DNA of 64,000 bases from Saururus chinensis (lineage: Eukaryota; Streptophyta; Magnoliopsida; Piperales; Saururaceae): assembly GCA_035235625.1 (NCBI GenBank), contig CP141142.1, positions 26,546,995 through 26,610,994 of the forward strand, given 5' to 3'. The position numbers were made by a program, and so were the translations under genes. The first letter of the stretch is position 1; each line of letters begins with the position of its first letter. Shown here piece by piece: positions 1 through 64,000 of the stretch. The notes under the pieces were generated by a model that saw nothing but the letters and a program-made list of their open reading frames with translations, searched no databases and was not told where the DNA came from.

Positions 1-1005
1 CACTATCTAACAATAGATCGTGTTATCTATCACATGGCCTAACTTGAGTTTGTGATATCAATAACATGACCTAATTGGAGTGTGTGTTGTCTGAAACACG
101 ACCCAAATGGCTTTCATGTTATCGTTAACACGACCTAACTTGAGTGTGTGGTATGCGAAAATGACCTACTAGAGTGCATGTTGTTGATAGCACGATCTAT
201 TAGTCAATTACACGAACTAACTGTCGTGGGTGCTGCGATAATTCAGATGAAATGTAATTTGTGTTGTTTCTAACATGATCTATAGATCAATTATACTTAT
301 TAATGGGAGTTCATGTTATCTATCACATGCCCTAACTTAAGTTCGTGTTATCCACAAAACGACCTAACTAGTGTTCGTGTTGTTCGAAACATGACTGAAC
401 AATAGATCGTGTTATATATATCATGACCTATCTTTATTTCATGTTATTGATAACACAACCTAACTGGAGTTCGTGTTGTTTGAATCACAACCTAAATGGC
501 ATTCATGTTAACGATAGCACAACATAACTTGAGAGTGTGTTATTCAAAACATGACCTAACTCGAGTTCATGTTGCTTATAACATCATCTGTTGGTTGGTT
601 AATTACACGACCTAGCATGAGTGCATGTTGTGTTAATTCAGATGAAACATAATCTGTGTTGTCGCTATGACAATTTGTAGATCAATTATACTTTTTAACT
701 GGAGTTCATGTTATCTATCACACGCCCTAAAAGGAGTTCGTGTTATCATCACACGACCGAATTGGTGTGTAGGTTGTCTGAAACACAACCTAACATTAGT
801 TCATGTTATCAATCACACGACCTAACTTAAGTTTGTGTTATCAATAACACAACCTAACTAGATGTGTGTTATCTGAAACACGACCTAATGGGCATTCGTG
901 TTATTGTTAACACAACCTAACTTGAGTGTGTGCTGTTGATAACACGATATGTTGATCAATTACATGACCTAACTTCAGTGAGTGTTGTGCTAATTCAGAT
1001 GATGT
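1..1005. repeat. Degenerate palindromic minisatellite array, left flank of a protease-bearing transposon
   Basis: The stretch is built of roughly 43-bp degenerate units centred on the near-palindrome CGTGTTATC-n-GATAACACGACCTAACT. A longer higher-order unit is visible: the word ATTCAGATGA recurs at 241, 636 and 993, giving spacings of 395 and 357 bp. The segments at about 277-335 and 670-730 are close copies of each other. Similar motifs return on the other side of the protease relic (1725-2035). Short repeats in both orientations near the ends are typical of CACTA and some Mutator-like elements, so these are probably subterminal repeats. I did not find the terminal inverted repeats; the left end may lie outside the window. 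Confidence 0.7.
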
Positions 1006-1057
1006 GTTACGAATTACACGATAAACAAACGTATTCCATTGAATATATCAAGAATTT

Positions 1058-1690
1058 GTTTGTTACCACTTGTACATTGCAAGAGAGATGAAAATTAAAA
1101 CATAATAAGAACTCATGTGAAGAAGCATTGAACTTCTTCTTAATTTCCCCACAAAGAATTACTGCAAATATCTGCAACTTGATCAACATAGTAATCTCTG
1201 ATTGGGTAAAATTTGGTTGGTAGACTCCTACAGCCAGCTTCGCTACATAGTACATCAGGAAGACCCCGCATTCTTCATTTGTTTCTTGATAGGGACATTT
1301 TTTTATTTTGGTTATAGGCCACTTTGTCACACCTTTATCCTTAGGGTCTTCTCCATTGCTATGGCAACATGGAGTCCAACATTGTCGACGTCCACAAAGT
1401 AGTAATTGTGGTCACGCTTTAGTAAATTATACCCACCTGAACCTCTTCTCCATGCATCAAGCAATGAGAAAAAGGAAATGACCAGTGATGTAGATCAGAA
1501 TGAAGGCACTTTCGGTGTTTACATTAAGCCGCTTCATCAAGTTGTTAATGATTTTGGGATGCAACTCCACTTTGTCATCTTGCGTCCCTACGTTGTAGTA
1601 GTACTGGATGACAAATTTTCCGAAGAAGCAGTTTGGATATATAGTGGGATATCTCAAATTTAATTCATCAAGTAACTCGCAGAATATGTC
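1058..1690 (-). pseudogene. Ulp1-type (C48) cysteine protease relic of a DNA transposon
   Basis: Minus-strand translations give a patchwork resembling the C-terminal half of plant Ulp1/SENP-like proteases carried by CACTA and Mutator-like transposons. The best piece contains CPYQETNEECGVF, which matches the family's Q...(D/E)CGVF oxyanion-hole glutamine and catalytic cysteine; the cysteine codon is at 1268-1270 and the glutamine codon at 1286-1288. An upstream piece reads ELLDELNLRYPTIYPNCFFG and continues to about 1457. Between them a segment reading NYYFVDVDNVGLHVAME lies in another frame, so the gene is interrupted by at least one frameshift and several stops. Ulp1 proteases remove SUMO-like modifiers; their role in transposons is not well established. 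Repeat arrays on both sides support a mobile-element origin. A decayed host SUMO protease is less likely. Confidence 0.55.
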
Positions 1691-1724
1691 TATAACCTAA
1701 AATCATCAACAAAATATTATTGTG

Positions 1725-2040
1725 TAAGTGATAACACAACAAATGATAAGTTTTATAAAAACAAACACGATACTCTAACCCAATGTTAATCTAAGACACT
1801 GCCATTCCGTTTATTGTGTTATCAATAATACTATTTTAGCAACATGATACGTCCTTTCAAGAACACAATATTCACGTGAATTCACATGCCATGTTATTGA
1901 AACCACAACATTTGCAATTTTGTGTTATCAATATCACGAACTCGGGTTACTTGCATCGCACGAATTCACATATCGTGTTATTTAAAACGCAATATGTAAA
2001 CATTCGTGTCATTGATAAGATAACACGGAAAAAAACATAA
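1725..2040. repeat. Right-hand palindromic repeats of the same element
   Basis: Copies of the GTGTTATC / GATAACAC motif reappear here in both orientations, for example around 1810-1830, 1890-1900, 1925-1940, 1975-1985 and 2005-2025. They are sparser and more decayed than in the array at 1-1005. They mirror that array about the protease relic and probably form the other end of the same transposon. The segment stops just before the EF-hand duplication at about 2058. Confidence 0.5.
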
Positions 2041-3005
2041 ACTAATTTTTACCTCAATTTTTTGTTTCCTAACTGCCCGAGCTTTTGTAAACATGGATAA
2101 CTTACAATCAACTCCCAATTTGGCAGTGGTCTTTTAGGTTTCTCTTTTCTTGTGGTTACATTCAAAACCCAGATCCAACCCAGTCCACATGGAACCAACT
2201 AGAGATTGACTGAGGTCGGGTCCCATCTCTGGCTAGAAAGAAAAAATTACATGAGTAAACCTCAGGTCGGGTCAAATCTAGCAAATAAAAAACTCAAAGA
2301 AACAACCCGAATTCCTAATTAATTCACAATATCATATACAAATCAGGTTGTATAGTTTTATGTGATTTTATATAGATTAAACCGATTCAATATATTATTA
2401 ATTTGGTTTGAATTATTAGAACTAACCCTAGCCAAGATAGAATACCAGTTCTTATTTTGGTTCTCTAGTTCTTTGGTTTCTATCTCGGGTTGGGCGGGGT
2501 GAACCCAACATGAGATGCAACCTTTTACTTTTCCATTTGTTCAACAATCATTTGAAATAAAAAAAACTAACTAATGACAATTAATATGGCCGCATCTTGA
2601 CCTAATATCTCCCCCGAAGTGAGCCCACATATCATGTACTTTGAGCAGAAAAGGGGGTGGGTCCTCTTCTCCGCTGATGCGAATACCAACACTGGCCTTT
2701 TTAATTGAATCGACAATCAACCAATATCTATTGCTGACTTGGGAAGGGATTTTGTGGTAGGCTGATACCGATTAAAAATATTCCTCCTCCCATGTGTATG
2801 ATTTCTAATTTTGTCAACAATGTAGAGAGTTCCCTACAAAGTCTTTTTGTTTTGCTTTGTGGCGAGTTCAGTACTTATCAAACTGTGCTCAATATTAATT
2901 TATTTAAACTGTTTTAGTTTACATAAATAAATCAGGCCATTACCATACAGGGACCGAATGGGACCGAACAACTGCAAAAATTCATCATAAGGCTCATAAT
3001 ACAAG

Positions 3006-3419
3006 TTACGCGACAGGTCTGGCAGTTTCACGTTCCACTGCTTGCTTCAAGAAGCTGCCCTCTTCAAGCACCATCTGAACGGGCAAGAAGCCCAGCCCGT
3101 CCGCCATGGCCAGCAACATCTGCTTCATCTCTGCCCTGAACTCTTCGAGATCAACCTCCCCGCTGGAGTCGTGGTCGAACTGAGCAAAGAGGTCGTCATA
3201 GACCGGACGCAGCTCATCCGGCCTTACGGCCACGTCCAAACCGAAGTGCTTCTCCAAGACCCTGAGGCACCTGAGCTCGTTCATGAGCTCTGAATACGAC
3301 AACTGCCCGTCGTCGTTAGCGTCCAGCCGGTGGAAGAGGACATCCACCGATTTGTTGAAGACGCTGTCGTCCTCCACGAAGTTGCGGATGGTGGCACCGT
3401 CCAACACCTCCACGCTCAT
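3006..3419 (-). CDS. Small two-EF-hand calcium-binding protein, copy 1
   Basis: An intronless 137-residue protein starting MSVEVLDGATIRNFVEDD. It matches the plant family of small calcium-binding EF-hand proteins that begin this way. Two canonical 12-residue EF loops are visible: residues 33-44 (D-x-N-x-D-G...E) and 82-93 (D-x-D-x-S-G...E), each with the position-6 glycine and position-12 glutamate needed for Ca2+ binding. No signal peptide or membrane segment is seen, so it is probably a soluble Ca2+ sensor. The ATG at 3417-3419 is the only in-frame ATG at this end; the codons just upstream (TTG, TTG, AGG) are leader. A TATA box lies about 125 bp upstream. Compared with copy 2 it differs at six residues (V20, V27, H30, D76, T132, P135 here), none at a calcium-coordinating position. 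The specific partner is unknown. Confidence 0.88.
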   Translation of the reverse strand: MSVEVLDGATIRNFVEDDSVFNKSVDVLFHRLDANDDGQLSYSELMNELRCLRVLEKHFGLDVAVRPDELRPVYDDLFAQFDHDSSGEVDLEEFRAEMKQMLLAMADGLGFLPVQMVLEEGSFLKQAVERETARPVA

Positions 3420-3543
3420 CCTCAACAAATTGACAAGTACAACGGCGACGAGACAGACGCAGTGGGAAACTGAAGGAAACGAAAAAGCTCTGGTGCGATA
3501 TCTTTCTTTTCTTGGTGTAATGCGGTCGTATTCAAGGGGATTT

Positions 3544-3553
3544 GTATTTATAG
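3544..3553 (-). promoter_or_regulatory. TATA box of EF-hand gene 1
   Basis: CTATAAATAC on the minus strand, about 125 bp upstream of the ATG. The same box at the same distance occurs in copy 2 and, slightly further away, in copy 3. That conservation supports it as the core promoter. Confidence 0.75.
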
Positions 3554-3935
3554 CTGGAAGCTGCCACGGACCAAGTTTGTCATTTCAACCGACGCCGTAA
3601 TTTTCTATATTAGATACTGAAACCACATCGCCCAACCCACTTGAGAAGTCAAAAACTATTTCTCAAGTTCACAGACTATCTCCGAAGGAGCAACCGACCA
3701 AGTTGACTAAAGAATTCCAAACACGGGAGCAAATTTCCTCGCTTCTGTGCCTCTTTATTGCGGCCATCGTTTTCCTGTGGGCTGACCGTAACAGTCAGTC
3801 CGTAGACACGGAGAGGAAAGGCATCTTTTCTTCGTTGAACCTTAGGTTTTAGTAGGTTGGATGTGATTTGGGGGACACATATAAACGTGTTTTTACTATA
3901 ATTGTTTTATATATTTGGGAATGTTAGTTTTATAT

Positions 3936-4053
3936 AGAGAAAGTTATTTGAATAATAAATAAAAAAATATTTATTAATTTAGACTATTTTTAAAAATATT
4001 TTTTAAAGTGGTATTTTTTTTGCCACGAAAGTAGCTGGTGTCTGCGTACCTAG
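3936..4053. other. AT-rich spacer before family A element 1
   Basis: An AT-rich stretch with no feature I recognise. Its last bases, CCTAG, form the left side of the imperfect target duplication of the element beginning at 4054. Confidence 0.5.
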
Positions 4054-4640
4054 TGTCATGCCCCGATACTGCCTGACCCGAGTCGAATCCGGTCCAAAGG
4101 CCAGACCAATACACAGGGGCGACAGATTGAAAAACAATTGAGAAAAATAGCGAAAGACTTATGCTCTAACCACGGGCGATCTAATTTACAGAGTTTACGT
4201 ACTACTTTGAGCAAAAGTAAATAAGTAAAACCAAAAGAGTTAAACTCTGAATTAAACTATAAGCTCAAACCCACATACTATTAATTCATAGTCACACACT
4301 TGGCTCCAAAATAAGGTTTCAAGTGAAAACTAAAGACATAGTATATCACAAATCTAAAACAAAGATCAATTCACAAGGTCCTAACATCAAAACATGATAA
4401 ACGAAGAGACATGCAAAACTAGGAGCCTCCACGACTACTCCTAAGCTTTCTCTGACCTTTCCTCATATAGAGGATCATGTCTATTTGCATGTCACGCCAC
4501 ACAGCCCCAAAACAAAACAAGAAAGTGGAATGAGTATAAAAACTCAATAATGGTTTTAAATATAACTATAATGATCAGAAAACACGACGACATAGCCATG
4601 AAGCAATGCAGACCTAAGCATGACATGCTATACCACGTTC

Positions 4641-5130
4641 TGATCATACATTTATATCATATAAACCTGCATAATAGTGTCTTAAGCACACCATTTCTGA
4701 TCATGCATTTATTTCACATAAACCTGCATAATAGTGTCTTAATCACACTATTTCTGATCATGCATTCATATCACATAAACTTACATAATAGTATCTCAAT
4801 TACACCATTTCTGCTCATGCATTCATTTCACATAAACTTGTATAATAGTGTCTAAATCACACCATTTTTTATTATGCATTCATATCACATAAACCTGCAT
4901 AATAGTGTCTAAATTACATCATTTCTGATCATGCATTCATTTCACATAAACATGCATAATATTGTCTCAATCAAACCATTTCTGATTATGCATTCATATC
5001 ACATAAACCTGCACAATAGTGTCTCAATCACACCATTTGTGATCATGCATTCATTTCACATAAACCTGCATAATAGTGTCTCAATCACACCATTTCTGAT
5101 CATGCATTCATTTCACATAAACTACATTCA
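4641..5130. repeat. 57-bp tandem array inside family A element 1
   Basis: About nine units of 57 bp, with landmark TGATCATGCATT recurring at 4641, 4698, 4755, 4812, 4869, 4926, 4983, 5040 and 5097. Units alternate between ...TATCACATAAAC and ...TTTCACATAAAC for eight copies, so the amplified unit was probably a 114-bp dimer. The period is a multiple of three, so long open frames arise with a repeated MHSFHINLHNSV-like peptide. I regard those as a by-product. Confidence 0.9.
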
Positions 5131-6409
5131 TCGTACACGACAAATGTGTCAAACACATGATACACAATCATGCATAGCATTCATAATAGACATGCATCAA
5201 TACAAATGATATATGCCTCTATCAAGGAGTAAACACAAGCATTGCCACATAGGCAAGACACGGTCAAGGCAACGAAGGCGAGACACGATCAAATTTCCAC
5301 ACAGGAAATGAAAAAGAGTCGGGGTTGTTAATCCCTAAAGCTACTTGCCCTAGACGATCCTAGCCAAGGATGTCTCATTCTCACACAGAGAATCTAGAGC
5401 AGGGGTGTTCACCCAGGGACATCTCCTACGGAGGGGAGAGCCCGAATTCCCACAAGGAACCCTAGAACAAGTGGTAGCAGGTGCACACGGCATACCACTC
5501 TGGGTTCTAAGGGTCCAAATGACACTCATAATAATAATCTCAAATCCGTGAGACAAGTACACAACTCGTCCCTACATAATTCTATTTCTCTAGACTCAAC
5601 CCGGGGAGTATATACGTTAAAAACAAGAACTTAAATCGAAAACATATCCTTTCGGACTAAGTTTTGATTAATTCATCGAGCTATTAATCCGGCACGCAAT
5701 CTCAAGCTTTGCATACAATCAATTAATTCCAGTTAAACATCGGTAAAACTTCGTTCATGAATACCGATCTATGATGCATGATAACATGATACATCCGTGA
5801 GCAAGACCTACATAGGTTCCAACATATGAAACATGGTCCTAATCAGTCCCCTCATGCATCATAATCAAGGCATAATTAGCGATAATTTCATAGTAGATTC
5901 CCCATACATGTATGTTCATGCATATCTTAAGCATACAATCAATGTTTGATATAAACTCATAAGGCAACCTATGCATGCTTAACACATTTAAAATAATGAA
6001 TTCTAACTTAAATAAAAAAAATTCACCTAAAACTTAAATCCATCAATGTAGAATCGAATGCTCATTCCCACAAGTATTATTTTCCATACAATAAGCCACA
6101 ACTTAATCACATTAATTTCCCACAAACCATTCATATTATAAGAGAACACATTTCACTATTTGCTATATGGCATCCCTACTTGAAGCACATTCTAATCACA
6201 AGAATTCCAACATTTCAAGTTCCAACGTACTTCAATATCAATATGTATGATTATCAACACAATATGACACCTAAACATAATCCATACACTTTCATCATCA
6301 ATTCCACACCTCCAGTAGTCCAATTCAACATAATACACTTTCCATAACCATTAGAAACGTTAAATTAAGTAAAAATATTAAAATGAACATAAATTCAAAA
6401 ATAGGAAAA

Positions 6410-6530
6410 CTGTAGTGTAGCCGTTCAAACGCCTTACAAGGCCGTTCAATCGGCTATACAGGAAATCTATCAAAAATACAGTGTTGCCAATCGATCGCCC
6501 TAGTAGGACGTTTGATCGCCAACATAACAA
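6410..6530. other. GATCGATC-rich module in family A element 1
   Basis: A short GC-richer patch with paired near-palindromes related to GCCGTTCAATCGGC and CCAATCGATCGCCC. It lies about 700-780 bp downstream of the minus-strand TATA box. An equivalent module lies at the same relative place in the other two family A copies (18395-18510 and 21055-21165). Confidence 0.55.
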
Positions 6531-7639
6531 TTTTGACCTTCTTCTTCATTTCAAATTTCAAAACCAAGACTCCATCAAAACAACTTAAAACCTTTATCTA
6601 TATACCCAAACACCATTAAAACTTCATCAAACTTTTTAGAATGTTAATCTACACTATTTAAAGATAAAACCCTAAGAAATTGGAACAAGAAATTAACATT
6701 TACTAATCCCACCATTAAAGCACTAAATCAAACAAATTCATTCCAAATAAACCATAAAAATCATGATTTTACCATAAGAAAACTGAGATTTGAAGACCCA
6801 TTACCTTGTCACTTGTTTAGATTCGGATTTGACCTTCAACTTTCTTGGAAACCTTCCAAAAATATAGTGCCTAAGTTAAACTTCTTTAAAAATCGATTTA
6901 ACATTGAAACCCTTGAAGAAATCTTAGATCTAGGGTTTATTAAGCATAAAAAATGAATTTTGATAAGTAGGGTTTGAAGTAAGAGAGTAAATCAGTGACT
7001 TTGATACTTGAAATTGAATCAAATCAAAGGAGAAATGATGGATTAAGAATAGATTAGGAGAAGATCTAGGGTTTAAGCTTAATTAAGGAAGAACATACCT
7101 TAATCTCTTCTAATATGGGCCTAATTGGGGAACTAGGCCTCAATCACCTCCTCCCAGCCTATTCCCAAAATGGAATAGCTCAGCCCTTTTCCTTTTATAG
7201 TAGGGTTTAGGGTACACTTAATGAACTAATGGGGTGTAAATAGAATTTTTGGCTAAAAATGGGTATTTTACAAATTTGAGCACTAATTAGATCTGAGAAA
7301 ATTCTGAAAATTTTTGTATGAGCTTAAGTTGATGTTTGAGGCATTTTGGTCCAAAAACCCTAATTTTGTCGCTGGGGCCCATAGAGGGGTCCCGCCAAAC
7401 ATTAAATTTTCAAAAAAATTAATAAAAATTAGAAAAATCCCAAAAATTCAGAATTGACTAAAAACTATTTAAAACTCATAAATGTAGAGTTAGTTTTGTT
7501 TAAAACCTTTAGAAACCCCATTTATTTTTGAAAACTACCAAATTTGATTAGAAAATGCTTAAACCACACAATAATCGATAAATGACATTAAAATAAACCA
7601 GTTCAAAATGAGAGTCCTTACAGCTAGTTTTTAAAATTT

Positions 7640-7795
7640 TTAGATAATTTCGTCATTTAGAAGGACGACAACAGGTTTAAGTTGATTTCGTCCTTCTAAA
7701 CAACAAAACCCATTTAATGTTTTAAAAAGGCTTGACCCAATTTTGTTCTTTAAAAGGACAAAATCAACTTAAAGACGATTTTGTCCTTATGAAAT
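7640..7795. repeat. Fold-back repeat (AAGGACGA / TCGTCCTT)
   Basis: Two overlapping inverted repeats: TTTAGAAGGACGA pairs with TCGTCCTTCTAAA around an approximately 20-bp loop, and AAAAGGACAAAATC pairs with GATTTTGTCCTT. Such GTCCTT-type short inverted repeats resemble subterminal sequence of a CACTA-like element. The sequence from 7796 to 8008 shows nothing further that I recognise. Confidence 0.5.
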
Positions 7796-8684
7796 TGCAA
7801 ATTAATTTTTAGCTGGTTTGTATGGACTCTATTGCAAACCAGACTACTCTTTTTTTTTGTTGTTTCAACTCCCATAAACCGGTTGCCATTACTGTAGACC
7901 CGGGTCCCGGTTCTTCAATATTTTTTGTTACTTATCACTTACTATGTCTCAGTTATTATCAGCTGATTTCTTTGTAAAAAAAAAAAAACGAATTGATGCT
8001 CTAAGGTTCACTACAACAAAACTAACTAGTAGCGACACTTTTAAGTGTCACTAATAATACTATAAACGTCGCTAATATGTATTCGTGACGTATAAAAAAT
8101 GTCGCTAAATACGTCGATAAAACTGCCGTCGCTATTGCATATTAGCGACGCACAATATCAAACGTCGCTAAAAGTACTTATTAGCGATGTATAATAAACG
8201 TCGCTATTAATATAATATTAGCGACGCTTTGTATTAAGCGTCGCTAATAATATAGTATTGGCGACGTTTAGTAAACATCACTAATAAAAAATATTTTTTT
8301 TATTTTTTTTGTTAAAATTTAATTTTTTTAATTTTTTAAAAATATAATTTAAAAACTTGTATTAGCGACGTTTATGTAAATGTCTCTAATGTATATATAA
8401 TTATTGAAATAAATAAAAAAAATAAATTTTATTACAATTAACGACGTTTATAAATATGTCGCTAAAAGTATTAAAAAAATTAAAAATCTCTATTAGCGAC
8501 GCTCCTGTCGCTAAAACAATTAAATGAAAAAAAAAACCAAACCGGGTCAATACCCGGTTTGGAAGCTGACCCGCATCGCGGGTCACCTGCACCCAGCGCA
8601 CGCGGGTCAGCTACACCCGCGTCACTGGTTAGATTCACCCAGCGCGCGGAGCAGGGCAGAGCAGGACGGTGGGCGCCGGGCAGG

Positions 8685-8935
8685 ACAGTGGGCGCCGGGT
8701 GGGACGGCATGCGCGGGGAGCAAGGCGTGTTGTGGTGCTCGGGCCCTGCTCACTGGCACGAGGTAGGACGGCGGCTCGGGCAGGACGGTGGGTGCGGGGT
8801 GGGCCGGCATGCGCGTGGGGCAGGGTGGGGTGTGGTGCTCGGGCCCTGCTCACCGGCAGGAGGTAGGACGGCGGCTCAGGTGGGACAGTGGGCGCGGGGC
8901 GGGCCGGCATGCGATGGGCGGGACGGCGGGTGCGG
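8685..8935. repeat. 100-bp GC-rich tandem repeat in CACTA 1
   Basis: About two and a half units with a 100-bp period; the word TGTGGTGCTCGGGCCCTG occurs at 8731 and 8831. The GC-rich units hold open frames on both strands, which I treat as by-products. Confidence 0.85.
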
Positions 8936-8952
8936 CGTGGGCTCCTTCTTCC

Positions 8953-9527
8953 TTGGAGTCTTTAACCCGCTAGGACTCTCTACCTCTTTAAAATCCTAGT
9001 TCTTTTAAGACTTCTAATTCCTAGTACGTTTAGGACTCCTAACTCCTAGCACATTTAGGACTCCTAATACCTAACATGATTAGGTCATCCAACTCCAAGT
9101 ACGAGTAGGATATATAACTCCAAGCATGAGTAGGACATCTAACTCTAAGTACGAGTAACTCTAAGCACGAGTAGGACATCCAACTCCAAGAACGAGTAGA
9201 ACATCCAACTCTAAGCACGAGTAGGATATCTAACTCTAAGCATGAGTAGGACATCCAACTCCAAACACGAGTAGGGCATCTAATTCGGGTAAACGGGCCC
9301 TATGCAATAAGCTTAACTTCGAACAATTGTATCTCCCTCATCTGAACTCCGATTCACACGTTCTTAGTGGCATTTTGAAGCTCTTTCTGTTTATTTTCTA
9401 ATAAAATTAGTTTTATCCACAAATTCTATATAGGGAGGTAGTTATTTTACTAAGAATGTCAATAGGTTAAACACCCTATTTTCCACATATTTAATTTTTG
9501 AAACATAGGAGAATTAGGGATATTACA
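8953..9527. mobile_element. Small LTR-like insertion inside CACTA 1
   Basis: A 575-bp segment flanked by identical CTTCC pentamers (8948-8952 and 9528-9532). It begins TTGGAGTC and ends GATATTACA, so its ends are close to TG...CA. Its right half (9285-9527) reads like plant LTR sequence. It looks like a solo LTR or small non-autonomous LTR element that landed in the CACTA interior, so it is younger than CACTA 1. Its left half is a 25-bp tandem array. Confidence 0.45.
9000..9284. repeat. 25-bp tandem array
   Basis: About eleven degenerate 25-bp units of the form CTAACTCCAAGCATGAGTAGGACAT. They grade from a CTCCTAGTACGTTTAGGA variant on the left to the CACGAGTAGGACATC variant on the right. Confidence 0.9.
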
Positions 9528-10020
9528 CTTCCCTCCCCTATCCCCTCTCTCTTCCCTCCCCTATACTAATAGCGACGGGGCGGAAAGCGGCGGAGCGGCA
9601 GGGCGGAGTGGCTGTGCGACGGCGGAGGCCAACAGGGCAGTACTTACGAAGGGGGGAGGGGCCGGAAGAAGGGCGATCGGGAGGGGGACAGAGGCGGAGG
9701 ACAGTGGGCAAAGGCTAAGGGGGGCGACGGCACGGCAGTGTGGCGGAGGCGACGGCGCGGCAGCGCAGCGATCTGGCGGTGCGACAAGGGCTACGTGGCG
9801 GTGGGCAGTGGGAGATGGGTGAAGGGTGAAATGCGAAGGACGAGGCTGGTGGGGGATTTATACAGCACAGGGAAATTTCGCCCGACCACGAAATTTCCCC
9901 GCGCAGGTATTTTTTGGTTTTTATTAGAAAAACTTTAATTATTAGCTACGGTCACTAGGACCGTATGTCGCTATATATATACTTTTAGCGACGTTTACTC
10001 AAATCCGTTGCTACAATAAA

Positions 10021-10745
10021 TTTCTCTCTCTTCCCCCTCTCTCTAACCTCTCTCTCTCTGCCCTCTCTCTATCCCCTCTCTCTACCCTCTCTCTCTACCC
10101 CCTCTCTCTAACCTCTCTCTCTGCCCTCTATCTCCTCTCTCTCTAACCCCTCTCTCTCTACCCTCTCTCCTCTCTCTCTCTGTAACCCCTCTCTCTGTGA
10201 CCCCTCTCTCTCCACCCTTTCTCTCTCCTCTCTCTCTCTTCCCTCCCCCTCTCTCTTCAATTTTTTTAATTTTTTTGAGATTTTTTTATTTTTTAAATAA
10301 AAAAATTAAATTTTTTTTAAAAAAAACCAACAATATAAAATCACTCTTCCTCTCTCCCCCCTCTTCTCTCTCCCTCCTCTCCTCTGTCCCTCCTCTCTCC
10401 TCCCTCCCCTCTCTGTCTCTCTCCCTCTCCTCTCTTTCCCCCTCCTCTCCCTCCTCCCTCTCTCTCTTCCCTCCCCCTCTCCTCTCCTCTCTCTCTCCCC
10501 TCCCCTCTCTCTCCACCATTTCTCTCTCCTCTCTCTCTCCCCTCCCCCTCTCTCTCTCTCCCCTCTCTCTCTCTTCCCTCCCCTCTCTCTCCCCTCTCTC
10601 TCTCTTCCCTCCCCCTCTCCTCTCTCTCTTCCCGCCCCCCTCTCTCTCTCCACCCTTTCTCTCTCCTCTCTCTCTCTCTTCCCTCTCCTCTCTCTCTTTC
10701 GTCCCCTCTCTCTTTTCCCTCTCCTATCTACCTACACACTATCTT
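10021..10745. repeat. CT-rich low-complexity tracts in CACTA 1
   Basis: Two long pyrimidine tracts, 10021-10258 and 10340-10740, of TCTCTC/CCCTCTCT type, separated by an AT-rich spacer. The long open frames here encode only Ser/Leu/Pro or Arg/Glu/Gly runs and are not genes. Confidence 0.95.
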
Positions 10746-11404
10746 TCCTCTAATTTTAAATTTTTAATATTTTTTATTTTTTAAAAATTAATTTTTTAAA
10801 AAATAAATAAATAAATAAAAATACTAATAGCGACGTATAACTATATACGTCGTTATTAGTATTTAATTTTAATTTTTTTTATTTTTAAAAATAATAAAAT
10901 AATAAAATTTAAAAAAAATTAAAATAAAATTTTAATATAAATAGGTAGTAGCGACGCATATGACAATGCATCGCTACTAGGTCACTATTAGTTCTTATTT
11001 TTTTTTAAAAAAAAAAATTAATAATTATTAGCAATGCTCATATTTAAATGTCGCTATTGTTGAAACTATTAACGACGTTTGTAAGTATACGTCGTTAATA
11101 GTGTTGAAATTTATTTTAAAAAAAATTAAATATATATCTATTAGCGACGCTTTTATAAGTGTCGCTAATAACGTAAGTATTAGCAACGCATAAATTCAAG
11201 CTTCACTAAAATATTACGTATTAACGACGTTTGGAGTTGTGCGTCACTAATAGACTATTATTAGCGACGCTTAATATTATGCGTCGCTAATAGTTGTATT
11301 TTTTGCGACGGTTTGTTATATGTCGTTATTAGAATATATTAGCGACGTAAAGTATTGCGACGCTTATATAAGCGTCGCTAATACCCAGTTTTGTTGTAGT
11401 GGTT

Positions 11405-11762
11405 GAAACTAATGTGGGTTTTAACTTTTGAACAGTTTTTTGTTGCCCAAAGGGCTAATAGTCTAATAAATGATAATAACTCCTTAACTGCATTAGTTAT
11501 TAAAAGAAGTCACTAAATTCATAAATATGGATTCATGACATCATTGAAATAACAGAACATTAATGTGAATGTGCAACATTAATGGCAAAATTAAAGTGAA
11601 TGTGCAGCAATGCTACTACATTGGAGAAGGGTAACAATTAGGTAATTTCATCGTTTGAACCACGAAATCACCATACTTATACACATTTGGAGCTACTATG
11701 ACAAAAAATACATATATTGAACATAAGTACAAAATTTAATTCTTTTAAATCCTCCATATCCA
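11405..11762. other. Unassigned spacer between CACTA 1 and the ATG18-like fragment
   Basis: AT-rich sequence with no motif or coding similarity that I recognise. Confidence 0.5.
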
Positions 11763-12175
11763 CCCTCCCCCTCCCCCACCAACCCGGACCCAAAGAGCTT
11801 CCTCTTCCACCCGACGGAGCTCGATACTCCGGACTCCGATGACGAGGACTCCTATTCTTTGCTTTTGAGTTTCTCCATCCCCCCTCCCATCCGCACCTCC
11901 CCTCCTTACCCCCAACTCCGAATCCGACTCCTCTTCCCTCCCCATGCTCCTCTCCTTCAACTAGGACCATGGCTGCTGGCACAGACCACGGCTTCCACAT
12001 CTACAACTACTCTTCTGCGAGATATTCTGTTGGGATTTCGACCACAACTCTAGTACCCCCAGAGCTAGCATTAGCATCATCGAGATGCTCTTTCATTGCA
12101 ACATCCTCGCTCTCATTAACCCGACAATGCCAGCGAGATCATGCAAACGTCTATCCAGTAGAGCAACGATAGCTC
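11763..12175 (+). pseudogene. ATG18/WIPI (autophagy PROPPIN) N-terminal fragment
   Basis: Plus-strand translation in more than one frame recovers the start of plant ATG18a-type proteins. A segment PNSESDSSSLPMLLSFN precedes AAGTDHGFHIYN, comparable to the family's [22 protein letters not shown]. A third piece, IFCWDFDH...IIEMLFHCNILALI, matches IFRRDFD...VVEMLFRCNILALV. ATG18 proteins are seven-bladed beta-propellers that bind PI3P on autophagic membranes; only the first blade is represented and the FRRG lipid-binding region is absent. At least one in-frame stop (after LLSFN) and two frame changes break it. The last recognisable residues are near 12140. The sequence up to about 12368 shows no further exon. 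It is a dead fragment, moved here by duplication or by a transposon. Confidence 0.8.
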
Positions 12176-13339
12176 CATGCACAGCTCAAAACATTAATTT
12201 AAAAAAATTATAATTTTGTCATTTTTCCTATCTTTAAGGCCAGGAATATGCTAATTGGCTTTGGACGAATCAGGCATGGCACCATCTTGGCCGTCTCAAC
12301 CTTGGTTGGCCTCTCCACTTCATAGAAGCTTGTGTGTAAGGGGGTGTTATACTAAAATAAAAATATATATTTTTTATTTCCTAACTGCCCGAGCTTTTGT
12401 AAAACATGGTTAACTTACAATCAACTCCCAATTTGAGAGTGGCCTTTTAGGTTCGTATTTTCTTGTGGTTACATTCAAAACCCAAATCCAACCCAGTTCA
12501 CATGGAACCAACTAGAGATTGACCGAGGTCAGGTCCCATCTCAGGCTAGAAAGAAAAAAAATACACGAGTAAACCTCAGGTCGGGTCAAATCTAGCATAT
12601 AAAAAACCCAAAGAAACAACCCAACTAGTAATTAATTCACAATATCATATACAAATCAGCTTGTATAGTTTTATGTGATTTTTTATAAATTGAACCGATC
12701 CAATATATTATCAATTTGGTTTGAATTATTAGAACTAACCCTAGCAAAGATAGAATACCAGTTCTTATTTTAGTTCTCTAGTTCTTAGGTTCCTATCTCG
12801 GGGGCCGAGTCTTGCTGAACCCAACATGAGATGTAACCTTTTACTTTTCCATACACTTCTTGTATTGTTGTTTAACAATTATTTGAAATAAAAAGACCAA
12901 CTAATGAGATTTAATATGGCCCCATCTTGACCTAATATCTTCCCCCAAAGTGAGCCCACATATCATGTACTTTGAGCAGAAAAGGGGGTGCGTTCTCTTG
13001 TCCACACTGATGCCAACAACACTGGCCTTTTTAATTGAATCGACAATCAACCAGTATCTATTGCTGACTTGGGAAAGGATTTTGTGGTAGGCTGATACCA
13101 ATTAAAAATATTCCTCCTCCCATTTATATGATTTCTAATTTTGTCAACAATGTAGAGAGTTCCCTACAAGGTTTTTTTGTTTAGCTTTGCGGCGAGCTCA
13201 GGACTCATCGAACTGTGCTCAATATTATTTTATTTATTTAAACTGTTTAAGTTTACATAAATAAATCGGGCCATTACCATACAGGGACCGAATGGGACCG
13301 AGCAACTGCAAAAATTCATCATAAGGCTCATAATACAAA

Positions 13340-13753
13340 TTACGCGACAACTCTGGCAGATTCACGTTCCACTGCTTGCTTCAAGAAGCTGCCCTCTTCA
13401 AGCACCATCTGAACGGGCAGGAAGCCCAGCCCGTCCGCCATGGCCAGCAACATCTGCTTCATCTCCGCCCTGAACTCTTCGAGATCCACCTCCCCGCTGG
13501 AGTCGTGGTCGAACTGAGCAAAGAGACCGTCATAGACCGGACGCAGCTCATCCGGCCTTACGGCCACGTCCAAGCCGAAGTGCTTCTCCAAGACCCTGAG
13601 GCACCTGAGCTCGTTCATGAGCTCTGAATACGACAACTGCCCGTCGTCGTTAGCGTCCAGCCGGCGGAAGAGGCCATCCACCGACTTGTTGAAGGCGCTG
13701 TCGTCCTCCACGAAGTTGCGGATGGTGGCACCGTCCAACACCTCCACGCTCAT
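13340..13753 (-). CDS. Small two-EF-hand calcium-binding protein, copy 2
   Basis: An intronless 137-residue protein, 131 of 137 residues identical to copy 1. Both EF loops (residues 33-44 and 82-93) keep every coordinating residue, so it should bind two Ca2+ ions. The ATG is at 13751-13753 with the same TTG-TTG-AGG leader as copy 1 and a TATA box 125 bp upstream. At the three positions where copies 1 and 2 differ and copy 3 can be compared (residues 20, 27 and 30), copy 3 agrees with this gene (A, G, R). Copy 2 therefore probably keeps the ancestral state. No signal peptide, membrane segment or break is visible. Function beyond calcium sensing is unknown. Confidence 0.9.
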   Translation of the reverse strand: MSVEVLDGATIRNFVEDDSAFNKSVDGLFRRLDANDDGQLSYSELMNELRCLRVLEKHFGLDVAVRPDELRPVYDGLFAQFDHDSSGEVDLEEFRAEMKQMLLAMADGLGFLPVQMVLEEGSFLKQAVERESARVVA

Positions 13754-13877
13754 CCTCAACAAATTAACAAGAACAACGGCGACGAGACAGACGAAGTGGG
13801 AAACTGAAGGAAACGAAGAAGCTCTGGTGCGATATCTTTTCTTTGTTGGTGTGATATGGTCGTATTCAAGGGGATTT

Positions 13878-13887
13878 GTATTTATAG
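13878..13887 (-). promoter_or_regulatory. TATA box of EF-hand gene 2
   Basis: CTATAAATAC on the minus strand at the same distance from the ATG as in copy 1. Confidence 0.75.
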
Positions 13888-14282
13888 ATGGAAGCTGTTA
13901 GAACTTGCCTGTAGCTTCCACGGACCAAGTTTGTCATTTCAACCGACATCGTAATTAATTTTCTATATTAGATACTGAAACCACATTGCCCAACCCACTT
14001 GAGAAGTCAAAAACTATTTCTCAAGTTCACAAACTATCTCCTAAGGAGCAACCGACCAAGTTGACAAAAGAATTCCAAAGACGGGAGCTTCCCTGTGCCT
14101 CTTTATTGCGAGCCTCATTTTCCTGTGGGCCGACCGTAACAGTCAGTTTGTAGACACGAAGAGGAAAGGCATTTTTTCTTGGTTGAACTTTACGTTTTAG
14201 TCGGTTGGATGTGTTTTGGGGGACAAATATATGTGTTTTTTACAATAATTGTTTTATATATTTGAGAATGTTAGTTTTATAT

Positions 14283-15240
14283 ACGAGTCTGGGTGATATG
14301 CGCTCGTTGAATATCGGCCTGGCGTAAAATGGCCACCACAGCCACAGGATCGAACGGGATTTTGATCTTGTCACCCAACTTAAATTTTTTTAAAAAAAAT
14401 TTACAGTTTAGGTAGATTTTGTTATTTAGCATTTTAGGTAGGTAATTTTTGGATTTTTTATATTTTAGGCATGTTTACTTTTATTTTTAAGGTTTAGACA
14501 GAATAAGTATGGATGTTTTTACAATTTGGGTAAGTAACTTTTAGGTTTTTACATTTTGGGCACATTAATTTTTGGGTTTCCCTTTTTACTTATAGTTGTT
14601 CCTCATCTCATTCCTTCTTTTTTCTCTTTTTAAACTTCAGAACCTTTCTAAAAAAAATTTGAATACAAAATAGATCAAACCTGGAATGACCCCTCACCAA
14701 ATAGAATTGAAACGTCAACTTTGTTATTTTGCTATGTAGCCATCTCCTTCACCACCTTCGGTCTACTTACCATTTCTGTTTCTATCGTCATATAACTTTC
14801 CGGCTCCGCATGCCCTAATCTCCAACATCCCATAGAACGACGACCATATGGAGTAGACCATCTTTTTATTGGAGTTTTAAGAAAAGCATTGGTCATACCA
14901 TTTCGAACGACAACTTGCAAATAAAGCAATGGAAAGAGGGTTTATTTCCCCTTAAGGTAAGAAGGATATATAGAATATTTATTTTGCTTGATTTAAGATA
15001 GGTTTCTTTCATTCAATTTATTACAATCGTATAACACAAGACAAGTGGTTAGCATTTTCAATGCAATTTATTTTAGTTGGTGAATCATAATGAACTACTT
15101 ATTTGAGCAAGATATGAGTTAAATGGTAATATGTTGAAATCCATAGTGTTCACTAGTATTGTCTCTCATGTTATGTTGTACATGTTTTGTTGTAAATGTT
15201 TTCACATTTGATCTTATGTTGAATGTACTACAATAGATTA
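14283..15240. other. Unassigned AT-rich spacer
   Basis: AT-rich sequence with a few TTTAGGTA/TTTTGGGTA-like words around 14400-14580. No coding similarity, RNA gene or transposon end is recognisable. Confidence 0.5.
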
Positions 15241-15460
15241 TCTATGGTTTGTAGTTACCTTCTCCTCCCCTCCCTCTCTCTCTTTTCTATTTACAACACT
15301 TCAGAAGAAGTGTCACAATTTGTCATTTATTTGAGATGCTTCAAAAGAAGTGTTGCAAAAGGGAGAGCGCAGGCCAAATTTCTCTTGTTGCTCTAAATTC
15401 CCCCTTTCCACTGTACTCCCACCCCGGCTCCCCCTCCTCTCCATCACTGCTGTCCACCCT
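15241..15460. mobile_element. CACTA-like relic, left part
   Basis: A CT-rich tract (about 15260-15290) followed by GC-richer sequence resembling the interior of CACTA 1. It continues in style at 22222-22620 beyond the nested family A elements, where CCCC/CTCT-rich sequence leads into TTAGCGATG...CATCGTTAATAAT subterminal-type repeats. The ACCCT/ACCCC flanks of the family A insertion join the two parts. No ends were found. Confidence 0.4.
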
Positions 15461-16796
15461 TGTCATGCCCCCGTACTCGCCAACCCTAAGTTGGACCCGG
15501 TCCAAAAGGAGGATGGCGCATGGCTCAACGAAGTAGCGTTCGATGTGGAAGACTTAAATCCTAAATCAGGTTGTTTATAATGGAGTAGCGCGCATTATGC
15601 CTTGTACAAGAGTAAATTAGAAAAATAAAAGACCACAAATGAAGTATTAGTCTATACAAAACCCACACACTTAATCTAACATAGCCCTCATATGGCTCAA
15701 GTAATAGAGTTTGAAGCCCATATAGGCTAACAAAAGTCTAAGTTGTTCTTGGCTAGTAGAGTATGAAATATAATCAAGTAGAAAAAAGTCTCAATACAAC
15801 AAGCTATGTAAACAATCATAGAGCATAAGATCTCTAAATAGCTCATCCTATGCAAAATCATCAACCATATGCTCTTCATAGAGTCCATCCTGACCACCTC
15901 CATAGCACGTCATACAGCCCAAAACAAAATACGAGAAAGAGGAGTGAGCCACAAGCTCAACAAAGTTTTTAAATTACGGAAAGTAAATCCAAAAGACAAC
16001 ACAAGTAAATCACATAGGGTTTATCACATCATCATACCTATTTATCATGGGATATCCACATTACTTGTGCATTCATATCATGATTTACCATCCATAAGCA
16101 TCTACTCATGAAACATTCTCATATCATCAGCATATCATACTAGATTGTTTATCATAACATTTGTCACGCCCCGGCGATGCCCGACCCGAGCCGAACCCGG
16201 TCCAAGGGCCGGTCAAGCGCGCGGGGGCGACGAAGTGAAATTGAGAAACGATTCTAGCGGAAGACTTAATCCCTAACCACGGGCGATTAACAGCAACACG
16301 GAGTGCGCACAATCCTTTGAGCAAGAGTAAATAAAAGGGAAGAAAAAGGTGTTGCTTATCACAAAGTAAACAACAATCTCAAACCCACAAACTTAGTTAA
16401 GTAAAGCCCACACCGGCTCAAAATAAGTCATAAGCAAACATAACTGTAACATGTGACATAAAACCACAACAAGAACCCTACACAAAGGTTCGAACATAAA
16501 GCATGAAAGAAACGATGATAAGTCACGCAACGATCTCCATCATCACACCCAAGCTACCTCTGACCTTTCCTCAAAAAGGCAATCCTGTCCGTCTGCGTGT
16601 CGCACCACGCAGCCCCAAATCAAAACACAAAAGAGGGGTGAGTTTTAACACTCAGCAATGGTTTTAATATCACTGTCAACGTAGAAAATACGATAGCTTA
16701 GAAATGAGATCATTTCAGATCAAAAATTTACATGGTGCATCACTTTCTGATCACACATTCATATCACTTAACACTGCATAAAAATGCATAATTCAA

Positions 16797-17118
16797 CCTG
16801 CATGGATGTATCTCTAGCATACATATTCCCACATGCATTCACATCATAACCAATCCCGCATGGACGTATCTCTAACATACATATTCCACATGCATAACAT
16901 AAAAATCAGCATGCATGGATGTATCTCTAACATACATATTCCACATGCATAACATCAAAATCAACATGCATGGATGTATCTCTAACATACATATTCCACA
17001 TGCATAACATCAACATCAACATGCATGGATGTATCTCTAACATACATATTCCACATGCATAACATCAACATCAACATGCATGGATGTATCTCTAACATAC
17101 ATATTCCACATGCATAAT
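16797..17118. repeat. 55-bp tandem array inside family A element 2
   Basis: About six units, with landmark GGATGTATCTCTAACATAC at 16804, 16862, 16917, 16972, 17027 and 17082. The last units are nearly identical (55-bp period). It occupies the place held by an unrelated 57-bp array in element 1. Confidence 0.9.
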
Positions 17119-18394
17119 GTTACAACAATCAACCTCCATCAAGGAGTAATCACACATTGACGTCACACAGACGGGAGCATAGACAAGGCCACGAAGGCGT
17201 GTCATGGTACAAAATTCGACACAAGAATTCAAGAAAGATCGGGATTGTCAATCCCTAATACTGCTCGCCCTGGACGATCCTGGCCAAGGATGTCCCATTC
17301 TCACACAGAGAATCTAGAGCAGGGGTGTTCGCCCAGGGACATCTCCTGCGGAGGGAAGAGCCCGAGTTCTCACACAGAGAACCCTAGAACACATGGTAGC
17401 GGGGTGCACACGGCATACCACACTGGATTCTCAGGGTCCAGATGACACACATAATGATATTCTCACATATCCGCAAGACAAGTACACAACTCGTCCCCAC
17501 ATCATTCTATTAAACAAGACTCAACCGGGGGAGTGCACTCGTTCCACACAGGAACTCCAAATTGTTCCACACAGGAACTTCAAATCGTTCCACACAGGAA
17601 CTTCAAATCAAAATATGTCCTTTCGGACCAATCAACTTGCGATTAATCCACGACCGATAAACCCGGCACGCAATTCCATCACATTGCATCCAATCGGTCA
17701 AATTCGATTAATCACGATGAAGCCTCAATTGGAAATCCATTTTCATGATGCGTGCAGCATGGTACATGCGTGGGCAAAGCATACATGAACCCTAATCATG
17801 ATAAGTGCTCTCACCAGCCCCTAATGCATCATTCATAATCACGATATTAAGCTTCAACATCATCATTTAACCCCCACATGTGTGTGTGTGTAACTAGTAG
17901 AAGCCTTTCACATAATGCATATTAACATGCTTGAAAATCAACTCACTACCACACTACACATGTGAATTTCTACCTAAACATGAATTCCAAATGAAATCAT
18001 AGTAGAAGAATCGTTGAAATCTTAGCTAGATTCAAAACTCAACCACAAAGGCTAAACACCTATAACATCACTCATTCCATCATTGAGTCATGGTATTCAC
18101 CAACATTCACACACCATTAATCACAATTTATCATGACAAATCTGTCCAACAATGATTGTAGTCCTACTAAAATATGCTTAACCAAAGGGAAACAACTATT
18201 CATAATTTCAAAATAACGATTCCAACATCATGCCACAAAACATAAGTCATTCCACCATCACTAAGCATATATCTCAACTCCATAAACTCAATAGCATGCA
18301 TTTCCAGTAGCCTAACATAGCTTAAAACACTCCACATTCGTATAAAATTGGCAAGCCAAAGTGGAATCATCAAAATAGGCATCATACACTCAAC

Positions 18395-18515
18395 ATGCAA
18401 TTTTCTGTGTAGCCGATCGATCGCCCTTCAGGCCGTTCGATCGGTTACACGCAAAATTTTGAAATTTTCAGTTCAGCCGATCGATCGCCCTGCAAGGCTG
18501 ATCGATCGCCAACAC
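18395..18515. other. GATCGATC-rich module in family A element 2
   Basis: Two tandem modules, each with a pair of near-palindromes: GCCGATCGATCGCCC then CCGTTCGATCGG, and GCCGATCGATCGCCC then GCTGATCGATCGCC, about 75 bp apart. This is the best-preserved example of the module. Confidence 0.6.
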
Positions 18516-21500
18516 GGCAGAACAGTCATCTTCTTCCTTTCGCAAAATCAAACCGAAACACCATAGATAACACTTCAAATCCACATCTAGCACCCTAATC
18601 ATCATCAAAAGTCCTCCTTGACTTCCAGAATATCAAACCAAACCATAATAATGCAAAACCCTAAGAAATCGGGATTAAATAATTCCATTTTCTAATCTTA
18701 CCATTAACAAACTAAATCAAGCAAACCATTTCGAAATAAGCCAAAAATGAAGAGTTTTACCATGGATAAACAGAGATTTCGAAGACCCATTACCTCAGCA
18801 CTTGATTAAGCTCGGATTGAAGAGTCACCCTTCTTGAAATCCTTGAAAATACAATGAGTTTGAATTAAACACCAATGGAAATCGATTTACTTAAGAAATC
18901 CCTAATTAAATCTTAGATCTAGGGCTTGTTGGTAGTAAAAATCGAATTTTGAATGTTAGGGTTTGTAGTAAAACACAAATCAGTAGCTTTTGATGGTCAA
19001 AAACGAATTGAATCAAGGGGAAAATGGTAGATTTGGAAGAAATTAAGAGAAAAGTCATGGATTAGTGCTTAATTAGAGCAAGCTTACCTTAATCGGCTTC
19101 TAATTCGGGCATAAGTGGGGATTAGGCCAGACCTCCTTCCTTAGCCTATTCCCAAAAATAGAAATGGCTCTGGTTTGCCCTTTTATAGTAAGGGTTGGGG
19201 TAGGCATGGTAAGTTTTGGGGTGTAAATATGAAAAGTAGGCTAAAAGTGGTTATTTTGCAAATTTAAGCACGAATTAAGCCTAATAAAATTCTGAAAATT
19301 TTTGTGTGACCTTAAGTATATGTCTAGGTTCATTTGACACAAAAATAAAATTTTCGACCGTGGGGCCCACAGGGGTCCCGCCAAAACCCTAATTTTTGGG
19401 AAAATAGTGAAAATTCCGAAAAATCTCAAAAATTCACATTTGGTTTAAAATCACTTAAAACCACTAATATTAAAGTTAATTTTGGTTAAAACCATCACAA
19501 ACTCTATTTATTTACAAAATCATCGAATAAGATCAGAAAACACGTAAATCTCACGATAACCCATAATTAAATAAAAATCAAAACCGGTTTAAAGATGAGG
19601 GTCCTTACATCATTACATCATTCAAGTCACCTACATATCATGTTATCACCTATTGCATCTCATCATAAATGTTATATGCCTTATGCGCATCATAGGTTCA
19701 ACATAACATCACATTCATGATACAGATCATGTGTAACATAATCACATCCTGCATGAGTGACTTTCCATCATAAACATATCATACATATCTATTCTAAATA
19801 CAAACATTCACCCTACATGAAAAGTTTCTTAACCACACTATCCTACATAACATGCAAATTAATCTATACATACATGTGTAATATAAGCTCTTTCATTCCT
19901 ACACAACAATTGTGTAATTGAGCATAATATCACCTACACATGCAACCATAACAAGTAGCGAATGTCTCATTAACAGAGAGAAGTAAACCTGCTCATCAAG
20001 GCCCAAAGCCCCGATTATAAATTTCTCATCAAGATAGTCCCGAGCACGGCTGCTCATCAAAACGGTCCCGAGCAATTCTATTCAACAAGATGGTCCCGAG
20101 CACTATATGTGGTAAGCCATGCACTCGGACATACCACCTAGATTCTCCATGTCCAGATATCTCAATCAATAATACATATAACATTTAGCTCTTCTTAACC
20201 TAGGGGAGGTAGCAAGTCTCGAGCAATACTGCTCATCAAGAGTAAATTCGAAATGAAATCATGTCCTTTTAGACCCAACCAATTCGAAATGCCTTCAATC
20301 AATTAATCAGCAAGCAATGACTTCTAATTGTATCCAATTGTTCAACCATGGCTAATCACGATAAATTTCATTCATAAATCATTTTCATGATACATGAAAT
20401 ATGGTGCATACGTTAGCAATGTTACATAAGTCCTAATACAAGGAATATGCTCAAATAAGTCTATATGTACATCATTCATAGTCCATTTGTGTCAAATAAT
20501 CACCACAAATACTTTGACAAGTGTATATATAATAGTAGTGTTAAAGTCTAACCAAAGACATATGCAACATGAACAACCATCATCCATACTATACACATGC
20601 ATTCATGATTTTTATCACAGGTCCTCCTTACTAAAATCATGAATAAAATATAGTGTAAGCCTTGAAAGACAAGTCTAAGTCAATTATAATGTCATTCTAG
20701 ACTTAGGCAAAAATAATCATCACTATACTTAAGCTAGACAAGGAAACATGGTTCCCTAATAATTAGCACAACATGGGTAAGCATACATGCTCATCCTCAT
20801 AATTAAACTTATAGGAATTATAAATAAAATTTAGAGAATTATCAAACATGAATTTAGGATAAGAAGAATATATGGCTAAAATCCAACAAATATATAACCT
20901 AATTTATGCTTGAACAAGATCATAGCTTTTAAGATAGTATTCATGTATTCCCAGAATCATTTATAAGTAAAAATAACTCCTTATAAACATAAGAAATGAG
21001 GTTTATGGAAGATGAATAAGAAATTGACTAAGTACACAGAAGGCAAAATCTGTCATTTTGTCCTTCAATCGGCCAGATAGCAGTTTGAATGCCAAGTTGT
21101 TTGATCGACCAAACAGGCTGTTCAAATGCTTGTAAGGCTATTTAAATGCCCTTAATAGTCAAAAGCTGGTTCATCTTTAACTTTGCGAACACCGAATTGA
21201 AAAATACCAAAGTCCATAAGAAAATCCTAAAAATATTTCCAAATTTTATAATATTAAAATACAAGCTTAAGGCATGATAGATCTAGTTATTCCTAAGCTA
21301 AATCAAAAGAAAATCACCAAAAAGAACATACTTTATTATAGCCACCATTAAAGTACAAAATGAGAAATAACTTGAGGCATTATGAACTTGTAAACTGAAG
21401 TATTAATCCACTTAAAGGAAAAACCCTTACCTTCAGCATGCTTTTGAGTCCAAATCGAAGCTTTAATCGTCACAAATCCCTATCCAAAGTTAGGGTTTTG

Positions 21501-22221
21501 TTAATACTTAATTAAATTTGAATATTAAGCTTAAACAACTTCGAAAACATGTAGATCTAGGGTTCTCTTTGCTTAAAAATAAAAATACCTATTTTAAGGT
21601 TTGAACAATATTTTTAGTTCGATAAATCAAGAATTAACTTTGGGGGAAGATGAGATTAAGAGAGATTTAATAGAAATCCAAAAAATTAGTCTAAATTAAG
21701 GTTTAAAACATACTTAAATCATTTTTCTCCTTTGGTAATTGGGATTAGATCACTTCTCACCCTCCAATCTTAGCCCAATCCTAATTGGGAATGAGGTTGG
21801 GACTTTCCTTTTATAGTAAGTCATTGGGGTGTAAATACTAAAAGTTTGATTATAGATAAAAGTTAATGCCTTAAATAGCTAATTTTGTTCATTTTAAGGC
21901 TAAAATAAATTTAGAATTTCTAAAACTTTTTAATCATAAAATAAGTAAAGTTTAAGGTCTTGTGGGACTCCAAATGTGGATATGAGGCCCACGTTTATGT
22001 CCTAAATTAAAGAAATAATCCCATAAAATTCTAAGAATTCTCTAAAATTATGATAAATTAAGTTTAATATAAAAATTTATAAAAATGAGAGAAAACCTTA
22101 GTAAAACAATCATTATCAACCTTTAACCCCCAAAACAAGTTAAATCGGTAAATTAAAATAAAATCATAAATAACACATAATTAAATAAAAATTTAACTAG
22201 GTTAAGGTTAAAGATCTTACA

Positions 22222-22620
22222 ACCCCTTTCTCTCTTGCTCCCCTTGTCCCCTTCCTCCTCTCCCCAATAGCAGAAGGAGGGGTTGCGACCACCTTCCCCC
22301 GTTGTGGCTCCCCCCATCCCCCCTGCTACCTCCTTCCCCACTCCCCCCCATTCGCTTCCTCCAGTCAAAGGAGGGGCTCCAACTCCTCCAACCGAAGTCC
22401 CTTACCCCCCTCCGGTTCCCCTACCAGAGAAGGGGCATTGGAATAACAATACTATTAATAATTTTTTTTATATGCATCACTAATGAATACTATTAACGGT
22501 ACTTTTTGTGATGTATTTAGCGATGATTTTAAAACATCGTTAATAATCATTAGTGATACTTTTATAATTATTAGTAATACTTAAAAGAGTTACTAATACT
22601 TTTTTTTATTTAATAAGAAA
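22222..22620. mobile_element. CACTA-like relic, right part
   Basis: CT-rich sequence (22222-22435) leads into AT-rich sequence with TTAGCGATGATTTTAAAACATCG and GTTACTAATAC-type short inverted repeats (22480-22600), the style of CACTA subterminal regions. It is interrupted on the left by family A element 3. No terminal CACTA motif was found. Confidence 0.45.
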
Positions 22621-23289
22621 ACTAAGTAAGTAGCATTTCCACCCTAATTGCTAAAGAATTTAAGAGTGCTGAGACAACAAAAATAACATCTCGTAGAAAT
22701 CAAGAACGAACATTTAATGCATGTAGTTTTTCTACTCGCAAAATTAAAGTTATATGTAGCATATGTAAAAAAATTTCATTAACAGAAGTAACTAAGGAAG
22801 GTGAAAATTCATACAACAGGATTAAAAAATATGAGTGATATCTTTTGTTACTGGTACAAAAAATCTGCTAAAACGGTAAAGCACGCTGTTGGAGCCACAA
22901 ATGAGGCTGCTTCCATAGACCAATTGAAGCGACCTTCAAGTGGATTCCTGCTGTCCTATCCACCTTTTCTTGGGATACTGAGAACGAGTTGACAGGCTGA
23001 CAGCGGGGGAAGAGCAAATGAGCAATGTGTCGGGACAAATTGGCGGCAAGTTTAAAGAGGGTTTAGGGGGTTAATAGCTTGAGATATCGAGAACCGTTGG
23101 CTTGTGATATGAGTCATTTCACTAACTCAATTTCAGAGTGCCTACTCTGCGTTCGGCTGCAGAGTAACATAGCTCATGTCAGAACTCAATCTGCTCCTAA
23201 ATTATATACGTCATCCCATCAAAATTTGATGACTCCGTGATATATACATAGAGAGAGGGGTATTTACTTTTCGTATACATCGGTGGCGC
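22621..23289. other. Unassigned spacer
   Basis: No recognisable gene or repeat. A 63-codon open frame at 22801-22992 has no similarity that I know of. Confidence 0.5.
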
Positions 23290-23343
23290 GTTCAGCATTT
23301 ATCAAACTGTGCTCAATATTTAAGTAAGCTGTTTAAATTTACA

Positions 23344-23547
23344 TCAATGAATAAGCCTCTTTAACCGCTTTATTACCATATAAATGGCCCCAAATTGCAA
23401 AAGCTCGTTCATGAGCTCTGAATACGACAACCGCCCGTCGTCGTTCGCGTCCAGCCTGCGAAAGAGGCCGTCCACCGACTTGTTGAAGGCACTGTCGTCC
23501 TCCACGAAGCTGCGGATGGTGGCACTGTCCAACACCTCCACACTCAT
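23344..23547 (-). pseudogene. EF-hand gene copy 3, internally deleted
   Basis: An open frame of 67 residues starting MSVEVLDSATIRSFVEDD at the ATG at 23545-23547. Residues 1-49 match copies 1 and 2, including one intact EF loop (33-44). After SELMNEL the frame runs into former 3' UTR and ends in an unrelated 18-residue tail. Comparison with copy 1 shows a deletion of about 295 bp joining GCAAAA in the 3' UTR (near copy 1 position 2979) to CTCGTTCATGAG in the coding region (near 3272). The second EF hand and C-terminus are lost. The promoter is retained, so it could be transcribed, but a single unpaired EF hand is unlikely to work like the full protein. Probably a pseudogene; a short expressed peptide is possible. 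Confidence 0.82.
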
Positions 23548-23561
23548 CCTAGCCAAATGAT

Positions 23562-23627
23562 AAAAAATGGCAACGAGAAACAAACGAAGAAGGGAAAAAA
23601 TGGCAACGAGAGACAAATGAAGAAAGG
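23562..23627. repeat. 33-bp tandem duplication in the leader of EF-hand copy 3
   Basis: Two adjacent 33-bp units beginning AAAAAATGGCAACGAGA at 23562 and 23595. They make the TATA-to-ATG distance about 30 bp longer than in copies 1 and 2. Confidence 0.8.
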
Positions 23628-23701
23628 AACTGAAGGAAACAAAGAAGCTCTGGTTCGATAACTTATCTTCCCGTATGATACGATCGTATTCAGGGGAATT
23701 T

Positions 23702-23711
23702 GTATTTATAG
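23702..23711 (-). promoter_or_regulatory. TATA box of EF-hand copy 3
   Basis: CTATAAATAC on the minus strand, identical to the boxes of copies 1 and 2. Confidence 0.65.
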
Positions 23712-23880
23712 ATGGATCCACCTCTAGCTTCTAAGCTGCTGCCACCGCCATGAATATAGGTGCCCAGGCAGTTTAGCATTTCAACCGGCGCCGCGCATAA
23801 TATTTTGCAGAATTCAAGACCGACACCACAATGGCCAGCTCACTCCAGGAGTTAAAAAATTATTTCGAAGCTCAAAACGT

Positions 23881-24340
23881 TTCGTGCCGCTTTTTGGCAT
23901 TAGAGTCGGTCTAGACAAAGGCATGTGTCACGCGTCTTTTTACTTAGTTGGGATATGCGGCCGGGGCATATCCGCAGGAATATGCGCCTTACATATCTGC
24001 CGTACTAGTCATGGTTAAAATAGTAGGGGGCGAAAAACCTAATACCTTCTTACCTCGGCGAATCATGGTCGGTCAGTTCAAAATCCCCAATGCAGAATTA
24101 CTCTGATGCTTTTTAACTATTTTATTTTAAAAATTATAGGCAAGAAATCTTATTTAGGTATACACCATTTTAAAAGTCGATTTAAGTATTAAAAATACAC
24201 ACTTTCACCTTAAATATCACCTCTTTCTCATTATACAACTCTAATGGTCAATTGTTCGTTCTCATAAAAATTACACACTTTCACCTTAAATATCGTCTCC
24301 CTATTTCCTAGCCCTCTTCAACCTCATCTATCTCTCTATA
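23881..24340. other. Unassigned spacer
   Basis: Mixed sequence with no recognised feature. Confidence 0.5.
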
Positions 24341-24385
24341 CTACTAGTAATGGAATAATAGCGAAGGATTAAATAAGCTATTACT

Positions 24386-24483
<98 letters not shown>

Positions 24484-25534
24484 TGTGTGTGTGATACACA
24501 ATTCATTTGGTCATCGCTATATTAGTTATCACTGTTGATACCCACCACCGATTTCTACAATCTTTTCTTACACTTGCAACGGCTTAAAGAAGCCGGTGAT
24601 GGTTACCAAGACCAAACAATGACAGATGAAGCCTTCAACCATCTGTATTAAGTTATCTGTGATGGCTAAATTTAGCCATCGCTAATGATTTTGCCTTGCC
24701 CCTACATTTTCTCTACCCATCCCCTTTGGCCCACCACATTTTCCCATTCCCCAATTTGCCTCTCTCCCCTCTCCTCCACCACATTTCCCTTCTCCATTTT
24801 GATCATCTCCCCTGCGCCACAAATTCTGCCTCATCCCCCTCCCCCTCCTCTTTATCTTCTCCATCCTCTTCCCCCCACCCTCAGACACCTCATCCTCCTC
24901 CAGACTGGGATCGACCGCAGCGGGGTTTTGGTAATTGGTTCAGTGGAGTGAGGTGGACAAATTGGGTGCACTCTAGGGTTTGGCAGTGCTGCTAGCTTTC
25001 TAGTCCAATTGGCTCCGGAATAATTTCAATCAACTTGCCTCAACCCCGGCTCCTCCCAAATCCTTGTCATTAACACCAACATGGTGCTTAACTAAGTGAG
25101 TGTTGTGGCTTTTTTGTGTCCCCATTTTTTTTTGCTTCCTTGCTCACACAAATTTATTTTAATTCTTTGGAAATTTTTTATTTTTTGTTTCAGAGATTGA
25201 TTTTCTAGAGAACCCATTGATTGAGGATGTGGTGGTGCTGGAGGAGGTGAAAAGTAAGAACCTTACTATTTACAACTGTTTGCAAGCTCTTTGTGCCAAC
25301 TTGCTCCAAATTTTTTTTGTCATGTCTAATAAGCACCACAAGTAATTTCCTTCTACTTAGACCAATAAAGCATATGTTCTTTAAAATATTAAGGTTGAGC
25401 TACATAAGTGATTAGAGATTAAACTTTATCATATTATGCCCTCATTATGCGTTTTTGTGTCTATCATTGATGTTACAACCTACTATATTCGTTGGTCATA
25501 TAGTGTTTATTAAAAACTATTTTTGCTTCCCTAA
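24341..25534 (+). mobile_element. Left part of an En/Spm-like element or gene
   Basis: It begins with short inverted-repeat sequence (GCTATTACTAATA; GATGGCTAAATTTAGCCATCGCTAAT near 24660-24690) of CACTA subterminal type. A CT-rich leader-like stretch (24700-24900) and GC-richer sequence follow. A long TA microsatellite interrupts it. I infer that it belongs with the Transposase_24-like exons at 29309-30030, separated from them by the family C insertion. No terminal CACTA motif was found. Confidence 0.35.
24389..24481. repeat. (TA)n microsatellite
   Basis: An uninterrupted TA dinucleotide run of about 93 bp followed by a short GTGTGTGTG run. Confidence 0.97.
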
Positions 25535-27733
25535 TGTAACACCCTAAGCTTTGGGAGCCTTAAACACACTGGCCAAAGTTGACATAGGGCTTCAAAAATA
25601 TAGGAATAAAAATTGTCCTTCTTCTAGGAGCATTTTTTATGTGTGAAAGTTGTAACATTCCTCCGCCACTATAGATGACTTCATTGTGTGCTCACCAAAA
25701 TAAAACTATAATTTATTGTTAATTAGATTGGGATGACAATATCATAACGTTGGTTGCTTACATTCTTATTGGATAATCTCCGATGTTAGTCCAATAAGAT
25801 TGAATACCAGTATAGTTCTTCTTAGTGGCCACTACTTTTTCATACATCATAAAATTAGATATTTCATTCACTTATAATCCAATAAATCATTCCTTTAAGG
25901 AATTAGGTAAATCATTTGGTATAAACTATGGTAAATCTACTATTTATAGGATCCAATAGATCCTTCTTTCATAGAGTCTAATAACTCGATCATCTAGAGA
26001 ATATAATAAATCATTCAGAATCAAACATCTAATTCTTTTATATAATCTAATAAATCATTCGTAGTTAGATTCTCATTCATTCATAGAATCTAATAAATCG
26101 ATCATTTAGAGGATATGATAAATCATTCAGAATTATACTTATCATTTTTTTTAATAATCTATTAAATAGATCATTCAAAAAATTTGATAAATAGTTCAGA
26201 ATCAAACATATCATTCTTTCATAAAGAAAAGCACAACATAACAAATCATAGCAGAACATATCAAACCATAGCAAAGCATATGAGAGCAAAGCATATGAGA
26301 GCAAAGCATGTGAGGGTATAGTTGTGACACCACTCTTTCACAGAGCAAAGCCATGATATGTATCGGCTTATTCCTGCACTCATGGGGCCATGAAAATCGT
26401 AAGGATAAGAATTATCATGATATTCTAAATCTTGTGCACGCTAGAGAAAAATATGGTGGCTATCCATATCTAAAGCCATGATACCTAACGGTCTACTCCT
26501 ATGCTCATAGGGCCACAAAAGCATAAAGGATAGAAATTGACCATGATATTCCACATCATGTGCGTGCCATAGCCAAATATGAGAGGTATCCAAAATGTTA
26601 GGAGACCCAAAACATCTGAATTTCATAAATCACTTAAAATATCATCAAATTAATCATTCTTTTATTGAACATAAAGTCTTTTCATAGCAATATATAATAT
26701 CTCATAAAATGTGTCATTAGGAATCCTTCGTATGACACCACTTTTAAAGATATAATTGTGGGCTTAGCCCCAAAAGAATTTCTTGAAAACAGAACAATAT
26801 GATCACATAGTCATAAATCAAAACTTCTTATCCTCTTTCCTTTGAGGCTTAGTCATGGCAATTAGAACCTTTCCTTGTCCAGGGCTCTACCAATCCAAGG
26901 TTGAGGCAAGTAGAGCCTCTCCTTGTCTAGGGTCTAATCAACCATATCCTCTCCTTGTTTAGGGTCCAGTTGAGCATATCCTCTCCTTGTCCATAGTCGA
27001 GGCGAGGGGAGCCTCTCCTCATTCTGGATCTTTCCCTTTTGGGCCCTCTCTTTTTCATATGGAGTTCTATCACTTTCCACAATGTTTTTCCCTCTCTAGG
27101 ATACTCAACTCATAAAAAAATACCCTTCCATTGCATAGAAAATGCTCGAATTCACTAGAAATGCCTCTTGAACAAATGGATCTGGACTTAAAATAGCTCA
27201 AAAGGGAAAACTCCTCCCGAATTGTCCACCTCCTCCCCTTTAAATAGGAAGAGTTTATGCAGCACATAGCACGTGGACTAGCTATGTGTCGCAAGGCCAC
27301 ACCGCATGGCACGGCCATGCAATGTGCATAGCGCAAGGTGCGCCCTAGCTGGCATGGCTGACACCAGCCTTTCATCTTTTTTATTATTATTTTATTCTTT
27401 TTAAATTTCAAAACATGATAACTTTCTACCCTGAAATTGGATTAGCACGTTCTTGGTACCATTGAGCTCATATTAATGAGCCCTACAAAACTAGACTATG
27501 GTAGGTTATCCCACACGTTTTAAGTAAGTTTTTCCTTTGTGGTACACTTCCTAAGGTCGCAATTTTCAATCCTGACCTTCGTTTCTCACATTCTTCTACT
27601 CAATAATCTTGTTTCTTTGAGCACTAGCCACATAAGGGAGTTCAACCCCTCCATTGTATCTAGTCTCCCTTAATAAAAAATAATTATTACTAACCCCTCA
27701 TGTTAAATGTAATTGAAAATAAGAGGCATTACA
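25535..27733 (-). mobile_element. Family C-related LTR-like element (rearranged)
   Basis: Plus-strand ends TGTAACACCCTAAGC and GGCATTACA match the LTR ends of the family C elements at 36527 and 58825. Shared landmarks are the GTGAAAGTTGTAACATTCCTC block near the left end, a tandem series of CCTCTCCTTGTC-type units (about 26870-27010), and the CCTCATGTTA...ATTGAAAA right end. It also carries two copies of the CCATGATAC...GTATCC box (26345-26470, 26475-26600), which in the other family C elements lies in the internal region. It is therefore either a rearranged or recombinant copy or a subfamily. No clear target duplication. No coding seen. Old. Confidence 0.55.
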
Positions 27734-29300
27734 CATGAATACTTGCTTCTTATACTAAAGGAATTTTTCTTATAAAGCCAAACAATCACATGGTTGGAGC
27801 TAGTTACCTAATGCTTTTTATGACCTACAAATAATTTCTTTCAATTTTTATATGTTACCTGTTGCTTTTTATAATAGGATATATATAGATATGGTTGTCT
27901 TATTGAAAAATTTGTGTACAAAAATAACATGGCAAGAGCCACCTCATTGATTTTCATTAAAAAATGGTGCAATTCTGTTTTGCATATGGCCTATTCATAA
28001 TAGATAATTGACCTACCACCTTTCATTTTAAAATGTTTTGTGTCCAAATCAGCTCATTTTAAAAGTTGAAATTTCTTTAAAGGAGGGATGCAAAGCATAC
28101 CATTCAAAACAATATAAACAACTAGTCTGGCTAAATGTACAAATGAAATTCCTGCAACTAGGATTACTTACTTGGTTTAAAATTAAAATTTGCATCATCA
28201 AAAGGGAACTCTGCCCCTATTAGGCAAACCACCTGATAGATATTTTGAAGCAGAGAGAACTCCTTACTGGGTAGTGTGTAAACAATGAACACCAAACAAG
28301 TTCAAACAATGTACCTCAAAAGGCAAAAGAAAGTTGCAACATTTTGGCTCTTGACATTCAATTTGGCTAACTGGTGGAGTGATGCTAGGACCATGGCAAT
28401 ATTTTTTTATTCCTTTCGCACTCAAGCTCTCAAATTTTTGGTTGGGAGCAGACCTTTTGTTAATGGGAATCTAAACTAAAATTCCTTTTGAGTGGTAATG
28501 TTTTGAGCTTTTGGTTTCATGGTTTTTAGTCAGACAACCTAGAAATCAACTCTATGTATATTTTCTAAGGCATTAATTAAAGGAAGGAGTCGAATAGGCA
28601 TATTATCTATTTATTTTAAGCTATGTAGTTCAAGGCTACTGTACTCGTGATGCCGTTGGGGTGTTCCACTAATCTTGTTTTTTTATCATATCTCTATGCA
28701 TTTGAGTAAAGTAGTTAATGCTCTATCTCACTATATTTATCTAGTAGAGACAATCTATCTCACTCTATTGTCTCTCTCTCTCTCTCAGGAGCCATTAAAA
28801 ATTAATTATATGTCTGGTTCTGGTAGCTTATGAGAGAAAGAAGCAACTGCTTAAACTTTGGAAGAAGGACGAGAAAGTTGGTGTAGATTAGTTGGGCATG
28901 CACATAGACATTCTTAACCCAATCAAGTCCTAGAATAAGGCAAAGTAATCTGTTTTCTAGTTCTTGTTTTGAGTTATATCTTAGTCATACATTATGGTTT
29001 GTTCTTTTATTATCCTTAGTTTTGTTGTCCACCAATTATGCTCTATAACATGTTCGATTCAATGAGATATTAAGATAGTTGCAATAAGATTAAAACATTG
29101 TTAAGTTTTTGTATTGCTGATTCATGCAAGCAACCAAATTACTGTTTGTATTCTATTTCATCTTCTCTCTCTAGCTTATTGCACATGAATATATAACAAA
29201 ACTACTAAATGTTGATTTATTTGAGTTTAATTACTAATAAATATTTGTTTATTTTAATGCCATATAATATTGCTTTCATTCTAATTTTTTGGGTTTGTTT
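27734..29300. other. AT-rich, intron-like stretch of the En/Spm-like gene
   Basis: AT-rich sequence with no recognisable coding until about 28800, where a short piece reading AYERKKQLLKLWKKDEKVG may be an exon remnant. I infer introns of the decayed transposon gene that follows. Confidence 0.35.
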
Positions 29301-29308
29301 AGATAAAA

Positions 29309-30030
29309 ATGTTGGATGACCCTTCATCCTCTGCCGAACAAAGAAAGACACAAGAAAAAAATAAACTAAATAATCTAGCAAATGTGACCCCGACTAATAA
29401 AAAGGCTATTGAGATGAATGAGCAAGAACAATTTGTGGGCCAAAATGCAAAATTGCTATGCAATTACAGTGGCATAGGAGCAAGGATGCATGAAATCTTG
29501 TCCTTGGACTCTCATGGGATGATATAACACCTGATAAAAAAAAGATGGCTCTTGATCATGTATTAGTGAGACATGATCTCAATTGTGATTATAATATGTT
29601 CTTTTGATCTTTGTTTAGCCATTAATTATACATCCCTTCATACTATAGGAAAAGTTTGACATCCTAGATGATGCACCAACATACAAGCTAGTCAAGAGGC
29701 ACTTAAATGCTAGATGGCGTGACTACAAAGCATGGCTTTAGAGGAAGTATGACGAGAACTTGTGGTTGCAGATATTGATAATCTTAAGCACGAGCCAAAA
29801 CAAGTCAAGGGGGATGCATGGGTAGCACTAATTAACATGTGGAAGCCAAAAACAATTGAGGTATACTATATACGTCACAACAAAACTTAGTAGTGAACAT
29901 CATTATGCACCCTCACATTGTTTATTTGTAACATCAGGATAAAAGCACAAATGGAAAGAATAATAGAGACTAAATATATGTCAATCATAGAGTTGGCACT
30001 AAAAGTTATGTCTGCCATGCAAAAGACCTT
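29309..30030 (+). pseudogene. En/Spm-type Transposase_24-domain gene relic
   Basis: Plus-strand pieces match the domain of plant CACTA accessory proteins (Transposase_24, Ptta/En/Spm family). The first, in two frames, is FVGQNAKLLCNYSGIGARMHEILSL followed by SWDDITPDKKKMALDHVL. The second, starting near 29650, is KFDILDDAPTYKLVKRHLNARWRDYKAWL, then RKYDENL and DIDNLKHEPKQVKGDAWVALINMWKPK. The order and spacing agree with the family's W...K...D and WRDxKAxL...Y...W core. At least one stop (after KAWL) and two frame changes break it, and introns appear to separate the pieces. It is a dead transposon gene, probably of the element whose left part lies at 24341-25534. Confidence 0.65.
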
Positions 30031-30044
30031 GTAAGTAGTAAATG

Positions 30045-30147
<103 letters not shown>

Positions 30148-33129
30148 TTTGATGGAGATAATTAAATTATTTTAAATTGCTACTCTATATTGTAGTGTTA
30201 TAGGAGAAACTTCTTGAGTAGCTAGCAACATGAACTAACGTATTCCTCAAGTGTTACTTAGACCAGAAGCCTAGAACACCTAAAACCTCTACAATGTTGA
30301 GTTTCAAATATTTGTATTTTTATAATATTAAAATATATCTATATACTTCTAACAATTCTTGTACTTGAAAATAAATGTAAAATGCCCTAAAGAAGCGTAG
30401 AGATGAGGCGCCTAAAGTGTATGAAGATGATATCTCTCAAGGAGATATCTTTTCTGAAGTCATTCAATGACCAGAGAGTTGTGGGCAATGAGAGTTTAAT
30501 ATGTATCTAGATGTTGAGAGTAGATCACTAGATTGTTCCTAACCCTAGTACTTTAGCAAATAAGTAATTAAGATATCTAACTTCTATGTGCAGGAATTTA
30601 TTTTGAAGCGGAATAAATAAACCCTATTTTTTTTATTATCATTTATGATCAATCAAACCATTAATTCAAGCATGCACACTACACAATCACACACATATTT
30701 TTATGTTGAAAAGCCAAACTTTGGGAAAAAACTATGGCAGCCTCAACCAAGGCTAAATCAATGCACTATAATGATATAAAGCTTACTAGAATCAAAACAA
30801 CTAACTAACCTCTATACTTGGCACAAACTCCTTTGTTTAATTTTCTTTTGTTGTTGGCCTTTAATTCTTCCTTCTTGAATCCTTCAAGCTTTCTATCTCA
30901 TGTTTTGTTCTTTGTCTTCTTCTAGCAACTCAGGCAAAAACTCATTTGTTTGTTAATTTACCTTTTGAGATTCTTCATCTCCCTTTGAAGAATTTTGCTT
31001 ATATTTCTTATAATTGCTATGTGAATCTTCTCAATTCAGTTGTGAATAACCATGAATCTATTATGAATGTATACTTGAAGCTTTTTGTGGATTTTCTAGG
31101 AAAACAATGTATAAATGACTCTCTTTTCTTCTCAAATATTTTCTATGTTTCTCTCTCTTCAAATTCGTCATACATAAGTCTTTATATAGGTCTCCAAGTC
31201 AAGCTCTTTGACTTGAACTATGAATAAATTCTCTTTCGGAAAGGCTTTTTTAAGGTAAATAAAATTGTTAGTGATCAATCGTTCACTATTTCCTTAGGGC
31301 ACAATACCACTAGTGATTGATCGGTCATTAGGGCGATCAATTGATAAAAACTTGGCCTCATTTAACAAAGGGCTAGTTCATGTGCCTCTTGATCATTCAC
31401 TCCTGTATACTATCAAGCGTTCGATTGAGTTCAATGACAATTTTGCCCTTTTTACCCTAAATCCATATGAAATAACCAAAATCACTTCTGAAACTTTTAT
31501 AAGTAACTTCTCTATGAGAATGTGTACTTAATAAACCTCTTAAACCATGGACATTCTTTAGTCTTCAATCTTGATCCAAAAGAACATGTTTACTCCTACT
31601 TTTGAAGTACATGAATTCCAAACCTGACTCGACTATAATTAAATTTAACCAAATTTCTAACACTTATTACATACTCTAGATTTTTGACATAGTTTTGACA
31701 AATAAAATTGGCAAAAGAATATTACATATGACACATGTTCTTTCAATCTCCCCTATTGGCTATTTCATGACAAAACACTACAAGATTAAAAATAAAAAAT
31801 AAGAACTATGACTTATAAGATAATGCATTGACTTTTAATTTGTACACATCAATCGACAACACTAAGACTTAACATTTCCACATTGGAATTGATCTTTAAA
31901 AGTTTATTGTATAACCTTATACTTATCTTGCACACCTCAAATCAAAATGATTTGCATAGTACTATCCAAATAAGTATGAAATTGAGTAATTTGAGTTTTA
32001 TTAATTATTATCCCCCTTTTTTACACAAATAGACAAAAAATTAAATTAACAAATAACGAAAATGCCAATCAAGCATATTAGTCAAGTACACAATCATCAA
32101 TACATGAAACTAAAATAAGCATAATATATCGCATGTCCATCATCTTTTGACACTGACTCTCCCCCTTAATCTATGATACTCATATCTTATGTGGTATAAT
32201 ATACAAGGACATACGCATATAATATTGTTTCAATAAACATGTAAACATAGAATTAAAATATTCAATAGTTTAATAAACCTTAACTGAATTTTATATTAAG
32301 AAGAATCAGGTTATTTTTACTTTTAAACATAAACGATATAAGCAATCAAGACTACGTCTAAAAAGCCAATTAATTATTACTTAATTTGAAGTACTCTTTT
32401 TCATAAATGAACTTTAAAAATTTTGTGAAATCATTATTTTTATTTTCAAAACATTCAAAAAAACAAATCATAATAAATTCCAATGATGAAAAAAATTGAA
32501 TCGCATTGAAAGTAATTCAACTTGAGATTGAGAATTCACAATAAAAAATCAAACATTAAAAACAAGCAAAGTTGAGCTCCTTTCGACGATTTTTTAATTT
32601 ATTTTCCTTTAATCTAAGTGCATCTACATATTATATTCATCAATATATTGCCTTAGATTAGTCAACTCCATTAGTATGTGATTATTAATTTTATTTCCTT
32701 ATTTTTGACAATTAAACTCTCTTTTATTAGTTTTTGAAGAAACCACTAATGTTTTTAACTCTTTTCTGTTTTAATCTTGAATCTTAACAGTTTACTTTAT
32801 TCAAACTGAGACAAAATTGTTCACACCCTAGTAAGGACAAAGTTCTCATTTTTCAACTCACTTTAGATAAAATCTATGTACATTGTATTCTAAAAAATAA
32901 AATAATAAAAGCTTAATAAGTATATGCCCATGCCTTTTTCTAAGTTATAATATTTTTTCTCAAATCATTTTTCTATAGCTTGTATTTTTTTGAATCCTTT
33001 CTGCTTTTCATTGAACTACATTATGTGGTATTAGAATCCAGATGCCTAAGTCAACTTATGTTTAAGAATTCTCGGTTGATTTTCATACATAAAAGTGACT
33101 TGAGCCTAAAGATAATGTGTGTAAATTTT

Positions 33130-36100
33130 AATAATAGAGAATTGCAACATTAAACAATAAAAAATCAAATAGATATTCACTCTCTTTGGTGAATCATTCT
33201 CTTCATTAAGGTATGCTTGACTACAAATCATATTACTTTTCAGCTTAAAAAAAAATTAATTTCATTATGTCTTAAGGGCTAAACTAAGCAAAAACAAAAT
33301 AAATGCAAATTACAAAAACAAGCAAAAGCTACACTAATTTTATTGTATTTTTTATCATATTCTATTTTTAAAAAAAAATTAAAACCTATCAATTAAAGAC
33401 ATGAAAACGAAGAAAAAATGTGGTATAACCTAAAACATGTGTTGTCCAAAAGATAAAAAAAATTAAATCATAGACAAAAATGTCAATCACTTTACTTAGA
33501 GATGATTAATTCCTTAGTTTTGCCTAGCCAACCAATATTAAGACAATCTTAGGTAGTCTTCCTAATTTATCCTTAAATGCTTGAAGATTAATCTTCCTCA
33601 CCCATACCTTTTTAACCTTCTTCTCATGAACTTGGTGGGGTGGCTAGGGGTCTCATTGGTAGTATGCTTCTTCTCCTTCTTCTTTGACCTATGTTTGAAA
33701 GGATAATTCTTTAGGTGCTCTCTTCTAGTATAGGAATCTCTTTAGTATCTCACACACATTCCCACAATTCTAGAACCTAACGTCACTTCTTTCCCTTCTA
33801 ACGTGGAAAAGTTTGGCACTATCTTTGGGTGTTTATCATTCTCTTGGCCTTCACATAGATAGTAAGTTTTGTTAAGGGGGTAGTCAAATAATTTCTAAAA
33901 CCTAATGTTATCTTGTTGGTTTGACTAATGATCAACATGGTCTCTAAGTTCTTATTCTCACTCTTAAATACATCTAATTTCTTTTTAGAGGATGTAAGTT
34001 CTTTATGAAGAGCCCTAGACTTCTCATTCTCATTCTCATGGTCTTTCTTAAAGTTGCTAATTTCTCTTTCAAGTTTGATGTCCAACTCCACTAACTTATT
34101 TGCCTTTTGATAAGACAAGATTAACTCATCATCTTTCTTTCTTAGCTCTCTTTCAAGGTTTTTAGTCTTCTTAGTGAAAACTAAGAATTGTTGGAGGAAC
34201 TCTTTGTACTCTTCAGAATCAAAGTCAAACTACGAGTTCTCTTCAAGGGAAGTGGACTCATGGGACTCTTCATCGGAATTATCTTCCATCACACTTCCAT
34301 GGAAGGCACTATAGTTACACATCTCACCTTCATCAGAAGAACTCTCGTTATAGTAAGTTGCTTAAAGTACCTTGGCCTTTCTTGTGTTATGATTTCTTAG
34401 GTTTATCATAAGGAGAAGTATCAAAATTATTGTTAGGACAATTTGCAACAAAATGACCTAACTTAACACATTTAAAACACTTTATATTATTGTCTTGTTT
34501 GTTTTGCCTCTCGTCTTTCCTATCCCTTTCTATCTTCCTTAAATTTTTACTCTTATTCCCAAACCTAAAGTTATGAGATTTCATAAATTTCTTAAAATTT
34601 TTGGCTAACAAAAGCAGTAATTCCCCATAATCTTTGGATTCTTCAAATTCTCCTAAGGTGTTCAATGATTTATTCTTTTTGAAAGTTCTCTTAGATGCTT
34701 TGAGGGCAATTTGTTTTCCCTTAGTTTTTTTAAATAATTCTTTCTTATTTTAATTACATTCTTCTTAAATCTTAAAAGTTATAAGGTTCCCTACATGCTC
34801 CTCAATGTCTAAGGTGTCTATCTTTTTATCTTTAGAGAATTGCAACATCATGTGAAAGAAAATCAAATTGATCTTCACCCTCTTTGGTATATCCTTCTTC
34901 TAGGTAAGGTATGTTTGACCACTATGTTGCTTTTCAACTTAAAAGAAAATTAATCTCAATATGTCTCAAAAACTGAACTTATCATGAAATAAAACAAAGC
35001 CAATTGTAAAATCAAGCCAAAGCTACAATAATTTTTTGTGTGTTTTTTATAATATTTTGTTTTTTTAATTTAAAACTATGAATTAAAGACATGTGAAAAT
35101 AAAGTAAAATGCAATAAAACTAAACAATATGATTGTCTAAATAATAGAAAGAATTAAACCATGGACAGATATTAGAATCTCTTATTTAGAAATTTGAGAT
35201 TTCTTAGCCTTTGCTAGACAACCAATTTTAAGGCAGCGTAAGGTGGACTTGTTTGCCCTATCAACTTGGGATCTAAGATTCTCTAAGTAATATTTTCTAA
35301 TTAAAATTTGAAAAGTTTATTTTCATTGTCTTGAGTAATCTTCTTGGGTGTGAAAATGTGTGGAGAGTGCTTCTTAACCCAAATTTCTTCATTCTTGGTT
35401 TAGTAGAATGAGAATTCTTGTGGGTTTTATTGACTTCTTAGGCAATTTATCCAAGTTAGAAGACACTTAATTTTCCTTAGTGTTGGAGTTGTTTTTGACT
35501 TATTTACTAACATGTTTTAGGTTGAATTTGAATTTATCTAATTAAGGAAGACTCATGATTATCACCCTTGTGATGTCCTCTCCTATGGTTAAACTTTGGA
35601 CTTAAATTCTTAGGAAGATACATAGGTTTTGACACATTGTCAACTTGTATAACAACCTTCCTAATGTGCATGGGTTCTTTAGCCGTAATAAAATTAGCTA
35701 CACCATTAAACTTTGTACATTTAGTCTTATTAAATTCAATTCCTCTTTTAACACTACCATCCTTTCACATGTACAAAATCGTGTCCAATATTTCTTACCC
35801 AAAAGTGAATAATTTCAATTTTCTTGAGAAGCTTTTAAATCATTACCTAAATCTTCAATCTTTTTCAAATACTTATTTCTCTCTACTTTTTGATGAACTT
35901 CATTATCTAAGAATTTATCTTTACTATAAGATTCTTTTTCTCATATTTAAAGGCATTAACTTCTTCATTAGTAGGCACAAATTTATCTTCTAAAGATTTA
36001 GATTTCTTTCTCAATTTCTCAAGTTTACTTCTAAAAATTTTCACCTCAATCTCTAGTGATTCATTATCTTCAACCAATTGAAAAGTTTCATTAGTAATTT

Positions 36101-36230
36101 ATTCAATTGTCTCCTTATTGAATTTGATAATCTTCTCTAACTTCATACACTTTTTCTTAATTTAATTGTTTCTCCAAAATAACTTTACACATCAAAATTC
36201 TCATCATCACTAGAGGACCAAGAATTTGAC
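33130..36230. repeat. Internal direct duplication within family B
   Basis: The segments starting near 33130 and 34830 are alternative versions of the same sequence. Both run AGAGAATTGCAACAT, then CCTCTTTGGT-type, CTTTTCA-CTTAAAA and AAAGCTACA-TAATTTT landmarks, about 1.70 kb apart. Each copy is followed by coiled-coil-type gag sequence on the minus strand. Either two insertions of one family lie side by side or part of the element was duplicated. Confidence 0.55.
33819..34665 (-). mobile_element. Gag remains of family B (zinc knuckle and coiled coil)
   Basis: Minus-strand fragments resemble the end of Ty1/copia gag of the SIRE/Maximus type. They include a CCHC zinc knuckle, CFKCVKLGHFVANC, preceded by a basic stretch (KKFMKSHNFRFGNKSKNLRK). 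A heptad-rich coiled-coil region follows (KANKLVELDIKLEREISNFKKD...). The zinc knuckle would bind RNA in a virus-like particle. The remains are broken and lack pol. They are the main evidence for placing family B in Ty1/copia. Confidence 0.6.
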
Positions 36231-37299
36231 GTGTTGAACCTACTAAGCACAAGAAAATAAGTTCAAACAAACACACAAAATCACACCTTTTCTAAATTTG
36301 AGCAAGTCAAAGAGGAATTGATCAATACTAACATAACCAACTTGAAATATGGATGCAAAACTTGATAGATAGCATGAATTAAAAGCAAATTTTAAATAAA
36401 AAACCACAACTACCACTTGAGAGTTTGATCGACCTAGTAGATCACTAAATTGTTCCCAAAACTAATACTTTGACAAATAAGAATTAAGTGCTTTAGCCTC
36501 TATATGCAAATTTTTTTATATAGCAATGTAACTCCCTGACCCGGAAAAAAACTTGGACCGGGGGTTCAGAAAGCAAAATTGAAGTAAATTAAATTTTCAT
36601 AAAAATCAAAATAAGACTAACTAGGAGTGATGGACTCGAAGTGCGAGAGTTGTAATGCTCCACTATGCACTACAGAGCTTTAGCGTTCTGTTGCGCGTAT
36701 GCCAGAACAAACCTAATTTTATAACTAATTTAGATAAGGCTAACGTTGCCTTGTCGTTGGTTGCTTACGTACTTATTAGATAACATCCACAATTTTATTC
36801 AAATATGATCGGATTTGAATGTAGTTTTGCCTAACGACTATTACACGCATTAAGCATTGCAAAATTATATATGTTAAAATACGTATATACTTATATCCGA
36901 ATAAATCATTGAGAGAAAGGAAATCTCATAAATCATCAGAGTAAAAAAGAAGCCTAATAAGCCTAATAAATCTGCAAAATCACACATCCCACTCTATAAC
37001 ACAATAGAGTAGATTAGATCTTATCAGATCCCATCAGATCATATCAAATTTCATCTGACCATATTATATTATAATAAATCAAAATAGAGAAAACAAAGTA
37101 TATCAAAGCAAATTCAATTAGAACATATAAGAATCCATCATATCATAGCAAATTATATATCTTAATTAGTATATTAATATTAATAATTAAAATATGTATG
37201 AATATAAATCAAATAAAATAAAAAAGTCAGAAATGCTTACTTCCCTATAGTTCCGAAAGTTCTGATGTTTGGTGTTGCTCGTTTACTTTGGGCGTCCTC

Positions 37300-37790
37300 C
37301 CCTTTAGGTCAAGAGATGGTAGGCAGAACCTCCTCTTGCTCCAGATTATTTCTTGGGTAGCGGACATCACTTCTTTTTTCACCCGGGACATTTCTCTCTC
37401 TATAGCCCAAAGGTGGCAGACATAACTTCCCCTTTACCCGGGATTTTTTCTCTATGTGCCTGTAGGCAGCAGATAGACTTTCCTAACTTGAAGATACTTT
37501 TCTCTCTATGCGCCCATCGGTGACGGACAAACCTTTCCCTTACCTAGAGACTTTCCTTTTGTTGTGCCCATAGGCTACGGATATAACCTCCCCTTAACAT
37601 GGGGATATTTCTCTCACTGCGTGACCCTTTGATGGACAACTAAGTCTCCCCTACTTTGGGCTACTTCCCTCGTTCTGGCCCGATGACAAAGGACGAAGGC
37701 TCTTGTTACTTTGGGTCATTTCTCTCTCCTTGGGGCTCGTTAGTGATGGGTAGAGTTTCGTCTTGCTCCAAGGCGTTTCCCCCCTTATAA
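37300..37790. repeat. Tandem array in the family C LTR
   Basis: About seven degenerate units of 53-60 bp, of the type TGCCCATAGGCTACGGATATAACCTCCCC..TTTCTCTC, at roughly 37350, 37406, 37459, 37519, 37575 and onward. The related array in the plus-strand element is at 59560-59940. Part of it is repeated in the right LTR (42360-42597) before the truncation. Confidence 0.75.
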
Positions 37791-39339
37791 AGTTGTCCAC
37801 TTGAGGAATGGGCTCTTCCATTGCGTAGAACATCATCAAATTAGCTCATAATGCCTTTTGAACTCACAAAAACAACTCAAAATAGACCAAAAAACTCCTC
37901 AGGAAGCTTGGACAGAAATCAGAATTTATATTGGAAGGCGTACGAGCATACGACGAAAAAAGAGGATCACGTGCACCATGCGTCATGCATGTGAGATGCT
38001 CAGCGGGCCCGCCACACATCTACCATGCATCGCATAGATGCGATTTTGCTCCATGGCTCTGGTGTGGCTCTGTCTGATGTCATCTGTTCTATATTTACTT
38101 CAATTTTTTTATTATTATTTCACTCACATGCAATTCCAACTTAAAAATATGATAACTTCTTTTCCCAAAGTCATAATTGAGCACTCTTATTACTGATGTA
38201 CTTGTATCGACAAGCCCTTCAAACTAGGTTATGTGGATAGGTTATCCCGTACTTTTAAAGTAGGTTCCGCCCATGTGGCATGCTTCATGAGGTCGTAACT
38301 TTCGTTCCCAACCTCTGTTTCCTGTGTTCTTCGATTTTTACACTCGTTACTTCGAGCTCTACACAAATACTGAGATTTTATCCCTTGAAACACCTTAAAA
38401 TTTAATTAAAAATTATATAATTACCCTTAACTCCTCATGTTAGGCATAATCGAAACACGGGGTGTTACTTTCTTCCCCCTTAAATGAATTGCGTCCTCAC
38501 AATTCAACCAAAAACACTCTTTAAAACACACAACAAAATCGGAACAGAATCCGATCATTATTCGGATAGAAATCAGAAGCAATATTCCGATAATTTACAA
38601 TCAGACATAACATTTAGAAGCTCAATTTGATAGCCACTCGAATACAACATTCGGAAATATGCATCTAATGGTTAAAATTGGATAACACTTTCGAAAACAT
38701 AAACCGATAGTTAATAATCGGTTAACACATTTGAAAACATACAATACTTGATAGTTAAAGTTTGATAAAATCCAAACAAATAGATTTCAACAATTATAAT
38801 CGGATTTCATATTTTAAGTTAGGATAGAACCTTCACAAAAAAATCTAGTAGCTCATGATCGGATACTACACTTTAAACACAATCTGATTATTAGTTTAAA
38901 ATCAGACAAGTCATTATTTGGAAGCAAAATACAACATAGCAAAATTAGGGCCAATCAAACCCATTCAGACATAGTCCAAAACCCTTCAAAAATTCAATTA
39001 TCCGTTAACTAATGCAAGAAATCCAATAATTTATTATAAGATAAACACTTTAAAAAAATCCAATTTAAAATTGAATAAATCATAACATATAGAATCCGAT
39101 TATGAATTTTAAAATTAGATAAATAAAATTTCAGAATCAATTGATCAGATAAATTTAGAGTGAATCAAATCAGAGTAGAGGAAATAGATCAATCGAGAAG
39201 CAGATCCTGAAATTATGAGAATTAAATCATCCGATAGATCATATAATCAAAATATGATAATTTAAGATCGAATAATAAAATCTGATTATTAATCTAAAGT
39301 TAGATAATTTTTTAGAATTAGTGAAAAAATAGACAGATC

Positions 39340-39965
39340 AGAGCCGTGATACTGATTGGCATTCGCCCTGGCACTCATGGAGCAACAGGAGGCTTAGAAG
39401 GATAGGAACTTTCTCATGATGCTCCACACTTATATGCGCACACCATAACTAATTATTTTTCTTTGTGGGTATCTAGATAGAGAGTGCATTGATAATCTCA
39501 GGTTTTACCCCGGAATTACCTAGAAAGTGCACGTATTCAAAACATAATGTAGTGCATGTAAATCATTTAATAAATATGATATTTTTCTAGAAAACATGGT
39601 TAATAAGCATAAATTTAGAATTTCAAACCCACTACAATGTAGGCTGAGTTAAAATCTAAAATAATACTAAGTAAAAATTTATGAAAATAATTATAATCTT
39701 TTTCATAAAATCATTAATGAGAAAACGAATTATTTAGAAATATATCGATTTAGAAACATATGCACAAATTGTCGGTTCATCCAAGTTGTGAGAAAACCAG
39801 AGTCATGATACCGAACGGTGTTCCCCCCAACACTCATACGATAACGAGAGGCTCAGAAGGATAAGAGTCTTCCCATGGTGCTCCACACCTATATGCGTGT
39901 GCTAGAACCAATTATTTTTCTCGGTGGGTATCTAGAGAGTATAGGCACCCACATATCATTGTATG
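39340..39965. repeat. Duplicated box in the family C interior
   Basis: Two copies of a roughly 160-bp block lie about 450 bp apart (39340-39500 and 39790-39960). Each runs from GCCGTGATACTGA/GTCATGATACCGA through CTCATG, AGGCTTAGAAGGATA, GCTCCACAC and TATATGCG to TTTTTCT-GTGGGTATCTAG. The same pair appears reversed at 63340-63480 and 63775-63945, and inside the rearranged element at 26345-26600. Confidence 0.75.
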
Positions 39966-40219
39966 CATCATATCAAATTTTTTTATTAGAAATAGATGTC
40001 AATCATAATCTTTTTATAGAGTCATTCAAAAATTAAAACATCCGACAAAAATTATCCAATAGAAAATAGACTTTCTCGGAGTCTTTCGGAAATGAAATCA
40101 GCCGACAAGAAATAAACTTTTCACATTTAAGACAGAACGTACATTCCAGATTCAAATCACACGCATAATAAACATTTCAAACCAATCTAGACTTTAAATC
40201 AAAATTCATCTTAATACAC

Positions 40220-41070
40220 TAGTAGAATCAACCTTGGAGCTATCCACTAACGCTCGTGTCCCCTACCATGGGCGTTTGATGGTTTCTCCGTAGTAATTCT
40301 ACTGTTCGTCAACACAACTTTACAATTTCAAATCACTTTTCAAAAGACAAATGATTTGAACTCAATTTTCATGTCAAATCAACTAGTAGACTTAACCTTT
40401 GAGCGGTCCACTAATACTGTGTGTCCTACACCACGGGTATTTGGCAGTTTCTCTTAGGGAAGGCCACTGTCTTTGAAAACAATTGAATTTATTTTGAACA
40501 TACCAGCAGAACTAACATGAGAGTGATCCACTAATACCATGTGTTCAATACCACGAGCATTTGGCAGTTTCTCTTAGGTTGTTCTACTATTTTTTTTCAA
40601 TAAATGACTTTCAAAATGTAGACATTTTAAAATTGAATCTTGTCTCAAGATATCAGAGGAATTTACCACAGAGTTATCCACCAACACCTCATGTCCCATA
40701 CCATGGTGTGTAGTGGCTACTCCTTGGCAACTCTACCACTTTTTAAAATATATTTAGTTTATAAGCAAATAAATTTTTTTGAAACAAATAATTTAAAATG
40801 TAATTTTATTTTCAACATACCGGCAGAACTAACTTTAAGGTCTTCCACCAACACTTACGTCCCATACCATGGGTGTTTTGTGTCTACTCTTAGGTAGTTC
40901 CACCATCTTTTAAAACAAATTCATTTCTTAATTAGATGCATTTTTCTGAAACAGACAATTTGAAATTGAATTTATTTTGATACCCGAGTAGAATTAACCA
41001 TAGAGTCTTCCACTAAGTGCCTTGTGTCCCATACCATGGGCATTTGGTGGTTACTCCTTTGTAATTCTAC
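40220..41070. repeat. 160-bp-class tandem array in the family C interior
   Basis: Six diverged units spaced 118-165 bp, starting near 40224, 40386, 40504, 40660, 40820 and 40985. Each contains a core like TCCACTAATAC...GTGTCCCATACCATGGGC...TTTGG.GG.TACTCC. Seven equivalent units occur reversed at about 62083-63060 in the plus-strand element. Confidence 0.8.
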
Positions 41071-41572
41071 CAGCGTTTAAAATATATTTGTCAAACTACA
41101 TGAAATCAAAATTGCTAAAATTATTAAAAACAAAATTCATGTAACATTTAGAATAGATATTTCCGATTGATTTAAATTTAAAATTGAAAATCGTAATATC
41201 AAAGTTTGGATCAAATCCGACACAAACAAAACATAACTTCAAATAATTCCTTAATGACAAATCAAAATTCACAAATTTGAAGTTCGTCTTGAATCCGATG
41301 TACCACATGAAGAATGGAATTTCAAACCATTTCTAATTTAGAAATTGAAATCCACAACATCGGAGTTCGTATTAAATCCGATGTCATACATACATAACAA
41401 AAAGATCAAATTCGAAATTCGTATTACATCGGTTGTAACACTTGCAAAACAGGATTTCAAACTCGATGTAAAACAACTAGAACAAGATTCAAGATTAATT
41501 CTGATTTAAAATCGGGATACAAATCAAATCATTATATATTTTAGAGTATTTTTCTCTCGCAGACGAAGAAAA

Positions 41573-41584
41573 GCTCTGATACCA
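41573..41584 (-). other. Primer-binding site of family C (initiator-Met tRNA type)
   Basis: TGGTATCAGAGC on the minus strand, two bases after the 5' LTR end. It is the usual plant retrotransposon primer site and fixes the element's orientation. Confidence 0.8.
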
Positions 41585-42597
41585 TTTGTCACACCTTGAC
41601 CTAGAAAATAGACCCAAACTGGGGGTCCGAAAAACAAAATTGAAATAATTAAATTTTCATAAAAATCAAAATGAGACCAACTAGGAGCGGTGGACTCCAA
41701 GTGCGAGAGTTGTAACGTTCCTCTATGTACTACGGAGCTTTAGCGCTCTTTTGTACATAATTTTATAACTAATTTGGATTGGGCCAATGTTGCCTTGCCA
41801 TTGGTTCCCTATGTACATATTGGATAATATCTATGATGTTTTTGTAATATGATCGAATCCGAATGTAGTTCTAAAAAACGGCTATTACATGCATTAAGCA
41901 TCACAAAATTATATACATTAAAATACATATATACTTATATCTGAATAAATCATTTAGAGAACAAAATCTCATAAATAATTGGAGTCGAATAGAAGCCTAA
42001 TAAATCAGCAGAACCACACATCCCATTCTATCATAGAGAAGAGCAAAACACACAATAGAGCATATTGGATCATATCAGACCCATCTGATCATATCAGATT
42101 TCTTTCGACCATATTAGATCATATTAGATCAAAACAGAGCATTTCAGAGCAGATTAGATCAAAACAAAGTATATCAAAGTAGATCGAATCAGAACATATC
42201 AGAATCCATCATATCAAGCAAACCATATATCTTAATTAGTATAGTAATACTACTAATTAAAATACATGCACATATATATCAAATAAAATTGAAAAGTTAG
42301 AAATGCTTACTCTCCTGTAGTTACAAAAGTCGTGACATTCGGTGTTGATCGTTTACTTTGGGCATCCTCCCCTTTAGGTCTAGAGATGGTGGGTAGAACC
42401 TCCTCTAGCTCTAGAACATTTCTTAGGCGGAGGACATCACCTATTTTTCACCTGAGACATTTCTCTCTCTACACCCTGAAGGTGGCAGGCATAACTTCCC
42501 CTTAACCTCGGATTTTTCTTTCTACGCGCCCGTAGGCGGTGGATAGACTTTTCCCTTACTTGGAGACAATTTTCTCTATATGCGCCCATAGGCGATG

Positions 42598-44150
42598 GAT
42601 ATGCACATTCATGTGCAAGCTACAAGCAATTGAACCATAAAGCGCGTAAGAAGTCACAAAAATTTAACGTGAAAACCCAAACTTAGGTAAATAACCACGA
42701 TAGCCGCTTAATGACTAAATCAATGGAGTAGGTAGCAAAACATTACACAGACATATGCAAACCACCAACATTTGTTTTGACTATGATAAAAGCTCATCTT
42801 CTTTAAATCTGACTCGACCACAACAACCTCAAATTATATTCTAAAACTCAATAAATATACAAAGTTTCTTGATAGAACTTTGACAAAAAAATCAGAAAAT
42901 AAACTAGACATATATCTCATATGTTCTTACACAATAAACATTCAAGAATTTCAAAAAACTCTTTCAAATGCGCACAAAAATTCAAATTTTACATTTTATA
43001 TAAACCCTAAAAACATTTTGTGTTAGAATGTCTCCAAATTTGAACCTAAGGTAGATCTCGATGAGCATTTCATACTTTCTAAGTAGATCAACTGTCAATT
43101 TTAATTCACACTTGATATTGAAAAATCCCCAATTTTGTGCAAAAAATTGAAACTACCATTGATTTTTTGTGAAATCTAGATTTTTAATGGATCAAATTGC
43201 AAAACATTTTAAACAAATCTAGATCTACCCATTTCTAACAATCATATTAGTTCAAATCTTATGAAAATCAATTCAAAATTAACTAAAAATAAAAAAATTC
43301 ATTCCAGAACTCGCCATAGATGAAGTGAAAAGCTTGGATTTGATGTTGAAATCTGGTTGTTTCTTGCCCAAAATTTACTCAAATTGCCTCTAATCTCTCC
43401 AACAAACACTATGTAGAAGTTTGGAGAGAAATGAAATTGAAATGAAGGATTTTAAGATTTAAAACTGAGCTTTGGCACGAAAAACCCAACCAACAATAGA
43501 TCGCTATGGTCAATTGATAGATCCTAAAATAAATGTAATTTTTTATTTTATAAAAATAAAGAAAATTGTGAAATTTCAAAGTATCCTAAAGCATTTCAAT
43601 AAACTCCTAAAGATCTTTCAAGACATTTGATGCTCGGGAAAGAAAAATCAAACAATTAAAATCATGAGAGTTGAGCTCTAATTTACAATTATTCAATCAA
43701 TTCTCTTTTAATACCTTTCCTTCGATCAATTAACACTAGTAGTATGTGATTGTCAATTTTATTATCTTCTCTTTGACACATTACTCCTCTTTGATTAATT
43801 TTTGAAGTAAAATCATCAATGTAGTCAACTCTTGTATCTTTTAATCTAAAATCTTGCAAGATCAACCTTTACCAAACTGACACAAATTTGTTCAGACCAT
43901 AGTAAAGACTAAGTTCACATTTTTCGACAACCTTTAGCTTGAATCTATGTATATATTTCCTTACAAAGATGAAAATAATCAAAGAGTTTGTAATAAATAT
44001 GCCTATGCCTTTTTCTGAGTTATGATAGTTTTTTCTCAATTCATTTTTTTAGGGTTTGACTTTTTTAGAATCTTTTCTACTTGTATTATTCATTTTTTAA
44101 TTCTTTTTTTATTCATTTTTCTTGATGACAAGTGGATGAGAGCTTTCACA
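42598..44150. mobile_element. Family B element, right portion (second LTR-like copy)
   Basis: From GCACATTCATGTGCAAGC onward the sequence follows that of 30600-33000 in order and orientation (TTTAACGTGAAAACCC, TTTTTCTGAGTTATGATAG and other shared words). It is the continuation of 36420-36526 beyond the family C insertion. A GATCG-type motif near 43500 recalls those at 31285-31345. No coding seen. Confidence 0.5.
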
Positions 44151-44159
44151 CTAGCCAAG

Positions 44160-46255
44160 GCCGACCTAAGTAGGTAACTCTTTCTCCTCATCTTTATGAA
44201 GATAATTTTATTATCTAAAAAGATATTAAAGTACATAAGACTTATATGCAATGAAGTACATTACATAAAATTTTCTTTTATTTGAATTCTAAATAAAAAT
44301 CTTGCCAAATATTTATTTAGAAAATAAGTATCTTTGAGTCTTCATTTAGTTATCTAATCAGCCTCATTGTCTTTCCTTATGTATATCAACCACAAACAAT
44401 GAAAAGATTCTCCATGTGCTGGCCTCGGTTTAGTTAACTAGTTGTCCCTTTTCATGTCAGATTTGACCCATAAATCTTTAGAATTATGAATTTCTTCCTG
44501 ATATAGTAATTGTAGCTAAGGAAGTCTTCACTCTAATGCCACTAGAGTTATATCAATCTGAATTATACATATAAAGATATGCTACAAATACTATTGTTGT
44601 GTCAATTTGTCCAAATCAGCTTCTTCCTAAATTTAGTTCTCTTGATGAAAATCTAAAATCTAAAGGGTCTAAAAAGTTATATTCAACCATTCCATGTATA
44701 TTTAGACCATTAAGAGCCCATTCAAGACTTTTAAATAGCTTTGAGAAGTTAGGCTTTTTTTCCTCTTCTGCTTGGATCCTCTCGAAGCCCATTTAGACAT
44801 GTATACACAAGTAAGGTGCAACTAACCTATTCATAACATAAATAGCCCAAATAAGCAATGTATTAACACAAAATAGGATTGCAATTCACATTTTAAAAAT
44901 ACTTAATTGAACATTATTTCAGTACATCAAATACCCCCCCAACCAGCATATTGCTAGTCTCTAACAATCTATGTGAAAATAATAAAAAAGAAAACAAGAC
45001 AATATGCCACTTTCGTAGGCCATCACGACTACATTTAGCACATATAGAAATCCATTATACCCCAAACTTGAGCTAGTGGACGAGTTGTGTCTCGTGATGG
45101 TTTGTAGTGATTGCACCCACAAAATTCAAAAGAAAACTCATAGGTTGCTTCCTAAGTAGCACTAAGTTTTTCTGTCTTCAACCAGACAAAGCAAAGAAGA
45201 AGAGAAAAAAAAATGAGTTACAATGCTAACAAGTTGTGTTGAGGAAGTAAAGACTAAAATAATAATTGTAAAGCAAGACCAAAGAACCCCTTCATCCCCA
45301 CTAAGCAAACATCAAACTTTACAATTAACTTTTAAAATACTCATGCACTAGTTTTTATAGATTAAATATTAGAAAAATATTCATGAAAGTCTAAACCATT
45401 AAATTTCTATGTAGAGGAACTATTGAAACAATGTGTTAGTGAGTCTAAGTAAAATTTTGACAAGATAATTAGAGGATCAGTCTCTTAAAGTAGTGTGCTC
45501 TTCTACTCACCAAGAGATGTTTAGATAGCCAAAAAAACCAATTCAAAACTCAGCAACCTATTCCAAAATAACAAGCAGTTTGGATGTTCATTTTAATACC
45601 TCATGGGCTTTATCTGTGATATTCCAACATGCTCGCATTGTACCAACAATGACTTTGCCCTATCTTATAAAATGGAACATTATTTGACAACTTCATTTTT
45701 TTTGTTTATATGATGTCCACCACTTTTTTTTCTTTTTTTTCTTTAGTTTTTTCATGGGTAGCCCTTTTCGAAGTTCTCGGTATAATTCATTGGTTGCTTT
45801 CCATAATGATAATAATTCCATTTTTTTTTTCTTTCCCAACCAACCAAGTGAACAAGGAGGTCAAAGTTCATTTGATTTGGTGTCGCTCATCATTCTAGGT
45901 GAGTATTAAAGCAACACCACATAATTTGACTTCAACTCTAAAAAATAGTCATGTGAGTGAAATTTTAAAAACCACCATTACATTCAAAGATCATTTTCAT
46001 GAAAGTTAATTGTAAAGACTCATCACAAAACGAATGTTTTGATAAAAAATATCCAAGTGTCATTATTATCTAGAGATCAAAGTAAAGAAGAAACATACCA
46101 AGAAAGGATAAAGGTTATTATAGTCAATATTATTAACAAAAAGTATCCAAACTTACCGCCCAACCCAAATGAGACATTATCCTCAATGTTTGAAAAACAA
46201 AAAAAAGAACAAATTTTTTTGTTGATTTTGTGTATTTTTTATTAAAAATAAAAAA
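44160..46255 (-). mobile_element. Athila/Tat-type Ty3/gypsy remnant: 3' region
   Basis: The part downstream of integrase in element orientation. A run of C (44935-44942, a G-rich polypurine tract on the minus strand) next to ...ACATCA suggests an LTR boundary near 44930, with the LTR extending left. The word AATAAGTATCTTTGAGTCTTC here (near 44325) recurs inverted near 48070. No coding is recognised between 44950 and 46255. Confidence 0.4.
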
Positions 46256-47990
46256 AGAAAATTAACCCTCATAATTAGATTTTCAAGAGATGTAGACTCA
46301 ACTTCAAGGGCAAAATGGTCTAAAAATAGTTCCAAACATTGTCCATTAACTTTAAAAATATTACTATTATTTGAGTTTTTAATTTTAATAGTTCCATAAG
46401 CAAAAATAGTTTTTACAATGAAAGGACCCGCTCAACGTGATCTTAATTTTCCTAAAAAGAGATGAAGCCTAGAGTTGTATAATAAAACTTTTTGAAATGG
46501 TTGAAAAGCTTTTCGTAAAATGTTTTTATCATGAAAAGCCTTCATTTTCTCTTTGTAAGTTTTTGAATTTTCATAAGCATAATGTTGAATTTCCTCTAAC
46601 TCATTAATTTGCAATTTTCTGTTTAAGCCAGCCTTGTCAAAGTTAAAATTCAAAGTTTTGATTGCCCAATATGCCCTATGTTTCAACTCCACTCGCAAGT
46701 GAAAAGCTTTTCTAAAAATCAAACGGTAAGGGGACATTCCAATTAGGGTCTTAAATGCGGTACGGTAAGCCCAAAGAGCATCGGTTAGCCGTAAAGACCA
46801 TTCTTTACCAATTGGATTTATTGTTTTCTGCAAAAATATATTTAATTTCCAGACTAAATTTCAACTTGTCCACTTGTTTGTGGGTGATAGGGGGTGGCTA
46901 CTTTATGGGCAATCGCATACTTCCTCATCAAAGTCTCAAAAGTCTTATTGCAAAAATGTGACCCCCTGTCACTTATGATGGCTTGAGGTGTTGCAAACCC
47001 TGAAAATATATTTTCTTTCAAAAAACGCATAAAGACTTTGTGGTCATTGGTTTTTCTTGGAACCGCCTCAATCCACTTTGAAACATAATCAATGACAACT
47101 AAAATATAAACATAGCCAAAAGAAGGAGGAAAAGGTCCCATGAAATCAATGCCCCAACAATCAAAAATTTCAATTACCAATATGGGGTTAAGAGGCATCA
47201 TATTTCGATGAGAGATAGCTCCTAATTTTTGACACCATTCACAAGTTTTGCAAAATTCATGAACATCTTTGAAAAGAGTTGGCCAATAAAAACTACATTG
47301 CAAAATTTTAGTTTTGGTCTTTTTAGAGGAGAAGTGCCCACCGAATGTTTCATAATGACAAAAAGAGATGATACTTATTTGTTCAAAATCAAGCACACAT
47401 ATCATTATTTGATCCAGACAATACTTAAAGAGATAGGGGTCCCAAAAAAATATTTTACCTTGGTGAATAATCTCTTTTTTTCTTTGTGAGAATAATAATG
47501 AGGAACTTTACCTATCACCAAGTAATTAGCAATGTTGTCAAAAGGTTGCTCATTGGCGAATGTGTCTTGAATTGTAATATTTTCCAAAGAATAAAAAAAT
47601 TCAAATCTTGAAAGATGATCCGCCACCATATTCTCTAATCCCTTCTTGTCTTTGATTGTGAGATCAAACTCTTAGAGTAGGAGTATCCACTGGAGCAATC
47701 TAGGCTTTTTATCTTGTTTGCTCAAAAGGTACTTTAAAGTTGTATGGTCAGTAAAAATGATAATCTGAGAGCCAATCAAATAGGATATAAATTTGTCAAG
47801 TGCAAATACTAAAGCAAGAAGTTCTTTTTCAGTGGTGGAGTAGTTCATTTGGGTACTATTCAAAGTTCTACTTGCGTAATTAATAATGCAAGGTTTCTTA
47901 TTTTTTCTTTGCCCTAAAACAACCCCAATGGCATAATTACTTACGTCACACATAATTTCAAAAGGAATTGTCCAATCATATCCCTTAATA
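46256..47990 (-). mobile_element. Athila/Tat-type Ty3/gypsy remnant: RNase H and integrase
   Basis: Minus-strand pieces, in order: end of reverse transcriptase/RNase H (DWTIPFEIMCDVSNYAIGVVLGQ, then TEKELLALVFALDKF, 47672-47985); the linker VADHLSR (near 47600); integrase with a zinc-binding segment ([11 protein letters not shown]), a catalytic core (WGIDFMGPF...ISDRGSHF) and the [12 protein letters not shown] stretch (46854-47405); and an integrase C-terminal region ([27 protein letters not shown], 46256-46833). The wording is typical of plant Athila/Tat elements. Gag, protease and most of the reverse transcriptase are absent. The element is broken, with several breaks in the part that remains. 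Confidence 0.85.
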
Positions 47991-48200
47991 GCATCTTGAT
48001 TGATTGTTTGATTGGTTGCTTCATTGATTTATTTAGCAATGAATTAACACAAAATAGGAAGACTCAAAGATACTTATTTACTAAATAAATCATTGATTTA
48101 TTTAATTAATTTAGAATCAAATCATAATCAAAGAAGCAACTAATTAAGAAATAAATCAAGATGCAATTAAGGGATATGATTGGACTTCCCTTTTGAAGTA
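47953..48200. repeat. Imperfect inverted repeat next to the gypsy remnant
   Basis: The arms 47956-48030 and about 48130-48200 are reverse complements over roughly 70 bp with some mismatches; landmarks are CCAATCATATCCCTTAAT on the left and ATTAAGGGATATGATTGG on the right. The left arm is reverse-transcriptase coding of the gypsy element, so the right arm is a second, inverted piece of the same sequence. An LTR-like segment sits between the arms. Confidence 0.7.
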
Positions 48201-48880
48201 ACCCCTTCTACTCCTATAAATAGAGGGGTAGACGTGGTAGAGACATCATTCCCTCTTCTTTGGAGCTCTCTTCTCCTATTGTTCTTCTCTTATTTTGTAA
48301 CTTTTGTTTTTAGTTTTGTGTAATGACTTTCTAAACTCTTTGTTAAGGCTAGGGATGAAGCTTGTACTTTGTGTTTAATGACTATTTTGATTTAAGGAAG
48401 TTCTTTATCATTTTAAATTGATGTTTCATATATAAGAAGTTTATAATCTATATAATTATTTGATTCGGCGTCGATGAAAGGCACGCGGAATGCTTATAAT
48501 TCTCTGTGATTATATACTTAATGTTTTCACGTAGTAAACAATTAATTACTATTGTTCTATTTCAAAGTTCTTTAAGAGTTAAATTTTTTAATTGAGATAA
48601 ATTTTCATTCAATCTTAATTGAGTTATCGTTTGAATCAAATATACGTTAGAGATTTATTACAAGTGGATTTTCGATGCCTTAGTACTTTCTCTTTAATTG
48701 TCTCTTATTCTCTATTTTATCTTTATTCTCTATTCTATTTTATTTGTAATAATTTTCTTTATCACATAAGGCTTTCCTTATAGATTGACCTTGTTTACTA
48801 CAGTTGACAAATAAAAATAAATTAATTCAAATTAGACTACTTTATAGTCTTAGTTTGGACGTAACAACACAATGCATAGA
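48200..48880 (+). mobile_element. Promoter-bearing LTR-like segment
   Basis: A TATA box, CTATAAATAG (about 48217-48226), is followed by CT-rich leader-like sequence and long AT-rich untranslated-type sequence, resembling the downstream part of a plant LTR or retroelement leader. Its left boundary is confused by the inverted repeat. No coding seen. Confidence 0.35.
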
Positions 48881-50463
48881 GACAAAAGGGAAAAAGTAGA
48901 ATGTATAGAGTTTTACCTCATGTCAGTGAAAGAGGGGTGGGGAGGCTAGGACAGTGGTGTTCAAATGTCATCCTGGCCGGGGCTAAATTGCGGCAGTGGG
49001 CTGGAGGCCATTCTGCTGGCATCAACGGCAGATTGGGCAAAAATCGAAGAAGAGCTCACCAAGTCAAAATGGGAACAAAGGGGGAAAAGGGGCAGACAGC
49101 CAGTGGGTCAAGGCTAGGGTGGTGGTGGTGGTGTCACCACGCTGAGGTCGACAGGGTGGAAGGCTGCAGCCAGAGGTGGCGCCGCCACCAGCTTCACAAA
49201 CGGAACAGGCAGTCCCCTTCCTCTATTTTGCCCGCGGGTCAAGCGCATTGAGGCACACCTGATCCGTTTTTTTATATTTTTATATTTTTTTCGTTAAAGT
49301 GTTATAAAAATTGTCGATGGCTCCTTTCAAATAATTTTGAGTTTGATCTTCATCTTCTAACTGAGGGAGATGCCAGTATGAGATCCATTGCAGAAGTCCC
49401 AATTGGTGGCTGCATTGGTTGACCCCATAGTATAGTTGGCAATCTCATTCTTCGAGTTGAAGCAGGGAAGAAGGTGAGTGTTGGCACACCTAGTATTTAA
49501 TGTTGAGCTCAAAGAGGTGATCAACATGAATCTAGGAAAATTGAACAACTTTCTTATCGATCAAAGGAGAGAATAAGTCATCTGATGGGTCAGGTTAGGA
49601 GAGAGAAAGGAGTACCGCCAAGGCCTTCTCTTGATCAGTTTCCTTATCATTAAAGGGATTCACCCAAGGGCTTAGGTAAGAAAGGTTTCCCGGGGAGGAG
49701 GTCTCTGAGGAATACACTGAGGGGGAATTATTCCTATAACCACATTTGAAGCAGTCAGAAGGGACAATTAAAGTTGTCAGTAATAGGGCGACCTTTGGCC
49801 GTATTGTTAACAATTTAAAATTTTCAACTTGCTCAGGGAAGGAACTCAAAAGATGGCCACGTGGTGGGCCCACTTCTATTATGGATCTAAAAGAAAAAAG
49901 AGACACTCATCTAGGGTGGCCGCTAGCAAGGTATGATGGCTCGCACCCCTTTAACAGGACTAAGCTATCATCACTCCGAGGGCCCACAGGCAGGCCAGAA
50001 TAAGAGGCTCGAGCCCACCCTGGGTCAAAGCCCCGGGTTTCACCAAGCAAGGGCACTTTCCTTGTGTGGCCTTCTTTTGGAAACATCCACCTCTTAAGGT
50101 TTCTTCCTCCCACACCTGCCGCCACCCGGCCTTGCTCACTCTTGGGTTACTACGTCTGGATTAGGAACAAATGTGTGTGTTTCTGGCTCCTGCGTCTCCT
50201 AAAGGGCCTCCAAAGTTTGTCCGGTATAATATTGGTCAACCTTTGGGGTACCTTTCCTCTTGGCCGCTATTTGTACTTAGTCATCACATTCTTATTAGGA
50301 AGATTCCTAGGAAGAACCTAGTACTAGGAGAAGTTCGAACCTAGTACTAGGAGAAGTTCTGGATGCATCCTTTCATTAACAGAGATGGATTGGCTTCGGT
50401 TGACCTTCTTATTATCAGAATATTTGAAAAAGCTTTGATTCCAACAAGCTCGTGACGAGGTAG
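48881..50463. other. Unassigned, GC-richer block
   Basis: The segments 48900-49260 and 49600-50330 are clearly richer in G and C than their surroundings and carry several open frames on both strands (up to about 116 codons). None shows a domain that I recognise. A tandem pair of 22-bp units (GAACCTAGTACTAGGAGAAGTT) lies at about 50313-50357. It may be the interior of an unrecognised transposon. Confidence 0.4.
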
Positions 50464-51392
50464 CACTACAATAAGTTTAGCCATTTGTAATAAATTAATT
50501 TATCGTAAAAGATATTAATTTCATCGCAAAAGAAATTTTGTGACGAAAAAAAAATTCATCCCGTAATTGTTGCAAAAGGCTTGTCTTAAAAGGTTTTTGC
50601 AACAAAATTAATTTTGTCCTAAAAGGTATACATTTGCGACAATATTATTTGTCACAAAAGATAAATTTTTTTGTCACAAATTCCTATAATTATATTTGGA
50701 TAAACCCCAAAAAATTTTGTCACAAAAAAATAAATAATTAAAAAATAGTTTTCTATTTGGGACAAAATAAATTTATTGCAATTTTTTTTTTAGAATTATA
50801 AATTTGTAGTATTTGCAACAATAATTAATTATTCTAAAATGAGAACATATATTTGCCACAAATATATTTGTCCCAAAAACTACTTTTGATTTATTGTCTT
50901 TAGTTTTTGCGACAAATTGTTTTGTCCCAAAATATATGTGCAAGACTATTTGGGACAAAAAAAGTTCGTTGCAAAAGCATTTGAAATTTGAAAAATAAAA
51001 TTTCTTGTAAAAAATAAATTTAAAAAAATTAATAAAATTTCAAGTTAAACTTAAACTTAAATATTGCCACTTCCACAAAAAAGCTCAACATTGATATTAG
51101 ACTTATGGAATTCCCATATTTATATCAAACATATGCATTAGGGCAGGGCATAGGATATTAATTTAAGCTTACATTAACATTTTCTTTTTAGTTTCTTTCA
51201 AAATAAATGAAACAATTCCATCCCTGACTAGAGATGTAAATTTATAGTAAAATAGCCAAATTACAAATCATGTTACCTAAAAGGAAATAAAAGCTTCATC
51301 CAGACAAATCAAGAATATACACTTATATAAACTAAATTTGAAGAACCAATAAATGGATTTGGAAGGAGTAAATTGATATATAAAATTGAGTC

Positions 51393-51521
51393 CTATTGAA
51401 GTGCTTCTGCAATAACTTCCTGTTGTAGTGCTTCTGCAATAACTTCCTGTTGTAGTACTTATGCTAAGCCACGTAGTCCATATTTACTTGCTGAATAAGC
51501 TGTATAACCATAAATACCCAC
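51393..51521 (-). pseudogene. 3-ketodihydrosphingosine reductase (TSC10-type) exon fragment
   Basis: After a splice-acceptor-like CTTTTTTAG, the minus strand reads [20 protein letters not shown] and then VLQQEVIAEALQ. This closely matches the TSC10/KDSR segment [28 protein letters not shown], including the short-chain dehydrogenase Y-x-x-x-K catalytic motif. TSC10 reduces 3-ketodihydrosphingosine with NADPH in the endoplasmic reticulum for sphingolipid synthesis. Here only one exon is recognisable. It is broken by a stop after GLRGLA and by a perfect 27-bp tandem duplication (51408-51434 and 51435-51461) repeating EALQQEVIA. The NADPH-binding N-terminus and the C-terminal part are absent. It is a captured, dead fragment. 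Confidence 0.78.
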
Positions 51522-53070
51522 CTAAAAAAGCAAAGAAAATTGTTAAGAGGATAATTATATACATATATTATTAATAGAATAAAAGACAGAATTTTCGTGT
51601 CCTTAAAGAACCGTATATTATTGATGACTGTCCTTCCAGTAGAAATTGATGGGCGGTTACTCCAATACAATATGTTAAGGTATGTTTAGTGTGAACCTAG
51701 TCATGTACAATGTACCATTAGCTTGGAAGATGACAAGACATAGAAGAACTTTGCTAGAGAAAGCATTCTCAAAGATAAACATTCTTTCAAAATGAGTAAT
51801 GCATCATTGTAATTCTCTTCCAAAATGAGTGAGCTCAAAGAAATTGATTCATTGTTCACTTGTGCAAAAAAACCAGCGGCCATCACTTCTTGTTCCTCAC
51901 AACTGTTGTAGCAGTATCATATTGATACCAACGAAAAAAACAATATCCATATCGATGTGTTGTACTAACCCGAGCTAAAATGCCCATTAAATATGAGAGA
52001 CATTTGCTTGCCCTATGAAACTTTGTTGCATAGCAGTAGGAACCCTAAATGCTTAAAACTAATTAAGTTTCACTGATACTATTAACTTAAGTGTCCTGAT
52101 TTAAAAAGTAACTTATAGCCCAAATCATTTGCTACCAAATATGAGATATACCTGAAGAACAAAGATATGCAATGTTGAATCTCTTGCACTCCTTGTGTTC
52201 TGTATTAACCCACAGACAACAAGGAAACTTAGTCCATAAAATTATTTAAGCTAAATATGTTTTACCCAAACATACATCAAGAGGAAGGGAGACAACTAGA
52301 CAATAATGCTACAATATCTGGGTCCTTGCCACTCTCATCTATGCCTAAGTGCAGTTATCTGTAGTAAGTGACATTGATCCTATATCACCAATTGTCTTTA
52401 GCCATATTCAAAATGACTATAAAGAACCAGGTCAGGGTATACTGGCACGATTTCATGCAGTTATGCTGGATGTGCTTCTTGACGCAACCATCTCAAGGAA
52501 AAAAATAAGCAGATGAAGTTTCAGAAAAGCTCTTCTGAAGGACCAATAATCATGGTAATAAAAAAAGATAAAGGAGAAATGACTCATCGGGAGCCAAATC
52601 ACAAGATCATGTTTCCAGGAATATAATATGGGTTCAATATTACTAATTGATCGACATTGCACAAAACACACATCAAACTTCTTACATGCAATAAATCATA
52701 GAAGGTTTATGTACAGTCAATGTTAGAGATGAAAAGCACAATAATAAGTACAATGTTTAGAAGAAGAATGCCCTGCAACAGAAATTGCCACGTCAGCCAA
52801 AAATGGGCCACAGAAAGTAATGCAATCGGTGAAATGTAAGCAAAACTAGTTCAAGAAGAACTCTTATGACAGAAAGAGGCAAAAGCAGAAACACAAAATA
52901 TATCAGCCATACTGAACTTTCAATGTAAAATGGAAAAATCTATATCAAGGGTACTAGCAGGAAACTGGAAACAGAAAATAACACTGGTTTCATTTTTCAA
53001 ATATGGAAAAAAAATCAATTAATATATAAGATCTGGAAAAAAAATCTGTATGAACTTTGAAGCTCACGAC
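51522..53070. other. Captured or filler sequence between the two gene fragments
   Basis: AT-rich, intron-like sequence. A minus-strand frame at 51701-51900 reads EQEVMAAGFFAQVNNESISLSSLILEENYNDALLILKE; it looks like real coding but I cannot assign it. The catalytic exons of uracil-DNA glycosylase (DPYHGPGQA and later motifs) are not found here. Confidence 0.4.
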
Positions 53071-53750
53071 CTGCCCAATGATCACGACCTTTACTGGATG
53101 AAAGGGAGTTGAGTTAAGTGCATTGAAGATCAGAAACGGAGGTGGGTAAATCGGGGAACTGCCTTCCACCTCCCGTTCTACAAACCTACACAGATTCTTC
53201 GCATACGGCTTCTGAAGCTCCCCCGGCAGTATCTCCAGCCATATCTTCTCCACTAATAACTCCTCTAGCTTCACATAACCCGACCCTTCAGCTGCCAAAC
53301 ACCCACAAGAGAAAAAAAATTTGCAAATCAACGACCGATCATTGCCCAAGTGGATATTTGGATAAACTGATTTGATTCTTGCAGAGTGTCAAAGAGATGT
53401 CATTTTTACAAATATAAGGGGCCGGAAAGGAGCAAGGGAAAGGGTAATGAATAAGGAAAGCACGCATTCATATATACCTCGCGCCTGGGATACTCGTTCA
53501 GTGCAAATCCAAAGGTTCCGCCGTGCAATGGCGAGGGAGCGGTTGATCACGGCGCGCAGCTTCTGCTCCGGGATGGGGATCGAACCGGAATCCAACAGGG
53601 CGCCATCGGAGGAATGGCTTCCTCCATCGGAGGGAGGGGAACTGCAGAGGGAGGACACGGAGGGCTTGGAGGCCAATGCATTGGAGGAGCAGGGGAGGGG
53701 CTTCAGGCACTTGGCCGGCTGGAAGAGCTCGCCCAGGACCGGAATTGCAT
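53071..53750 (-). pseudogene. Uracil-DNA glycosylase (UNG) fragment, exons 1-2
   Basis: Exon 1 (53478-53750) reads AIPVLGELFQPAKCLKP...EQKLRAVINRSLAIARRNLWICTERVSQAR. Exon 2 (53071-53291) reads AEGSGYVKLEELLVEKIWLEILPGELQKPYAKNLCRFVERE...IYPPPFLIFNALNSTPFHPVKVVIIGQ. Together they match the N-terminal half of plant UNG, which excises uracil from DNA in base-excision repair; ELFQPAK corresponds to the N-terminal QPAKRLK segment. Intron 1 (53292-53477) has GT/AG borders and a phase-1 junction giving QAR-AEG. The fragment stops at IIGQ, just before the catalytic D-P-Y-H, followed by a GT donor. The only ATG at the expected start (53748-53750) is out of frame by one base, as if ATGGCA had become ATGCA. 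Otherwise exons 1 and 2 are open. No later exons were found. Confidence 0.87.
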
Positions 53751-53810
53751 GGTGAGAGGGGGGTGGGGAGGGGCGGAATTGTTTCAGCGGGAAAGAGTGA
53801 GGGGAGGGAG

Positions 53811-54745
53811 CAGGGTCGGCTCAACATATTTTGAGGCCATTCAAATGTGAATTATATATTTAATATATTAATATGGTTGGTGCCAAAAAAAAGTTTTAAT
53901 ATAATTAGTAAATAAAAAATAGTCATCATTCAATTATTAACCTCAACTTAAGCTTCTTGTGTACTTTTTTATTACTTGTAAAAAATTTATCAAGAGCTCT
54001 ATTTTTAAATTATATTGATTTATCAATTATTTCTAATGTACTTAATATTCTGATTCAAATTATTCATTAAACTTATTTATTATTATTAAAATATATATAA
54101 CCAAATGAAGAACCTTGACAATGAAAAAGTATACTTAGAAATAAAAATAATATAAAAATTAAAAAAAATTAATATATAAATATGCATCATAGTACATTGT
54201 GCCCACAACAGTTAATCAGGTTATTGAAAATCCGTTTGCCTCATTTTTATGTGGATTGTTTTATCCAAACAATGTAGACAAAAAGTATATAGGCTTTGTG
54301 TTGAGCACATATGAATGAGATTTAAATAGAATTCTAAATATTATAGAATTATATAATTTGGTAGATTGACACTTTATCTTTGATAATTAAAAGAAATAAG
54401 AGAAGAACAATTGAGTAATTCCTACAAAGAGGAAAGGTGCACTTGAGTTGGGTTTGGGTGTAGTACATACTAAGGGTAAAATGATAACCATTATGTTAAA
54501 TGGTAATTATAATTTTACTTAAATTTATAAAAAAATAATATAAACAAGCCCATGTAAGTGGTAATTTCTGGTAATCAAGAAGCCCACTCAATAGGCCTTT
54601 ATCATTATCTCAAATATAAATATTAGGGGCTTTGCATCTTGCATCTTTTATTTTCTCCTTCTCATAAGAGACCACAATATGGGGCCTTGTCTTTTGATGA
54701 GGCCTTAGGCAATTGCCTAAGTGGCCTAAGCCTAAAGCCGGCCCT
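53811..54745. mobile_element. hAT-type non-autonomous transposon
   Basis: The ends CAGGGTCGGCT and AGCCGGCCCTG form an inverted repeat of the hAT CAGGG class. The flanks GGAGGGAG and AGAGGGAG are an 8-bp target duplication with one mismatch. The 935-bp AT-rich interior has no transposase. A perfect 16-bp palindrome, TTAGGCAATTGCCTAA, lies at 54705-54720. It inserted about 60 bp upstream of the UNG start inside CACTA 2, so it is younger than the capture or came along with the donor gene. Confidence 0.85.
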
Positions 54746-54753
54746 GAGAGGGA

Positions 54754-55198
54754 GAGGAAAAGGTGGGATCATCAGCAACGACCTTAATTGACCTGTTGAT
54801 AAATTTATAGAGATGGTCATCATAGAGTGACCATCGCTAATAAGAGTTTATTAGCAATGGTTGTTCGAGTTGGCAAATGCAGATCAAATTTTCTACAACG
54901 GTCTTTGCTAGTTGTTTAAGTATTCATTTTTGTAATTAGTGTAAAAAACTATTTTACACTAGAGTATTATCAAATTTTGCACTCTCACTTGAAGTGTGAT
55001 CATTTGTAAATCATCAAATGCATAAATAAATGAGAGAAATAGGCAAATAACTTGAAAATATTACATTGTATATTAAATTATATATATAACATTATATAAT
55101 TATTTATCATTTCATAAATATTAATCATTTGTTAAACATCACATATTGTATGGAAAATATTAATCAATCAATTTATGTATTTATATTTTTAACACAAT

Positions 55199-55200
<2 letters not shown>
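54754..55200. other. Spacer with TTAGCAATGG-type short repeats
   Basis: 54775-54925 contains GACCATCGCTAATAA and TTAGCAATGG motifs resembling those at 24600-24690, perhaps a small CACTA fragment. The rest is AT-rich with nothing recognised. Confidence 0.4.

Positions 55201-55202
<2 letters not shown>

Positions 55203-55274
<72 letters not shown>
55203..55274. repeat. (TA)n microsatellite
   Basis: An uninterrupted TA run of about 72 bp inside CACTA 2. A CA/CG-rich dinucleotide patch follows at 55316-55355. Confidence 0.97.
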
Positions 55275-55275
<1 letters not shown>

Positions 55276-56558
55276 CTTATTATATCCTAAATATGGTATA
55301 TGGTTCTACATAACAAACACACACACGCGCATGCACACGTGCACACACACATACACATATATAACTATTATATAATTTTAAAAAATATATAAAAGTTTTG
55401 ATTTTTTTTAAAATACTACCAACAATGTGTATGGAAATTTATTGAAAATAAGCATAATAAAGTCTTGAAAAATATATACATACATAATATTTTTATATTT
55501 TGTTAATATAGTGAGAAACCTATTTGAAAAAATTATTATTAACATTAACTATTTTTTATTTTAACAATAAAAATTTGAAAAACTATTTGCTATGATTTTT
55601 AAAATTAGTTGTAAATAAATCCTATTTGCCACAAACTAGCCAACTTGTTACAAAAGGTGTATATTTTTTGCTAGAAATTTCTTAATTTCTCTCAAATAGA
55701 TAGTTAGATTGTTTTACCATTTTTTTTCTTTCAAATAAAATAAAATGGTTCCCATTTGGGACACATTTTGAATTTCGTTACAACAATCGATACTATTTGC
55801 CACAAAACTAGTTATCATCTCAAATAATTAGATAGTATATGCGACAATTTAAATTTGTTGTTTCAAATACTCTCTTATTGTTTCAAAGTATATCCTTTTG
55901 GGACGAATTTCAAAATTCATCCCAAAATATAACTTTTAGGGACAAATACTCATTTTTGGGAAAACGTTTATTTGTAGAGCTTTTGCAATGACTACTTAAA
56001 GTTGTTGCAAAAAAAATTGAAAAAAAATATTACTAGAAAAATATTAATGAAAAATTATTTGGGACAAATTGGAATTTTATTGCTAAAAACTTACACCTTT
56101 TGCAACAAAATGAATATTTGTTGCAAACAAACTTGACATTTTGCAATGAAATCTTATTTGTTGCAAAAAGTGGGTTGTATTTGCAACAAAGTGGAAAATG
56201 CATCCCAAAAAAGTAAGTTTTAGCCACAAACAAACCCATTTGTCACAAAAAACCTCACATTTTGTAAGTGTATAGAATTTTTGCAATAAATTCCTAAATT
56301 GTCCCAAAAGGCATACTATTAGTGACAAAATCTTGTTTGTTGCAAAAAAATTTATTCTAAAAGGGTTTTTTTGTTGTATTGTAGTTGGGAATAAAATGAA
56401 TAAGAGCTCTAAGATCAGCTGCTATTGGACTTCTATCATATCATATCATATCATATCATTTGTGTCTCTGTTATAATACTGCAATTATAAATGGTTTGAA
56501 TTGAATAAAACTTAGAAATAAATTAGAAATATTTTAAGGCTATACACCTAATTTTTCT

Positions 56559-56632
56559 GCGATTGTAGTTCAATCGGTCAGAGCACTGCCATGTCAAGGC
56601 AGAAGTTGCGGGTTCGAGCCATGTCAATCATG
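56559..56632 (+). tRNA. Organelle-type trnD-GUC relic
   Basis: A 74-nt cloverleaf-like segment close to plastid trnD-GUC as I remember it (about 11 differences). The anticodon arm CTGCC-ATGTCAA-GGCAG is perfectly paired with anticodon GTC, and the T arm keeps GGGTTCGAGCC. The acceptor stem is damaged (one C-A mismatch, one G-T pair) and the T stem has one mismatch. The flanks do not look like plastid DNA. It is most likely a very short plastid- or mitochondrion-derived insertion and probably not functional as a nuclear tRNA. Confidence 0.72.
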
Positions 56633-56707
56633 ACATGCGCTGGCAAGTTTAGCAGAAGCCTTGACTCTTGGTCCAAACCAATCCATGCAAATAAGAGTAG
56701 AAGAATG

Positions 56708-57260
56708 TGTTAGAAGTGGGTTTAGATTATATGGGTTAAGCCCATATAATTTATATTGGTTAAACCTTAGTTGGGTATGGTATATATGAGTTAAGCCCAT
56801 ATTATTTATGAGGGTCAAGCCGATATTATTTATGAGGGTCAAGCTCATATGGGTGGAGAGCCCAAACCCACTTTTATTGTGAATGAGAATCAAACATGTG
56901 AATTTGATGAAGGATTGAATAGTTCCACATCGCCTAGAAAAATGTGATGATGTTAGTATATAAGGCACAAGTTTGGCCTTTCAAGTTAGGTCATTGGGAC
57001 ACCCCACTTTTGTGGGAGAGTTATATGCTGGACCCATGCACTTTGGTAGACTAACCCACACATGTGAGACACCGATGTTTGGCTGGCTCGGTTCGGTTTG
57101 GTCTCACAGCCGGCCGAGTTGGGTTAGGTCAACAAGAGTATTATTTTTGGGATAAATTTATTTGGTTTGGTTTTTTTTAACCCAAATCAATTTAATTTGG
57201 TTTTCTCTGACCCAAAATGGGTTCTAATTTATTCTCACCAAATTGTGTCCTTTCCTAACA
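56708..57260 (+). mobile_element. Copia-like solo LTR
   Basis: A 553-bp unit with TGTTAG...CTAACA ends, flanked by AATG on both sides (56704-56707 and 57261-57264). It contains a TTCCACATCGCC promoter-type word and a plus-strand TATA box (TATATAAGG, about 56957-56965). Short internal repeats of GGGTTAAGCCCATAT lie at 56735-56850. No coding; a solo LTR. Confidence 0.68.
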
Positions 57261-57784
57261 AATGTTTTCTGTATCATCCTTTTACTGGATTTCCTTCTCT
57301 ATCCTTTTTGTGAAAGCATTCCATATTGTGATTTGCTGCATGTAGGGAGGGCAAATTCTGTCTTAAGGATAGAGCGATTTACTTGATTCTATCATCTTCT
57401 TCCAGTGAGATTTTCTCGTCACAATACTTATAAAGGCACAAAAATAGCGGAATGCATTTTGTTACCTTCAGTATTAGAAGACATTACTACCCTACCTTCA
57501 CGCTCTGTTTCAGTCTATGAAATTGAAAGGACAGACTGGAAGAAACCCTTTGAAATCTGAATGCTCATAAGGTTGGGTCGACGCCCGTCTCCCCCTAAAC
57601 TGTATTTGCAAGTTTCCCCACAAAAAGCTCTCCACGCCTACTCTTAGAATAGAATATCATTACCGACCCATTTCGAGTCTAGATTTTGTCAATCGGTGGT
57701 AGCTTTATCTTCAATTCTTACTTAAGAAGATGACAATAAAGAGGTGATGCTTTTATAGAGGAGGGTAGCTAAGGATGTGGATGA
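57261..57784. other. Unassigned spacer
   Basis: No recognised gene. A minus-strand TATA-like word (CTATAAAAGC, near 57750) is present. Confidence 0.45.
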
Positions 57785-58824
57785 TGTTGGAATGTTCTGT
57801 ATAAAATCCCTAATATCCAACTTTTTATCTTAATAAAATAAATGGAGCAAAGATATCACCAAATAACCAAGCACAACAGATAAAGGGACACAAAAATTTT
57901 AACGTGGAAAACCGCCAAATCGAGGGTAAAAAAACCATGGGGCAAATCAGCCAGTTCAACCAATCCACTATGATTATAAAGTTCAATACAATTATAGTTA
58001 AACCTTCTAAGAGGTTAAATTCTCCTTATTACAGATCAATCCTTTATCACAAAGTTAAACAAAACACAGAATATCGAAAACCTATTGAATCCACCGATAT
58101 GGATTTGACGGAACAATTAATTGAAGATTCAGAACGAATCACAATCAACAATCTTCCTCTTCGCTCCAACCGTAGTCTTCTCTTTCTCTCCCCTTGCGTA
58201 AAAAAGATGTTCCCTTGAAACTCAGAAAAAAACTAATCTAAAAACAAGGATGAAGATGATGAGAGTATCTCCCGTTCCGGTGTTGCTCGCCGGCACAAAA
58301 AAACTCTCATTGCTCCCCTTGGTTTTTTTTATTCTTGCACACAGCAAGAAGTTTCTCTTCTTTGTTTCATTTTGTGCACTCAGGAAAAAAAAATAGGCCT
58401 CTATTTTGTTTTTATCACGTAGACCACACAAAACTGATGGTATGTGATTTTAATGTGCACATTCTGGAATTTTAGCATGAAGGTTTCCTCATGTCTATCA
58501 AAATGCTTGTGGGTGGGGCCCACTCATGGGGTGGACCCCAATCCCGTAGTGCAATCTTCCCTCCAGCCCATGATGGGGACTCACCTTGACACGGAGACTC
58601 AGTGTGAGTCCATGCCGGCCATCTCAAAGAAAAAGTCATGCTTGTCCCTTGGAATTGTCTTGGTCATCATGTCTTACGGATTCCTGTCTGTATGAACTTT
58701 CTCAAGAGACAAATCACAATTCTCCAACACATCCTTGTTCCAATGATATCTTAGATCAATGTGTTTCATCATACTTGGTAAGTGACATTCTTGCTGAAGT
58801 CAAGTGTTCTCTGATTATCACATA
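57785..58824 (-). mobile_element. Ty1/copia remnant: RNase H end and LTR-like sequence
   Basis: Minus-strand pieces at about 58660-58824 read CDNQRTLDFSKNVTYQV, then KHIDLRYHW, then LEKVHTDRNP, matching the copia RNase H motif order (CDNQSA..., KHIDVRYH, and the TDENPADMLTK region). To the left, 57785-58430 resembles a copia LTR (TGTTGGAATG near the left end; TTTTAACGTGGAAAACC near 57900). The element is broken and cut on the right by the family C LTR at 58825, so it is older than that insertion. Confidence 0.6.
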
Positions 58825-59559
58825 TGTAATACCCCGTGTTTCAATTAGGCCTAAACTAATATCTTAGGGATAATTACATAAATTTTTGTTAAGCTTTAAG
58901 GGGTTTAAAGGGATGTAATCCCTTTATATGAATAGAGCTCAAAGTAACGAGGACAACGAATCAAAAAACACGCAAAATAGAGGTTAAGGGACCCACTTTA
59001 AAAGTGCGATATAACCCACCCATGTGGGGTCTAGTTTTAAAGGGCTTGTCAATACGAATCCATTGGTACCAAGAACGCATGATTCCAACTTTGGGATAAA
59101 AAGTTATCTCGTTTTGAAGTTGGAATTATATTTGAATAAAGTAACAATAAAATATTAAAAATATGACATCAACAACACCAGAGTCACACCACACGATCTG
59201 GCCCATCCATGTGACGTGGGCCACTGGATCTGATGGCTCCGATCATGACGCGCTCGGCACGCACGTTCGACGCGCATCCCATGGGCATTGGTGTGCACCG
59301 GCCATGCACGCGGTCCAATGGGCGCGCAACACATGGTGCATGTCCATGTGAGCAAATTCCCTTTCCTTCGTACACTCACACGAAATCTCCTATAAATTCT
59401 CATTTTTGTTCAAACTTCAAGAGGAATTTTTCGGAGTTGTTCCGAGTCTGTTTTCATCCATTTAAAAGGTGTTCATAGCTAATTAAAGGGTGTTCTCCAT
59501 AATGGAAGCATTCATTCCTCGAGTTAACGACTCTATAAGGGAGAAACACTCTGGGACAA

Positions 59560-59940
59560 GAGGAGACTTTGTCCATCGTCTACGAAAGTGTAGAGAGAAA
59601 AGTCTCTTGGTAAGGGGGAGTTTTGTATGTCATCTACAAACGCTTAAGGGGAAAAGTGTCTCCAAGTAAGGGGAAGTTATGTTCGCCATCTACAAACGCA
59701 TAGGGGGAAAAGTGTCTCCAGGTAAGGGGAAATTATGTCCATCATCTACAGATGCATAGGGAGAAAAGTGTCTTTCAGTAAGGGGAGATTATGACAGTCA
59801 CCTTCGGGCTACAACGAGAGAAACGTCCCGGTTTAAAGGGAGTGTGTGTCTGCCACCTTCAAATGTAACGAGAAAGATGTACTGGAGCTTGAGGAGGTTC
59901 TACCTACTATCTCCAGACCTGAAAAGCAAGACGCTATGAG
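59560..59940. repeat. Tandem array in the family C LTR (plus-strand copy)
   Basis: About six units of roughly 56 bp with the word GAAAAGTGTCTCCAGGTAAGGGGA, near 59601, 59656, 59712, 59768 and onward. It is the counterpart of 37300-37790. Confidence 0.8.
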
Positions 59941-62079
59941 GAAATGAACAACTTCGAACGCCACAAATTCCAGAAAAAAAAGGGGAGTAAGCATTCTAGA
60001 CTTTTTGATTTAAATTGATTTATATGAATGCTTATCTTAATTAATATTTATATATTAATTAAGATATATGAATTTCTATGAGCTAGTAGTATCTGTTATT
60101 GTCTGATGTGATCTTATATGATATGCTTTGACCCAATTTGCTATGAAATATTCTGTTTGATCTAGTATCCTCTTATTTGAATTGATTTGATCTATTATGG
60201 TAGGATAAAATCTGTTTGAGGGAATCCGATATGATCCGACCTATTCTGTTGTGTATTTTGTTCCACTCTGTAATAGAGTGGCACGCGTGATTCTGCTAGG
60301 GTTTTGATTCCGTTGATTTACTTGCTTTCGTTTCACTCCGATGGTTTATAAGATTTTCGTTTGATTCTAAATAATTTATTCAGATATAAGGATATATGTA
60401 TTTTATCGTATATAATTTTGTGAAGTCTGATGTATATATTAGTCGTTATGCAGAACTATGTTTAAATCCAATAGTATTGGAATAATGTCAGAGATGATCC
60501 AAATTAGTTAGAAAATTAGATTTGTTCTAATCTACGCGCAATGGAATGCCATAGCTCTGTAGTGCGTAGAAGAACGTTATGACTCTCGCACTCAGAGTCC
60601 ACCGCTCTTGGTCGGTCTTGTTTTAAAATTTTTTATTAATTAGAAAAACTATAATTTTATTTTTCTGAACGACCCCAGTTTGGGTCGGGTTTTCCAGGTT
60701 AGGGTGTTACAAATGGTGTTAAAGCTTTGCTCAGTATACGAGAGAAAATTATTTTGAAGTTCTATTCTGCTGAGGTTCATTTTGATGTGAAGTTATTTTT
60801 TTGTAAGTGTTGTATCAGAGTTATTATAAACTCTGATTATGTTTTTGCCGTTCCGCATATGTGTCATCAGATGTAATAAAAATTCTTATTGTGAACATTT
60901 GTTCTGCATATGTGATATCAAAATTAAGGAAATTTCTAATTGTGAAACCTCCATTTGTTATGAGTAATATCGGATTTAATGCCAACCCCAATTTTGAATT
61001 TTTTGTTTTGTACGTGAGATATCGGATTTGAGGACTCCGAGTTTTGAATTTTCTATTCCACATGTGTTATATCATATTTAAGGTGAATTCCGATTTTGAG
61101 CTTTTTTTTTGTTCTATGGGTATTACATCGGATTTAATACGAACTCCCATTTTACAACTTCCAATTTTGAATAAAAAATAATTTGAAATTTCCGTCTCTC
61201 ATACTTTACAAGTAATTGATGCTAGCATTGATTTTATGAATTTTTATTTCCAATCAGAAATTATTTAAATTTCTGTATGAATATGCTACATTGGATTTGA
61301 TACAACAATCCATTTTATAAATTTTAATCTTGAAATCTAAAATGATTCAAAACTTTTGATACGAATAAGTTGTATCAGGTTTTGATTCGTAATTTTGTTT
61401 TACAGTGTGGCAACATAATTGTTCTTAAATTTTGATTTGTTTAAGTAATTTAGAATTTTTGCCCTACTTGTGTTGTATTGGATTGATATTATGAATTTCT
61501 CTTTTGAACGGTTATTGTTTAAAATTACTCTTCCAAATATCTGTTTGATACGAATTCCGAATCTAAATTTGAATTAATTTTGTTTCGACTATGATACTTG
61601 AATTAATACAAATTCCGATATTTGATATATATGCAATTGGATGTAATACATGCTCTGATTTTATGAATTCTAAATTTTAATCGAACGTAATTTTTAAAAT
61701 GTGATTTAATATGAACCTTTTATTATATCGAATTGATGGGAATTATGTTTGCATATGTTACATCGGATTTCCGATAGATTCTGACATTATGAATTTCAAT
61801 GTGTAATTAAAAAATTATTTGAAACTCTGCTATGCATGTGTTACACTCTATTTTAGACGAACTCCCATGGATTCCGATTTTGACAAATTCTAACTTGTCA
61901 TTTAGCAATGAGGCATATTTTTGTTTTGTATGTATAGTAGTGGACCTAATTAGAAGTTTGGTTTTATGAATTTTAATTTTAGTTTGAATTAATCTAGTTT
62001 GAAATTGCTACATGATTTCTACTTCAAATGATTTTAGCAACTACAATTTCAAATAGTCTATTAAATTTACGACAATAGA

Positions 62080-63065
62080 CCTACCATGGAATACCACCAA
62101 ATGTCTGTGGTATGGGACACAAGGCATTATGGAAGCCTCTATGATTAATTTTATTGGAGTATTAAAATAAAAACTCAATTTTGAATCCTATGTTTTAGAA
62201 AATTCATTTGATTAAGAAATCAATCTATTTTGAAAAGACAGTGGAATTATCTAAGAGTAACCACTAATCAACTGCATAATGGGATGCGAGTGTTAGTATA
62301 ATACCCTAGAGATAGTTCTAGCGGTATTTTTAAATAGTTGAAATATCTAAATTTTGAAAGTCCAAAAAATCTGTTTAGAAAGATGGTAGAACTACATAGG
62401 GGTAATTATGAAACACCCGCGGTATGGCATGCGAGGTGTTAGTGGATAGATCTAGTGCTTGTTTTGCTAATATGTTGAATATGAAATTACATTTCAAATT
62501 ATTTGTTTTGAAAAAATTTATTTGCTTATAAACCGAATATATTTAGAAAAGTAGTAGAGTTGTCAAGGAGAAACTACTATACATGACGGTATGGGACGTG
62601 AAGTGTTGGTTGATAGCTCTACGACAAATTCTGCCAATATCTTGACACAAGATTTACTTTTGAAATGTCTACATTTGAAACTTGTTTTTAGAAAAACACA
62701 GTGGAACTACCTAGGAGAAACCACTCAACGCTCGTAGTATGGTACACGTAGTATTAATATATCATTTTCGGGCTAGTTCTGCTAGTGTGTTGAGATTAAA
62801 TTGTTTTCAAAGAAAGTGACATTCCCTAAGAGAAACCACTAAATAACCATGGTATGGGACACACGGTATTAGTGGACCTCTCTAGAGTTGAGTATGCTGG
62901 TGGATTTAACATTGAGTTCAAATCCTCTATATTTTGGAAATATGATTTGAAGTTATAAAGTTTTCTCGTTAGCTATTAGAATTGTGGTGGAGAAACCATC
63001 AAAGGGCCATGTTATGAGAAATGGTAGTTAGTGGATAACTCCAATGTTGATTCTACTAGTGCATT
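62080..63065. repeat. 160-bp-class tandem array in the family C interior (plus-strand copy)
   Basis: Seven diverged units near 62090, 62252, 62400, 62560, 62712, 62830 and 62990, each with a GAGAAACCACTAA...CATGGTATGGGACAC...GTATTAGTGGA-type core. Confidence 0.8.
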
Positions 63066-64000
63066 GTGACAAATTTCGATTTCAAGTCTGGTTTGGTTAG
63101 AAATGTTTACTTTGAGTGCTATATAAATTGAGAATATACATTCTAATTTAAATGTGAAAAGTCTATTTTCTGTTAGATGCTTTGATTTTCAATCAAATGC
63201 CTCTGTGAAAAGAGTATGATTGATTTCTAATATGTTTTTTGTCTAATATTTTGATTTTTGAATGATTCTATGAAAAGATTATGATCGACATCTGTTTCTG
63301 ATAAAAACTTCTAATTTGGTTCGTACAATGATACGCAAGTGCTTGCACTGTTTGGATACCCACCGAGAAAAATAATAGGTTCTGGCGCGTGTATATAGGT
63401 GTAGAGCAATATGGGAAAACTCATATCCTTCTGAGCATCTTGCTACCCCATGAGTGTCGGGAGGAACGCCGTTCGGTATCACGGCTCTAGTTTTCTCATC
63501 ACTTTGATGAACCGACAATTTGTGCATATGTTTCTGCATCAAATTGTTTATGAAATGATTCTTTTTCTCACAAACGATTTTTTGAAAAAGACTATAATCA
63601 TCTTCATAAAATTTTGCATAGCATTTATTTTAGATTTTAACTCAGCCTACAGTGTAGGGGGTTTTAAATTCTAAATTTATGCTTATTGGCCATGGAAAAA
63701 TATCATATTTTTGAAATGATCTATATATGTTGCATTATATTTTGAATACACGTACTTTCTTGGTAGTTCTAGGGTAAAACTTGGGATTATCAGTGCACTC
63801 TCTATCTGGATACCTACCGAGAAAAATAATTGGTTTTAGCGTGCGTAGGGGTATGGAGCATCATGAGAATGCTCCTCACTAATGAAGCCTATTGATGCCC
63901 CATGAGTGTTGAGGGGAACATCGTTTGGTATCACGGCTCTGACTTGTCTATTCCGTTTTGATTCTAAAAATAATCTTATTTTCAAAGTAATAATTAGATT

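Follow-up and report, generated by a model that had tools for sequence, protein, structure and literature searches.

RESULTS

In the 64,000-nucleotide stretch of Saururus chinensis DNA analyzed here (the window), positions 50464 to 56381 of the plus strand hold a complete nonautonomous CACTA element of 5918 bp, as judged from its ends, its sister copies, and an empty site. We refer to its family as A. Inside it lie pieces of three host genes, a nested hAT-like element, and a remnant of a second CACTA family, B:

50461..50463, no strand: left target site duplication TAG; a single TAG stands at the empty paralogous site
50464..56381, plus: whole A-type CACTA element (ends, sister copies, empty site)
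50464..51393, plus: A-type 5' end, with subterminal repeats and then A interior, the latter common to A elements lacking UNG (50464-51279, 51319-51393)
51391..51619, minus: TSC10 piece, comprising the end of intron 1 and the start of exon 2, with a 27-bp tandem repeat (51391-51464) and an in-frame stop
51620..51925, minus: stretch without an assigned source, parts of which have matches at other genomic places (short pieces, 77-93%)
51926..52323, minus: 398-bp choline kinase piece, intronic except for the edge of an exon, 90% identical to L032 on C10 and named from Pfam matches of the donor exons
52322..53068, minus: UNG sequence running from part of intron 4 through exon 4 (about 52741-52772) into part of intron 3, 88.4% identical to native L019 over 750 bp
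53068..53069, minus: deletion point at which 1199 nt of UNG are gone, a loss that begins at the start of intron 2, takes exon 3, and ends within intron 3
53071..53291, minus: open UNG exon 2 with its splice sites preserved
53478..53737, minus: open UNG exon 1, starting at about codon 6 and lacking an ATG
53738..53810, minus: sequence upstream of the UNG breakpoint, common to the captured copies compared and without a match in the native gene
53811..54746, plus: nested hAT-like element with an imperfect 8-bp duplication, GGAGGGAG / AGAGGGAG
about 54755-54905, plus: remnant of a B-type CACTA 3' subterminal region
54931..56381, plus: A-type 3' part, with (AT)n at 55202-55274, subterminal repeats, and the terminus GTTGTATTG
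56382..56384, no strand: right target site duplication TAG, matching the TAG ahead of 50464

The 5' terminus at 50464 reads CACTACAATAAG, and the 3' terminus reads GTTGTATTG followed by TAG, where sister copies read GTTGTAGTG. These are the CACTA/TAGTG inverted ends of the superfamily; the window copy ends in TATTG, one substitution off TAGTG, and the exact motif is found in sisters such as L009, L014, and L015. The 3-bp target duplication that characterizes CACTA elements flanks the window copy (TAG/TAG), and at the paralogous site the element is absent and only one TAG is present. Short subterminal repeat arrays, a further mark of the superfamily, occupy both end stretches: the repeat words occur 14 and 15 times there, whereas 300 first-order Markov simulations of each stretch averaged 0.24 and 0.20; in the middle of the element the count is 0 (simulated mean, 0.41). 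An initial annotation had placed a CACTA element at 50464 to 56385. The element is real, but that 3' end is 4 bp too far, as no matching duplication lies at 56385 and an end at 56381 gives TAG/TAG.

The nested element at 53811 to 54746 combines an 8-bp duplication, identical at seven of eight positions, with matching inverted ends (CAGGGTCGGC / GCCGGCCCTG), which we take to be of the hAT type. It occupies the same position in A copies and is absent from L017 and L018, the two B-type carriers described below. The initial annotation had missed it, as it had the B-type remnant.

The cargo has donors elsewhere in the genome, as in Pack-CACTA elements: UNG on C11, choline kinase on C10, and TSC10 probably on C6. 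The intact UNG gene (L019) lies away from the window, and the two aligned parts of the window piece, of 669 and 750 bp, are 91.9% and 88.4% identical to it. The annotated UNG exons 1 and 2, in minus-strand orientation and with introns retained, are confirmed; the piece extends further and takes in exon 4 together with stretches of introns 3 and 4 on either side of it. Sister copies contain exons 1 to 4, whereas the window copy has lost 1.2 kb with the catalytic exon 3. The description of the captured exons as almost fully open holds for UNG exons 1 and 2, but an in-frame ATG is absent and the TSC10 exon contains a stop. A functional UNG needs a start codon and the exon encoding GQDPYHG, and the window copy has neither. 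UNG exons and introns have diverged to a similar extent. All copies compared have the same UNG breakpoint, at native positions 3568-3571 (L020 does not reach it). We considered a separate gene at C3:8327684 as the source of the sequence upstream of this breakpoint and rejected it, since that site is a further UNG relic, preceded by the same sequence.

The TSC10 exon fragment is likewise present on the minus strand with its intron, as annotated. Its 187 bp at 51433-51619 are 96.3% identical to L045 on C6, which is probably the donor; over the longer TSC10 stretch of L012, C6 is favored over the C11 paralogue by only 10 to 8. The initial annotation had overlooked a third donor: an intron of a choline kinase gene on C10 supplied 398 bp of the cargo. 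Given the identities to native genes and the excess of repeat words over simulation, the UNG, TSC10, and CACTA features are not chance resemblances.

The search that the initial annotation had proposed, for copies with the same ends, for the intact UNG and TSC10 loci, and for shared introns, returned all three. Several chromosomes carry copies that share both the ends and the fragments, the intact genes are elsewhere, and introns were carried along. At least 12 nonnative places have UNG pieces, and apart from the donors we found no genome copy of the cargo with normal gene neighbors. The family is multicopy with common ends, as expected of Pack-CACTA elements. Five of the seven cargo elements with two ends have matching target duplications (those of L010 and L013 do not match), and the 5' end of L011/L012 is only about 70% like other A ends. 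Pack-CACTA elements also lack a transposase domain, and at a cutoff of E ≤ 0.01 none of the 18 stop-to-stop open reading frames of at least 60 amino acids in the window element matched a Pfam family, a search that older interrupted coding remnants could escape. Short window pieces compared with Pfam gave nothing over the cutoff. L022, L025, and L026, A elements lacking UNG, were considered as candidate autonomous members of the family; of their open reading frames, five were run against Pfam, and two were aspartyl-tRNA-synthetase-like while three gave nothing.

In L018 and L017, the cargo adjoins CACTA ends quite unlike those of A. The subterminal repeats of this B type are of the GCGACGG type, and those of A are of the TTTGCGACAAA type. 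Both B carriers are incomplete, as only a 5' end was found for L018 and only a 3' end for L017. About 100 bp of B terminal repeats adjoins the cargo in the window copy, L009, and L014. Window positions 54757-54860 match the B carriers at 83.2% over 107 columns (L018) and 77.5% over 102 (L017), and the remnant is also matched in L010, L011, L013, and L015; no A-type repeat words occur inside L018 or L017. In a partitioned tree, from which L049 was left out, the nine A-type copies are monophyletic (99.6/100) and L018 and L017 fall outside. The A clade had full bootstrap support both there and in an earlier tree with a poorly aligned window row. The branch between L018/L017 and native UNG is very short, and the order of the two is weakly supported (44.5/75). 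In L018, a deletion has removed the UNG/choline kinase junction. L017 lacks the choline kinase join and continues for 85 nt along native UNG beyond that junction; therefore, UNG was probably the first of the pieces to be captured.

DISCUSSION

The copies, their ends and duplications, the empty site, the donors, the common breakpoints, and the A clade are direct observations. We consider it quite likely that they record a composite Pack-CACTA element whose cargo was built in B, taken over by A, and then spread and decayed, and of which the window copy is passenger DNA. A CACTA element of family B would have picked up a stretch of UNG DNA (exons 1 to 4 with their introns), and its lineage would later have gained the choline kinase intron piece and the TSC10 intron/exon piece. 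We infer that the transfer ran from B to A: the body of the B element, stripped of its ends but retaining some of the 3' terminal repeats, would have ended up inside a family A element, either by nested insertion or by the fusion of neighboring elements. The composite was presumably moved in trans by transposase from another element, and the hAT element would have entered it before the spread. Copies may then have lost different internal stretches, the window copy losing UNG exon 3 and landing at a TAG. The pieces were probably handed on in a relay, assembled stepwise in one CACTA family and passed with part of its terminal repeats to a second family, which spread them; the cargo would thereby outlive its first carrier. 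The initial annotation had the two gene fragments captured by this very element. Capture into a CACTA element stands, but probably not literally into this one, because the cargo appears to have come together earlier, in a different CACTA family.

Family A might instead have taken the three gene pieces directly from the host, with the B carriers receiving them later from A or independently. A is prolific, its 5' terminus being found at 37 sites versus 4 for the single B 5' pattern tried, and its UNG-less elements carry aspartyl-tRNA-synthetase-like pieces. We nevertheless regard direct capture by A as unlikely: L018 and L017 fall outside the A clade, a B-type remnant lies beside the cargo in A copies while A repeat words are absent inside the B carriers, and the UNG breakpoint common to the compared copies makes independent capture unlikely. 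It is still less probable that an old duplicated host segment already joined UNG, choline kinase, and TSC10, and that different CACTA elements landed in or around it, none of them having captured it. The sequence ahead of UNG codon 6 in the copies does differ from the native gene, and the sequence they share there also precedes UNG in the relic L049, whose surroundings were read for just 511 bases. However, at many places the cargo sits within elements having their own target duplications, L017 is without the choline kinase join, and normal gene neighbors were found only at the donors.

A coincidence of two ends from different elements, which the initial annotation had named as a possible refutation, could appeal to the 3' end being one base off TAGTG and to duplications that do not match when the end is put at 56385. 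With the end at 56381 they match, and because sister copies carry both ends and the empty paralogous site has a single TAG, both ends belong to one element; this possibility is refuted. We also regard it as highly improbable that the UNG piece is an expressed and selected product, such as a truncated UNG regulator. Exons 1 and 2 are open with splice sites kept, and in 9 of 10 copies the exons have diverged slightly less than intron 1, but the gap is small, and part of it is to be expected because the native gene is itself under constraint. Similar exon and intron divergence and a UNG frame without an ATG, together with the missing catalytic exon, make a working protein from the window element unlikely, and it is most likely passenger DNA that presumably lacks a function.

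Multigene CACTA elements are already known. Tgm-Express1, a 5.7-kb soybean CACTA element in the wp allele, is described as carrying intronic and exonic pieces of five unrelated genes (PMC1947982), so the view that two unrelated genes in one CACTA element are unusual does not hold. The window element resembles it in being nonautonomous, of similar size, and built from intron and exon pieces of several unrelated genes. Tgm-Express1 is presented there as a single insertion with demonstrated chimeric splicing (PMC1947982), whereas the window element, known from DNA, belongs to a multicopy family with donors, apparent earlier carriers, and the remnant of a second CACTA family. The Pack-CACTA and other Pack-TYPE elements of Arabidopsis, rice, and maize are likewise described as nonautonomous terminal inverted repeat (TIR) elements that hold captured gene pieces, drawn in many cases from several loci, and a route has been proposed in which neighboring elements fuse once internal ends are lost (PMC8903248, PMC13317346). 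The window element shares their TIR type, nonautonomy, and gene pieces from several loci. The fusion examples given in one of these accounts lie within one cluster (PMC8903248), whereas in the window element the subterminal repeats of the inner remnant are unlike those of the outer ends. CACTA elements of Chenopodium also contain captured gene fragments, which in the reported examples lie upstream of transposase domains in coding elements (PMC8978399); the window element has no transposase domain. What is unusual here is the proposed relay.

CACTA elements are known to capture gene pieces, but the steps of this process can seldom be seen. In this genome, donors, what appear to be earlier carriers, a probable hand-over, and later decay occur together, and the order of events can therefore be read from common breakpoints and the tree. 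If the relay is true, the element in which a captured block now lies is not necessarily the one that caught it, and this would matter wherever capture is counted by end sequences.

The element, its insertion site and its surroundings

The element in the window is a CACTA-type transposon that carries pieces of the UNG, choline kinase and TSC10 genes.

50464-56381: CACTA-type DNA transposon with TAG on both flanks
51926-52323: piece of a choline kinase intron, 90% identical to the C10 gene
TSC10 piece: end of intron 1 and start of exon 2, matching the C6 gene (L045) at 96.3% over 187 bp

It begins with CACTACAATAAG and ends with GTTGTATTG, one base off the GTTGTAGTG of its sister copies. Both end stretches are crowded with short repeats of the TTTGCGACAAA kind: 50464-51000 has 14 (simulated mean, 0.24) and 55601-56381 has 15 (simulated mean, 0.20), with 300 Markov simulations for each, and the middle of the element has none. 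Its 18 ORFs of 60 aa or more have no Pfam match at an E value of ≤0.01. The window spans C3:26546995-26610994 in a genome of 516 Mb (11 contigs). Searching this genome with the two flanks joined into a query of 400 positions identified an element-free paralogous site on C3, at a distance of 93 kb, which has a single TAG and is continuous across the insertion point. This site is 83% identical to query positions 74 to 385 and has an 8-bp difference directly before its TAG.

The flanks also have relatives less than 100 kb away on the same chromosome. Retrotransposon integrase ORFs occupy 46432-47507 (Pfam rve and Integrase_H2C2 on 46854-47507). Just beyond the element, a tRNA-Asp (GTC) gene is predicted at 56558-56634; it presumably resembles plastid trnD and may thus be inserted plastid DNA. 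Two EF-hand protein ORFs (3006-3584, with the Pfam EF-hand match, and 13340-13897) are near-identical, which suggests a local tandem duplication.

Copies of the cargo in the genome

The cargo occurs in two CACTA families, A (including the window element) and B, which differ in their ends and subterminal repeats. The A 5' terminus was found at 37 sites (≤3 mismatches; reversed-pattern control, 0) and the B 5' pattern at 4 (control, 0). Place counts from the genome search are lower bounds: the UNG exon 1-2 stretch lies in at least 11 places, the native gene included, and non-native UNG pieces in at least 12, with C7:17.87 Mb holding an exon 3-4 part and C3:8.327 Mb an additional relic.

Seven cargo elements have two ends, and their 3-bp duplications match in five (the window element, L009, L014, L015 and the joined L011/L012) and do not match in L010 and L013. 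Only the 5' end was found for L016 and neither end for L020, which is classed as A solely through about 200 bp of A sequence. L011/L012 (C3:40805996-40821866, 15.9 kb, GTA duplications) has a tandemly repeated 5' end that has diverged and is about 70% similar to other A ends; roughly 7 kb of additional DNA lies close to where its hAT copy begins.

The captured gene pieces

Among the 17 matches of the UNG family search, each a single exon or exon group, only the intact gene on C11 (L019) holds the C-terminal exon. The captured piece starts in exon 1 near codon 6; sister copies preserve it as far as intron 4, exons 2 to 4 included. From the window copy 1199 nt of this piece are missing, among them exon 3 and its GQDPYHG motif. 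The sequence before codon 6 (window 53738-53810) is common to the captured copies compared, including the relic L049, and has no match in the native gene (L019 upstream of 3571). It may be filler DNA added during capture, or else an earlier UNG 5' end that has since been replaced in the native gene.

The peptide joined from the exons of the C10 donor matches Pfam Choline_kinase (E = 1.1e-36), and the UNG/choline kinase junction falls in two bases (GT) present in both donors. The C6 gene is the probable, not certain, TSC10 donor, because at sites where it differs from its C11 paralogue the window sides with C6 by 7 to 0, the B carrier L018 by 7 to 1 and L012, over a longer stretch, by only 10 to 8. 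These tallies cover C6 and C11 only, and a third relative (84%) lies on C2. The longest TSC10 piece, in L012 with the L011 element, measures 564 bp and reaches exon 3. Parts of 51620-51925 recur elsewhere in the genome. A 27-bp tandem repeat (2.7 copies) lies at 51391-51464 within the TSC10 exon piece; none was seen in L012, L018 or the TSC10 donor.

Divergence from native UNG is 0.062-0.084 in exons 1-2 and 0.068-0.106 in intron 1 across the 10 copies with that part. Exon divergence is slightly the lower in 9 of the 10, a difference also expected if only the native gene is under constraint. Between the upstream stop and the end of exon 2, the UNG frame contains no ATG, and the TSC10 exon contains a stop. 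The splice sites of UNG exons 1 and 2 are intact, so that, judged from sequence, chimeric transcripts are possible.

History of the cargo

L018 carries the cargo in the same order as the window (UNG, choline kinase, the 51620-51925-type stretch, TSC10), its UNG/choline kinase join having been lost through deletion. Its 5' end is CACTACAATAAAATTGGGC with subterminal repeats like GCGACGGC, a kind that differs from A; no 3' end was found in our search. In L017, UNG adjoins a B-type 3' end, and a search for its 5' end found none. In A copies, too, B-type 3' sequence adjoins the cargo, as a remnant; we aligned it in the window, L009 and L014, and the window remnant is 83.2% identical to L018 over 107 columns and 77.5% to L017 over 102.

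A UNG-region tree with native UNG as its root groups the nine A-type copies in a single clade (SH-aLRT, 99.6; ultrafast bootstrap, 100) and places L018 and L017 outside, in an order that it does not settle. A hAT-like element sits at the identical position in the window, L009, L010, L011/L012, L013, L014 and L015. L016 has only its start, L020 ends short of the site, and the element is absent from L017 and L018. In L017 the match to native UNG runs on for 85 nt beyond the choline kinase junction of the other copies, suggesting that UNG was the first piece gained.

The A elements L022, L025 and L026 (C10:20.27, C3:5.07 and C7:17.25 Mb; duplications CCA, TTT and TGT) carry aspartyl-tRNA-synthetase-like pieces in place of UNG. 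Pfam matches are GAD in an L022 ORF (E = 5e-8), which an L025 ORF resembles, and tRNA-synt_2 in an L026 ORF (E = 2e-13). These pieces are a second capture by the A family.

Multigene cargo is described for the 5.7-kb soybean CACTA element Tgm-Express1, with pieces of five unrelated genes (PMC1947982), and for maize Pack-CACTA elements with multilocus pieces (PMC8903248). No transfer of cargo from one CACTA family to another was described in the literature searched, as far as it was accessible, and such cases may exist elsewhere. We infer that the cargo studied here was built in B and later taken over by A. Either nested insertion or the fusion of neighboring elements could have brought about the takeover, fusion being a proposed route of DNA gain in Pack-CACTA elements (PMC8903248, PMC13317346).
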